Below, one piece after another: positions 1-48,085 of a DNA stretch of 48,085 bases; the first letter of the stretch is position 1, and each line of letters begins with the position of its first letter. This stretch comes from Deltaproteobacteria bacterium (GTDB lineage: Bacteria; Desulfobacterota; Syntrophia; Syntrophales; JAFGIO01): assembly GCA_016929555.1 (NCBI GenBank), contig JAFGIO010000069.1:1-48085 (forward strand), in the 5' to 3' direction. Made by a program: the position numbers and the translations under genes. The notes beneath the pieces are model-generated. The model was not told where the DNA came from and ran no database searches. It was given only the letters and a program-made list of their open reading frames with translations.

Positions 1-981
1 AATGTTAATCATATCGAAAGAGTTTATGTCCAAGCCGCCAAGTGGATCAGGGATAGAACCTCTCCATCGGAACGGATTGCAGCTTTCGATATCGGCATCC
101 TAAAGTATATCTCGAACCGCCGAATCCTCGACTTGGGGGGGCTGGTAGATCCGAAGGTCCATCCCTCATTGGTGCGTCGCGATTGCGGTGAATATTTGCA
201 GCGATATGATGCCGACTATATTCTTTATTCGCGCTTTCCCGATTGCGATTTTATGACCGGAATTTATCTTTCCGAGTACGGCAAGAAAAATCTACTGAAA
301 CAAAAACGGATAGCTGCATTCAGCACCGATTATTTTGTGACTCCCACGATCGTGCAATCGTTTCAGCTCGACATCTTTCGAATCGAAGCCTGGCTAAGGC
401 GGAATCCCGAGGGGATAAGAGAGCAGTTCACGGCAGAGGAAGCCCGCTGCGATTTTCCGGTGCATCAGGTTTATCGGGGAGAGGTTGAACTTTTGGGATA
501 TGACCTTGACCGGCCCGATTTAGAGGTGGTGAAGGGCGTGCCCCAAGCGGTCAATCTTACTTTTTATTGGCGCAAGGTCGTCTCTTCAAACAACAAATAT
601 TTCGTAAGAACAACCCTTTCCAATCCGGCAACCCGCCAGGTGATTATGGAGAAATATCATTTACCCACCCATGACATCTATCCCATGCCTCTCTGGAACT
701 GCCAGGAAATCGTGAAAGAGCATCACTTGATCTGGGTGCCCGACGCAGCGGCGCCGGGCACATACGACATCAGGGTCGGCCTAGTGAGCGCTGATGAATT
801 ACCGGATGCCAAGAAAAATGCCAAGGGCGTATTTTCGTTCCTGAAAGAACTCTTCGGTATGGATTTCGCCATCTTCCCTGTAGATGAAAGCGTGGGCCAA
901 GATGCCCTTGTCGGCAAGTTCAGGATTCGATCATCGGTTCTGGAACCGATCCGGTTTTTAAACAAGGGCTCCGAGTGGTAG
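1..981 (+). CDS. C-terminal part of a GT-C/mannosyltransferase-like membrane glycosyltransferase (5'-truncated by the window edge)
   Basis: The reading frame is open from base 1 (NVNHIERVYVQAAKWIRDRTSPSERIAAFDIGILKYISNRRILDLGGLVDPKV...), upstream of the M at 133. The AAFDIG..GYISNRRILDLGGLVDP segment resembles the soluble C-terminal part of dolichyl-P-mannose-type transferases. Confidence 0.6.
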   Translation, partial: NVNHIERVYVQAAKWIRDRTSPSERIAAFDIGILKYISNRRILDLGGLVDPKVHPSLVRRDCGEYLQRYDADYILYSRFPDCDFMTGIYLSEYGKKNLLKQKRIAAFSTDYFVTPTIVQSFQLDIFRIEAWLRRNPEGIREQFTAEEARCDFPVHQVYRGEVELLGYDLDRPDLEVVKGVPQAVNLTFYWRKVVSSNNKYFVRTTLSNPATRQVIMEKYHLPTHDIYPMPLWNCQEIVKEHHLIWVPDAAAPGTYDIRVGLVSADELPDAKKNAKGVFSFLKELFGMDFAIFPVDESVGQDALVGKFRIRSSVLEPIRFLNKGSEW

Positions 982-1070
982 AAACAGAATGAATGCGAAC
1001 CTTCCCGTATTTCTCAGCGAACCCTTCACCTTGATACGACCCCTATCGTTGCTCAAATGTCTTTTGACGA

Positions 1071-1937
1071 TCACATATAGATCAAGAAAGCAAAGGAAAT
1101 AATCCAGCCTGCAATAGACATTTGGATAAAGGGATCCTTCATGAGAATCTCCGCTGGACTGCCGCTATTTTCTTCCAGCATGGCAATCTGAAGATAGCGC
1201 ATCACGCCTGTTAGGACGAAAATGGAAGTGATGTAGAGCTTGTCGGTCTTGAACTTGGCGATGATTTCGGGTGAAACGGTGTACATGAGATAGGCAACCA
1301 AAACCACCGCCGCCATGATCATCATGGAGGCGTCAATAAAGCGAAGATTATAGCCATCGATGGATTTACGGGGCCTGTGATTCTTTTCCAGAAAGATGAG
1401 CACATCATCCCGCCTTTTTCCAAGCGACAGAAAAAGCGCCAGCAGGAACGTCATGATCACGATCCACATGTAGACCGGAACACCCCCCACCGCGCCGCCC
1501 ACGAAAATCCGGATAACGAAACACGCGGCGACGATCATGACATCCAAAATCGGCACATGTTTTAACTTCACGCTGTAAGCCAGATTCAGGGATATGTAGA
1601 GTAGGCACAGGTAAAACATCTGTATAGAAAGGACATAGGCCAGGGATAACCCAAACACAAGGAGGCATGCCATCAACCCAATGGCCGATCCCTTCGTTAT
1701 CCTTCCTGCCGGAAGGGGGCGGTATTTCTTTTTCGGATGCTGGCTGTCCTCAATGAGGTCGTGAAGATCGTTGAAGATATAGACTGCGCTGGCCAATAAG
1801 CAAAAACCAAGGAAAGCAAGAGATACCTTGAACAACCGTTCGGGTTCTTGCAGACGCAGGGCAAAGAACAAAGGAAGGAAGATAAATAGATTCTTCGTGT
1901 ACTGGGGAAGGCGGATAAGGGCGATATAGTCTTTCAT
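1071..1937 (-). CDS. UbiA-family prenyltransferase, decaprenyl-phosphate phosphoribosyltransferase-like
   Basis: MKDYIALIRLPQYTKNLFIFLPLFF...YIFNDLHDLIEDSQHPKKKYRPLPAGRI: UbiA NDxxDxxxD-like motif with the RP..W/TKN start typical of DPPR synthase-like proteins; multiple TM segments. Confidence 0.85.
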   Translation of the reverse strand: MKDYIALIRLPQYTKNLFIFLPLFFALRLQEPERLFKVSLAFLGFCLLASAVYIFNDLHDLIEDSQHPKKKYRPLPAGRITKGSAIGLMACLLVFGLSLAYVLSIQMFYLCLLYISLNLAYSVKLKHVPILDVMIVAACFVIRIFVGGAVGGVPVYMWIVIMTFLLALFLSLGKRRDDVLIFLEKNHRPRKSIDGYNLRFIDASMMIMAAVVLVAYLMYTVSPEIIAKFKTDKLYITSIFVLTGVMRYLQIAMLEENSGSPAEILMKDPFIQMSIAGWIISFAFLIYM

Positions 1938-2107
1938 GTCCGGAAGGCGAGCCTTTTCAATAATATCGATAACGAGGAAGATCGAAAAACCTCATCCCAA
2001 TTGCTGATGGATGCGTTGATAATGACAATGTGAGGACCCTTCCGGGGGTAACACTTCCATCTATCAAGGATGTCATCGAAATCGAAGTGTGCTGTTTTCT
2101 CCTGCAT
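1934..2107 (-). CDS. Small ORF (57 aa) between the epimerase and UbiA genes, overlapping the UbiA start by ATGA
   Basis: My translation: MQEKTAHFDFDDILDRWKCYPRKGPHIVIINASISNWDEVFRSSSLSILLKRLAFRT*. Its TGA overlaps the UbiA ATG, and it begins 2 bp after the epimerase stop. Not in the supplied ORF track. Confidence 0.45.
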   Translation of the reverse strand: MQEKTAHFDFDDILDRWKCYPRKGPHIVIINASISNWDEVFRSSSLSILLKRLAFRT

Positions 2108-2109
2108 GA

Positions 2110-3150
2110 TTAAAAAAAGATCTTGGCAAATTGCAGGATGCCCTGTTTCCAGGGTACACGATGTGATATCCCGGATTGGCCCTTTATCTTATCAATGTTT
2201 TCAAGATACCATCTGAAATTGCGAACGAGCGCATCCTGATTGGAAAATTTAGGCCTGTACCCGAGAACGTTTTCTGCTTTTTCTATGGAGACAAAGGAAT
2301 CTTTCGATGCCGTTTCATAAACCCACTTGTACAGCGGTGAGAGTTTCAGGGATTCCAGAATTCTGAGGACCAGTACTACAGGCGCAGCGGGAAAGGGGAC
2401 TATCTTTTTTCCATACCCTGCGTAATCGAGGACGGCTTGGTAGTCCTCCCCCATCGTCTTGAATTCCTTGGCGCCGATGTTGAAAGTATCGTTTACCTTC
2501 TCTCTTTCCAAGGTCATGCAGAGAAATATTGCTTCACAAAGATCTTCGACATCGAGGAGTTGATAACGATTCTTTCCGTTGCCGATCATGGGAAAGCCGC
2601 GGCCGTCTCTTGCCCAATCGAAAAATAGGGCAAATACCCCCAGTCTTTCCGGACCGACAAAGGATTTTGGCCGTAAAATAGGAATACACATCCCCTTGCA
2701 GCGATACTCCAAACAGGCCTCTTCCGCCATGATTTTCGCCTTTCCGTAAGGGCCTACGCCGTCTAAATTATCGTCTTCGCAAAGCGGGTGATGATCCGGA
2801 ATACCGTAAACGGCCGTCGACGAGATGTAAATAAATCTCTCTACGTGACCTTGGTATGAGGCTTCCAAAAGGTTTTTGGTGCCATTAACAACCGTTGTGA
2901 ATAGGGTTTCCTCCGTGTAGAGAGGCAGTGCGGATGCGGTATGAATGACTGTATCGACACCTTTCAAGATCTCAGGGATTTTAATTTCATCCCTGATATC
3001 GCATTTTACAAAGGTGATTTTGGATGAGGCATCCGGATAGTCGAAATCGGCAATATCAAGGACAACCATATCGAAACGACTCTTTTTCAGGAGATACCGG
3101 ACAAGATTGATACCGAGAAATCCGGAACCGCCGGTGATTAGAACCCTCAA
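2110..3150 (-). CDS. NAD-dependent epimerase/dehydratase (extended SDR)
   Basis: MRVLITGGSGFLGINLVRYLL (GxxGxxG Rossmann), YISSTAVYG...YGKAKIMAE (S/YxxxK active site). Confidence 0.9.
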   Translation of the reverse strand: MRVLITGGSGFLGINLVRYLLKKSRFDMVVLDIADFDYPDASSKITFVKCDIRDEIKIPEILKGVDTVIHTASALPLYTEETLFTTVVNGTKNLLEASYQGHVERFIYISSTAVYGIPDHHPLCEDDNLDGVGPYGKAKIMAEEACLEYRCKGMCIPILRPKSFVGPERLGVFALFFDWARDGRGFPMIGNGKNRYQLLDVEDLCEAIFLCMTLEREKVNDTFNIGAKEFKTMGEDYQAVLDYAGYGKKIVPFPAAPVVLVLRILESLKLSPLYKWVYETASKDSFVSIEKAENVLGYRPKFSNQDALVRNFRWYLENIDKIKGQSGISHRVPWKQGILQFAKIFF

Positions 3151-3691
3151 ATTTTCTCCTCCACCCTGATCCTAGGCATCATAAACTTTCCATAATCACT
3201 GCGTCGAGCAAACCGGCCTCTTCCGAGACCTCACCTCGGGTTGACGGTTTTTCCCTCTGTTTACCGAATCGTTTCACGGTAGTGACGCGGCAGCTCGAAA
3301 ATCGCCCCCGCAATCTTGCATGGTTTGTGAAATCAGTCAATAGCGATTCTCGCAGCCAGATCAGCGCCTTATCACGGGGCAACTTCTCTTGGGCTACTCA
3401 GGAGGGGAGTGCCGTTCGTTCAGCAACTTGTGGAAATGCGGGTGTCTTCTGTGCTATCTTCATATCAGCGGTTGGGGGGAAAGCACCGGCCGTTGCGCGG
3501 TCGCAGTTCTAGGTACTCATCATGATGGTACCGCACCTGTAAATGCTCGATGTCAGCGAGTGTATCCATCCCGTTGATCGGATCATGCCGCCGGATTCAA
3601 CTCCACCACCGGAAACAGAGGCTGGCCATGCTGCGGGTAACGTGATGTTGCATCGTTGTCGGGATCAAAGAACCTAACTGCATACTAAAGA

Positions 3692-4789
3692 ATGAACGAC
3701 ATGCAATCTCACTCGCCGTCGGCCAATCACGCCTCTCTTCTCTTTGTTCACAATTCACAATCCAATATCTCCCTGAAGGGTTATCCTTTGACATCGACCG
3801 CCGATGCCGGCACGACGTCCGCAACGAAGTGCCACAGGATCCTGCTCACCGGGGCCGGCGGCTGTCTCGGAGGTTACCTCCTCGAGGAGTTCATGAATGA
3901 AAGCCCAGAGCATCTGGTTCTCCTGCTGCGTGATCCCGATAAAATCCGGATCGGTTCCACCTGGCGGGAGCGGCTGACGATCATCAGGGGGGATCTCAAC
4001 GAACTCGATCCTGTGCTGCCCCAGATTGAAAACATCGACCAGGCTGTATTGGCAGCCGCCTGTTGGGGGGGGTCGGAAACCTTTCCGGTCAATGTCATGG
4101 CCAATCTCAGACTGACCATCCATCTCGCCGCCCGGGGCTGCTGCCGCATCATCTATCTGTCCACGGCCAGCGTTCTGGATCGTGAAGGCAACCTTCTTCC
4201 GGCAGCCAGGGATCTCGGCTCGGAATACATCAGATCCAAGTACAGACTGGTCGAAGTCATGGAGAACCTGGAATTCCTTCAAAAAACAGAAATCATAGGC
4301 CTTTTCCCCACCCTGATCCTCGGCGGCGGGCCGGGCAAACCCTATTCCCACTTTGCCCGGCTCTTACAGCGGACCTTGCCTTGGGCCTGGCTGTGGCCTT
4401 TCTTGCGGGCCGAGGGCGCCTTTCACTTCATTCACGGTCTGGACATCGCCCGAATCGTACGCCACCTGACAGAGTCACCCCTCGCACCTGCCGAATCACC
4501 CCGGCGCATCGTGCTCGGCAACCCCGTCCTGAGCGTCAATGAATTTATCGGCGAATTCTCCGCTTATCTGGGTAAAAAGGCGTTTTTCCAGGTCAACCTG
4601 AAATCCTGTCTGATTGAAGCACTGATCAAAATCTTCCGCATCCGGCTTTCGCCCTGGGATCGTTACTGCCTGGAAAAACGCGACCTTTCTTTCCAGAACG
4701 CGGTCAACCCGTCCGCCTTCGGTCTGCCGGTTTATTGTCCGAATCCGGCCGCCGGTTTGGCCGCTATCGACATCAAGGCCGAACAATGA
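3692..4789 (+). CDS. NAD-dependent epimerase/dehydratase family protein (SDR-like); true start may be internal
   Basis: HRILLTGAGGCLGGYLLEEF...GDLNELD...IIYLSTASVLD...YIRSKYRLVEVME. Confidence 0.8.
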   Translation: MNDMQSHSPSANHASLLFVHNSQSNISLKGYPLTSTADAGTTSATKCHRILLTGAGGCLGGYLLEEFMNESPEHLVLLLRDPDKIRIGSTWRERLTIIRGDLNELDPVLPQIENIDQAVLAAACWGGSETFPVNVMANLRLTIHLAARGCCRIIYLSTASVLDREGNLLPAARDLGSEYIRSKYRLVEVMENLEFLQKTEIIGLFPTLILGGGPGKPYSHFARLLQRTLPWAWLWPFLRAEGAFHFIHGLDIARIVRHLTESPLAPAESPRRIVLGNPVLSVNEFIGEFSAYLGKKAFFQVNLKSCLIEALIKIFRIRLSPWDRYCLEKRDLSFQNAVNPSAFGLPVYCPNPAAGLAAIDIKAEQ

Positions 4790-4942
4790 CATTAAAGATC
4801 AAGCGGGTCAACAAGCCCCAACAAATCGGCAATGACCGCATTCCCCCTTCTGCCAACTCCCATACCTTTCGGATAATAAACCCCCCAAAGCCTTTTTGTT
4901 TTCACCTCCAGCCAGAAATGGATCCCCGTGGAAAAAGATCGT

Positions 4943-6730
4943 TCAGTCCGGTACAGGGGGGAGCGGTTCTTTTGTTGGTCGACGGAAATGCCTTATCAAA
5001 TAACCATCCACTGCTTTCGTTTTCTGTTCCATCGGAAGAAAACCAAATCTTCTCATTAAGTTCGGTAAACCCGGATCCAGCACGTCAAAATTAAGCGCCC
5101 AGAAATCTAAAGGCCCGTCCATTGTTTTCAGAATCCTTTTGAATTCCGAATAATCCGGAAGATCGTCCTTGACACCCGTAACCAGCAGATAACGTGGTGG
5201 ACAATCCATATTGCCCCGGGTTCGCTCCTTTTCAAGGGCCCAAGCCAGTGACTGCAACTCGGCGACCTGACACCAGGTGTGACGATGGCCGACTGCAACG
5301 ACTATTGGCGCCCGAGACACGGTACCGATTATCCGGGCCACAATGTCGGGTTGCTGGCTTTTTGAGTAACCGAAATCGAGAGCCACAGTAAAGCCTCCCA
5401 GCAACCCCATCAGACCGATCAGCGCCATTTGCCTTCTTAGCCCTGCAGCCGACATTGATGGGTTTTCCACCCAGGAAGCGATCGCACCTGAAGCCCAAAG
5501 CAAGACCACTGGGAAAAAAAAGAAACCATAGCGCAAAGCTGCGGTTAAAAACCTGCCGGTCAGATAAGTGATTCCAAGTAAAATGAGCAGACTAAACATC
5601 AAAATCCAGAGCAATACAGAACCCGTTCTTCTCCGGGAATCGTCACCGGCGAGCCGGGCATAGCCCCGTCGAAAGAAGAGGACCGTCCAGAGAAAAAACG
5701 GAAATACCAGCAAGAAGGACAGCACCGGTATCCAGGGTGGCACGTTCTGCACCGGGAGTAAAAAGAAAAAGGTTATTAAGATGGCCATCAGTTCGGGAAT
5801 GGGATCGATAAAATAATGCCAGTCCGATAGAGTTCGTTGCAGCCATCGTGACATTTCGTGGCCGGGCAGAGCAGCCAGAACCGGTACGAGGGGTGCCAGG
5901 ACCATCAGGGTCACACCGGCATAAATGATCATTCTCAGGCGTACCTGCCGCGTCCAGGGCTGACCGTTCCGATGGTTGATAACCGCGTCGACCATCAGGG
6001 CCGTGACTTGGGCGAACAGGGCCAGGATGTGAAAGTAATGGGTCGCCAGCCCCAGGGCATTGCTCGTCATCCAGGCGGCAAAGAGCCAGACCGGGGGAGT
6101 CCGCCCGGCGCGCAGGCGACGCAGGGCAATCAGGAAGAAACCCAGTGAAAAAGCGATCCATATGACCGCCAGGTAATACATCCGTGTTTCCTGAAAAAGA
6201 TAGACACCAAAAGGAGATACGGCCATGAACCAAGCCGCGGCCAAAGCCGCCCAAGGGGAATGAAAGGACACCCAACCCAGCCAGGCCATAACGGCGACGG
6301 CAATGATCCCCATCGCGGCTCCCAGCGAACGCATCTGCCGGGCGCTGACGTATTCGTTTTCATCGGGAGCGAATACCTTAAGCCATAGGTTCAGGATGCC
6401 AAAATGCAGAGGCGGATGAACATCCTCGGCTACAACCGTGGCAATGACATCCAAAAATCCGGTCGTAGATCCCCCGCGCATTGGGGTCATCAAACGCTGA
6501 AAATCAATGGTCTCATTGACCGGAATAGCGCTAAAACCACGGCCCTGGGCCAGGCCGAGTGTGCCGAATTCATCGGTCCACAATGGCTTCCCCCCCAGAT
6601 TTAAAAAACGCAGGCCGCAGGCGAGAAAGATGCAAAGCAGCAGAAACAGTCCGTGTTTCCATACCGGCTTCGTTCGATCACCAACTGTCTCGGCTGAGGG
6701 ATCTTTCTTTCTTTGCATCATGAGGGGCAT
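4943..6730 (-). CDS. Glycosyltransferase family 39-like (ArnT/PMT-type) integral membrane protein
   Basis: GLRFLNLGGKPLWTDEFGTLGLAQG..., ...EDVHPPLHFGILNLWLKVF, many TM segments. ORF track start is 6847; an internal Met (MPLMMQRKK, about 6730) better fits the end of the upstream GT2 at 6750. Confidence 0.8.
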   Translation of the reverse strand: MPLMMQRKKDPSAETVGDRTKPVWKHGLFLLLCIFLACGLRFLNLGGKPLWTDEFGTLGLAQGRGFSAIPVNETIDFQRLMTPMRGGSTTGFLDVIATVVAEDVHPPLHFGILNLWLKVFAPDENEYVSARQMRSLGAAMGIIAVAVMAWLGWVSFHSPWAALAAAWFMAVSPFGVYLFQETRMYYLAVIWIAFSLGFFLIALRRLRAGRTPPVWLFAAWMTSNALGLATHYFHILALFAQVTALMVDAVINHRNGQPWTRQVRLRMIIYAGVTLMVLAPLVPVLAALPGHEMSRWLQRTLSDWHYFIDPIPELMAILITFFFLLPVQNVPPWIPVLSFLLVFPFFLWTVLFFRRGYARLAGDDSRRRTGSVLLWILMFSLLILLGITYLTGRFLTAALRYGFFFFPVVLLWASGAIASWVENPSMSAAGLRRQMALIGLMGLLGGFTVALDFGYSKSQQPDIVARIIGTVSRAPIVVAVGHRHTWCQVAELQSLAWALEKERTRGNMDCPPRYLLVTGVKDDLPDYSEFKRILKTMDGPLDFWALNFDVLDPGLPNLMRRFGFLPMEQKTKAVDGYLIRHFRRPTKEPLPPVPD

Positions 6731-6749
6731 ACCGAATTTTCCAGAAAAG

Positions 6750-7712
6750 TCAAGAATAACGGCTGGATCGGGTTTTTTCCGCCAGATCCCGTCTCCTCTC
6801 CGGACCGAGATCCTGCCAGACACGACGTCCCGCTGAGACTTCGACATGGTTTAACAGCAGCCATTTCCAGAAAGCGGAAGGCGGTTCCAAGCCGCTCTCC
6901 CGGGCTCTGTTTAGACGGGTTTCGAGTCCCAGCAAGCGGTCGAGAATGGCATCTATCCGCCTGATCGTGGCCAGTTGTTTGGTCTGCAGACCGACCGCCA
7001 GTTGCGGATGCTTGGCGTAAAAGAGCGCTCCATTGGCCCCGCGGCTTTCTTCACGGCGGCAATTTAGAAAGAAATCACGCCGGACCGAATCGGGCTTGTA
7101 GTGATAGATCGGTGCCCGCCAGTCATAGTACCGGCGCGTTCCCATCCCGGCCAGACGGAAATAGAGTTCGGGATCTCCCCAGCCATAGCATTGGAAATCC
7201 TCATCGAAACCGCCTGCGGCAACAACGAGTTGCCTTTCGACCGACGCATTGCCGGTAGGGAACGGATTGAAATGTCGCCCAAGGAGCATTCCACTGGTTG
7301 GATATCGTTCTTCCGGAGGCTTGCTCACTTCGACGATCGGCCCGCTGACGACCGCCCGTCGATGGCGTGCATGAACGGCCAGATGCCTCTCGAGAAAATC
7401 GGGACGTACCAGGGAATCATCATCAACGAAAACGAGCACCCGGCCTTCAGCCAGCGTTAAAGCGAGATTTCGGGCCGCCGGTGCACTGGAGCGCTTTTCC
7501 AGGCGGCAATAGATGAGATTGGGAGCACTGAACGCCCGCACAACCCGGGCCGTGTCGTCCTGCGAAGCGTCATCGACAACGACGATCTGGTAATCTCCAG
7601 CGGCCACGGTCTGATCCAGAAAGCGCGGCAGCGAGAGCCGCAGCACATCGGCACGATTGCGGGTCGGCAATATCAGGCTGGCGCCAATTCTGTCTCTTCC
7701 TGCTCTCTGCAT
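6750..7712 (-). CDS. Family 2 glycosyltransferase
   Basis: GASLILPTRNRADVLRLSLPRFLDQT...QIVVVDDASQDDTARV...VLVFVDDDSLVRPDFLERH: GT-A fold with DDD motif. Confidence 0.9.
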   Translation of the reverse strand: MQRAGRDRIGASLILPTRNRADVLRLSLPRFLDQTVAAGDYQIVVVDDASQDDTARVVRAFSAPNLIYCRLEKRSSAPAARNLALTLAEGRVLVFVDDDSLVRPDFLERHLAVHARHRRAVVSGPIVEVSKPPEERYPTSGMLLGRHFNPFPTGNASVERQLVVAAGGFDEDFQCYGWGDPELYFRLAGMGTRRYYDWRAPIYHYKPDSVRRDFFLNCRREESRGANGALFYAKHPQLAVGLQTKQLATIRRIDAILDRLLGLETRLNRARESGLEPPSAFWKWLLLNHVEVSAGRRVWQDLGPERRRDLAEKTRSSRYS

Positions 7713-9430
7713 AATTGCTCACGGTACAGCCGGTAATACAATCCGCCCGATTGATAAAGCTCCCGGTGACTTCCCTCTTCGACAATACGGCCGGCATCGA
7801 TTACCACAATACGGTCGACAGCGTGCACCGTTGCCAGGCGATGAGCGACGATCAGGGCGGTGCGGCCCTGCCAGGCACGCTGCAGGGCCTCGCGCACCAG
7901 ACGTTCCGATTCGGCGTCGAGAGCCGAGGTCGGTTCGTCCAGCAGCAGAATGCGCGGATCCCGCAAAAAAATCCGCGCAATGGCGATGCGCTGGCGTTGT
8001 CCCACCGAAAGGTTGGCCCCGCGCGGCTCGATGCGGGCCAGGTAGCCGTCCAATAATTTGTCTGCGAATTCAGCAACGTGGGCCGCTTCAGCCGCCCGGC
8101 GTACTTCCTCCAGGGAAGCCTCCGGCGCACCGAAACGCAGGTTATCCAGAAGGGTGCCGGCAAAAATGATCGGCTCCTGGTAAACTTCGCCGATCACCTG
8201 GCGGAGATCCCTCAGTTTCAAATCGGAGACATCCAAGCCATCAACCAGCAAAGTGCCGGAATCGGGAACGAGAAAACGGGGAATGAAATCGAGAATGGTC
8301 GACTTACCGCCGCCGCTCGGTCCGACCAAGGCCACTTTTTCGCCGGCCGAAATTCGCATGCTGAAATGCCTCATCGAAAAATTACTGCCCGGGTAAGAGA
8401 AGTTGATCCCGTCGAATTCTATCTCGCCCCGGGCCAACTCCGGAGACAGTCTCTTCCGGCCTTCTTTCTCCGGCGGAAGCAAGTGAATGCGGTTGAATCG
8501 ATCCATGACCGCGAAAAGCTGCATCAGCCTGCCCATGGAATGGCTTGCCTCCTGCGCCGGTGAGTAAGCCAGAGCGGCGCATGCCATAAACGATGTCAGG
8601 ACTTCCAGGGTAATGATTCCCTGTTGCAGAAACAGCGCGCTCAGAAAGATAAGAACGGTGATTCCGGCCCCGGCGGCCAGGGTTACAGCCACGGGATGGA
8701 AGGCGTCCATTTTTTCATAATCCAGTTGCACCCGCAGAGCCTCGGCGTTGAGGGCGTCGAAACGAACAGCTACATCCGACTCCCGGTTGCAGGACTTGAT
8801 CTCCTTCAATCCGCCGAGCATTTCCGTCACTTCGGCGACCAATGTGGCGAGCTGTTCCTGGGTACTGTGAGAAACCCCGTGGAGCTTGCGACCGAAATAC
8901 GAAGTGACCAGGACCAAGGGACTGATCAGCACCATAGCACAGAGAAAGAGCGGCCAGGTGTACCAGGCCATGGCTGCACCGAACACCACCAGCAGGATCA
9001 GCGCCGGAGCAAAAACGGAGACGACCCGGGTAAGTGCCTCCTGGAAAACCTGCAGGTCATTGGAAAAGCTGGAAACCAGTTCTCCTCCTCCGGCATCCGC
9101 CGCAGTGCGTGGTGAAACACCAAGGATATGGCGGAAAAGACGGATCCGGGTTGTACTGGTTATCTTCTGGCTTAAACTGATCATCAGATAGGTTCTGCCG
9201 AATGAAAAAAGCGCCCCTGCCGTGAAGAGGACCAGACCCAATGCCAAATGACGGGCCAGAACAGCTATGTCGAGACCGGGAAAGACCACGGCTACCAAAT
9301 GCCCTGCCCATACCGGTATGAGCAGGAAAAGTCCGGCAGAGACTGCGGTACAGAAAATGGCCCCGGCGAAGGCGGTCCGGTGCGACCACAACTCCCGCCA
9401 AAGCCACCCAAGGTGTCTTGAAGTGTTCAT
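7673..9430 (-). CDS. ABC transporter, fused permease/ATPase (MsbA-like lipid/glycolipid exporter)
   Basis: Six-TM N-terminal half; Walker A GPSGGGKST, signature LSVGQRQRIAIAR, Walker B ILLLDEPTSALD, H-loop AHRLATV. Confidence 0.92.
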   Translation of the reverse strand: MNTSRHLGWLWRELWSHRTAFAGAIFCTAVSAGLFLLIPVWAGHLVAVVFPGLDIAVLARHLALGLVLFTAGALFSFGRTYLMISLSQKITSTTRIRLFRHILGVSPRTAADAGGGELVSSFSNDLQVFQEALTRVVSVFAPALILLVVFGAAMAWYTWPLFLCAMVLISPLVLVTSYFGRKLHGVSHSTQEQLATLVAEVTEMLGGLKEIKSCNRESDVAVRFDALNAEALRVQLDYEKMDAFHPVAVTLAAGAGITVLIFLSALFLQQGIITLEVLTSFMACAALAYSPAQEASHSMGRLMQLFAVMDRFNRIHLLPPEKEGRKRLSPELARGEIEFDGINFSYPGSNFSMRHFSMRISAGEKVALVGPSGGGKSTILDFIPRFLVPDSGTLLVDGLDVSDLKLRDLRQVIGEVYQEPIIFAGTLLDNLRFGAPEASLEEVRRAAEAAHVAEFADKLLDGYLARIEPRGANLSVGQRQRIAIARIFLRDPRILLLDEPTSALDAESERLVREALQRAWQGRTALIVAHRLATVHAVDRIVVIDAGRIVEEGSHRELYQSGGLYYRLYREQLCREQEETELAPA

Positions 9431-10663
9431 TTACGCATTGTCCCCGGCCAGGAAGTCCTGCAGTTCCGTGACCAGGCGGCCGGTCGCCCCGGGGGGGCCC
9501 ATGACGGCCCGCAGTTTGTCCTCGAGAGGACGTAGATCGGAATCAAGCATGGTTCTGACGAGGTCGACAACCTGACCGGTCCTGATATGACCGACCAGTT
9601 CCGGCACCACCATGCTTCTAATCCGTCGGTTGGGGTGGGCGGCATAACCGATGCTCCGATAGATCAGGTGGCCGACGGCACGCTTGATATATTTGCCGAT
9701 AAAAGGGATGCGGTCCACATGACCGGTAAGGCCCGGCCAAGGAATCAGTTCCGACTTCCAGGAAGGAATGGTGATAATCATCGGTACACCGAGGGCCGCC
9801 AGTTCGGCCGTATTGGAGCCAGGCAGGGTCAGAACGAGCTTAGCCCTCGCGGCAACCGCACCGTGCGGCAGGATCTCGATCCTGATTCCGGTCGGTGTGA
9901 CCACGTATTCCCGCCCGGCTTCAGTCAGCCAGGACAGGTTGACGCCCTCTATCCGACGGCCGTCATTGACATCCGGAATATCCCTTAAAAAATCGCCCGC
10001 CAGGAAATCCGATTTGGCCAACAGCCATTCGATATCAGTACGGCAGGTTTTGAGTTTTTCGGCCACCGCGGCGTAAAAGGGCAGTACGAACTTTACCAGG
10101 TAATCGCGACTGCCGGGATAGAGGCCGACAGTGTTCAGGCCCGACCGGGCCGGGAGACGCCCACGGCAATGCATCATTGCGGCATCGATCATCATGTCGC
10201 CGATGATTCTTTTGCCGTTGCTTTTCGCGACCCTTGAGTCGGCCCAAATCCCCGAATAAAAAACAGCAGCGAAAAAGGTCTCCATAGGAATTGGCTTCTC
10301 GACATAAGCCAGGCAGGGCTGCCCCAGCCTCCTGGCGAGCAACAGGGTCAGGACGCTGTCACCGCCAAGGTGAAGGACGAAGCCCGAACCATTCCTGTGA
10401 AAACCTGGAGGCAGGCGGTTGCGAAACACCAGGGACATGGTTTCTTTGGCCGTGCAAACTGCGTCGATCTCGGTCTGAGATCTGATCAGATCGTACTCCA
10501 GGCCGGTCGAGTAAACGCAGGGTACCACAGCCACACAGATACGAATCAAGGGCTGGCGCTTTCTCAATTCACTCACCAGGGGCTGGAGCCATCCGGCTAC
10601 TTCACCCGGACCGTTCACGGTAATTGTAACCTGGGGCAATGCCGTAGAGTTTCTCCTTTTCAT
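9431..10663 (-). CDS. LpxB-like (lipid-A-disaccharide synthase-related) glycosyltransferase #2
   Basis: VTITVNGPGEVAGWLQPLVSELRKRQPLIRICVAVVP...LVLTLPGSNTAELAALGVPMIITIPSWKSE resembles the GPGE...W and (T)GSNTxELAALGVPM motifs of LpxB-related GTs. Start placed at MKRRNST (10663); ORF track start is 10708. Confidence 0.65.
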   Translation of the reverse strand: MKRRNSTALPQVTITVNGPGEVAGWLQPLVSELRKRQPLIRICVAVVPCVYSTGLEYDLIRSQTEIDAVCTAKETMSLVFRNRLPPGFHRNGSGFVLHLGGDSVLTLLLARRLGQPCLAYVEKPIPMETFFAAVFYSGIWADSRVAKSNGKRIIGDMMIDAAMMHCRGRLPARSGLNTVGLYPGSRDYLVKFVLPFYAAVAEKLKTCRTDIEWLLAKSDFLAGDFLRDIPDVNDGRRIEGVNLSWLTEAGREYVVTPTGIRIEILPHGAVAARAKLVLTLPGSNTAELAALGVPMIITIPSWKSELIPWPGLTGHVDRIPFIGKYIKRAVGHLIYRSIGYAAHPNRRIRSMVVPELVGHIRTGQVVDLVRTMLDSDLRPLEDKLRAVMGPPGATGRLVTELQDFLAGDNA

Positions 10664-10671
10664 GATCAGAC

Positions 10672-11493
10672 TCACAATCCGTATCTCTGGGCGGCCCACA
10701 GCAACCAATCGCGATATACCCGGACCCTCGCCCCCCAGACCCGATTGACAAAGTCTTTTTCACGACCCAGCACGATTCGTTGGAAGGTGGAGGGTTTCTC
10801 GGCAAAGTAATCAAGCAGATGAAAGCAGTCGCAGGACTGACAGTACGCCTGAACCATCCGCAACCAGGCGCCGCCAGCGACCGGTTCCTCGACCTGGCCG
10901 TGGAGACGTTCTATGCCCATTTCCGCCAGACGGTCAAGAAAAATGGCCACCATTCTCGAATAGTATCGTTTTCTATGACCGGGAGACAGGACATTGCAGT
11001 GATAGTGGGCCGGAAAAAGCTTTCTGTTCAGGGGTGGCGCTTCCCGCCAGGATCGTGACAGCAGCCACCACAAGGTTCGCCGGGTAACCGGCCGTCGATA
11101 ACGACCTGTCAACAAGCGGACAAATATTCTGAGCAGAATCGGAGGCAGGATGCGACGACCCATGACAGCCACGAAGTGACCGGAATCGACACAGCCTAGC
11201 AGGTAGGCAATCACCCGGCCGCCTTCCTCGGCGACCAGACAGGACTCCGGTTCAAAATCGGTATAATATCGGGTCCAGTAATCGGCAAAGAGCTCCCCGT
11301 CCTCAAAAACCGAATCAAATCCTCTGTTGCGAAAGGCGGTATGGCGGCTGATCTCCCGAACAGCTTCCCGGTCCGCCGGCCGAAAGGGCCGAATGATCCC
11401 CTCTTCCTCCCGTTGGCTGCGACTGGATGATTCATGGATCGGATACGCTTCAGCGGTCATAGATGACCCCCCCCCACTCCACTTTGCGGTCAC
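10672..11493 (-). CDS. GNAT-family N-acetyltransferase
   Basis: IRPFRPADREAVREISRHTAF...ESCLVAEEGGRVIAYLLGCVDSG...LHGQVEEPVAGGAWLRMVQAYCQ. Probable start MTAEAYPIHESS near 11460. Confidence 0.65.
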   Translation of the reverse strand: MTAKWSGGGSSMTAEAYPIHESSSRSQREEEGIIRPFRPADREAVREISRHTAFRNRGFDSVFEDGELFADYWTRYYTDFEPESCLVAEEGGRVIAYLLGCVDSGHFVAVMGRRILPPILLRIFVRLLTGRYRRPVTRRTLWWLLSRSWREAPPLNRKLFPAHYHCNVLSPGHRKRYYSRMVAIFLDRLAEMGIERLHGQVEEPVAGGAWLRMVQAYCQSCDCFHLLDYFAEKPSTFQRIVLGREKDFVNRVWGARVRVYRDWLLWAAQRYGL

Positions 11494-12442
11494 CGATCAG
11501 TTTGAGCATTACCAGCACACCGATGGCAACGGCCATGGGTTCGTAGAGCAAGGCCTGTAAATGAAACCGGCGGCACCCCGTACCAAGCAGGGCGGTCTGT
11601 ACAAAGGCCACGCCCAAAAAGAAACGAATCGCCAGAAGCTTGGGAAATACCCCGGAAAGAAGCACAGCGGCAACAGTCACCAGCGGCAATGAAGCCATCC
11701 AGATCCCCAGGATGACCGAGAGTGCCGAAAGCCCCCCGGCGCTGATACGCCTGGCTCGTTCCAAAAGGGCCCGCCAGCTTGAGCAGGCCGCCACTTCGAC
11801 CTTTCCCGAATTGGTATATAAGATTTTACCTCCGTGGGTCTTCAAGGCCCCAGCAAAGGCCCAATCTTCCGTGAGGGCGAAACCGATCCGCCTGAACCCG
11901 CCGATGTCGACAAAGAGTTTACGGCGAAAGGCGAAATTACCGAAAAAAACCCCGCTACGCAGGTGGAATAGGTTCAACACCCGGCAGAAAGCCAGGTAAA
12001 AAGCGGCATCCACCGTCTGCCATCCGTCCAATCTGCCACGACCGGCCCGGAAGGTAATGGGACCGGCGACCGCATCGGCCATGTTCCGTTCGATCGGTCT
12101 CACCATGGAAGCCATCCAGTTTGGACTTGCGATGCCGTCAGCGTCGAGTGTGAGAATGATCTTGCCGCGGGCAGACGAGATACCGGCCTCCAAGGCCATC
12201 TGTCGGGAGGTCAATGATTCGTCTCCTTTTTCCTCGATACGCAGCACCTGCAAGCCCGCCGTTCCGGCCGCTTCGGCAGCGGCCGCGGTCCCATCGGTAC
12301 TGCGATCGTCGACCAGGATGATTTCCCGTGCCAACCTGTCTATGCCCGCCTGCCGATCCAGTGATTGCAGGCAGGAAATAATGGTGGCTGCTGCATTGTG
12401 GGCGGTGATGATTATTGAATAGCGAACGTTATCGTCGGTCAA
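11450..12442 (-). CDS. Family 2 glycosyltransferase with C-terminal TM segments
   Basis: YSIIITAHNAAATIISCLQSLDRQ...IILVDDRSTDGTAAAA...KIILTLDADGIASPNWMASMV; LTEDWAFAGALKTHGG; hydrophobic C-terminus. Confidence 0.9.
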   Translation of the reverse strand: MTDDNVRYSIIITAHNAAATIISCLQSLDRQAGIDRLAREIILVDDRSTDGTAAAAEAAGTAGLQVLRIEEKGDESLTSRQMALEAGISSARGKIILTLDADGIASPNWMASMVRPIERNMADAVAGPITFRAGRGRLDGWQTVDAAFYLAFCRVLNLFHLRSGVFFGNFAFRRKLFVDIGGFRRIGFALTEDWAFAGALKTHGGKILYTNSGKVEVAACSSWRALLERARRISAGGLSALSVILGIWMASLPLVTVAAVLLSGVFPKLLAIRFFLGVAFVQTALLGTGCRRFHLQALLYEPMAVAIGVLVMLKLIGDRKVEWGGVIYDR

Positions 12443-13653
12443 GTCGCTCCTCCAGTTGGCAGGCCAGCGAGGATCCCGTGAACCGCGTTGGCAATAGACG
12501 CTCCAGCCCCGGGCTTTCCCATTCGTTCACGTCCGGCCCGACCCATTTCTTCACACCTGGCTGGATTGGCCAGCAAATTTGCGAGAGCCCGGCACAACTC
12601 TCTCGGTTCCCTGGGCACGGCGACGGCAGCCGGTCCGAAGTATTTCATTTTCATCTTGACGTAATTCTCTCCCTGCACCCCCGCGGAGGGCACGACGATC
12701 AGGGGGATGCCGAGACCGATGGCCTGTTCATTGGCGGTACCGGCCATGCCGATGATAATCTTGGAAAGACTCAAAACGTCGGCGAAACGGTTTTGGACCA
12801 CCAGGGTTTCCATACCGGCCGGACCGCGCAGCTTGATGAAGGCGTTGACATTGTCACCGGAAGCCGCCGGTCGCCACTGCGCCAGGCGGGAATCCTTCTT
12901 CAGCGTGTCGGCAACCGTTTCCCTGTCGACCTCGGGTCTCGCGGCCACCAGGAAAGTCAGTCGCTCCGGCTGCGAACAGTATTCCCGGGCAGCCAGGACC
13001 AGGGCCAGCAGCTCACACAGGTTGCGATCGGCATCGGTTCGGGTGCCGGGCAGCATTCCGACAACGGTTCTTTCGGTGCCGATGCCCAACCGGTCGCCAC
13101 TGCCTTCTAGGCCGTCCATCATCGGATTCCCCAGGTAGCGATTCCTGATCCCTGCCCGGTCGAGTTCGTTCACGGTAAGCCGGTCACGGGGGAAAACCAT
13201 CAGGCAATGGCGGCGCAGCAGGAAACGTTCCGGGAATGTGTAATCGTACCGGGAGTTGTAGTAGGAAGATTTCGCGCAGCCTATTAAAACAAAGGGCGTG
13301 CGCATAACCACGGCGGCCGCGACCGGTACGATGTCACCCACGGCGACGACCAATCGGTATGAGCGGCGCAGATCGTTGGCTGCCTTGTACTGGCGCCAAT
13401 GGGTAACGATCCAGCCCGCAAGCAGATCCGCAGCCATCAGCCGCCAGCTCAGGGTGGCAAATCCATCGCTGGGCAAGTGGTTGGCTGCACCGACCAGAGG
13501 AATTCTGCGCTCCACGTAAGCCCGGCCCATTCCTACCATCGGCCAGGCATCCAGGCTGATGCCGCCGGTGCCGTTTTCCCGGAGACCGTCGATAACCCGG
13601 CCGGCGATGAGATCCTCGCCATGGCCGTTTGAGACGAAGAGGATGTCTTTCAT
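12439..13653 (-). CDS. Lipid-A-disaccharide synthase-related glycosyltransferase (LpxB-like #1)
   Basis: MKDILFVSNGHGEDLIAGRVIDGL...GDIVPVAAAVVMRTPFVLIGCAKSSYY...LSKIIIGMAGTANEQAIGLGIPLIVVPSAGVQ. Resembles the LpxB-related family I recall from cyanobacteria and plants. Start at MKDIL (13653) overlaps the upstream stop by ATGA. Confidence 0.7.
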   Translation of the reverse strand: MKDILFVSNGHGEDLIAGRVIDGLRENGTGGISLDAWPMVGMGRAYVERRIPLVGAANHLPSDGFATLSWRLMAADLLAGWIVTHWRQYKAANDLRRSYRLVVAVGDIVPVAAAVVMRTPFVLIGCAKSSYYNSRYDYTFPERFLLRRHCLMVFPRDRLTVNELDRAGIRNRYLGNPMMDGLEGSGDRLGIGTERTVVGMLPGTRTDADRNLCELLALVLAAREYCSQPERLTFLVAARPEVDRETVADTLKKDSRLAQWRPAASGDNVNAFIKLRGPAGMETLVVQNRFADVLSLSKIIIGMAGTANEQAIGLGIPLIVVPSAGVQGENYVKMKMKYFGPAAVAVPREPRELCRALANLLANPARCEEMGRAGRERMGKPGAGASIANAVHGILAGLPTGGAT

Positions 13654-14468
13654 CGCTCCGGTGCCCCCGGCCCGCTGGTCCGCAGCCTCTCCCAGCGGCT
13701 GACTGCCTCGGCCAACGACAGAGCCGTCCACCCGTCTTTTTCGAGGCGGGCAATCAATTCGCTCGCTTGCCTCCAGGTTGCCGGATCATCCGGATCGGTG
13801 GGGTGCAGGGATAAACGGAACGGTTTTGCGGTAGACATCAGCTTTTCGATCTTTCTGCCGCGCAACCGGCGGGCGACAGCCCGACGCAGTTTTCTCTCGC
13901 CTTCGTCGAAGCTGATGACCGGTAAGGGCATGCGCAAGCCGGAACAGAATTGCAGGCCGTCGTAAAGCATGTAACCTTTGAAGCCGGCATGGATCAATGC
14001 CCGGGTCGTGGCCTTGCTTTGCAGCCAGCGGGGGGCACAGAACCAACTCGGCTCTTCCAAAAAACCGGCTTTAAAAGCCCGCTTTCCATGCCGCAGTCTT
14101 TCCTTGGCATTCTTTTCATCGAGCCCTGCAAACTCGGAACGGTTGTCGTGGCCATAAAAAAGCCAGTTCAAAAAACTTCTGCCCAGGGAATGGCTCCAGC
14201 CATGCAATACCTTCTCTCCGGGCAGGGCGGCAAGAATCCGGCAAAATTTGCGGTCGGCGGGCATTTCACCCTCTCCGGGCCAGCAGGGCACTACCAACAG
14301 GGAAGCCGCCTGCCGTGCCCGTGAGGGAAGCAGGCCGAGTAAAGTTTCAAAACGGTCCATCATTCCCGGATGAAGATCGTGTATTTCCGGAAGATAAAAA
14401 CGCGACCAAGCCGATACCCCGGACGCTTTTGTTTCGTTGTTTTCCAGTCCGCTACCGGAAAGTCTCAT
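13650..14468 (-). CDS. DUF2334-like polysaccharide deacetylase-family protein
   Basis: FYLPEIHDLHPGMMDRFETLLGLLP...SLLVVPCWPGE...LHGWSHSLGRSF...GFLEEPSWFCAPRWLQSKATTRALIHAGF...LSLHPTDPDDPATW. Confidence 0.65.
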   Translation of the reverse strand: MRLSGSGLENNETKASGVSAWSRFYLPEIHDLHPGMMDRFETLLGLLPSRARQAASLLVVPCWPGEGEMPADRKFCRILAALPGEKVLHGWSHSLGRSFLNWLFYGHDNRSEFAGLDEKNAKERLRHGKRAFKAGFLEEPSWFCAPRWLQSKATTRALIHAGFKGYMLYDGLQFCSGLRMPLPVISFDEGERKLRRAVARRLRGRKIEKLMSTAKPFRLSLHPTDPDDPATWRQASELIARLEKDGWTALSLAEAVSRWERLRTSGPGAPER

Positions 14469-14873
14469 GTTCGTCTTTCGCCGCGTCGAGTTGAGCCGTT
14501 TTCTCCGATTTTCAGGCCGCCGGGTAAAAATATGTGGTACGCCCAGTTGTTAATGGATTGTTGCCGATTTCTGCACCTTTTCGGTACGTCTGGTGGGTTT
14601 TTACTTACACCATGACCCGCTTTTTCGCAAGTCCCCGATCATCACGGACAGTCGGAAACCCTAGATTCCTGACAGCTGCAACGGCATTGATGAGGCGAGC
14701 ATTCTTGTCCTGTCGGCAGATCGCGCAATTCACCCGTCTGTTCCCGCTGCCGCCCGATGGTTCATGTTACGACAGCCTTCATTCAGGAATAGTGTGTGCG
14801 ATAACTGGATATGTGTCCTCAGCGGGTTATCTTCATGCTTTAGCGCCATTGTGCCATTGTCGTCTTTCGGCGC

Positions 14874-15980
14874 TCAGCGATTGGCTTTGAACAGGAGATA
14901 GGAGCCTGCCGACAGCCCCAGCAGGGTTGGCAACCAGGCCGCCATTACCGGTGACAGAATACCCACCTCACCCATGGCATTCGTAATGAAAGAGAGCAGA
15001 TAGTAGCCGAATATAATCACAACGCTGATGCCGAAGCTGGTGGCTCGGCTGGTGCGATGGGCCAGCACACCAAGGGAGGATCCCACCAGGCCAAACACCA
15101 CGCAGACAAAGGGCAGGGCACCCTTCTGGTGAATCCGAATCTCCCAGAGGCGAATCATTTTCTCGTCACCGCCCTGTCGAATCAGATCCAGTTGGCGAGT
15201 GGCCTCAGCAATGCTCATTTCCGTGTCTTTTTTGTTGCGACGGGCCAGGTCAAAGGGGGTACGAGGCAGCTGCAGTTCCTGGGTTTGAAAGGTGGCAATA
15301 CCGCGAAGGGATCCATCGGGGGCGACCGAGTAAATCGTGCCGCTGTTGAAATTCCAGTGGTTCTTGCTAAAGTCCCAGGTAGCAGATTCTGCGCTGACTA
15401 CCAGATTCAGTCCGGGCTGTGAAAAATCAAGAATCGTAAGTCCGTACATCGTAGTTCCGTCAAACCGCTGGGCATAGATCTGCCGCTTTAACTTCCTTGC
15501 ATTGGGATTGTCGGCAGAGGGCTGAAACTCCTGATAGAAAATGTTGTGCTCTTGAAAGGGTGGCCGCGCGGTATTTAGTGCCCGCTCCAGGGTAATGGCA
15601 GCCCGATAGTTGGCGGTGGGAGTGACCATCTCATTAAAAAAAAAGGTGAGTCCGGTCATCATCAGGCTTAACACAATTGCCGGGGCAACCATCCGCCGAA
15701 TGCTGACTCCGGCGCCCTGCAGGGCGATCAACTCGCTATCGCTGGAGAAGCGGCTGTAGGTCATCATCGTCGCCAAAAGGGTTGACATCGGAAGGGCTAA
15801 CACAATGAATTCAGGCAACTTAAACAGGAAAATCTTTGCTGCCAGCGTAATGGAAAGGCCCGATTCGGTCATCCGGCGAATCAACTCAAACAACGCTCCA
15901 ATGGAGATGCCGATGGATGAAAAGGCGCCCACACCAAATAAAAACGGCAGGGTCAGTTCTTGAGCTATGTAGCGATCCAT
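14874..15980 (-). CDS. LptF/LptG-family (YjgP/YjgQ) lipid export permease
   Basis: MDRYIAQELTLPFLFGVGAFSSIGISIGALFELIRRMTESGLSITLAAKIFLFKLPEFIVLALPMSTLLATMMTYSRFSSDSELIALQGAGVSIRRMV; C-terminal TM bundle. ORF track start is 16058; MDRYI is a likelier start. Confidence 0.9.
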   Translation of the reverse strand: MDRYIAQELTLPFLFGVGAFSSIGISIGALFELIRRMTESGLSITLAAKIFLFKLPEFIVLALPMSTLLATMMTYSRFSSDSELIALQGAGVSIRRMVAPAIVLSLMMTGLTFFFNEMVTPTANYRAAITLERALNTARPPFQEHNIFYQEFQPSADNPNARKLKRQIYAQRFDGTTMYGLTILDFSQPGLNLVVSAESATWDFSKNHWNFNSGTIYSVAPDGSLRGIATFQTQELQLPRTPFDLARRNKKDTEMSIAEATRQLDLIRQGGDEKMIRLWEIRIHQKGALPFVCVVFGLVGSSLGVLAHRTSRATSFGISVVIIFGYYLLSFITNAMGEVGILSPVMAAWLPTLLGLSAGSYLLFKANR

Positions 15981-16089
15981 GATGGAAAAGACAGACCCCC
16001 ACAAAGAATGACGCAAAACCAAAGATTGAGAAGGATGGGTGGTCGCCATAGACAACATTTAACCGTGGATAAAAACTGTATAGATATGA

Positions 16090-16818
16090 CTAGATCGAAA
16101 AACCCTTTCCCAGGTAATGCTCCCGCACCAGGGGGTTCTGGTAAAGTTCATCGGCATCGCCCGAGGCCAGAATCCGTCCCTCGTTCATGATATAGGCGCG
16201 ATCGACTATTCTCAGAGTCTCTCGAACGTTGTGATCGGTGATGAGGATACCCATGTTGCGATCGCGCAGTTTGGCAACAATCTCCTGAATTTCAGACACG
16301 GCAATGGGGTCTATCCCGGTAAAGGGTTCATCGAGAAACAAGAACTTTGGACCCTCGGGGCCGGAAGCAAGGGTGCGAGCTAACTCTGTCCGGCGTCGCT
16401 CTCCTCCCGACACCCGGATGCCCGGGGTGTAGGCCACTTGCTCCAGCCGAAATTCCTCGATCAGATTCCGTAGACGATCACCGCGCTCTTCAATCGGCAC
16501 CCCGGTCTGTTCCATCACCAGGAGAATGTTATCGGCAACGGAAAGGTTACGAAATATACTGGATTCCTGTGCCAGGTAACCGATTCCCAACCGAGCTCGC
16601 CGATGCAGGGGCAGATCGGTTATATCGATTTGATCGAGGCATACCTTGCCGCCATCGGGCCGCTCTAACCCCACGGCCATATAGAAGGTAGTGGTTTTGC
16701 CGGCTCCGTTGGGTCCCAAGAGGCCGACGATCTCACCCCGGGACACCGACAGGCTTACCCGGTCAACCACTTGGCGTTCGCCATATCTCTTTTGAACGTT
16801 ATCGAGTACGATTTTCAA
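16090..16818 (-). CDS. lptB: LPS export ABC transporter ATP-binding protein
   Basis: LKIVLDNVQKRYGERQVVDRVSLSVSRGEIVGLLGPNGAGKTTTFYMAVGL...VSGGERRRTELARTLA...FLFLDEPFTGIDPIAV...ILITDHNVRETL. Likely TTG start near 16818; the ORF track start at 16998 seems too long. Confidence 0.93.
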   Translation of the reverse strand: MKIVLDNVQKRYGERQVVDRVSLSVSRGEIVGLLGPNGAGKTTTFYMAVGLERPDGGKVCLDQIDITDLPLHRRARLGIGYLAQESSIFRNLSVADNILLVMEQTGVPIEERGDRLRNLIEEFRLEQVAYTPGIRVSGGERRRTELARTLASGPEGPKFLFLDEPFTGIDPIAVSEIQEIVAKLRDRNMGILITDHNVRETLRIVDRAYIMNEGRILASGDADELYQNPLVREHYLGKGFSI

Positions 16819-17223
16819 CAACACGCTTGATGAGAAGGCATTATTTGTCAAGTTGCTTGACGGTATCCCTATTGCCTTTAGTGACTTGAAGTACTTAATC
16901 TTGTTCCATGACATAGACTTATTTTTGTGGCTGAACGCCTTCAAGCTTTCGCATAACGGCCTGCGGTGAACCGATTCACCTTTCACCCCTATAACCACCA
17001 GCCTACGTACAAAGCTCGAAACGGTCGGCGTACTTCGTCGGATTAGAATTTCAAGCCACTGTATTTGCTAAGCTTTAGCTATCAAGTTCGGGCCCCGCTT
17101 TTGATGGGTCAGAGTATAGGAAGGCCGTTTTTGCTTGTCAAGGCATATTTGGCATCGAAAAACGGGGGCTGACAACTCGGTTCCCAACACAGACGGCCGT
17201 TGCGGTTCGCTCGACTCCAGAAA

Positions 17224-18549
17224 TCAAGAAGATTTCTTGGCGATTCCCCTGGCGGCAATGATGCCCGAAATCGCCGCTCCCACAATGCCGCGGCTCTTTC
17301 CGGTGCCGTCGCCTGCCACGAAGATCCCCCCGACATTCGTCTCGAGATTTTCATCCGTGATGAAGTGCGTATCGAAGAATTTGATCTCCGGTGCATACAG
17401 CAGGGTGGACGGATGAAGAATCCCGGGCACGATCTTATCGAGCGTTTTCAGGGATTCCCAGAGGTTGTCGATGATGCGGGCGGGCAAACCGAGCGTGATA
17501 TCCCCCGGTGTGGCACGATAGGTGGCCTTGCAAAGCCCGAAATGGCGTGTTGCACTGTTGAAGGTCGATCGGGAGCTTCTTCTCCCTTCCCGGAAGTCCC
17601 CCACCCTCTGAACGATCGGCCTGCCGCCCCCCAATAGAAAGAACTGCTTTGCGATCATATGGCCGAATTCCGTCGTGTCGGAAAAGGGCTCGGTCAGAGA
17701 GACCGTGTTGATCAAGGCAAAATTGGTGTTTCCCGTTTTCCGGCCGGAGAGTGCATCACCGTTTATCAGCTTGAAGTTGTAATAATTTTCAGACCGTACC
17801 CGTCCGCCCGGGTTGGTGCAGAAGGTCCGGACCCTGTCCCCGTGTCGTGTTGTGTGAAAAATGAATTTCGGGTCGTATACGACATCGGTAACGGCATCAT
17901 AGAACTTCCTGTTCAATTCGACACGGATTCCCACATCGATGGGTCCGAAATTATGGCGAATATTCATTTTAGAGGCTACGTCGCGAAACCAGTAAGCACC
18001 GCTGCGTCCCGGAGCGGCGAGAACGGCTTTCGCGGTGTAGCGCACTTTTTTCCGTTGATGACTGCAGGAAACGAGACATGTGTCGTCATCCAGCTTCGCA
18101 AGGGAGGTAACGGCCGTTCCCAGCAAAAAGTCCGTTTTTTTCAGGTGGCTTCTCAAATAATCAACGGCCGACTTGCCGTTGTCCGTTCCCCAGTGCCACT
18201 GTTCCGGTGCGATGAATCGAGCGCCATGCTCCTCGGCGATGTTTCCGAGTTCACGGATTTTTTCATCGTCATCGACAAAGGTTACCTGCTTGCATTCTGG
18301 AAAGCGGGTGAAGCTCTGCCTGACTTTTTCCATTAATCGCTGCGCAGAATCAGGATCGATCTTGAGTTCATCCAGATCGATTCCGACGCGATAGTCGAAG
18401 TTCAGCTTGCCGTCGTTCAGCAATCCTCCTGCGGGATAGGGGCGCCGATCGACGATGGCGATCCTTTCCATTCCCAAATGCTCCAGCTGCATGGCCGCAA
18501 AGAGGCCCGCCGGGCCGGAACCTATGATCAATACATTGTAAGCATTCAT
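17224..18549 (-). CDS. NAD(P)/FAD-dependent oxidoreductase (uncharacterised FAD-dependent dehydrogenase type)
   Basis: YNVLIIGSGPAGLFAAMQLEHLGMERIAIVDRRPYPAGGLLNDGKLNF; C-terminal NVGGIFVAGDGTGKSRGIVGAAISGIIAARGI. Confidence 0.85.
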   Translation of the reverse strand: MNAYNVLIIGSGPAGLFAAMQLEHLGMERIAIVDRRPYPAGGLLNDGKLNFDYRVGIDLDELKIDPDSAQRLMEKVRQSFTRFPECKQVTFVDDDEKIRELGNIAEEHGARFIAPEQWHWGTDNGKSAVDYLRSHLKKTDFLLGTAVTSLAKLDDDTCLVSCSHQRKKVRYTAKAVLAAPGRSGAYWFRDVASKMNIRHNFGPIDVGIRVELNRKFYDAVTDVVYDPKFIFHTTRHGDRVRTFCTNPGGRVRSENYYNFKLINGDALSGRKTGNTNFALINTVSLTEPFSDTTEFGHMIAKQFFLLGGGRPIVQRVGDFREGRRSSRSTFNSATRHFGLCKATYRATPGDITLGLPARIIDNLWESLKTLDKIVPGILHPSTLLYAPEIKFFDTHFITDENLETNVGGIFVAGDGTGKSRGIVGAAISGIIAARGIAKKSS

Positions 18550-18772
18550 ATGCCGCTTCGACTCCTCCTTGGTTCTTTAACACATTATCCCGCAGGACCG
18601 CTACGTTCAATCCATCCTGGAGCCGTTCGTGAAAAATTTGAAGGTAAGTTACACACATTTATTGACATGGCCGGAAGGAGGTCGTTGAAAAAAAGCCTGT
18701 TGACTCATAATACATGTTGCCGATTCGGAGGAGCACGCAGATACATACGTTGCCCAGTTGCCCAGTTTTTCA

Positions 18773-18801
18773 TTGACTTTAACTTGAAGTTCCTTTATGT
18801 T
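18773..18801 (+). promoter_or_regulatory. Sigma-70-like promoter for the MFS gene (TTGACT-N17-TATGTT)
   Basis: TTGACT at 18773-18778, 17-nt spacer, TATGTT at 18796-18801. Clear SD GGAGGT at 18851-18856 ahead of the ATG at 18861. Confidence 0.5.
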
Positions 18802-18860
18802 ACGTCGAATTTGTCCTACCGGCACAGGAAGTTAAATCTCAATAAGATCAGGAGGTTTCC

Positions 18861-20126
18861 ATGGCAGATCAGAAGGTTATGAATCGTTGGTTGGTCGTCG
18901 TCGGTGCGGTGCTAATCCAATTGTGCCTCGGCGCGATTTACGCTTGGTCGGTCTTCACCCCGATATTGAAAGATGCCGGATGGTCGAAGGTCGATACGCA
19001 GGTCGTGTTTTCCGTCGGTCTCGCATTCTTCGCCATCGTAATGATCTATGCGGGCACGAAACTCAACGACTGGGGCCCGCGGAAACTTTCCCTGATGAGC
19101 GGTATTGTTCTGGGCTTGGGGTATCTCCTGGCGGGACTACTCGGGGGAACGAACTTCTGGGCGCTGGTCATCTTTATCGGCGTCATCGGCGGATCGGGCA
19201 TCGGATTGGGATACGTCGTCCCGATAGCGGTCGGCATGAGATGGTTCCCCGACAAGAAGGGCATGATCACCGGCCTCGCCGTCGCAGGTTTCGGATTCGG
19301 CGCGATGGGATGGGTCAAGCTGGCCGGTGAATGGGGACATCTTTTACAGAACGTAGGTCTTTCCACGACCTTTTCCATCTACGGGGTCGCCTTTGCCGTC
19401 ATGGTCATTTGCGGCGGTCTGGTCATGATCTATCCGCCGGACGGATGGAAGCCGGCTGGCTGGCAGCCCGAGCAGGCGGCGGCCGGCGGCAGTGGCGGCG
19501 GTGAAGTGAATTTCGAGAGCGGTCAGATGCTCAGGACTCCTCAATTTTTCATGATCTTTTGCACCTTTCTCTTTACCGCCAGCGCGGGTCTGATGACCAT
19601 CGGTCTGATGAAGCTGTATCCGATGGAAGCCCTCCAAGCCAAGGGTATCAGCGAAGCGGCGGCAAGCGGCATCGCGGGAACGGCCATGGCGATCTTCTTC
19701 AGTCTCGCGAACGGTCTCGGGAGGATCGGCTGGGGAATGGTCAGCGACAAGATCGGCAGGAAGACATCGATCGTGATCATGGCAGGCACCCAGGGGATCA
19801 TCGTGATCCTCTTCACCATGATGGCGGGATCGCCGATGCTTCTTTACCTCGGAGCGACGCTCATCGGTTTCAATTTTGGAGGCAACTTCGCCCTCTTTCC
19901 GGCAATCACCGCCGATATCTTCGGCACGAAAAACGTCGGCCGCAACTATCCCTATATATTCCTGTCCTACGGTTTGGGCGGCATATTCGGCCCGATCCTG
20001 GGCGGCTTCCTGGGCGATATGGGCAACTTCGCCCTGGCCTTCACGATTTGCGGCGTCGCCTGTCTGATCGGTGCCTTCCTGACCTTCATGGTCCGCCAGC
20101 CGAAAGCGATACCGGTCGCGGCGTAG
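18861..20126 (+). CDS. MFS transporter, OFA (oxalate/formate antiporter-like) family
   Basis: NRWLVVVGAVLIQLCLGAIYAWSVFTPILKDAGW...GIGLGYVVPIAVGMRWFPDKKGMITGLAVAGFGFGAM; 12-TM pattern. Confidence 0.9.
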   Translation: MADQKVMNRWLVVVGAVLIQLCLGAIYAWSVFTPILKDAGWSKVDTQVVFSVGLAFFAIVMIYAGTKLNDWGPRKLSLMSGIVLGLGYLLAGLLGGTNFWALVIFIGVIGGSGIGLGYVVPIAVGMRWFPDKKGMITGLAVAGFGFGAMGWVKLAGEWGHLLQNVGLSTTFSIYGVAFAVMVICGGLVMIYPPDGWKPAGWQPEQAAAGGSGGGEVNFESGQMLRTPQFFMIFCTFLFTASAGLMTIGLMKLYPMEALQAKGISEAAASGIAGTAMAIFFSLANGLGRIGWGMVSDKIGRKTSIVIMAGTQGIIVILFTMMAGSPMLLYLGATLIGFNFGGNFALFPAITADIFGTKNVGRNYPYIFLSYGLGGIFGPILGGFLGDMGNFALAFTICGVACLIGAFLTFMVRQPKAIPVAA

Positions 20127-20158
20127 GCATAATGATCAGGATATCCTATCCACTGGGC

Positions 20159-20183
20159 GGCCGGGGGGTGTTCTCCCCCGGCC
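20159..20183 (+). terminator. GC-rich hairpin downstream of the MFS gene (no strong U-tract)
   Basis: GGCCGGGGG-(gtgttct)-CCCCCGGCC, perfect 9-bp stem 33 bp after the stop codon. Confidence 0.45.
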
Positions 20184-20490
20184 CCCACAATGTCTCTTTG
20201 CCTGCCGTTCCCTCGATATCCTGCGCCCCTCCATCTTCTTTTCAGGTTCACCATGGAATGATTCCTATCGAATATCAGAGGAAGGTCGGAAGAAAGGTCG
20301 TGAACACCCTCATCGTTGCCTACGATACCCCCAAGCTGAGGCATCGCCGGTATCTTGTCTTCAGCGGATGGCATTCAGGGAATCGATATCCCGCTTTCTC
20401 TCCCGGCGCCTCGTCTCGGCTCAACCGTTCGGCATAGCCGGGGGACGCCCCGCGGCGATTCAGAATCCTCGGGTTCGCGACAGCTCTCGA

Positions 20491-22389
20491 TCAGCTCTCC
20501 AGTTCGAACCCCCTTCGATAACTCCCCAGCAGCTTGAGAAATTCGGTCTTTTCTTTCAACTCCTCCAGAAGATGCCGGTGTTCCTCTGCATAGATATCGA
20601 TTTCCACGTCTGCATAGAAAAGATACTCCCAGGGCTTGCCTGTGCGGGGACGGGATTCCAGCTTGACCAGGTTGATGTTCTTTTCTGCGAAAATCTTGAG
20701 CGTTGCGTACAAAGATCCCGGTTTGTTGCCGACGGAATAGATCAGGGACGATTTGTTGTTGGGACCGTCCAGGAAAGGCTCCCGGGAGATCACGACGAAG
20801 CGGTCGAAATTCCGCGGGTTGGTTTCGATGCCCTCCTTGAGCACCGTCATCCGAAACAACCCTGCCATATCCTTGCCGGCGATCGCCGCTTCGCGTGGAT
20901 CATTGCTGTCCCGGACCCTGCGGAGGGCTGTCGCGGAATCCTGAACCGCCACCAAGTCCCATTGAGAATTCCGGGACAGAAATTCCTTGCATTGCTGAAA
21001 GACCTCGGGATGGGCATAGACCTTTTGAATCTCTGCGACGGCTGCACCTGCAAATCCGATCAGGTTGTGCACGCTTCGGAGGGTCAGCTCGCCCACAATC
21101 CGCAGATCGTACTCCAAAAGCAGGTCATAATTTTCATGAAAACTCCCCGACAAGCTGTTTTCCACAGGAATGATTCCCAAGGCTCCGTCTTCGTTCTGCA
21201 CGGCGTCGAAAATTTCCCGATAGGAAGCGACAGACCGGCTGGGAACGTCCGTGCCGAAGAACTGCTCGCAGGCCTTGTGGCTGAAAGGACCTGAAGGGCC
21301 CGTATAGACGATCCTGTGAGCATGCCTGGAATCTCCCTCGCGGGGTTTCATGACGGCCGCCTTTTCCAGGTAGGTGTAGTCCAGTTGCTTGCCGACGACG
21401 GGAGCGATCACATACAGGTCGCGCATGAGCTGCTCGAACTGCTCGGGATAGAGACTCTGGGGGCCGTCGGAGAGCGCCTTGTCCGGTTCCGTGTGCACTT
21501 CGATGATGAGGCCGTCGGCTCCCGCGGCGATGGAGGCGCGGGCCATGGGGCTGACCTTTTCGCGGATGCCCGTCGCATGGCTCGGGTCGACGATAATGGG
21601 AAGGTGTGTGAGCTCTTTGATGACGGGAATGGCCGTAAGATCGAGGGTATTTCGGGTATACCTCTCGAAGGTGCGGATGCCGCGCTCACACAGGATGACC
21701 CGATCATTCCCTTCGGAAAGGATGTATTCGGCGGACATGAGCCATTCCTCGATGGTGGCCGAAAGACCCCGCTTCAGAAGGACGGGCTTGCCGATGCGCC
21801 CCACGCATTTGAGAAGCTCGAAATTCTGCATGTTGCGCGCTCCGATCTGCACCACATCCACATACTTCATCATCAGATCGGCCTGCCCGGTCGATGTCAT
21901 TTCGGTAACGATCCCCAGTCCCGTTTCCTCCCGCACCTCGGCGAGAATTCTGAGGCCGTCCTCTCCCAGACCCTGAAAGGAGTATGGGGACGTGCGGGGC
22001 TTGAAGGCGCCGCCCCGGAAGAGCACCGCCCCGTGACGGCGCACCACCCTGGCGATTTCCAGGGTCCGTTTCCGATCCTCCACGCCGCACGGACCGGCAA
22101 TGACCACCAGACGGTCGCCGCCGATGAACACATCCCCGACTTTGATAACCGAGGGAGTCGGATGCATCTCCCGGCTCACCAGTTTGTACTCCTTGGAGAC
22201 AGGGAGAACCTTGGCGACCCCGGGCAGGGTTTCAAAGTAACGGATATCCTTCTTGATTGTTCCCACCACACCCAGAATGACTTCTTCAACGCCCTCGATC
22301 TCTTTGATGATGTAGTTTTCCGAACGGAGCAAATCCATCAGTCCTTCTTTTTCCTTGGGGCCAAGCCCCCGCTTCAAAACGAGTATCAC
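20491..22389 (-). CDS. Fused 3-deoxy-7-phosphoheptulonate (DAHP) synthase / prephenate dehydratase with C-terminal ACT domain
   Basis: N-terminal half: VVIAGPCGVEDRKRTLEIA...FRGGAFKPRTSPYSFQGLGEDGLRIL...IVDPSHATGIREKV (AroF/AroG-like). C-terminal half: IVYTGPSGPFSHKACEQFF...ALGIIPVENSLSGSFHENYDLL (PDT) and KSSLIYSVGNKPGSLYATLKIFAEKNINLVKLESRP (ACT). Likely GTG start at 22389, preceded by CAGGGGGGG as SD; ORF track start is 22467. Confidence 0.92.
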   Translation of the reverse strand: MILVLKRGLGPKEKEGLMDLLRSENYIIKEIEGVEEVILGVVGTIKKDIRYFETLPGVAKVLPVSKEYKLVSREMHPTPSVIKVGDVFIGGDRLVVIAGPCGVEDRKRTLEIARVVRRHGAVLFRGGAFKPRTSPYSFQGLGEDGLRILAEVREETGLGIVTEMTSTGQADLMMKYVDVVQIGARNMQNFELLKCVGRIGKPVLLKRGLSATIEEWLMSAEYILSEGNDRVILCERGIRTFERYTRNTLDLTAIPVIKELTHLPIIVDPSHATGIREKVSPMARASIAAGADGLIIEVHTEPDKALSDGPQSLYPEQFEQLMRDLYVIAPVVGKQLDYTYLEKAAVMKPREGDSRHAHRIVYTGPSGPFSHKACEQFFGTDVPSRSVASYREIFDAVQNEDGALGIIPVENSLSGSFHENYDLLLEYDLRIVGELTLRSVHNLIGFAGAAVAEIQKVYAHPEVFQQCKEFLSRNSQWDLVAVQDSATALRRVRDSNDPREAAIAGKDMAGLFRMTVLKEGIETNPRNFDRFVVISREPFLDGPNNKSSLIYSVGNKPGSLYATLKIFAEKNINLVKLESRPRTGKPWEYLFYADVEIDIYAEEHRHLLEELKEKTEFLKLLGSYRRGFELES

Positions 22390-22420
22390 GATACCCCCCC
22401 TGTTTTTTTCGGTAAAAAAC

Positions 22421-22453
22421 AAAAAACCCCAAGGGGATTTCCTCGGGGTTTTT
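22421..22453 (-). terminator. Intrinsic terminator immediately upstream of aroF-pheA (attenuator candidate)
   Basis: Minus-strand RNA: AAAAA-CCCCGAGG-AAATCC-CCTTGGGG-TTTTTTGTTTTTT, 8-bp stem (one G-U) with U-tract. Confidence 0.75.
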
Positions 22454-22573
22454 CGATGGGTCCTCACCCCGGGCGGCTTCCTGACCGCCCGGGAGCGTTT
22501 TTCAATGCGCTCAGCTATCCAGGCGGACAGGTTCGAAAAGCAAAAAAGCTAAAAAAGCCTTTGCCCTGCTCAA
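22444..22573 (-). promoter_or_regulatory. Structured 5' leader with Phe-rich leader peptide and mutually exclusive anti-terminator
   Basis: Minus-strand mini-ORF from TTG: (M)SRAKAFLAFLLFEPVRLDS* (22573-22511). Hairpins at 22515-22530, 22493-22512 and 22468-22493. CGGGGT (22466-22471) is perfectly complementary to ACCCCG (22444-22449), the 5' arm of the terminator. Confidence 0.6.
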
Positions 22574-23100
22574 AACCGTTTCCCGATATCCTGCCGGGAC
22601 TGATTGCTGTATGCATATTCTTCCTTGACATCACTCTGAAAGACATTGTCCTTCACAGGGATCCATTCTTTCAATCTACGGCATACCCATAAATGCCTTT
22701 TGGGATATTGTCAATCGAAAAGTTGGGAAAAACGGCCCTCCCCTTGAAATTGAATCTTTGCGAAACCATCCTTGTCGCAGCCGGGGGGCGCGGGGCGAAG
22801 GCCGTCGCAAAAGCGATTTAACGGAAATTCCGCGATGATCATGGGGAAGATACCAAGGCCGTTCCGAAGGCCGGCGGGACTGCTTGGCAGGTTTATTGCA
22901 TTAAAGGTGGACATCAGCCATTCCAGCATCCTGAACCGTGGCTGGATCACCTCCCGATTGGAATGAGTGCCCCTCAATAGGGGTTGCGGGGTGGAATGGA
23001 AGAATCATTGTAAGGGGCAAGAAATATGTCCAAGAGTGCACAAGGATGCAATGCCGGCGGCCGATAGGTTCATGCAACGAAAAAGACAGGGTCTGTTGAA

Positions 23101-25068
23101 ATGGCTTCGGATTCATCGACAAAAAGAGAGATAAGCTGCAGGATTACCCGCACGTTGATCATGTATGTCCGGGAGACGCACGGTTCGCTCGGGAATCTCC
23201 TGGAAGGACTGGATCTGAGCGAGGCCTATCTCCTCGATACGAACAACTGGGTTTCCCATGAATTATTGCATATCCTCTACGCGCGGATGATCGACATTCT
23301 CGGGGACAACCACAGCGTATATAAAATGACGTTGGCGGCCAAACGCTTCCAATCCCTGGGACTTCTGGATTGGATCGCACGATTGCTGGGAAACCCGAAG
23401 CTGATCTATGCCCAGGCGCCGAAGTACAACAGACTTCTCAAGGCCAATGGGGATGTCTACATCCACGAGTTGGGGGATTCCTGGGTGGTTTTGGAAGACC
23501 GGTATCACGACAGCGCCCAGAAAACCCGTTACGACTGCGACTACACACGGGGGGTTCTTGCAGGCATCCCGACCCTATTCGATATGCCCTTCGCACAGGT
23601 CGAAGAGATCGAATGCCAGGTCGCACACGAGGTATACGGCGAGAGGATCTGGCCGGACGCACCCGTGTACGGTGCCAGAGGATGCCTTTACCGGATCCGG
23701 TGGGATCCCAAAGACCTCCCGCCGGTATGGAAACGTCTATTTCAGCGGTACAGCGTCTATCGAAAGGCCATCGATAATCTTCAGGAGGCCAACCGGGTGA
23801 TCCAGGAAAAATACGATGAGGTAAAAAGACTGGCGCTCGAGTTGGAAACGGCCAACCGGCATCTCACCGAATCGAAGCGGCAATTGGAGAATTACACGGC
23901 CGAACTGCATGCTTCGGAACGCCGCTACCGACTTCTGGCGGAAAACGTGACGGATACGATCTGGGTGTTGAGTCTTGATACACTGCATTTCACCTATGTC
24001 AGCCCTTCCGTCAAGCGTCAGCGCGGCTATTCGGTGGAAGAGGCCATGGCGTTACCCCTGGAAAAAACGGTAACGGCTGAATCTCTCGAACAAGTTTTAG
24101 CGGTACTCGAAGAAGAACTCGTCCGGGAGAACACGGGAAATGCCGACCCGAACCGATCGAGAACCATCGAAGTTCAGCAGTACCATAAAGACGGATCGAG
24201 CAGTTGGGCCGAGGTCACGACATCCTTTTTGCGGGACGATGAGGGCAAGGCCGAGGGTGTGTTGGGGGTCACTCGCGACGCCTCGGAGAGGAAGCGGGCC
24301 GAACAGCTTTACCAGGCGAAAATAGCGGCGGAAGCGTCGAACGCGGCGAAGAGCGCCTTCCTTTCCCGAATGAGCCACGAGCTCCGAACCCCCCTGAACC
24401 ATATCATGGGTTTTACCGAATTGATCCTGGATAAACATTGCGGCGATCTAAACGAAACACAGGAAGAGTATCTGGAAGACGTGTATCGCAGCAGCCAGCA
24501 TTTGCTCGCCCTGGTCAACGAGATCCTGGATGTCTCAAAAATCGAGGCCGGCAAACTCGAATTAAAACCGACTTCTGTAAATTTGAAGCTGCTGCTCGAA
24601 CAGAGCCTGTCCATCGTCATGGACAAGGCAATGCAGCGAAAGATCCATCTGCATGCGAAAATCGGGGACGTTCCCGACGCCATAACCGCAGATGAGCTCA
24701 GGCTGAAGCAGATCTTGTACAACCTGCTGTCCAACGCCGTAAAGTTTACCGAAGACGGCGGAAATGTCACCCTCGAAGCCCGGTTGTCCGCAAGCTCCAG
24801 GGAGGGAAACCGAATAGAGGCCGAACCCGCGGGCGACGCGTTGCAGATCGATGTCATCGATACGGGCATCGGCATTCGACAGGAAGATCTGGCAAAAATT
24901 TTCGAGCCGTTCTCCCAGTTGGAAAGTCCCCTAAGCCGCAGGTATCCCGGAAGCGGATTGGGCCTATGGCTCACGAGAAACCTTGTCGAAATGCACGGGG
25001 GCAGGATATGGGCGGAGAGCGAGGGCCCCGGCAAGGGTGCCGTATTTCGGTTTACCCTGCCTTTTTAG
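23101..25068 (+). CDS. PAS-domain sensor histidine kinase with an uncharacterised N-terminal domain
   Basis: PAS: YRLLAENVTDTIWVLSLDTLHFTYVSPSVKRQRGYSVEEAM; HisKA: FLSRMSHELRTPLNHIMGFTELI; HATPase: LKQILYNLLSNAVKFTEDGG, DTGIGIRQEDLAKIFEPF, GSGLGLWLTRNL. About 230 aa N-terminal region of unclear family, then a coiled coil. Confidence 0.93.
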   Translation: MASDSSTKREISCRITRTLIMYVRETHGSLGNLLEGLDLSEAYLLDTNNWVSHELLHILYARMIDILGDNHSVYKMTLAAKRFQSLGLLDWIARLLGNPKLIYAQAPKYNRLLKANGDVYIHELGDSWVVLEDRYHDSAQKTRYDCDYTRGVLAGIPTLFDMPFAQVEEIECQVAHEVYGERIWPDAPVYGARGCLYRIRWDPKDLPPVWKRLFQRYSVYRKAIDNLQEANRVIQEKYDEVKRLALELETANRHLTESKRQLENYTAELHASERRYRLLAENVTDTIWVLSLDTLHFTYVSPSVKRQRGYSVEEAMALPLEKTVTAESLEQVLAVLEEELVRENTGNADPNRSRTIEVQQYHKDGSSSWAEVTTSFLRDDEGKAEGVLGVTRDASERKRAEQLYQAKIAAEASNAAKSAFLSRMSHELRTPLNHIMGFTELILDKHCGDLNETQEEYLEDVYRSSQHLLALVNEILDVSKIEAGKLELKPTSVNLKLLLEQSLSIVMDKAMQRKIHLHAKIGDVPDAITADELRLKQILYNLLSNAVKFTEDGGNVTLEARLSASSREGNRIEAEPAGDALQIDVIDTGIGIRQEDLAKIFEPFSQLESPLSRRYPGSGLGLWLTRNLVEMHGGRIWAESEGPGKGAVFRFTLPF

Positions 25069-25247
25069 GAGCATCGACCCGATCGCCTCCCGAGCAAGCA
25101 TTCTTTTCCGCAGATGCGGACAAATGAAATATTGACGAAAAAAATACGGTGCGGTATAGCGATCGTGAGAATAATCATTTATAAACCCGCAATAATTTGG
25201 AATTCCGGAATCGAAGAAATCTCTCGGTGAAAGGAGGCTTCGAAAAG

Positions 25248-25673
25248 ATGAAAGGCATGCTCTATTACGGCAAACTGTATGCGCTCACACTGGGGTTCCT
25301 CATCCTCTTTGACTATCTTTGGCTCAACCTCGTCATGGGAGGCTTTTACAGGAGCAGGCTGGAGCCGATCGGCCGGATCGCCGGGAACTCCCTCGATGTC
25401 CATGTCCCCACGGCGATCGCCTCCTGGCTGCTCGTTGCCCTCGGTCTGGTGATCTTTGTCCTCCCGAGGGCCCGGGAAGCCGGATCGGATCCCGGTGCCA
25501 TCCTTTGGGGAGCCCTCTTTGGGCTCATCGTGTACGGCGTGTACGATTTCACCAATTACGCAATCCTCAAGGATTGGCCCCTTTCGGTGACCGTTGCCGA
25601 CATTCTTTGGGGAATCTTTGTCTGCGGTCTGATGGGTCTCTTGGTCAGCAAGTTCGGCAACTGGCTTGCGTAA
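25248..25673 (+). CDS. DUF2177-family membrane protein
   Basis: MKGMLYYGKLYALTLGFLILFDYLWLNLVMGGFYRSRL...GALFGLIVYGVYDFTNYAILKDWPLSVTVADILWG. Start at MKGML near 25248; ORF track start is 25197. Confidence 0.85.
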   Translation: MKGMLYYGKLYALTLGFLILFDYLWLNLVMGGFYRSRLEPIGRIAGNSLDVHVPTAIASWLLVALGLVIFVLPRAREAGSDPGAILWGALFGLIVYGVYDFTNYAILKDWPLSVTVADILWGIFVCGLMGLLVSKFGNWLA

Positions 25674-25698
25674 AACCACCTTTTCCATTGGGGCTCCC

Positions 25699-26046
25699 AT
25701 GAGAAAGGTCCTGTACATTCTCTATCAGCCCTACAAATGGCTGGTACTCCTTCCCCTGTTCGTGATCTCGACCGTGTTCTTCATCCTTCTGGGCATGGTC
25801 ATCCTCCTCTTTTTCGACGACAACACCGGCAACAGGATCGCCGGAGGAGGATGGGCAAGATTCAATCGCTTCATCACATCAGCAGGGGTCGATGTCATCG
25901 GCAGGGGCCATGTCAAGGCGGGACAATCCTACGTCGTGGTGACGAACCATCAGAGCCTGTTCGATATATTCGTCCCGTGGGGATATCTCTGGATCACCAC
26001 GAAATGGGTCATGAAGAAGGAACTCCGAGAGATCCCTCCAAAGTGA
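25699..26046 (+). pseudogene. Truncated 1-acyl-sn-glycerol-3-phosphate acyltransferase (PlsC-like), N-terminal half only
   Basis: MRKVLYILYQPYKWLVLLPLFVISTVFFILLGM...VIGRGHVKAGQSYVVVTNHQSLFDIFVPWGYLWITTKWVMKKELREIPPK*. HX4D motif (NHQSLFD) present, then a stop; no FPEGTR-type block found downstream. Confidence 0.65.
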
Positions 26047-26219
26047 AAAATACCATTCGGGACGCTTTGATCGAACCGCTGCAGGAGGATCGGTCAAGGG
26101 AGGACAGGCGGCACAGGAGGATTTTTGTATAAAATCGATGCAACCGGTTCATGGGAAATGCCTGAACGGTGAACACACCTTTAAGGAATCGACTGCAGGA
26201 AACCGAAGGCGTCCGTTTC

Positions 26220-27500
26220 ATGAAAGAACAGCAGAAACCAAGGCGGAAGCGACGGCCCAGGAACCGAGATCACAGTGACATGATCGCCATCTGCTTGTCG
26301 GACGGCCCCAGGACGGTGGCGGACATCGAGGAGCAGTTCATCGCCTTTCCCCGGAGCTTCGGCCTCTTCATCGAGATCTTCGATCGAGAATCCATCGACC
26401 GCGGCGACCTGACCCGGGACCTGCTGACCGATCTGGAGAAGATGAACGACGCCGGCTTGGTAGAGCGTCAAGGAGAGCGCTACGAACTGACCCCCCTGGG
26501 GTACGAAAAGGCCGCCGGGAAGCTGGCTGGCCTGCGCGAAGCGGGAATGCTCGCGCGAAAGCTCGCAGAACCGGAGATCGTCTCGCGCGTCTCGCTGGGT
26601 GTGCACCTCGGGCTGGCGGCGCTCAAGCTGCCTGCGGGCCTGCTTTCGGGAAGCGTCGGGCTGATCAACGATGCGGCGGACACGCTACTCGACGGGCTCG
26701 CCAGCCTTCTCGTTTATGCCGGATTTCGGTTCAACAAGGAGCGTGCGGTCAACGGGATACTCGTGCTGCTGATGCTGGGCACCGGCGTCTTCACGTGTCA
26801 CGAAGCGATGAAACGCTTCTTCATCCCTGTCCAGCCGGAAGTGGACTGGTTCGCTTTCCTGGCCGCTCTCCTCTCTGCGCTGGTTTGCCTGGCGCTGTGG
26901 GGCTATCAGCGCTACGTCGGTCTGCGCCGCGGCAGCATGGCGCTCATCACGCAATCGGTCGACTCGCGCAACCATGTCATCGTTGCACTCAGCGTTACGG
27001 CTGGTTTGATTGCCGCGCTGCTCCGCTTCAGCCTTTTGGATACGCTGGTGGGACTGGCGGTGGCGATCCTGATCCTAAAGAGCGCGGTTGAACTGGGCGT
27101 CGATACCGTCCGTTCATTGAGGGAAAAAGAGGCGGATTTCTCCCGCTACAGGACGGGACTTACGGAACGTTATGCGAAATTCCGGCGGGCCCAGTTGCGC
27201 GACTGGATGCTTTATCTCGTGAAAAAGGAAGAAGGTCTGTCACAGGCTGCGTTGAGGAAGCGGGCATGTCAGGCTCTCGATTTCAGCGAAATTCCGGCAT
27301 TGCGGGAATTGGGTCTGGACCGGCAGAGTGAGGCCGAAGAACTGGTCGAACAAAGCCTGACCGAATTGTATGAGCGCGGATGGCTCGCGGGGAATGAACG
27401 GCTGAACCTGACCGGCGAGGGGATAGAACGCCTCAGCGGACTGCTCAAAAGAACCCGTGGAGAAAGGCACCGTCTTTCGACCGGGAGCAAGAGGGGGTAA
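26220..27500 (+). CDS. Cation diffusion facilitator-like membrane domain flanked by N- and C-terminal winged-helix-like domains
   Basis: N-terminal IAICLSDGPRTVADIEEQF...LLTDLEKMNDAGLVERQGERYELTPLGYEKA (wHTH-like); middle SLGVHLGLAALKLPAGLLSGSVGLINDAADTLLDGLASLLVYAGFRF...ITQSVDSRNHVIVALSV (CDF TM region); C-terminal LVEQSLTELYERGWLAGNERLNLTGEGIERL (second wHTH-like). ORF track start is 26169. Confidence 0.7.
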   Translation: MKEQQKPRRKRRPRNRDHSDMIAICLSDGPRTVADIEEQFIAFPRSFGLFIEIFDRESIDRGDLTRDLLTDLEKMNDAGLVERQGERYELTPLGYEKAAGKLAGLREAGMLARKLAEPEIVSRVSLGVHLGLAALKLPAGLLSGSVGLINDAADTLLDGLASLLVYAGFRFNKERAVNGILVLLMLGTGVFTCHEAMKRFFIPVQPEVDWFAFLAALLSALVCLALWGYQRYVGLRRGSMALITQSVDSRNHVIVALSVTAGLIAALLRFSLLDTLVGLAVAILILKSAVELGVDTVRSLREKEADFSRYRTGLTERYAKFRRAQLRDWMLYLVKKEEGLSQAALRKRACQALDFSEIPALRELGLDRQSEAEELVEQSLTELYERGWLAGNERLNLTGEGIERLSGLLKRTRGERHRLSTGSKRG

Positions 27501-27725
27501 ATGGCATTCGTTTTTAAAACAACCTGCGCATTCCGGGGAACCCTCGTCTTCTTGACGCGCAAGAGGATCCTGTTTCTGTTTTTTTTCATCCATCCCTTGG
27601 AACGCTTGGGCCCACCGGCTGAAAACGCTCGACAGCGCTGAACTATATCTCGGGCCGAATCGGTCAAATTCATCGGGTCGGCTTCATGAAAAAAGATCGA
27701 CAAAACCAAGAAGGAGGACAGGACA

Positions 27726-28298
27726 ATGGAAGCCAAGGTTAGAGAAGAATATCGAAGGTTGTCCCGCAGGAAGCTATTGCAGAGAGTTTATGATTTCGGT
27801 TCAGCTTACGAAATAAACTCCTACAGCTGTTCCCAATGTACAGTGGCGGCACTTTACAGAGTTCTCGACATTCCGGAGGCCCTCGTGAAGGCGGCCTGTT
27901 CAAACGCTGCAGGCACCGCCTGGCAACTGGTGGGGACATGCGGTGGACTGGTAGGCGGCATCATGGTTCTCGATTATTTTTACGGCCGTCCTTTCGGACA
28001 TATGTCGGACAAAAAGGTAATCCAAGACCCCAACGTGACCGATCTTCTTTCGTCCCAGAAAATCGCCAGATTGCTTTTCAACAAATATATCGAGGAATAT
28101 GGCACCATAACCTGCGCGGATATTCAACAACAGCTTTACGGCCGGGTATTCTATCTCGAGGATATGCAGGAATTTCAAAAAATGGAAGAGGCCGGCGGTC
28201 ACGCAAACCCCGAAAAAGCACCAAAAATTGTCGGGAATGCGGCCAGATGGACCATGGAAATCCTTCTCGACAAGGGGGCGGTCGTACTCGGCAAATAA
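27726..28298 (+). CDS. C_GCAxxG_C_C-family (redox-associated) protein
   Basis: INSYSCSQCTVAALYRVLDIPEALVKAACSNAAGTAWQLVGTCGGLVGGIMVLDYFYG...ITCADIQQQLYGR: spaced Cys pattern and C-GG-xxGG motif. Confidence 0.75.
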   Translation: MEAKVREEYRRLSRRKLLQRVYDFGSAYEINSYSCSQCTVAALYRVLDIPEALVKAACSNAAGTAWQLVGTCGGLVGGIMVLDYFYGRPFGHMSDKKVIQDPNVTDLLSSQKIARLLFNKYIEEYGTITCADIQQQLYGRVFYLEDMQEFQKMEEAGGHANPEKAPKIVGNAARWTMEILLDKGAVVLGK

Positions 28299-28510
28299 CT
28301 GCATTACCCTGTCCTCGCTCCGCAAAATCGACAGATAGCCCCAATTGCGGCTTCACCGGCGCCTGTCGAGCCGGCATTGAAGGACCTTACCCGTGAGACG
28401 TTCCACGGCGGCTCCCCGTTCTGTTGGTACGCCCATTCCACTATCGGCACCTCTTCCACCGTACCAACGGGGTTGGGAAGCGCTTCAAGCCGGCGGGGGT
28501 TCCGCAATCT

Positions 28511-29287
28511 TCAGGTTTTCTTTTCCTTGCGCTGCCGGGCGAGTTTGGCCTGGAGCGCATCGATCCGCTGGTGGTTCTCCTCGGAGCCGATATAGGACCG
28601 GAAGAGCCATTCCTGGATCTTCATCGCCCCATCCAGGTCTTCATTGACAAGCTTGTTGGCCAGGCGCTTTGTCTCTTTCAGACAGGCCCGGTCATGGGTG
28701 GCCATTTCCCTGGCGATGGCCATGACGGATTCCTGCAGTGTGCCATCCGGAAACACCTTGCTGACATAACCCATCTTTTCCGCTTCGTAGGCATCGTAAA
28801 TCCGGCCTGTCAGGGCAACCTCCTTGGCTCGCCCCATGCCGATAATCCTCCACAGGGGGTCCATGATCGGGGTGACGGCAATGACGATTTCGCGCTGGCC
28901 GAAGCGCGCCCGCTCCGAAGCATAGCGGATGTCGCACATCATCGTCAGATCGAATCCACCGGCGATTGCCGGACCCCCAACGGCACAGATCACGGGCTGT
29001 TCGCAAAAGAGGATGGCCCGGTAGGCTCTATGAAAGAGGGCCGTATATTCCTCATTCGAGACCTTTTCCAATTTGCGGATGATATTCAGGTCGAAGCCGG
29101 CGGAAAAATACTTATCGCCGCCCGTTAGAACGATCACGTTGACATCCTGCCTCTTGGCCAGATCGACAAAGACGGTTTCGATCTCTTCCAGCACATCCGG
29201 CGCCAGGGAATTTCCCTTATCTGGCCGGTGAATGGTGACGAGGGCTACCTTGTCCTCGACTTCGAGTTTCAGGTATCGATATTCCAC
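28511..29287 (-). CDS. Enoyl-CoA hydratase/isomerase family protein
   Basis: KVALVTIHRPDKGNSLAPDVLEEIETVF...VIVLTGGDKYFSAGFDLNII...VICAVGGPAIAGGFDLTMMCDIRYASERARFGQRE. Confidence 0.92.
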   Translation of the reverse strand: MEYRYLKLEVEDKVALVTIHRPDKGNSLAPDVLEEIETVFVDLAKRQDVNVIVLTGGDKYFSAGFDLNIIRKLEKVSNEEYTALFHRAYRAILFCEQPVICAVGGPAIAGGFDLTMMCDIRYASERARFGQREIVIAVTPIMDPLWRIIGMGRAKEVALTGRIYDAYEAEKMGYVSKVFPDGTLQESVMAIAREMATHDRACLKETKRLANKLVNEDLDGAMKIQEWLFRSYIGSEENHQRIDALQAKLARQRKEKKT

Positions 29288-29361
29288 GAATCCTCCCTAT
29301 CGGAAATTACGGGGACCTCTTATCCCGATATCTGACATGACCCGAAGATTGGAAAATCCCT

Positions 29362-29781
29362 TCAAGCCATCTCGGTACCGGTGCTCGACATGCTCAGGAT
29401 GCCGTGCCGAACCCCCTTGAGGGATTTCAGCATGTCGGCAAGCCGCTGCAATCGCGCGGGTTTCCCCTTGACAGCCACGATTTCCAGGCAATTGTCATGG
29501 TCCAGGTGGATATGCTGGGTAGAGATGATGATGTCCTGGAATCCGTGCTGGATATCGGTGATTTTGTTCAGCAGTGCCCGTCCGTGATGGTCATAGACAA
29601 AGGTAATGGCTCCGGCGACCTCGCCATCGCCGGCCTGCCAGGCCTTTTTGACCAGTTCCTGGCGGATGAGATCCCGGAGGGCTTCGGAACGATTGCTGTA
29701 ATTGCGCTGCCGGATCAGGCTGTCGAACTTATCCAGCAGTTCCTTCTCCAGAGAGACGCCAAATCTTGCGAGTTCGGACAT
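29362..29781 (-). CDS. nikR: Nickel-responsive regulator NikR
   Basis: RFGVSLEKELLDKFDSLIRQRNYSNRSEALRDLIRQEL (ribbon-helix-helix) and metal site HIHLDHDNCLEIVAVKG with the GVRHGILSMSSTG C-terminus. Confidence 0.93.
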   Translation of the reverse strand: MSELARFGVSLEKELLDKFDSLIRQRNYSNRSEALRDLIRQELVKKAWQAGDGEVAGAITFVYDHHGRALLNKITDIQHGFQDIIISTQHIHLDHDNCLEIVAVKGKPARLQRLADMLKSLKGVRHGILSMSSTGTEMA

Positions 29782-29794
29782 GGTCCATCCATTC

Positions 29795-29822
29795 GTATTA
29801 CCTTTTTGCCTGCTCGTAGCAC
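29795..29822. promoter_or_regulatory. Candidate NikR operator (imperfect palindrome GTATTAC-N14-GTAGCAC)
   Basis: Half-sites fit GTRYTAC-N14-GTARYAC, 14 bp upstream of the nikR ATG. Confidence 0.4.
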
Positions 29823-29885
29823 GCGAAAAGGATCCCTGTCAACATCATTTAACCCGGATCCGCACGGTTGGGTTTGGAATTCCCG

Positions 29886-30500
29886 TCATGTTCTCTCGGA
29901 AAGATAGGCCTTTGCGAGACTTGTATTGACATGAACGACCCCTTTGTTCATGTTCTTCATGGGGTAATCGTCCGTGATTTCCGGAAGCTGGTCCGCCTCC
30001 GCCTGGGTTCTGACGACGGAACCGGCGGGCACATAGCGGCGATCCGCCACGGTCACCCCCATCAGAATGACGCCCGGTTCGATGACGCACTGCCTGCCGA
30101 CGGCGGATCTGAAAATCAATGATTGCATGCCGACGAAGGTGTCATCGAGAACAACGGCAGGGCCGTGGATCTGGACCTGGTGTGCCAGGGATACCCGGTT
30201 CCCGACATATACGGCATACTTCTGCCCGTCGACGGCGAAAAGGTTTTGCTCCAAGACGTTGCCGTGGCTTTCCGTCTCCAGGGCGTGGATGATCACACCG
30301 TCCTGGACGTTGGAACTGTCGCCGATGAACAGAGGCCGCCCTTCGTCGCCGCGGATGGACGCCATGGGCGCCACCATGACATTGCTGCCGATGATGACAC
30401 TGCCGATCACGGCGGCGAGAGGATGAACATAACTCAAGGGACCGATGACCGGCCAGGAGGCTTCTGCACTGAAATCCGTCACGACATTCTTTTCGATCAT
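29886..30500 (-). CDS. Gamma-class carbonic anhydrase (Cam-like, left-handed beta-helix)
   Basis: VIGSNVMVAPMASIRGDEGRPLFIGDSSNVQDGVIIHALETESHGNVLEQNLFAVDGQKYAVYVGNRVSLAHQVQIHGPAVVLDDTFVGMQSLIFRS...VPAGSVVRTQAEADQLPEITDDY: zinc-ligand His in IIHAL and LAHQVQIHG. Confidence 0.88.
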   Translation of the reverse strand: MIEKNVVTDFSAEASWPVIGPLSYVHPLAAVIGSVIIGSNVMVAPMASIRGDEGRPLFIGDSSNVQDGVIIHALETESHGNVLEQNLFAVDGQKYAVYVGNRVSLAHQVQIHGPAVVLDDTFVGMQSLIFRSAVGRQCVIEPGVILMGVTVADRRYVPAGSVVRTQAEADQLPEITDDYPMKNMNKGVVHVNTSLAKAYLSERT

Positions 30501-30605
30501 GCCATAATCTCCTTCTTATGTTACAGGCGCGCTGCCTGTTCTCCGCTCAGAAGACCCAACCAAACCGTTTCGATAATATCCCCGGACGTCTCTGCGATAA
30601 AGCGC

Positions 30606-31391
30606 TTACCCTTTTGCATCCTTGGCTGCCGTTTCACGCAGGTAGATGAGGCGCAGCCCTTCCAGGGTGAGCATTTCATCGACTTTATCAATGGACTTTG
30701 TTTCCGAGGCAACGATCTTTGCCAGCCCCCCCGTTGCGATCACGAGGGGATTGGATTTCGTTTCCGCTTTCATTCGCTCGACGATACCGTCCACGAGACC
30801 GGCGTAACCGAAGATGATACCCGCCTGCATACCGCTGACGGTATCCTTGGTGACGACGCACTTCGGTCTCGCAAACTCCACCCTCGGGAGCTTGGCAGCC
30901 CGCTGGAAAAGGGCGTCGCTTGAAATCACGATGCCCGGCGAAATGCACCCGCCCAGATATTCCCCCTTTGCGGAAACATAATCGAAGGTTGTCGCCGTTC
31001 CGAAATCGACGATGATGAGTTCCCTCTTGTATTTTTCGAAGGCAGCGACGGCATTGACGATCCGGTCGGCCCCCACCTCGCGGGGGTTGTCGTAGAGGAT
31101 CGGCATCCCCGTCTTGATGCCGGGTCCGACGATGATCGGTTTGATGTTGAAATATTTACGACAGAGGGGTTCCAGGATGTTTAGCATGGGCGGCACGACG
31201 CAGGAGATGATGATGGCCTTGATGGCCCGGGAGCTGATCCTGCTCGATTTGTAAAGTTGATAAATGAGCATGCCGTACTCGTCGACGGTATGGTCCACAA
31301 CCGTCCGCAGACGCCAGTCATGCACCAGTTCGTCCCCGTCATAGACACCGATGACCGTATTCGTATTGCCCACATCTATGACCAGAAGCAT
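30606..31391 (-). CDS. coaX: Type III pantothenate kinase
   Basis: [30 protein letters not shown]...[38 protein letters not shown]...[10 protein letters not shown]. Confidence 0.96.
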
Positions 31392-31445
31392 GATTTCACT
31401 CCTTTCTTGGAGCTATTCCCCCCGTATGCCGATGAAGGCGGTCCT

Positions 31446-32237
31446 TTAAGGTTTCTTCACGACGGAAGCATCGCCGGCCAGAATGCGCTTCGTACCGCCC
31501 TTTCCGTCGGACAGAAGCAGCGCCCCGGCTTCATCGATGCCCAGGACGTCGCCCTGCTCGATCTCGCCGCCGAAAACCACCTGAATGGGTTTGCCCAAGA
31601 TATCGGCATAGGCCGTCCAGAGGGTCCTTATAGGCTCGAATCCCTCCGACAGATACCTCCCATACAGCCTGTCCAGATCCTCGTACAGGGCAACGGCCAG
31701 ATCGAGCCTCGAGAGGGGACGGCCGACCTCTTCCCTGAGGGTCGTCGAGATGTCCCGGAAGGCCTCGTCGAGGTCTTCCCTGCGCATGTTGATGTTGATT
31801 CCGATCCCGGCGACGGCGAAATCGACGCGGGAACCGGCCGCCTTCATCTCCGTGAGGATGCCGCAGACCTTCCGACCCTTGATCCGGACGTCGTTGGGCC
31901 ATTTGAGGGTCACACCTCCGCAGTAGCTTGAAAGAACGTCGGCGACGGCGACGCCTGACAGCAGTGTGAGCTGGGCTGCCACCGCCGCCTCGATCGCGGG
32001 CCGCAGCAGGATGGTGGTATAGAGATTGGCCCGGGGCGGCGACTGCCACACCCGGTTCATGCGGCCCTTGCCCTTTGTCTGATGGTCTGCGACGGCCACG
32101 GTTCCCTCAGGTGCGCCTTCGATGCCCAGACGGAAAACGAAATCGTTCGTCGAGGATATCTCATCGAAGAAGTGAACCTCCGCGCCGATCCTCTTTCCCG
32201 CAAGACGCTCCGACAGTGCCGGTCCATTCAAATCCAT
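31446..32237 (-). CDS. birA: Biotin--[acetyl-CoA-carboxylase] ligase
   Basis: FFDEISSTNDFVFRLG...VAVADHQTKGKGRMNRVWQSPPRANLYTTILLRP...LKWPNDVRIKGRKVCGILTEM. No N-terminal HTH. Confidence 0.93.
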   Translation of the reverse strand: MDLNGPALSERLAGKRIGAEVHFFDEISSTNDFVFRLGIEGAPEGTVAVADHQTKGKGRMNRVWQSPPRANLYTTILLRPAIEAAVAAQLTLLSGVAVADVLSSYCGGVTLKWPNDVRIKGRKVCGILTEMKAAGSRVDFAVAGIGININMRREDLDEAFRDISTTLREEVGRPLSRLDLAVALYEDLDRLYGRYLSEGFEPIRTLWTAYADILGKPIQVVFGGEIEQGDVLGIDEAGALLLSDGKGGTKRILAGDASVVKKP

Positions 32238-33089
32238 TCAATCGAACCTCAGGGAAATGTCCGCAGCGGCGGCGGAATGGGTCAAGGCGCCCACAGATAT
32301 GAAATCCACCCCGGTTTCCGCGATCTGCCTCACGTTCTCAAGGGTCACATTGCCTGAGGCCTCGAGGGGAACCTTGCCCGCCACCTTCGAGACCGCCTCG
32401 CGCATCGCCGGAAGCCCCATATTGTCGAGCATGATGATATCGGCCCCGGCGGCAAGGGCCTGATCGACCTCGTCGATGCTGCGCGCCTCCACCTCGATCT
32501 TGAGGGTATGGGCGATGCCGCTCCGGGCCAGCATTACGGCCCGCTCGATGCCGCCGGCCGCCGCGATGTGATTGTCCTTGATCAGCACGCCGTCGAAGAG
32601 GCCGAACCGATGGTTGAAGCCCCCTCCCGTTCTCACCGCCGCCTTGTCCAGGAGGCGAAGCCCTGGAGCGGTCTTGCGCGTATCGAGAATGCGTGCCGAT
32701 GTCCCTTTCACGGCCTCCACGAAGCGATGCGTGAATGTGGCAATGCCGCACATTCGCTGAAAGAGATTCAAGGCCACCCGCTCCGCCATGAGGATGCTGC
32801 CGAGATTTCCTCCGACTTCGGCAATGATGTCCCCGGGAGCAGCCGCTTCGCCGTCACTCCGAAATCCTCGGAAGGCGATACCGCCGTCCACGTAAAGGAA
32901 GACTTCCCTGAAGACATCGGTGCCGGCGATGACGGTGGCCGATTTGGCATAAGCTGTGGCAATACCCGTTTCGAACCCCTTCAGAATCGACCGGGTCGTC
33001 ACGTCCCCCGCTCCGATGTCTTCATCCAGCGCCCTTTCGATGATTCCGTGAAGCACGCGTTTCTGCAAATGTAGATTTATGGAGTTCAT
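32238..33089 (-). CDS. nadC: Nicotinate-nucleotide pyrophosphorylase (carboxylating)
   Basis: ALDEDIGAGDVTTRSIL...VALNLFQRMCGIATFTHRFVEAV...ILDTRKTAPGLRLLDKAAVRTGGGFNHRFGLFDGVLIKDNHIAAAGG. Confidence 0.97.
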   Translation of the reverse strand: MNSINLHLQKRVLHGIIERALDEDIGAGDVTTRSILKGFETGIATAYAKSATVIAGTDVFREVFLYVDGGIAFRGFRSDGEAAAPGDIIAEVGGNLGSILMAERVALNLFQRMCGIATFTHRFVEAVKGTSARILDTRKTAPGLRLLDKAAVRTGGGFNHRFGLFDGVLIKDNHIAAAGGIERAVMLARSGIAHTLKIEVEARSIDEVDQALAAGADIIMLDNMGLPAMREAVSKVAGKVPLEASGNVTLENVRQIAETGVDFISVGALTHSAAAADISLRFD

Positions 33090-35746
33090 GGTCCCAGTGA
33101 AAGGAGTTTTTTCAGGGCACTATCCAGGGCTGCATGCTTCTCGCACAACTGCCTGTATTTCCCTTCTTCCTTTTGGATGACCGCTGCGGCCGCTCTGGAC
33201 AGAAAATCGCGGTTGGCGATCTTTTTCCCCACAAAGGCCAAATCCTTGTTGATCTTGGCGATTTCCTTCTCGAGACGGGCCTTCTCGCCCCCGATGTCCA
33301 CGAGGCCCTCCAAATGTACGAGAATCTGTAGATTGCCTACGATGGCCGTGGCGACACCTTTGAGATCCTCCATATCGCCTCGGATGGCGCAATCTTCCAG
33401 GTTGGCCATGGCGACGATGTAATCCTTGCCTGCCTTCACGATGGACCGCGATGATTCATCCTGGGTCCTGATAAGGACCTTCAGCTTCTTGGAAGGCGCC
33501 AGTCCCATTTCGCCGCGGATATTGCGGATGGCGCTGATGGTATCCATGAGGATGCCCATATTGGTTTCCGCCTCCGGATCCCGGAGCCCGTCCTCGACGG
33601 TCGGAAAGGCGGCAATCATGATGGCGCCGCCCTCTGGAACCAGGGTATACCATATCTCCTCGGTCAAAAACGGCATGAAAGGATGAAGCAGCTTCAAGAC
33701 CGTTTTGAGAACGTAAAGCAGGGTATGCTGGGCGGCGAGACGGCTCCGGGCATCCCCATTCCCGTAGAGAATCGGTTTGATGAGCTCGAGATACCAGTCG
33801 CACAACTCGTGCCAGACGAACTGATAGACAGCCGCCGCCGCATCGTTGAAGCGGTACTCTTCGATTCCTCCAGCGACACCGTCGATGGTCCGGCCGAGCC
33901 TGGCCTTTATCCAACGGTCCGGAAGCGACTCTTCTTCTTTCGATACCGAGACCCCTTCCTCCGGATAATCCTCGAGATTTATCAGGGAAAACCGCGTTGC
34001 GTTCCAGATCTTGTTTACGAAATACTTATAGCCTTCGATGCGTTCCTCGGACATTCTCACATCCCTTCCCTGGGCCGTGAAGGCGGCCAGGGTGAAACGG
34101 AAGGCGTCGGCGCCGTATTTGTCGATCATCTCTATGGGATCGATGATGTTGCCTCTGGACTTGCTCATCTTGTCGCCCTGCTCGTCACGGACCAGGGCGT
34201 GCAGGTAGACGTCCCGGAAGGGGACGTCCTTCATGACGTAAAGCCCCATCATCATCATCCGGGCAACCCAGAAGAAAAGGATGTCGAAGCCCGTAACGAG
34301 AAGCGACGTAGGATAGAAGGTCTTCAGGGCCTCCGTCTGATCGGGCCAACCCAGTGTCGAAAAGGGCCAGAGCGCCGAGCTGAACCAGGTATCCAGAACA
34401 TCCTCTTCCTGGGTCAGGGCCGTTCCGCCGCAGTCGGGACAGGATTGGGGATCCTGCGCGGCGACGATGATCCTGCCGCACTCGTCGCAATACCAGACGG
34501 GAATCCGGTGCCCCCACCAGATCTGCCGCGAGATGCACCAATCGCGGATGTTGTTCATCCAGTCGAAATAGGTTCCCTCCCAGGTTGCGGGAACGATCCG
34601 CGTCTTGCCCTTGACCACCGCAGCGACGGCCGCTTTCGCCAAGGGGGCGATCTTCACGAACCACTGCCGGGAGACCATGGGTTCTATATCGGTCTTGCAG
34701 CGGTAGCACTGGCCGATATTGTGCAGGTAGGGTTCCACCTGGAGGAGATAGCCGTATTTCTTCAGGTCGGCGACAATGTTTTCACGGCAAACGTACCGGT
34801 CCTGGCCCCGATAGAGACCGGCGTTTTCGTTCATTGCCCCGCCTCCGTCCATGATCCTGATGATCGGCAGGTTGTGCCGCCCTGCCATGGCAAAGTCGGC
34901 GGGATCGTGGCCCGGTGTGATCTTGACGGCGCCTGAGCCGAATTCCATGGTGACATAACTGTCCGCGATGATGGGGATCTCGCGTTCTACGAGAGGCAGG
35001 ATGACGCTCCTGCCGACGATATCACGGTAACGCGGATCATCGGGATTAACGGCTACGGCCGTGTCGCCCAGCATGGTTTCGGGCCGCGTCGTGGCGACGA
35101 CAATGCCCCCATCCCCATCAACGAAAGGATAGCGGATATGCCAGAGGTGGCCGTTTTCCTCGTTGTACTCCACCTCGAGATCGGAGATTGCCGTGTGGCA
35201 GCGGGGACACCAGTTGACGATATAATCGCCCTGATAGATGAGGTCGTTGTTGTAGAGGCGGACGAAAACCTCCCGAACGGCCCTCGAGAGGCCTTCATCC
35301 ATGGTGAAGCGCTCGCGGGACCAGTCACAGGAACATCCGAGCCGTTTGAGCTGGTTGATGATCATGCCTCCGTATTTGGCCTTCCATTCCCAAACGCGCT
35401 CCACGAAGCGCTCGCGGCCAAGGTCGTTCCGGCTGATGCCTTCCTTGGCCAGTTCCTGTTCCACGACGTTCTGCGTCGCGATTCCCGCATGATCCATGCC
35501 GGGCATCCACAGGGTGTTGTAGCCCTGCATCCTCCTAAAACGGATGACAATATCCTGCAAGGCGTTGTTCAGGGCGTGTCCCATGTGGAGCATGCCCGTG
35601 ACATTCGGGGGCGGAATGACGATGCAGAAGGGCTGCTTCTCGGATCGATCCTCCGCATGGAAATAACCGTTTTCAAGCCAATACTTGTACCATCTCGTCT
35701 CGGCCTCGTGCGATTCAAAGGCCCGACCCAATGTCCCTCTAACCAT
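33086..35746 (-). CDS. valS: Valyl-tRNA synthetase
   Basis: PFCIVIPPPNVTGMLHMGHALNN (HIGH region), ARDEQGDKMSKSRGN-type KMSKS motif, C-terminal coiled coil EKARLEKEIAKINKDLAFVGKKIANRDFLSRA. Confidence 0.98.
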   Translation of the reverse strand: MVRGTLGRAFESHEAETRWYKYWLENGYFHAEDRSEKQPFCIVIPPPNVTGMLHMGHALNNALQDIVIRFRRMQGYNTLWMPGMDHAGIATQNVVEQELAKEGISRNDLGRERFVERVWEWKAKYGGMIINQLKRLGCSCDWSRERFTMDEGLSRAVREVFVRLYNNDLIYQGDYIVNWCPRCHTAISDLEVEYNEENGHLWHIRYPFVDGDGGIVVATTRPETMLGDTAVAVNPDDPRYRDIVGRSVILPLVEREIPIIADSYVTMEFGSGAVKITPGHDPADFAMAGRHNLPIIRIMDGGGAMNENAGLYRGQDRYVCRENIVADLKKYGYLLQVEPYLHNIGQCYRCKTDIEPMVSRQWFVKIAPLAKAAVAAVVKGKTRIVPATWEGTYFDWMNNIRDWCISRQIWWGHRIPVWYCDECGRIIVAAQDPQSCPDCGGTALTQEEDVLDTWFSSALWPFSTLGWPDQTEALKTFYPTSLLVTGFDILFFWVARMMMMGLYVMKDVPFRDVYLHALVRDEQGDKMSKSRGNIIDPIEMIDKYGADAFRFTLAAFTAQGRDVRMSEERIEGYKYFVNKIWNATRFSLINLEDYPEEGVSVSKEEESLPDRWIKARLGRTIDGVAGGIEEYRFNDAAAAVYQFVWHELCDWYLELIKPILYGNGDARSRLAAQHTLLYVLKTVLKLLHPFMPFLTEEIWYTLVPEGGAIMIAAFPTVEDGLRDPEAETNMGILMDTISAIRNIRGEMGLAPSKKLKVLIRTQDESSRSIVKAGKDYIVAMANLEDCAIRGDMEDLKGVATAIVGNLQILVHLEGLVDIGGEKARLEKEIAKINKDLAFVGKKIANRDFLSRAAAAVIQKEEGKYRQLCEKHAALDSALKKLLSLGP

Positions 35747-35762
35747 TTATACGCTCCGATAA

Positions 35763-36932
35763 CTAAAAGAATTTCAACTCTTCCTTCATTTTGCGAATGA
35801 TGAGCAAGGCCTCCACTCCCGGTACCGGTTTCAGGGGGGCAAACTCGCCCGAAGTCATATCCAGAGGTCCCATGATGCCCCGTGAGGTCACCGTCATGAC
35901 GGCGTTGAAGTAGGGGAGATCGGACCGGAGATCGGGAAAGGGCGAAGTCGTCCCGATGAATTTCGTCGCCAGGGCATGGTCCCCCGTGACCTTGATCAGA
36001 ATATCTTCGATCATCATGGCATAGGTGGCCCGATCCACAATATCGCCGGGCCGGAACGTGCCGTCGGGATAGATTTCCAGGCCGCGAATACCGATCTTCA
36101 GGCAATCTTCTATGTCCACCTTCAGGGGATGGTCCGCAATATCGATCGCCGTGGGGGCGGCGGGGGCCGTCCTGGCCTTTTCGGGATCCTTGAAATCCGT
36201 GTCAAAACTCTTGGGTGTCCGCTTTTTGTACAGGACATCTATCCGCAGCTCCTCCATGAAAAGGGCCGCGGCATCCGCCCTATTGATCCGCTCCAGAATG
36301 GCGATCTTTTTGCCCGCCGTCGTGCCCGGCATGGCGCGCTGGATTTTTTGAATCAGGTTCCATTCCCTGTCCGCTTCGCCGACATAATCGCCCTTGAGTT
36401 CCAGGACCTTCGCAAACATATTGCCGGCCTGAGCGAAATCCAGGGCTTCCTTGTAGGCCCTGCCGGTATAATGGTAAAGGGCGGGCGCTTGGGGATCGAT
36501 CTGCAGGGCCCAGCTATATTCGTCTTTCACTTTGTCGAGCCATCCCTTGTCGGCCGTCCTGTTCATGGTGTGGAGTCTGATGTAGCCCACATGGGCCGCC
36601 ATCTTGTCCTCCTTGGAGACGGCATACCTCTTCGCCAGCTTCATAGCCTCGAAGGCCGGCTTGAAATCGCCCTGGAAGGCCTTCGCAAGTCCTTTCCCCG
36701 CATGGGCCCGGGGATATTTCCGGTCGAGTTGAAGAGCGAGATCGAATTCACGGTCGGCCTCGGCGTATTTCTCCTGGTCGAGCAGTTTGAATCCCACATA
36801 GGTATGATGGGCCGGCGTATCCATCTCACCGACGGGCTGCCGCGCTTTCGGCCCGCAGGAAACCACAAAGGCCCCAAGTCCGATCATCAGAATAAATAGC
36901 CATATATTCCGATATTTGTTTCGATGAATCAT
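35763..36932 (-). CDS. TPR-containing lipoprotein with C-terminal SLH-like repeats
   Basis: Signal/lipobox ...LGAFVVSCGPK; TPR-like LLDQEKYAEADREFDLALQLDRKYPRAHAGKGLAKA; C-terminal GIRGLEIYPDGTFRPGDIVDRATYAMMIEDIL...FPDLRSDLPYFNAVMTVTSRGIM (SLH-like). Confidence 0.75.
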   Translation of the reverse strand: MIHRNKYRNIWLFILMIGLGAFVVSCGPKARQPVGEMDTPAHHTYVGFKLLDQEKYAEADREFDLALQLDRKYPRAHAGKGLAKAFQGDFKPAFEAMKLAKRYAVSKEDKMAAHVGYIRLHTMNRTADKGWLDKVKDEYSWALQIDPQAPALYHYTGRAYKEALDFAQAGNMFAKVLELKGDYVGEADREWNLIQKIQRAMPGTTAGKKIAILERINRADAAALFMEELRIDVLYKKRTPKSFDTDFKDPEKARTAPAAPTAIDIADHPLKVDIEDCLKIGIRGLEIYPDGTFRPGDIVDRATYAMMIEDILIKVTGDHALATKFIGTTSPFPDLRSDLPYFNAVMTVTSRGIMGPLDMTSGEFAPLKPVPGVEALLIIRKMKEELKFF

Positions 36933-37043
36933 GGTGTTCTCCTTTCGGCAAATAGGTTCAATGGAAAGGCCGATCTATCGATCAACGCACCGGATGAATC
37001 CGGGATAACCGACCCTGAAAACTATATTCATACCAAGGTGATG

Positions 37044-38009
37044 TCAAGCGATTTTCGGCAATGCAGCGGACGCTCCTCCTTCAAGATAGGTCCCGATTCT
37101 CCGTTTCAAGGCGTCCCTGTCACGGCTCGAAAACCATTCGGTGTCCCGCTCCGCCCCGAACCAGGTCATCTGCCTTTTTGCATAACGCCTCGTGTCCCGT
37201 TTCATAAGGCCGAGGGCCTCGTCAAGGCTGCACAGCGCTCCCCTGACAAACCGTACCATATGCCGGTAGCCCAGCGACCGCATGGGCTTGAGATCGTCGC
37301 TATAGCCCGAAGCGAGCAATCCGCGCACCTCGTCAAGAAGGCCTTGATCGACCATACGCTGTGCCCGGGCGTCGATCCTTTCGCACAGAAGCGACCGCTC
37401 CATTGTCAATCCGATCCTGAGAATCTCATAACGCCTGATTCCGAAGCGATGCTCCCGATGTTTCTCCACGATGGACTGTCCGCAAAGTTCCAGGACTTCC
37501 AGGGCCCGGATGATCCGGACGGCATCGCCTGGCCGGATCAGGGACGCCGCCTGCGGGTCCCTTCGGCGCAGTTGTTCATAGAGAAATGCCTTGCCGAATC
37601 GATCCATCTGGTCTCTGTAGAAGGTCCTCCGCTGCTCGTCGGCGGAGGGGCCCTGGAAGAGTCCTCCCAGCAGGGCACGGATGTAGAGGCCCGTCCCGCC
37701 TACGACGAAGATCGGCTTGCCCTGCCTGTCGAGGTTTTCGATGATCTGCCCGGCAAGCTCGACAAAGCGTGCCGCGTTGAACGGTTCATCGGGACTCACC
37801 ACATCGATCAGATGGTGGGGAATCCGGCGGCGCATCTCCGGAGTCGGTTTCGCTGTTCCGATGTCCATGTACCGGTAGACCTGCATGGAATCGGCATTGA
37901 TGATTTCCGCCTGCCAGTCGCAGGCCAACGCTAGGGCGAGTTCCGTCTTGCCTACGCCGGTTGGTCCCGTAATGACGATCAAGCGGGGTTTGTGCGTTCC
38001 GGAATCCAT
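37044..38009 (-). CDS. miaA: tRNA dimethylallyltransferase
   Basis: LIVITGPTGVGKTELALALACDWQAEIINADSMQVYRYMDIGTAKPT...HHLIDVVSPDEPFNAARF...RRYAKRQMTWF. Confidence 0.97.
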   Translation of the reverse strand: MDSGTHKPRLIVITGPTGVGKTELALALACDWQAEIINADSMQVYRYMDIGTAKPTPEMRRRIPHHLIDVVSPDEPFNAARFVELAGQIIENLDRQGKPIFVVGGTGLYIRALLGGLFQGPSADEQRRTFYRDQMDRFGKAFLYEQLRRRDPQAASLIRPGDAVRIIRALEVLELCGQSIVEKHREHRFGIRRYEILRIGLTMERSLLCERIDARAQRMVDQGLLDEVRGLLASGYSDDLKPMRSLGYRHMVRFVRGALCSLDEALGLMKRDTRRYAKRQMTWFGAERDTEWFSSRDRDALKRRIGTYLEGGASAALPKIA

Positions 38010-38024
38010 GAAATCATCCCCTTT

Positions 38025-39824
38025 TCATCGCCGCCCGAACATCTTTTCCAACTCCGGCAGACCGAGGGTGATCCAGACCGGCCTGCCGTGGGGACAGCTT
38101 TGCGGATGGGGCGTTCCCGCAAGGTCCTGGCAGAGTCTTTTCACTTCCATGGCCGATAGACTGTGGCCTGCCTTCACGGCGCCCCGGCAGGCCAGAAAGG
38201 TGAAAAGCCTATCCCGTCTCTCGCTCAAGCTCGCCGGCCGGCCGGCCTCGGACAAATCGGAAATCAAGTCGGATAGAAGGATTGCCGGCTCCGTCCGGTC
38301 GAGGATGGCCGGCACGGCCTTGACAACGACGGTATCGCCTCCGAAGGGTTCAACTTCCAGGCCGGCATCCTTGAACAGGTCGACGAACTCTTCGAACAGG
38401 GCCATCTCCCGGGGGGTGAGGCTCACAACCTCGGGAATGAGTAAAGACTGGCAGGCAACCCTTCCCGAAGGCGCTTCCGATGCGGCACGCAGCTTCTCGA
38501 AAAGAATTCGTTCATGAGCGGCATGCTGGTCCATCATCATCAGTCCCTTTGGGGACGAGAAGACCAGGTAGGTATGATCGACCTGTCCGAGGTAATCGAG
38601 ATCGGCGAAGTCCACTGTCTCGATTTTTTCCGAAAACACCGGAGGGGATACCCCGTCGGCGTAATCCACTTTCCCGAAACGATCTTTTCCCCCCTCGGTC
38701 TTTTCACGGTCGAACGAGAGTTTTCCGCTTTCCGACTGCAGGGTATAGCGTTTCAGCGCCTCCTCCATCCTGACGGCATGGGTTTTCGACATTCCGCGGA
38801 AAACGTCGGGCTCGGGCAGGCCTGAAACGGGTGAAAGGCCGGAGAGCGCCCTTCCCAGGGATCCGGCAACGAGTTCGTAGACCTCCCGAGGATGTCGGAA
38901 GCGCACCTCCATCTTGGCCGGGTGAACATTGACGTCGACATCGCCGGAAGGCATGTCGAGAAAGAGGGCGGCCGCCGGGAACCTTCTGGCCGGGATCAGT
39001 TGACGGTAGGCCGTCATAACGGCGTGGCTGAGCAGCGCATCCCGGATGTAGCGCCTGTTCACATAGAAAAAGAGCTGCCGGGCACCGGACCGGGTCAGCT
39101 CCGGCTGGGAGCAGTACCCCCCGATGCGCATTTCGCCCCGGTTCCCCTGCAGCAAGACCATACGGTCGCTGAAATCGCCTCCCAAGAGGAGACCTATACG
39201 CTGGCGGCTGTCGGACACCGCCGGCAGATTCAGGATCTCTCGCCCTCCCGTCAGGACCCGCAAGCGGACCGCAGGGTGTGCCAGGGCGATGCGGGTGATC
39301 ACATCCAAACAGTGTCCCTGCTCCACCTTTTCCGACTTCAGGAATTTGCGGCGGACGGGGACATTGGCAAAGATATGGCTGACGGATACCGAAGTGCCCA
39401 CCGGACAGCCGACTTCCCGAGACTCCGTGACGACGCCCGCTTCGACGGCGATCGTGACCCCCGAGAGGTTTTCCACCTTTCTCGTCGTCAGGGTTGTATG
39501 CGTGACAGCGGCGATGCTTGGCAGCGCCTCGCCCCGGAATCCAAAGGAGGTGACCCGGTATATATCGTCGAAATGGTAGATCTTGCTCGTCGCATACCGT
39601 TCAAAGGCTAAGGCCGCATCGGCAGGATCGATGCCCGAACCGTTATCGGTGACCCGCAGGGCCTCGCATCCCCCCTTTTCCATCTCGACGGTGATATCGG
39701 TCGCACCGGCATCCAGGGCGTTTTCGATCAGTTCCTTGACGATGGAAGCCGGTCGTTCGATCACCTCACCGGCGGCGATCTTACCGATCAGTTCATCGGG
39801 CAGCAGGACGATGGATCCGCTCAA
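38025..39824 (-). CDS. mutL: DNA mismatch repair protein MutL
   Basis: IVLLPDELIGKIAAGEVIERPASIVKELIENALDAGATDITVEMEKGG...TSFGFRGEALPSIAAV; C-terminal DQHAAHERILFEKL and ACRGAVKAGHSLS. Confidence 0.97.
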   Translation of the reverse strand: MSGSIVLLPDELIGKIAAGEVIERPASIVKELIENALDAGATDITVEMEKGGCEALRVTDNGSGIDPADAALAFERYATSKIYHFDDIYRVTSFGFRGEALPSIAAVTHTTLTTRKVENLSGVTIAVEAGVVTESREVGCPVGTSVSVSHIFANVPVRRKFLKSEKVEQGHCLDVITRIALAHPAVRLRVLTGGREILNLPAVSDSRQRIGLLLGGDFSDRMVLLQGNRGEMRIGGYCSQPELTRSGARQLFFYVNRRYIRDALLSHAVMTAYRQLIPARRFPAAALFLDMPSGDVDVNVHPAKMEVRFRHPREVYELVAGSLGRALSGLSPVSGLPEPDVFRGMSKTHAVRMEEALKRYTLQSESGKLSFDREKTEGGKDRFGKVDYADGVSPPVFSEKIETVDFADLDYLGQVDHTYLVFSSPKGLMMMDQHAAHERILFEKLRAASEAPSGRVACQSLLIPEVVSLTPREMALFEEFVDLFKDAGLEVEPFGGDTVVVKAVPAILDRTEPAILLSDLISDLSEAGRPASLSERRDRLFTFLACRGAVKAGHSLSAMEVKRLCQDLAGTPHPQSCPHGRPVWITLGLPELEKMFGRR

Positions 39825-39963
39825 TATCCTTCACCTAAACAACCTTCATGCCCCGTGGAACCCCGCGAAGCATGAAAACAGGCAATGTCCTTCCCGCCCC
39901 CGCCTTCGCGGAGGTAAACCGCGGCGGGAATCCGGGAAGCTTCTTTTCTGAACAAATGAGAAA

Positions 39964-39999
39964 GACCGCAGAACCCCGACCACGGGGTCTTCTGCGGTC
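39964..39999 (-). terminator. Strong intrinsic terminator closing the 48081-40064 minus-strand envelope operon
   Basis: Minus strand GACCGCAGAAgaCCCCGtggtCGGGGtTCTGCGGTC followed by TTT; long near-perfect stem 65 bp past the stop at 40064. Confidence 0.75.
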
Positions 40000-40063
40000 G
40001 TCGTGAACTCCGGAATTCAACAGGAAGCAAGACCCTTTTGCGCAAGGCCCTGCGTACCCGGAA

Positions 40064-40981
40064 TCAATCCAATACGATCATGACACGGCATTTTTTCATG
40101 AAGGTCAAATTGTCGGAGGCAGCCCTGATCCGGTCGGCATCGGTCATAGCGATCACGATGTCCGACCGCCCGGGTCCCGCAGTCTTGAGTCCCTTCACGC
40201 TGATAGGGTTGTTCGTCACCCGGGGGTTGCTCTGAGCCGCTGTCAGATCTCTGGCATAACCGCTCATTCCCTGCTGGACGGCATATTCCCGGTCCACATT
40301 CAATGCGCCGTAGACTTCCTCGCCGTCTTCATCGAGTATCCGGGGAGACATGGCGGGCCTCGCCTGAATGCCGCGGGCATCGACGACGAGACCCGTATAA
40401 ACCTCGGGGGCGGGAACGGCGGGTGCCGGGGCGACGGGTTCGGGTGCAGCCGGGACGGGAGGCGCAGCCACCGGCGCCGGAGGCGCAACGACTTCGGGCT
40501 TGCGCTCCAGAACCTTGGGAATGATGACCCGCGACAGATCGCCCAACAGGGGCATTCTGACAACAACTTCGACGGTCCCGTCGGACATGTAATCGGGTTC
40601 GCCTACGATGACGGCGCCCTTGACGAAGCCTTCGACCTGGCTGTTGATGACGTCGCTTTCGATGGTAAAGTCCCGCACCACGGTCGTTGAATCAATACGC
40701 ACACCCTTGATGATTTCGAGGAGATTCCGCTTGGCGATTATTTCCGCTGCCCGGATAGCCGCGGGCCTCGCTCCGGGCTTTCCGACAAGACGATCGGGAG
40801 GCGCGCCAATGCCTTTGGCTTCGATATAACCGATACTCCAGTTTATCCTTCCCTGACCGATCTGCTCGATCATCTGCGCTCCCTCGGGCGTTGCGCCTTT
40901 TTCCTCACAGAGGCCGAAGCCTGCCGGAAGGAACAACAATCCGATCATCACAACAACGACAAATATCCGTCTTGACATCAT
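40064..40981 (-). CDS. Secreted LPP20-like protein with Pro/Ala-rich linker
   Basis: Signal peptide MMSRRIFVVVVMIGLLFLPAGFGLC; GYIEAKGIGAPPDRLVGKPGARPAAIRAAEIIAKRNLLEIIKGVRIDSTTVVRDF (LPP20-like); APPAPVAAPPVPAAPEPVAPAPAVPAPEV linker. Confidence 0.7.
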   Translation of the reverse strand: MMSRRIFVVVVMIGLLFLPAGFGLCEEKGATPEGAQMIEQIGQGRINWSIGYIEAKGIGAPPDRLVGKPGARPAAIRAAEIIAKRNLLEIIKGVRIDSTTVVRDFTIESDVINSQVEGFVKGAVIVGEPDYMSDGTVEVVVRMPLLGDLSRVIIPKVLERKPEVVAPPAPVAAPPVPAAPEPVAPAPAVPAPEVYTGLVVDARGIQARPAMSPRILDEDGEEVYGALNVDREYAVQQGMSGYARDLTAAQSNPRVTNNPISVKGLKTAGPGRSDIVIAMTDADRIRAASDNLTFMKKCRVMIVLD

Positions 40982-41109
40982 AATATCCTCCTTCTCATTG
41001 TGTCATCCCTCTCTGGGCGAACAAGCAAACGCCTGTCCAATCCACAGAATAAACAGCGAAAGTTCCTAAAAAACCGAACGATTTCCCTTTCACTTCCTTG
41101 CAGGCTCTC

Positions 41110-43866
41110 TCATCTCCCAACGGCAAAGGCCTTTTCCTCAGGGACCTCGAGGGCAGGATTGACGTTGATGTTCTTTTCGGGATCCCCCCAGATCATATTG
41201 GGATCGGGCGGATAGTTCCCCCACCAGTTCTGCCTTGCATCGATGTAAATGGAAGAGAACGCACGGATGGCTATCTCATTGTCTATAAAATTGTTGAAAT
41301 GTATGGAGGGGTTCGACATGCCCACACAATTGACGGCCCCCTCGCCCCGGTTGCCGCTGAAGGTGCTGTACCGGATCCGGGGAGCTGTATCGTTACGGCA
41401 GTAAACGCCGCTCTGGGCGTTGTCGGCGATGTGGCAGAAAGAGATATCCGGATCCCCGAAATAGATATCGAAAGCGACGGAGGCGTTTCTCACAAAGCAA
41501 TAGGCGAAGGCGCTGTTGACTTCTGTCGCCTTTTTGAACCTGACGGCACTTCTGTAGAAGCCGGGAGAGGCGGATACGGCCGAAGCGCAAAAGTGGATGG
41601 GATTGTCCTGCGTCCCTCTGGCCATCACGCCGCCGTCTTCCACGTTGATGGACATGTTCTGATCGTACTGAATCGTTACTCCCGGTTCGATGTAAAGGGT
41701 TGCGCCGCCGTCCACGGTGAGATCCCTCGACACCCGGTAGGGGCTGTTGGCGAGGGTCAGAAAGGCGTCTGTCTTGACGGCACCGCCTAAAACCTGCGGA
41801 AGGATCTGGATTTGCAGAGGCTTCCCTTCCGGGGGGGGGCCGCTCAAGACGGAGGCGATGTTGATCCGTCCTCGAATCCTTGCAAGGACTTCCAGCGCTT
41901 CCGGGGCGCCCCACCAGTTATTCAACGCATGTACGGGTTCACCGGTCATATCCGCCGACATGTCCAGAGGTTTGTTGTCGATGATCGTATTTTCTTCGAT
42001 CACGGCCTGGCTTGCTTGGATGGCGACACCCGTGGAGCCGTTCCGCGCGATCGTGTTGCGGCGGATCACGGGAGAGGCCGATTGGATCAGGATGCCCGTC
42101 CTGTCGTTGTCCAGGATACGGTTATCCAAAAGCAACGGCTGGGCCCCCGCTATGACCACCACAGCCGCCTCCCGATTTTTATGGATGGTGTTGCGGGACA
42201 CCAGGGGCTTCGAAAAGGCGCCCGCTATTTTGAGGGCCGAGCCGTTCTCCGTAAGTTCGCAGACCTCGATCCGAGGCGAGGAGGCTTCCAAGGCAACGGC
42301 CGTTATGGCGTTGCGGATGCGGCAATGAGCAAGCAGGTTCTCCTTCTCCTTGACATTGGAATAGACAATGCCTGTCCAGGGCTTGTCCTCCTGATACGCA
42401 TCGAAGAGGATCAGACGCTCGACATCGCCCGCTGCGTGCAGGCGCCCTTCCACAATAAGGGCGCCTCCCTTGGAGCGGATTTCGGTTCCCGGCTCGATGG
42501 TCAGAAGCGCCATGTCCCTGACCACGACGTCATCTTCCATGATATAGGGGCTGGCACCGGCATACCAGGTAGAGTCCACATCGAGGGTTCCGGAAACGGG
42601 CGTCGGCCCGGGCGCCAAGGGCATGCCCGCGATAGTCCCTGTTTTCTCGCCTTCATTTCCGGCCAGATCATAGGCCGCTATCTGATAATAGTACCTTTTG
42701 CCGTTCGTCAGGTTCTCATCGCGGAGTTCGTCGAACTCCGTCCGGGCGATCTCCCGGTAACCGGAAAGGGGGGTGTCGCTGCGATACACACGATACCCTG
42801 CCAGATCGGCGGCGGCCGATTTCTCCCAGTTCAAGAGAACCGTTGCATTGCGGCCCAACGCTGATGGCTCTCCGGGCTTGTCAGGAGGCACTGTATCGAG
42901 CGTGACGGTTCCGATGGCATCGATCCAGTCGACTCTGTTTCCGGTATCATCGGTGAGGTGTCCCGTGATGACGGCCCCGGAAACAGCATCGCCGGGGAGA
43001 ACCTTGTAGATCCCGAGGTAACCGCCCGGCTCGACCTCCTCCATGTCGATATGCTTCTTGAAATCTCCGATATCGAAGGATGCCCGCATCTTTGGCGAGC
43101 CTTGAATGACGACCTTGATCTCGTCTCCGGCCCTCTTGGGAAGGTTCTTCGTATCCTGGGTAAGCAGGGTGATGACGGGTGGCCTCAAGGCCTCGGCCAG
43201 CGGCGGTGAGGGAATGGTCTTGACCATCTCTCGGAAGAGATCGTCACAGGCGCGAAGCAGTTGGATATCCCTCACGTTCATGGCCGTGGCAATTACCGTT
43301 GCAATAATGCCTACCGGGGTCGTTGCGATGCCCCCCTCGTGGATGCGGACCACGTGCTTGCCGCTCCAGAGAAAGTGCCCCGTCTTCGCATCGAACATCC
43401 GGATGTCCGCACCGACGGAAACCTGTGAATAGACAAGCGCAAAGAGCTTGTCAAAATTGGATATGTCCCCGTAGACGACGGCATCGACGCCCAGGATCTT
43501 TCCCAAATCCGCTGGCGCAGTCCTTTTGATGGCCTCCGGATCGGCGAGGTTGGCCTTTGTCAAGAGATCATCCACCCTGGCAAGTTCCATATCCATGTAT
43601 GGCAATGAACTGAAATGGTTGTAGAAACCCTTTCTAACGGCCTCGTATCCCGCTTTGCCTTGAGACTGGTCGTAGAAAGGAAGAACGGCCACGGTTCGCG
43701 GCTTGTGGGTTTCCATATAGGGATCCACCTGATAGGTGCCCTCGAAGAGCGATCGTATCTCCGGGGCAATCGCCGTTGTCTTCGTGGCGATGACACAGCT
43801 CTGATTCATGACGAGCAAAAGGAGCAGTAGGATGAAAAGAACCGACGCCTTGAATCCTTTTTTCAT
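41110..43866 (-). CDS. Lipoprotein: DUF799/GNA1162-like N-terminal domain, FN3-like domain, right-handed parallel beta-helix C-terminal region
   Basis: MKKGFKASVLFILLLLLLVMNQSC lipobox; KPRTVAVLPFYDQSQGKAGYEAVRKGFYNHFSSLPYMDMELARVDDLL...LGVDAVVYGDI (DUF799-like); PPDKPGEPSALGRNATVLLNWEKSAAADLAGYRVYRSDT (FN3); repeated NTIHKNREAAVVVIAGAQPLLLDNRILDNDRTGILIQSASPVIRRNTIARNGSTGV (beta-helix). ORF track start is 43878. Confidence 0.8.
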   Translation of the reverse strand: MKKGFKASVLFILLLLLLVMNQSCVIATKTTAIAPEIRSLFEGTYQVDPYMETHKPRTVAVLPFYDQSQGKAGYEAVRKGFYNHFSSLPYMDMELARVDDLLTKANLADPEAIKRTAPADLGKILGVDAVVYGDISNFDKLFALVYSQVSVGADIRMFDAKTGHFLWSGKHVVRIHEGGIATTPVGIIATVIATAMNVRDIQLLRACDDLFREMVKTIPSPPLAEALRPPVITLLTQDTKNLPKRAGDEIKVVIQGSPKMRASFDIGDFKKHIDMEEVEPGGYLGIYKVLPGDAVSGAVITGHLTDDTGNRVDWIDAIGTVTLDTVPPDKPGEPSALGRNATVLLNWEKSAAADLAGYRVYRSDTPLSGYREIARTEFDELRDENLTNGKRYYYQIAAYDLAGNEGEKTGTIAGMPLAPGPTPVSGTLDVDSTWYAGASPYIMEDDVVVRDMALLTIEPGTEIRSKGGALIVEGRLHAAGDVERLILFDAYQEDKPWTGIVYSNVKEKENLLAHCRIRNAITAVALEASSPRIEVCELTENGSALKIAGAFSKPLVSRNTIHKNREAAVVVIAGAQPLLLDNRILDNDRTGILIQSASPVIRRNTIARNGSTGVAIQASQAVIEENTIIDNKPLDMSADMTGEPVHALNNWWGAPEALEVLARIRGRINIASVLSGPPPEGKPLQIQILPQVLGGAVKTDAFLTLANSPYRVSRDLTVDGGATLYIEPGVTIQYDQNMSINVEDGGVMARGTQDNPIHFCASAVSASPGFYRSAVRFKKATEVNSAFAYCFVRNASVAFDIYFGDPDISFCHIADNAQSGVYCRNDTAPRIRYSTFSGNRGEGAVNCVGMSNPSIHFNNFIDNEIAIRAFSSIYIDARQNWWGNYPPDPNMIWGDPEKNINVNPALEVPEEKAFAVGR

Positions 43867-43910
43867 ACACTCCTCCACAACGCGGATCGCCCCCTGAGGC
43901 TCAGGAAAGC

Positions 43911-44306
43911 CTACTCGGATTTCACAGGTTCCTTGTCCTTGGGACCGGCTTGTTCATTTTTGAGCATCTCGACGATGAACTGATTCCCATCGGATGGTGC
44001 GATCTGAATAAACTTATAGGGAATGGCCACGGGTTCCCGCCCGGTAGCGAGGGTTCGATGTGTGAGGACCCAAACGGCCCCGGACGTCGTGTCGACGAGA
44101 TAGGCGTTGTCTCCGCCTCCGGAAACAACCTGATATCTCCCCACGTCTGCGGCGAAAGTTGCGCTGCAAAAGGGAAGCATCCAAAAGAAGCCCGCCAAAA
44201 CCAGCATGGCGATCCCGACGACGAACACCCCATTTTGCCTGAAGCCTGCGGCCCCTTTCGGGTCATGGTTTATCGTTCCCTTTAGTGCTTTCTTCATCGG
44301 ATACAT
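43911..44306 (-). CDS. Small membrane-anchored/secreted protein of unknown function
   Basis: TM/signal VFVVGIAMLVLAGFFWMLPFCSATFA, then DVGRYQVVSGGGDNAYLVDTTSGAVWVLTHRT; sits inside the same-strand operon. Confidence 0.55.
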   Translation of the reverse strand: MYPMKKALKGTINHDPKGAAGFRQNGVFVVGIAMLVLAGFFWMLPFCSATFAADVGRYQVVSGGGDNAYLVDTTSGAVWVLTHRTLATGREPVAIPYKFIQIAPSDGNQFIVEMLKNEQAGPKDKEPVKSE

Positions 44307-44356
44307 AATTTGAATTCCTTACATAGGGTCTTAAAAGGAGTCCGATTCTACCGGAT

Positions 44357-46639
44357 TTAACGTCCGACGATCGTAACTTCTGCGCTGGGATCGCTTTCAA
44401 GGCCGTCAAGGCTCGAGGCCGTAACGACATAGGTCTTTTTCTTCCCCTTCTCCGGGGCGGGTTCCACGAATCCCGTTTTCTGAACCGTCTCGATCTTTTC
44501 GAGACCGAAAAACCGCTTTTCATAGACCGTATAATAGGCTATATCGGTCTCGGCGTTTGCCTTCCATCTCAGTTCCACCCGTCCTCCCCGAAGGTCAGCC
44601 GTGAATGCCCCGGGACGTTTCGGCCTGGACTTCGTCTCGACGGTGATGACATCGGAAAAGGCGCTGACGAGGCCGTCCTGATCTTCCGCCAGGATTCTGT
44701 AACGATAGACCATTCCATCCTTCAGATCCTTGTCGACATAATAGGTCCCGCCCCGAACTTTCGCAATGCGGTCAAATTCGCCCCCGTCCTTTCCTGGAGC
44801 CCGATAGATGTGATAGGTATCGATATCGCTCTCGGGATTCGCCGACCAGGAAAGGGGAACCTCCCTGACCTTTTGCGATTCGCCCCCGAGACCCTGCGGC
44901 TTCGATGGAACGGCCTTGGTTGTCCCCGATGCCACCTCGGACGGGTCGCTTTCGACATCCACCCTGTTGTATGCCCGGATGGTGTAATAATAGGTGGCAT
45001 CATCATCGAGCCTTTCCAAGCCCCTGGAAGCATCCGAGTAAGCCGTGTTGAGTCTGCCCTCGATCTTTTTGAGGAGCTCGTATTGCCCGATTTTCTCCCT
45101 GGACCAGTAGAGGTTGTAGCCTTGGACCTCTGTTTGGGGACTTGGCGTCCAAGACACGTCGATCCTTTTCACCAATCCGCTGGTGGCTGTCAGATTCTGG
45201 GGAGTCGGGGGTTTACCCTTTGTCATGACGGAAACGGTAACGGATGGCGAGCTTTCCGTTTCGGGATCTTCGAAAGACGTCACCCTGTAATAATAACGAA
45301 GATTGTCACCGAGCCCCTCCTTGTCCACATGCTGGATGATCCCGGGTTGTCCCGATGGCGGAGCGTCGATCTTCTTGATCCTGGTAAAGCTTCCGTCCTC
45401 CATCATGCTGCGGTATACATAATACCCATTGACGACGGGCGAGTTGACCGGTTCCCAGGTTAAAACCACCTCTCGGATCAAGTCTCCCTGAACGGATAAG
45501 CCTTTGACGATCGGCACCGTCGTTACTTTCATTGGAAATGAGAATTCGCTTTCCAGGTTCTTTTCGTTGTAGGCAAGGACCTGATAGTAGTAGTCCTCGC
45601 CGTCAGCGAGCCCATTGTCTATGAAGGTTACCTTGGACAGTTTATCCAGCGTCGAAAAGGCATCCCTTTCCATGCCAAGACTCTTTCCCAAGATATTTGC
45701 CACCTCGCGATAGGGGCCCGGCTCCACCTTGGACCGAAAGAGCTTGTAACCTTTCAATTTCAAAGGATCCTCGCTGCTGATTGGATTGGGAGCCCAGGTG
45801 AGATGCACGCTCTTGATATGGCCTTCGGCCCGCAGGATGACGGGCGGATTGGGGGTCAAGGCCGTTTCGGCCGCAATCAGACTCGAATATTCGCTCCTGC
45901 CGCCCTTGCTGTCGATGGAACGGATTTTATAGAAATAGGTGGTATTTCTATCCACTTCCTGATCGACGAATTCGGGCCTTGTCACGGTGGCGATTTTGGC
46001 GAAGGGCCCCTCTTCTGCAAGGCTTCTCATGACCTCGAAACCCACGGCCGTCTGGGAAGGGTCTTCCCAGCTCAAATATACCCGTTTGTTGCCCGCCCGT
46101 TTCCGGAAATTCACCGGGCCTTTGAAGGTGGGTTCTTCGTCCCTCCTTTCCACAATCTGAGTGGTGATGGTTTGGGCAATCATCGCGCCGAGTTTTCGGA
46201 CTTCGGTTGTCAGGCCCGCATCTCCAAGGGCACGCAACTGTGTGGAGAAGATCGAACGGCGCTGCTCAATATGGACGACGTTGCAGTTGATCGTGATCAC
46301 CGACCCCTTTTTCCCCACATTGCCTACGACGATGACATTCAATCCCAGACGTGTGCCTATGTGTAGGACATTATCGAGATTTTCATCCTGCCGAAGATCG
46401 TTGAGGCTGAGAAACGCTTCCAGCTCCTTGCGCTCGAGCACGGCCAGTGCAGGGTCCGCTTTCAACTCATCCACGAGCATATTGGTGACCGTGGTTCCAT
46501 AACCGGAGGCCTCGAGGCTCGGCGTCCCGAAGTTGAAGACCGAGATCTTCACGCTGGAATGCATTTCTGCACAGGCACTGGACGCGCTGAAAAGCAGGAC
46601 CATCGTCAAGACGACCCACAGACTCTTTCTTCCCCCCAT
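44357..46639 (-). CDS. Secreted protein with CsgG/TolB_N-like N-terminal domain and multiple FN3 repeats
   Basis: Signal peptide MGGRKSLWVVLTMVLLFSASSACA; KISVFNFGTPSLEASGYGTTVTNMLVDELKADPALAVLERKELEAFLSLNDL...LGLNVIVVGNVGKKGSVITINCNVV (CsgG/TolB_N-like); repeated xVxLSWxP...GYxVYRS...YYYRV FN3-type units. Confidence 0.8.
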   Translation of the reverse strand: MGGRKSLWVVLTMVLLFSASSACAEMHSSVKISVFNFGTPSLEASGYGTTVTNMLVDELKADPALAVLERKELEAFLSLNDLRQDENLDNVLHIGTRLGLNVIVVGNVGKKGSVITINCNVVHIEQRRSIFSTQLRALGDAGLTTEVRKLGAMIAQTITTQIVERRDEEPTFKGPVNFRKRAGNKRVYLSWEDPSQTAVGFEVMRSLAEEGPFAKIATVTRPEFVDQEVDRNTTYFYKIRSIDSKGGRSEYSSLIAAETALTPNPPVILRAEGHIKSVHLTWAPNPISSEDPLKLKGYKLFRSKVEPGPYREVANILGKSLGMERDAFSTLDKLSKVTFIDNGLADGEDYYYQVLAYNEKNLESEFSFPMKVTTVPIVKGLSVQGDLIREVVLTWEPVNSPVVNGYYVYRSMMEDGSFTRIKKIDAPPSGQPGIIQHVDKEGLGDNLRYYYRVTSFEDPETESSPSVTVSVMTKGKPPTPQNLTATSGLVKRIDVSWTPSPQTEVQGYNLYWSREKIGQYELLKKIEGRLNTAYSDASRGLERLDDDATYYYTIRAYNRVDVESDPSEVASGTTKAVPSKPQGLGGESQKVREVPLSWSANPESDIDTYHIYRAPGKDGGEFDRIAKVRGGTYYVDKDLKDGMVYRYRILAEDQDGLVSAFSDVITVETKSRPKRPGAFTADLRGGRVELRWKANAETDIAYYTVYEKRFFGLEKIETVQKTGFVEPAPEKGKKKTYVVTASSLDGLESDPSAEVTIVGR

Positions 46640-46707
46640 TTCAACCTCCCGGCACCAACGACTTTATTAGCAATCCTTCAACCTTTCAGATATATAGACA
46701 ACCGCCA

Positions 46708-48085
46708 TCAAGTACCGGAGACGAGCAATTCTATGAATTCCTGAGATTTTTTGGATATGGGCGTGGCAATGCCCTTCGTCTTTTCGTCATAGATCGCATC
46801 CATGTACTTCTCTATGGCAATTTCGTAGTTTCGCCTTCTAAGTCTCTGCTGTTCTGCCTCATTGAAATACTCGACTTCGAGACTCTGGTAGTTTTTCAAT
46901 ACGCTTTGTCCCATCTCGGAAACCTTGACGTTGGTCAGTTCATCGAGGACTTCGGTTTCTGTTGAAAGTTCCAGCGGATCATAGGCGATGCCGGCCGCAG
47001 GCACGGCGTCCTGATAGGGGTCTTCCTTGATAAGCTTGCCCGCGAGGGTATTCGTAAAAACATTCTCGCCGGTCATGGTATCCACAAGCTTATAGGATAT
47101 CTCGATGAGAGCGCTGATTTTTGCGATTCCCCTCTTATGGGGGATAAACTGATAATTGCGTTTTTTGACGGTCCGGGGCGGTGAGTTCTTGAATTCCTCG
47201 GGCGTCGGCTTGGGGTGAAGAATCAACCAGTCCGAGAATTCCGGATTGTGGACTACCTCCTCATCGACGAGGACTTTCACTTGACTGATGCTGGCGTTAT
47301 CCGTCCTTTCAGACGAAAAATGAAGGACGTCCCCCATGATGAAGGTGTCGATGCCCCGCATTTTGCCGAGGGTCTGTGCCGATTTCAGGTCCACGATGCC
47401 CGTTTGTCCCAACTGCATCTCCCGCAGGATGGACTGCAGGTTCTCGCGCTCAATGATCCTGAGGTCGCCGCTGGCGCTTTTATGAAGATAGGCAATCAGT
47501 TTGTTGGCTGCTATCTTGCCCGCATCCTTGTTGTTGCTGGGGCTGCCGAAGTCAAAAACCGCAATGGACTTTCGGATTCGCTTATTGATATTGTCTTTAG
47601 CGACTAGAACCTTATGGAACAAATCGCGGTAATTCGGATTGAGCTGTTCTATCTGCTGGTACCAGACGAGGCTGTTGCCCCATAATTCCTTTTCGGCGTA
47701 CCTGTCGGCTCGCTCCATCAATTTCGCACAGAAGCTATTGACGAACTCTTTGTAGGCGGCCTCATCCTGCAGGGTGGCCGAGTAGTTCCTGGCCAGGGTC
47801 GTTTTCTTCATGGCTGCGTAGAATTTATCCTGGTTCACGAGCTTTACGGCGTCATCGAAGTAGATTTGAGCCACCTTGGCCTTCAGACTGCCCAATTTAT
47901 CGAAGAGTTTCCGATTCTCCGGACCGTATTCCCCGGCCTTCTCGAACATCAGGATTGCCCTGTCCCACTTCAGGGCCTGAGCGGCCTTTTCAGCTTCGGC
48001 AATGAAATAGTCAGGATTGTCCTTTGATTTGGCCTCCTCGTATAGAGCGGCCACATCGTAATAACCCGGATTGAGGTCCATCGCC
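46708..48085 (-). CDS. TPR-CsgG-like envelope protein (5' end truncated by window edge)
   Basis: Helical repeats ALKWDRAILMFEKAGEYGPENRKLFDKLGSLKAKVAQIYFDDA; then IAVFDFGSPSNNKDAGKIAANKLIAYLHKSASGDLRIIERENLQSILREMQLGQTGIVDLKSAQTLGKMRGIDTFIMGDVLHF (CsgG-like). The Met at 48081 is preceded by open frame, so it is probably internal. Confidence 0.8.
   Translation of the reverse strand, partial: AMDLNPGYYDVAALYEEAKSKDNPDYFIAEAEKAAQALKWDRAILMFEKAGEYGPENRKLFDKLGSLKAKVAQIYFDDAVKLVNQDKFYAAMKKTTLARNYSATLQDEAAYKEFVNSFCAKLMERADRYAEKELWGNSLVWYQQIEQLNPNYRDLFHKVLVAKDNINKRIRKSIAVFDFGSPSNNKDAGKIAANKLIAYLHKSASGDLRIIERENLQSILREMQLGQTGIVDLKSAQTLGKMRGIDTFIMGDVLHFSSERTDNASISQVKVLVDEEVVHNPEFSDWLILHPKPTPEEFKNSPPRTVKKRNYQFIPHKRGIAKISALIEISYKLVDTMTGENVFTNTLAGKLIKEDPYQDAVPAAGIAYDPLELSTETEVLDELTNVKVSEMGQSVLKNYQSLEVEYFNEAEQQRLRRRNYEIAIEKYMDAIYDEKTKGIATPISKKSQEFIELLVSGT

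Follow-up and report, generated by a model that had tools for sequence, protein, structure and literature searches.

CsgG, the channel of curli secretion, forms a ring, and the TolB_N-type fold that it represents is widespread and not always ring-forming, as GNA1162 and LpoB illustrate. PelC, an outer-membrane lipoprotein of Pel polysaccharide export, also forms a ring (PMC12141448). FlgP, FlgT, and FlgO are ring formers of the flagellar collar (PMC12222027, PMC6375700), and within the FlgP family ring formation correlates with an insert between the SHS2 helix and the second strand (PMC12222027). We found no paper in the open-access literature on the function of the CsgG-DUF4810-DUF799 or GNA1162 operon. 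Here, we describe a locus whose domains are all known; in the same literature we found no description of the two conserved, nested modules that they form.

Gene layout of the locus

The window, i.e., the whole stretch of 48,085 nucleotides analysed here, comprises all of contig C46 from a draft genome of 3.07 Mb, and g1, the gene at its edge, therefore lacks its 5' end. The initial annotation described five adjacent minus-strand genes with a terminator behind them and a continuation upstream of the window. The open reading frame coordinates (40064-48085) agree with this layout. The features of the locus are the following, with the supporting evidence in parentheses:

46708..48085, minus strand: g1, TPR lipoprotein with a CsgG-type domain, of which the contig end leaves the C-terminal 458 aa as an open frame (ORF, Pfam, model, Foldseek)
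44357..46639, minus strand: g2, secreted protein with a CsgG/TolB_N-like domain (weak match) and then up to six FN3-like segments, 760 aa (ORF, Pfam)
43911..44306, minus strand: g3, small secreted protein without a known family, 131 aa
41110..43878, minus strand: g4, lipoprotein with a GNA1162 domain, Ig-like and FN3 domains, and two right-handed beta-helix domains, 922 aa (Pfam, PDB profile search, model)
40064..40981, minus strand: g5, LPP20/FlgP-type (SHS2-like) domain, Pro/Ala-rich linker, and C-terminal Tp0624-like domain, 305 aa (PDB profile search, Pfam of the family)
39964..39999, minus strand: hairpin terminator 3' of g5 (folding energy)
35763..36932, minus strand: g6, TPR and SLH lipoprotein, with mutL and miaA lying between it and g5 (Pfam)

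The gaps among g1-g5 measure 32-128 bp. The terminator is a genuine hairpin (-28.8 kcal/mol, z = -3.7 versus shuffled sequences) with only a moderate T tail, and the identity of mutL and miaA is confirmed by NCBIfam. The operon does extend upstream, since the contig ends inside g1 and relatives carry a further gene, g0, upstream of it; neither g0 nor the N-terminus of g1 was found in the window's own genome assembly. Across many genera the operon genes share 50-70% identity, far above chance.

Domains and models of the encoded proteins

The reading of g1 as a TPR protein with a CsgG-like domain was borne out: it matches Pfam CsgG with 36.5 bits (cut-off 20.8) at about 47311-47538, and its AlphaFold2 model (21 sequences, pLDDT 81) consists of TPR helices followed by a CsgG/TolB_N-type fold, parts of whose core are of low confidence (pLDDT 50-63). 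The top Foldseek matches of the model were CsgG (4uv2/4uv3), and FlgT (3w1e), PelC (5t0z), and GNA1162 (4hrv) were also matched, all of them TolB_N-type folds. In a PDB sequence search, the g1 profile matched mostly TPR proteins and no CsgG; the relation of g1 to solved CsgG is visible by fold only. Full-length relatives of approximately 665 aa carry a lipobox, and g1 is thus, like CsgG, a predicted outer-membrane lipoprotein with a CsgG-type fold. One full-length homologue (G031:C90:1181-2548, locus L035) shares only 27% identity with g1 and may represent a second family within this system. A separate CsgG-family protein of canonical length (169.5 bits) is encoded in the same genome as the window (G000:C162:4461-5045, locus L001).

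The FN3 array assigned to g2 was confirmed (fn3, 82 bits; split by segment, two FN3 segments lie above the cut-off and the remainder is divergent), whereas the CsgG/TolB_N-like domain at about residues 30-165 matches weakly, its 18.7 bits narrowly missing the cut-off of 20.8 (the whole-genome search gave 21.4 bits). The small secreted protein g3, predicted as such from the outset, contains the conserved motif AYLVDTxTGAVWVLTYRTLATGREPIAIPYKF and had no significant match in PHROGs, Pfam, or NCBIfam.

We found that g4 has an invariant lipobox cysteine (Cys28) and matches GNA1162-like (PF05643) with 60 bits (cut-off 25.9) and Beta_helix with 88 bits. Its N-terminal domain resembles the GNA1162 lipoprotein of Neisseria both by sequence (4hrv, E 8e-12 in the PDB profile search) and by model (TM 0.74-0.77). 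In contrast to GNA1162, the AlphaFold model (48 sequences, pLDDT 87) adds Ig-like, FN3, and two beta-helix domains; it contains no membrane hairpin. The GNA1162 and beta-helix parts of the original description therefore stand, and the long FN3 array reduces to one weak FN3 and one Ig-like domain. A 1213-aa g4 fusion at loci L086 and L132 was rejected as most likely an open reading frame read through upstream of the true start, overlapping the MBL gene.

The window's g5 alone has no Pfam match, but LPP20 is matched by 32 of the 35 members of its family, which upholds the LPP20-like assignment. In PDB profile searches g5 matched FlgP (9hmf_C, E 6e-16; Vibrio FlgP also) and its C-terminal part matched residues 130-263 of Treponema Tp0624 (5jir, E 2e-6); unlike Tp0624, g5 has an LPP20 domain in place of the OmpA-like domain. 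The upstream gene g0, as seen in relatives, contains FlgT_N (41 bits, cut-off 28.8) and also matches FlgP by profile search (E 2e-6). The alignments of g5 and g0 to FlgP cross the stretch after the SHS2 helix, where a ring insert would lie, without large gaps. An SLH domain is present in g6 (28.6 bits, cut-off 20.8) and recurs in g6 of three lineages. Overall, Pfam, AlphaFold/Foldseek, and the conserved lipoboxes support the envelope localisation proposed for the operon.

Conservation of the locus and co-occurrence of its genes

We compared neighbourhoods in 20 same-order relatives and in named Syntrophaceae/Syntrophales genomes. The Syntrophales layout is pgk-truA-rfbD-g0-g1-g2-g3-(MBL hydrolase)-g4-g5-mutL-miaA-g6. 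Many relatives without g0-g3 retain g4, and usually also g5, at the same position, two genomes (G030 and G040) hold g0-g2/g3 at other loci, and g3 is missing or unrecognised at many loci. In many Syntrophales the five genes are indeed kept together, although they separate into two modules, with g4-g5 often occurring without g0-g3. The window lacks the MBL-fold hydrolase between g3 and g4, an optional gene of many relatives (e.g., L075:10687-11454, L076:6178-6990, L087:10573-11343).

Desulfobacteria have the order g4-amidase-TPR-g5-g6-(FlgT-like)-FecR. Some Syntrophales, like Desulfobacteria, carry the amidase (PF01520) and TPR gene pair between g4 and g5, and the window locus has no such pair; at L127:12936-14871 the pair consists of an N-acetylmuramoyl-L-alanine amidase (with TPR) and a TPR gene, and the same insertion was seen at L114, L116, L117, L126, L128, L139, L146, L147, and L149. 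A search of the window's own genome for an amidase of the same TPR architecture gave no close homologue, the best being a 38% amidase-domain match on another contig. In Desulfobacteria and Nitrospirota g6 adjoins g5. Shorter g4 relatives occur in Nitrospirota, Nitrospinota, and Syntrophorhabdaceae, and one Nitrospirota locus encodes CsgG/FlgO-like, TPR-SLH, LPP20-like, and GNA1162-beta-helix proteins consecutively. In Nitrospirota and a Desulfobacterium, MlaE-type permease genes, sometimes with FecR nearby, are found in the vicinity of the g4 locus (L167:956-1732 by Pfam; L139:188-964 and L165:15756-16427 by sequence resemblance).

Co-occurrence was assessed in 80 same-order genomes, with presence called by hand from E-value lists with set thresholds. 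Every genome with g4 contains g5 (39/39) and nearly every one g6 (37/39), while all 27 genomes with g1 contain g5 and 26 of them g4. Fisher p-values for the g4-g5, g4-g6, and g1-g4 pairs range from 1e-17 to 1e-10, which is too small since the 80 genomes are related. Presence switches within several families (e.g., f11, f13, f14, f15, and f19 for g4/g5; f9, f14, f15, and f16 for g1), and a single ancient split thus does not account for the co-occurrence. Two modules emerge: a core of g4-g5-g6, found also in Desulfobacteria, and a nested cassette of g0-g3. At the level of the phylum, 38 of 297 sampled genomes have g4-profile matches, some to the GNA1162 domain only.

Possible functions of the operon

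We considered an accessory flagellar-motor ring (H-ring or basal disk) that is encoded apart from the flagellar genes. Like Vibrio FlgO-FlgP-FlgT and Campylobacter FlgP, the operon combines FlgP/LPP20-type domains (g5, g0), FlgT_N (g0), and TolB_N-type domains in a gene cluster, and a FlgO-like domain occurs at a Nitrospirota locus. FlgI, however, occurs in 14 of the 27 g1-carrying genomes versus 28 of the 53 others (p = 1), shows no association with the operon genes across the 80 genomes (p 0.8-1), and is lacking from several near-complete genomes that carry the operon. Moreover, no flagellar genes were found among the operon neighbours, and in contrast to the flagellar clusters the operon adds TPR, FN3, beta-helix, SLH, and amidase parts and encodes much larger proteins. 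Since co-occurrence with FlgI is absent, we rejected this role, to which we give hardly any probability. The initial annotation had suggested a possible system for outer-membrane secretion or surface assembly, a pore or scaffold with built-in adhesive modules. In a curli-like version of it, g1 would be a CsgG-type channel for the export of g3 or a different small protein, and g2 and g4 would display adhesive modules at the surface. The CsgG matches of g1 and the conservation of g3 would fit such a pore, as would a long hairpin (residues 247-279/305-335) that sits in the g1 monomer model at the place of CsgG's first membrane hairpin. CsgG has two transmembrane beta-hairpins per subunit, yet the model lacks the second, and in the outer half of the one present about 30% of the residues are charged and 30% hydrophobic, and no stretch clearly alternates in a membrane-facing pattern. 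Unlike the curli channel, g1 has N-terminal TPRs, and Pfam detected no CsgA/B substrate or CsgE/F genes in the operon of the window or its relatives, where no beta-barrel or other exporter was recognised either; g3, the candidate substrate, is missing or not recognised at many loci. Given the single charge-rich hairpin, a secretion pore appears possible but not supported, a role in surface assembly is conceivable, and we consider a pore of either kind quite unlikely.

Two further roles draw on the peptidoglycan and polysaccharide connections of the gene set. An outer-membrane regulator of peptidoglycan enzymes would act as LpoB does for PBP1B, with TolB_N-type lipoproteins extending across the wall and controlling either synthases or the linked amidase. 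The amidase linked to g4-g5 in Desulfobacteria and the SLH lipoprotein g6 are consistent with such a regulator, as are matches of LpoB to g4 and to TolB_N-type neighbours in related loci. These LpoB matches are weak and unspecific, however, and the window locus has no amidase, nor was a close homologue with the same TPR architecture found in its genome; we regard this role as unlikely. The presence of PelC among the fold matches of g1, which combines TPR and TolB_N in one protein, suggests instead a role in exopolysaccharide export, with a periplasmic collar and a TPR scaffold that resemble PelC/AlgK, and the beta-helices of g4, of carbohydrate type (Beta_helix, NosD), would handle the polysaccharide. 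Upstream lies rfbD, but it is also found at loci without g0-g3, and no catalytic site was identified in g4. While the operon shares with the PelC ring a TolB_N-type fold in an outer-membrane lipoprotein beside TPR, it has no PelB-like barrel or Pel enzymes, and no synthase, deacetylase, or outer-membrane barrel was recognised in it or its relatives. Export of exopolysaccharide is therefore highly improbable.

A proposed flagellum-independent scaffold at the outer membrane-peptidoglycan interface

We hypothesize that the operon encodes an envelope scaffold or ring that is anchored in the outer membrane, lies at its interface with peptidoglycan, and acts independently of flagella. This is our best explanation, and we judge its probability to be about even. 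The initial annotation had missed two links, one to peptidoglycan (amidase, SLH lipoprotein) and one to the flagellar ring families. Together, the ring-forming families, SLH lipoprotein g6, and the amidase linkage point to an outer-membrane-anchored ring or scaffold on peptidoglycan that is not tied to flagella. The lipoproteins g1, g4, and g6 would be anchored in the outer membrane. In the periplasm, a ring or collar may form by oligomerisation of LPP20/FlgP-type domains (g5, g0) and TolB_N/CsgG-type domains (g0, g1, g2, g4), by analogy with the FlgO/FlgP/FlgT H-ring or basal disk and the PelC dodecamer. The FN3, Ig, and beta-helix parts might serve as rigid spacers or binding arms; if the beta-helices of g4 face outward, g4 may be an adhesin. 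The SLH domain of g6 would dock the assembly to the cell wall, but it could also bind a different polymer, and in Desulfobacteria the linked amidase might remodel peptidoglycan locally. A bolder version of this scaffold, which we consider somewhat unlikely, is a novel trans-envelope ring machine, present in Syntrophales and Desulfobacteria and represented by related parts in Nitrospirota, that would share a ring lineage with FlgO/P/T, CsgG, and PelC and encircle a non-flagellar structure at sites where the amidase opens the wall.

If the ring reading is true, flagellar-collar proteins would be part of a broader class of envelope rings, including some that serve non-flagellar structures, and the operon would provide a comparison for the evolution of H-rings and basal disks. 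It would also give a first function to the GNA1162-FN3-beta-helix and LPP20-Tp0624-like proteins, which are recurrent in uncultured sediment and wetland bacteria. One genome, G035, appears to hold the complete operon and is presumably that of Syntrophus aciditrophicus; if this species is a carrier, the question would become testable in a cultured syntroph.
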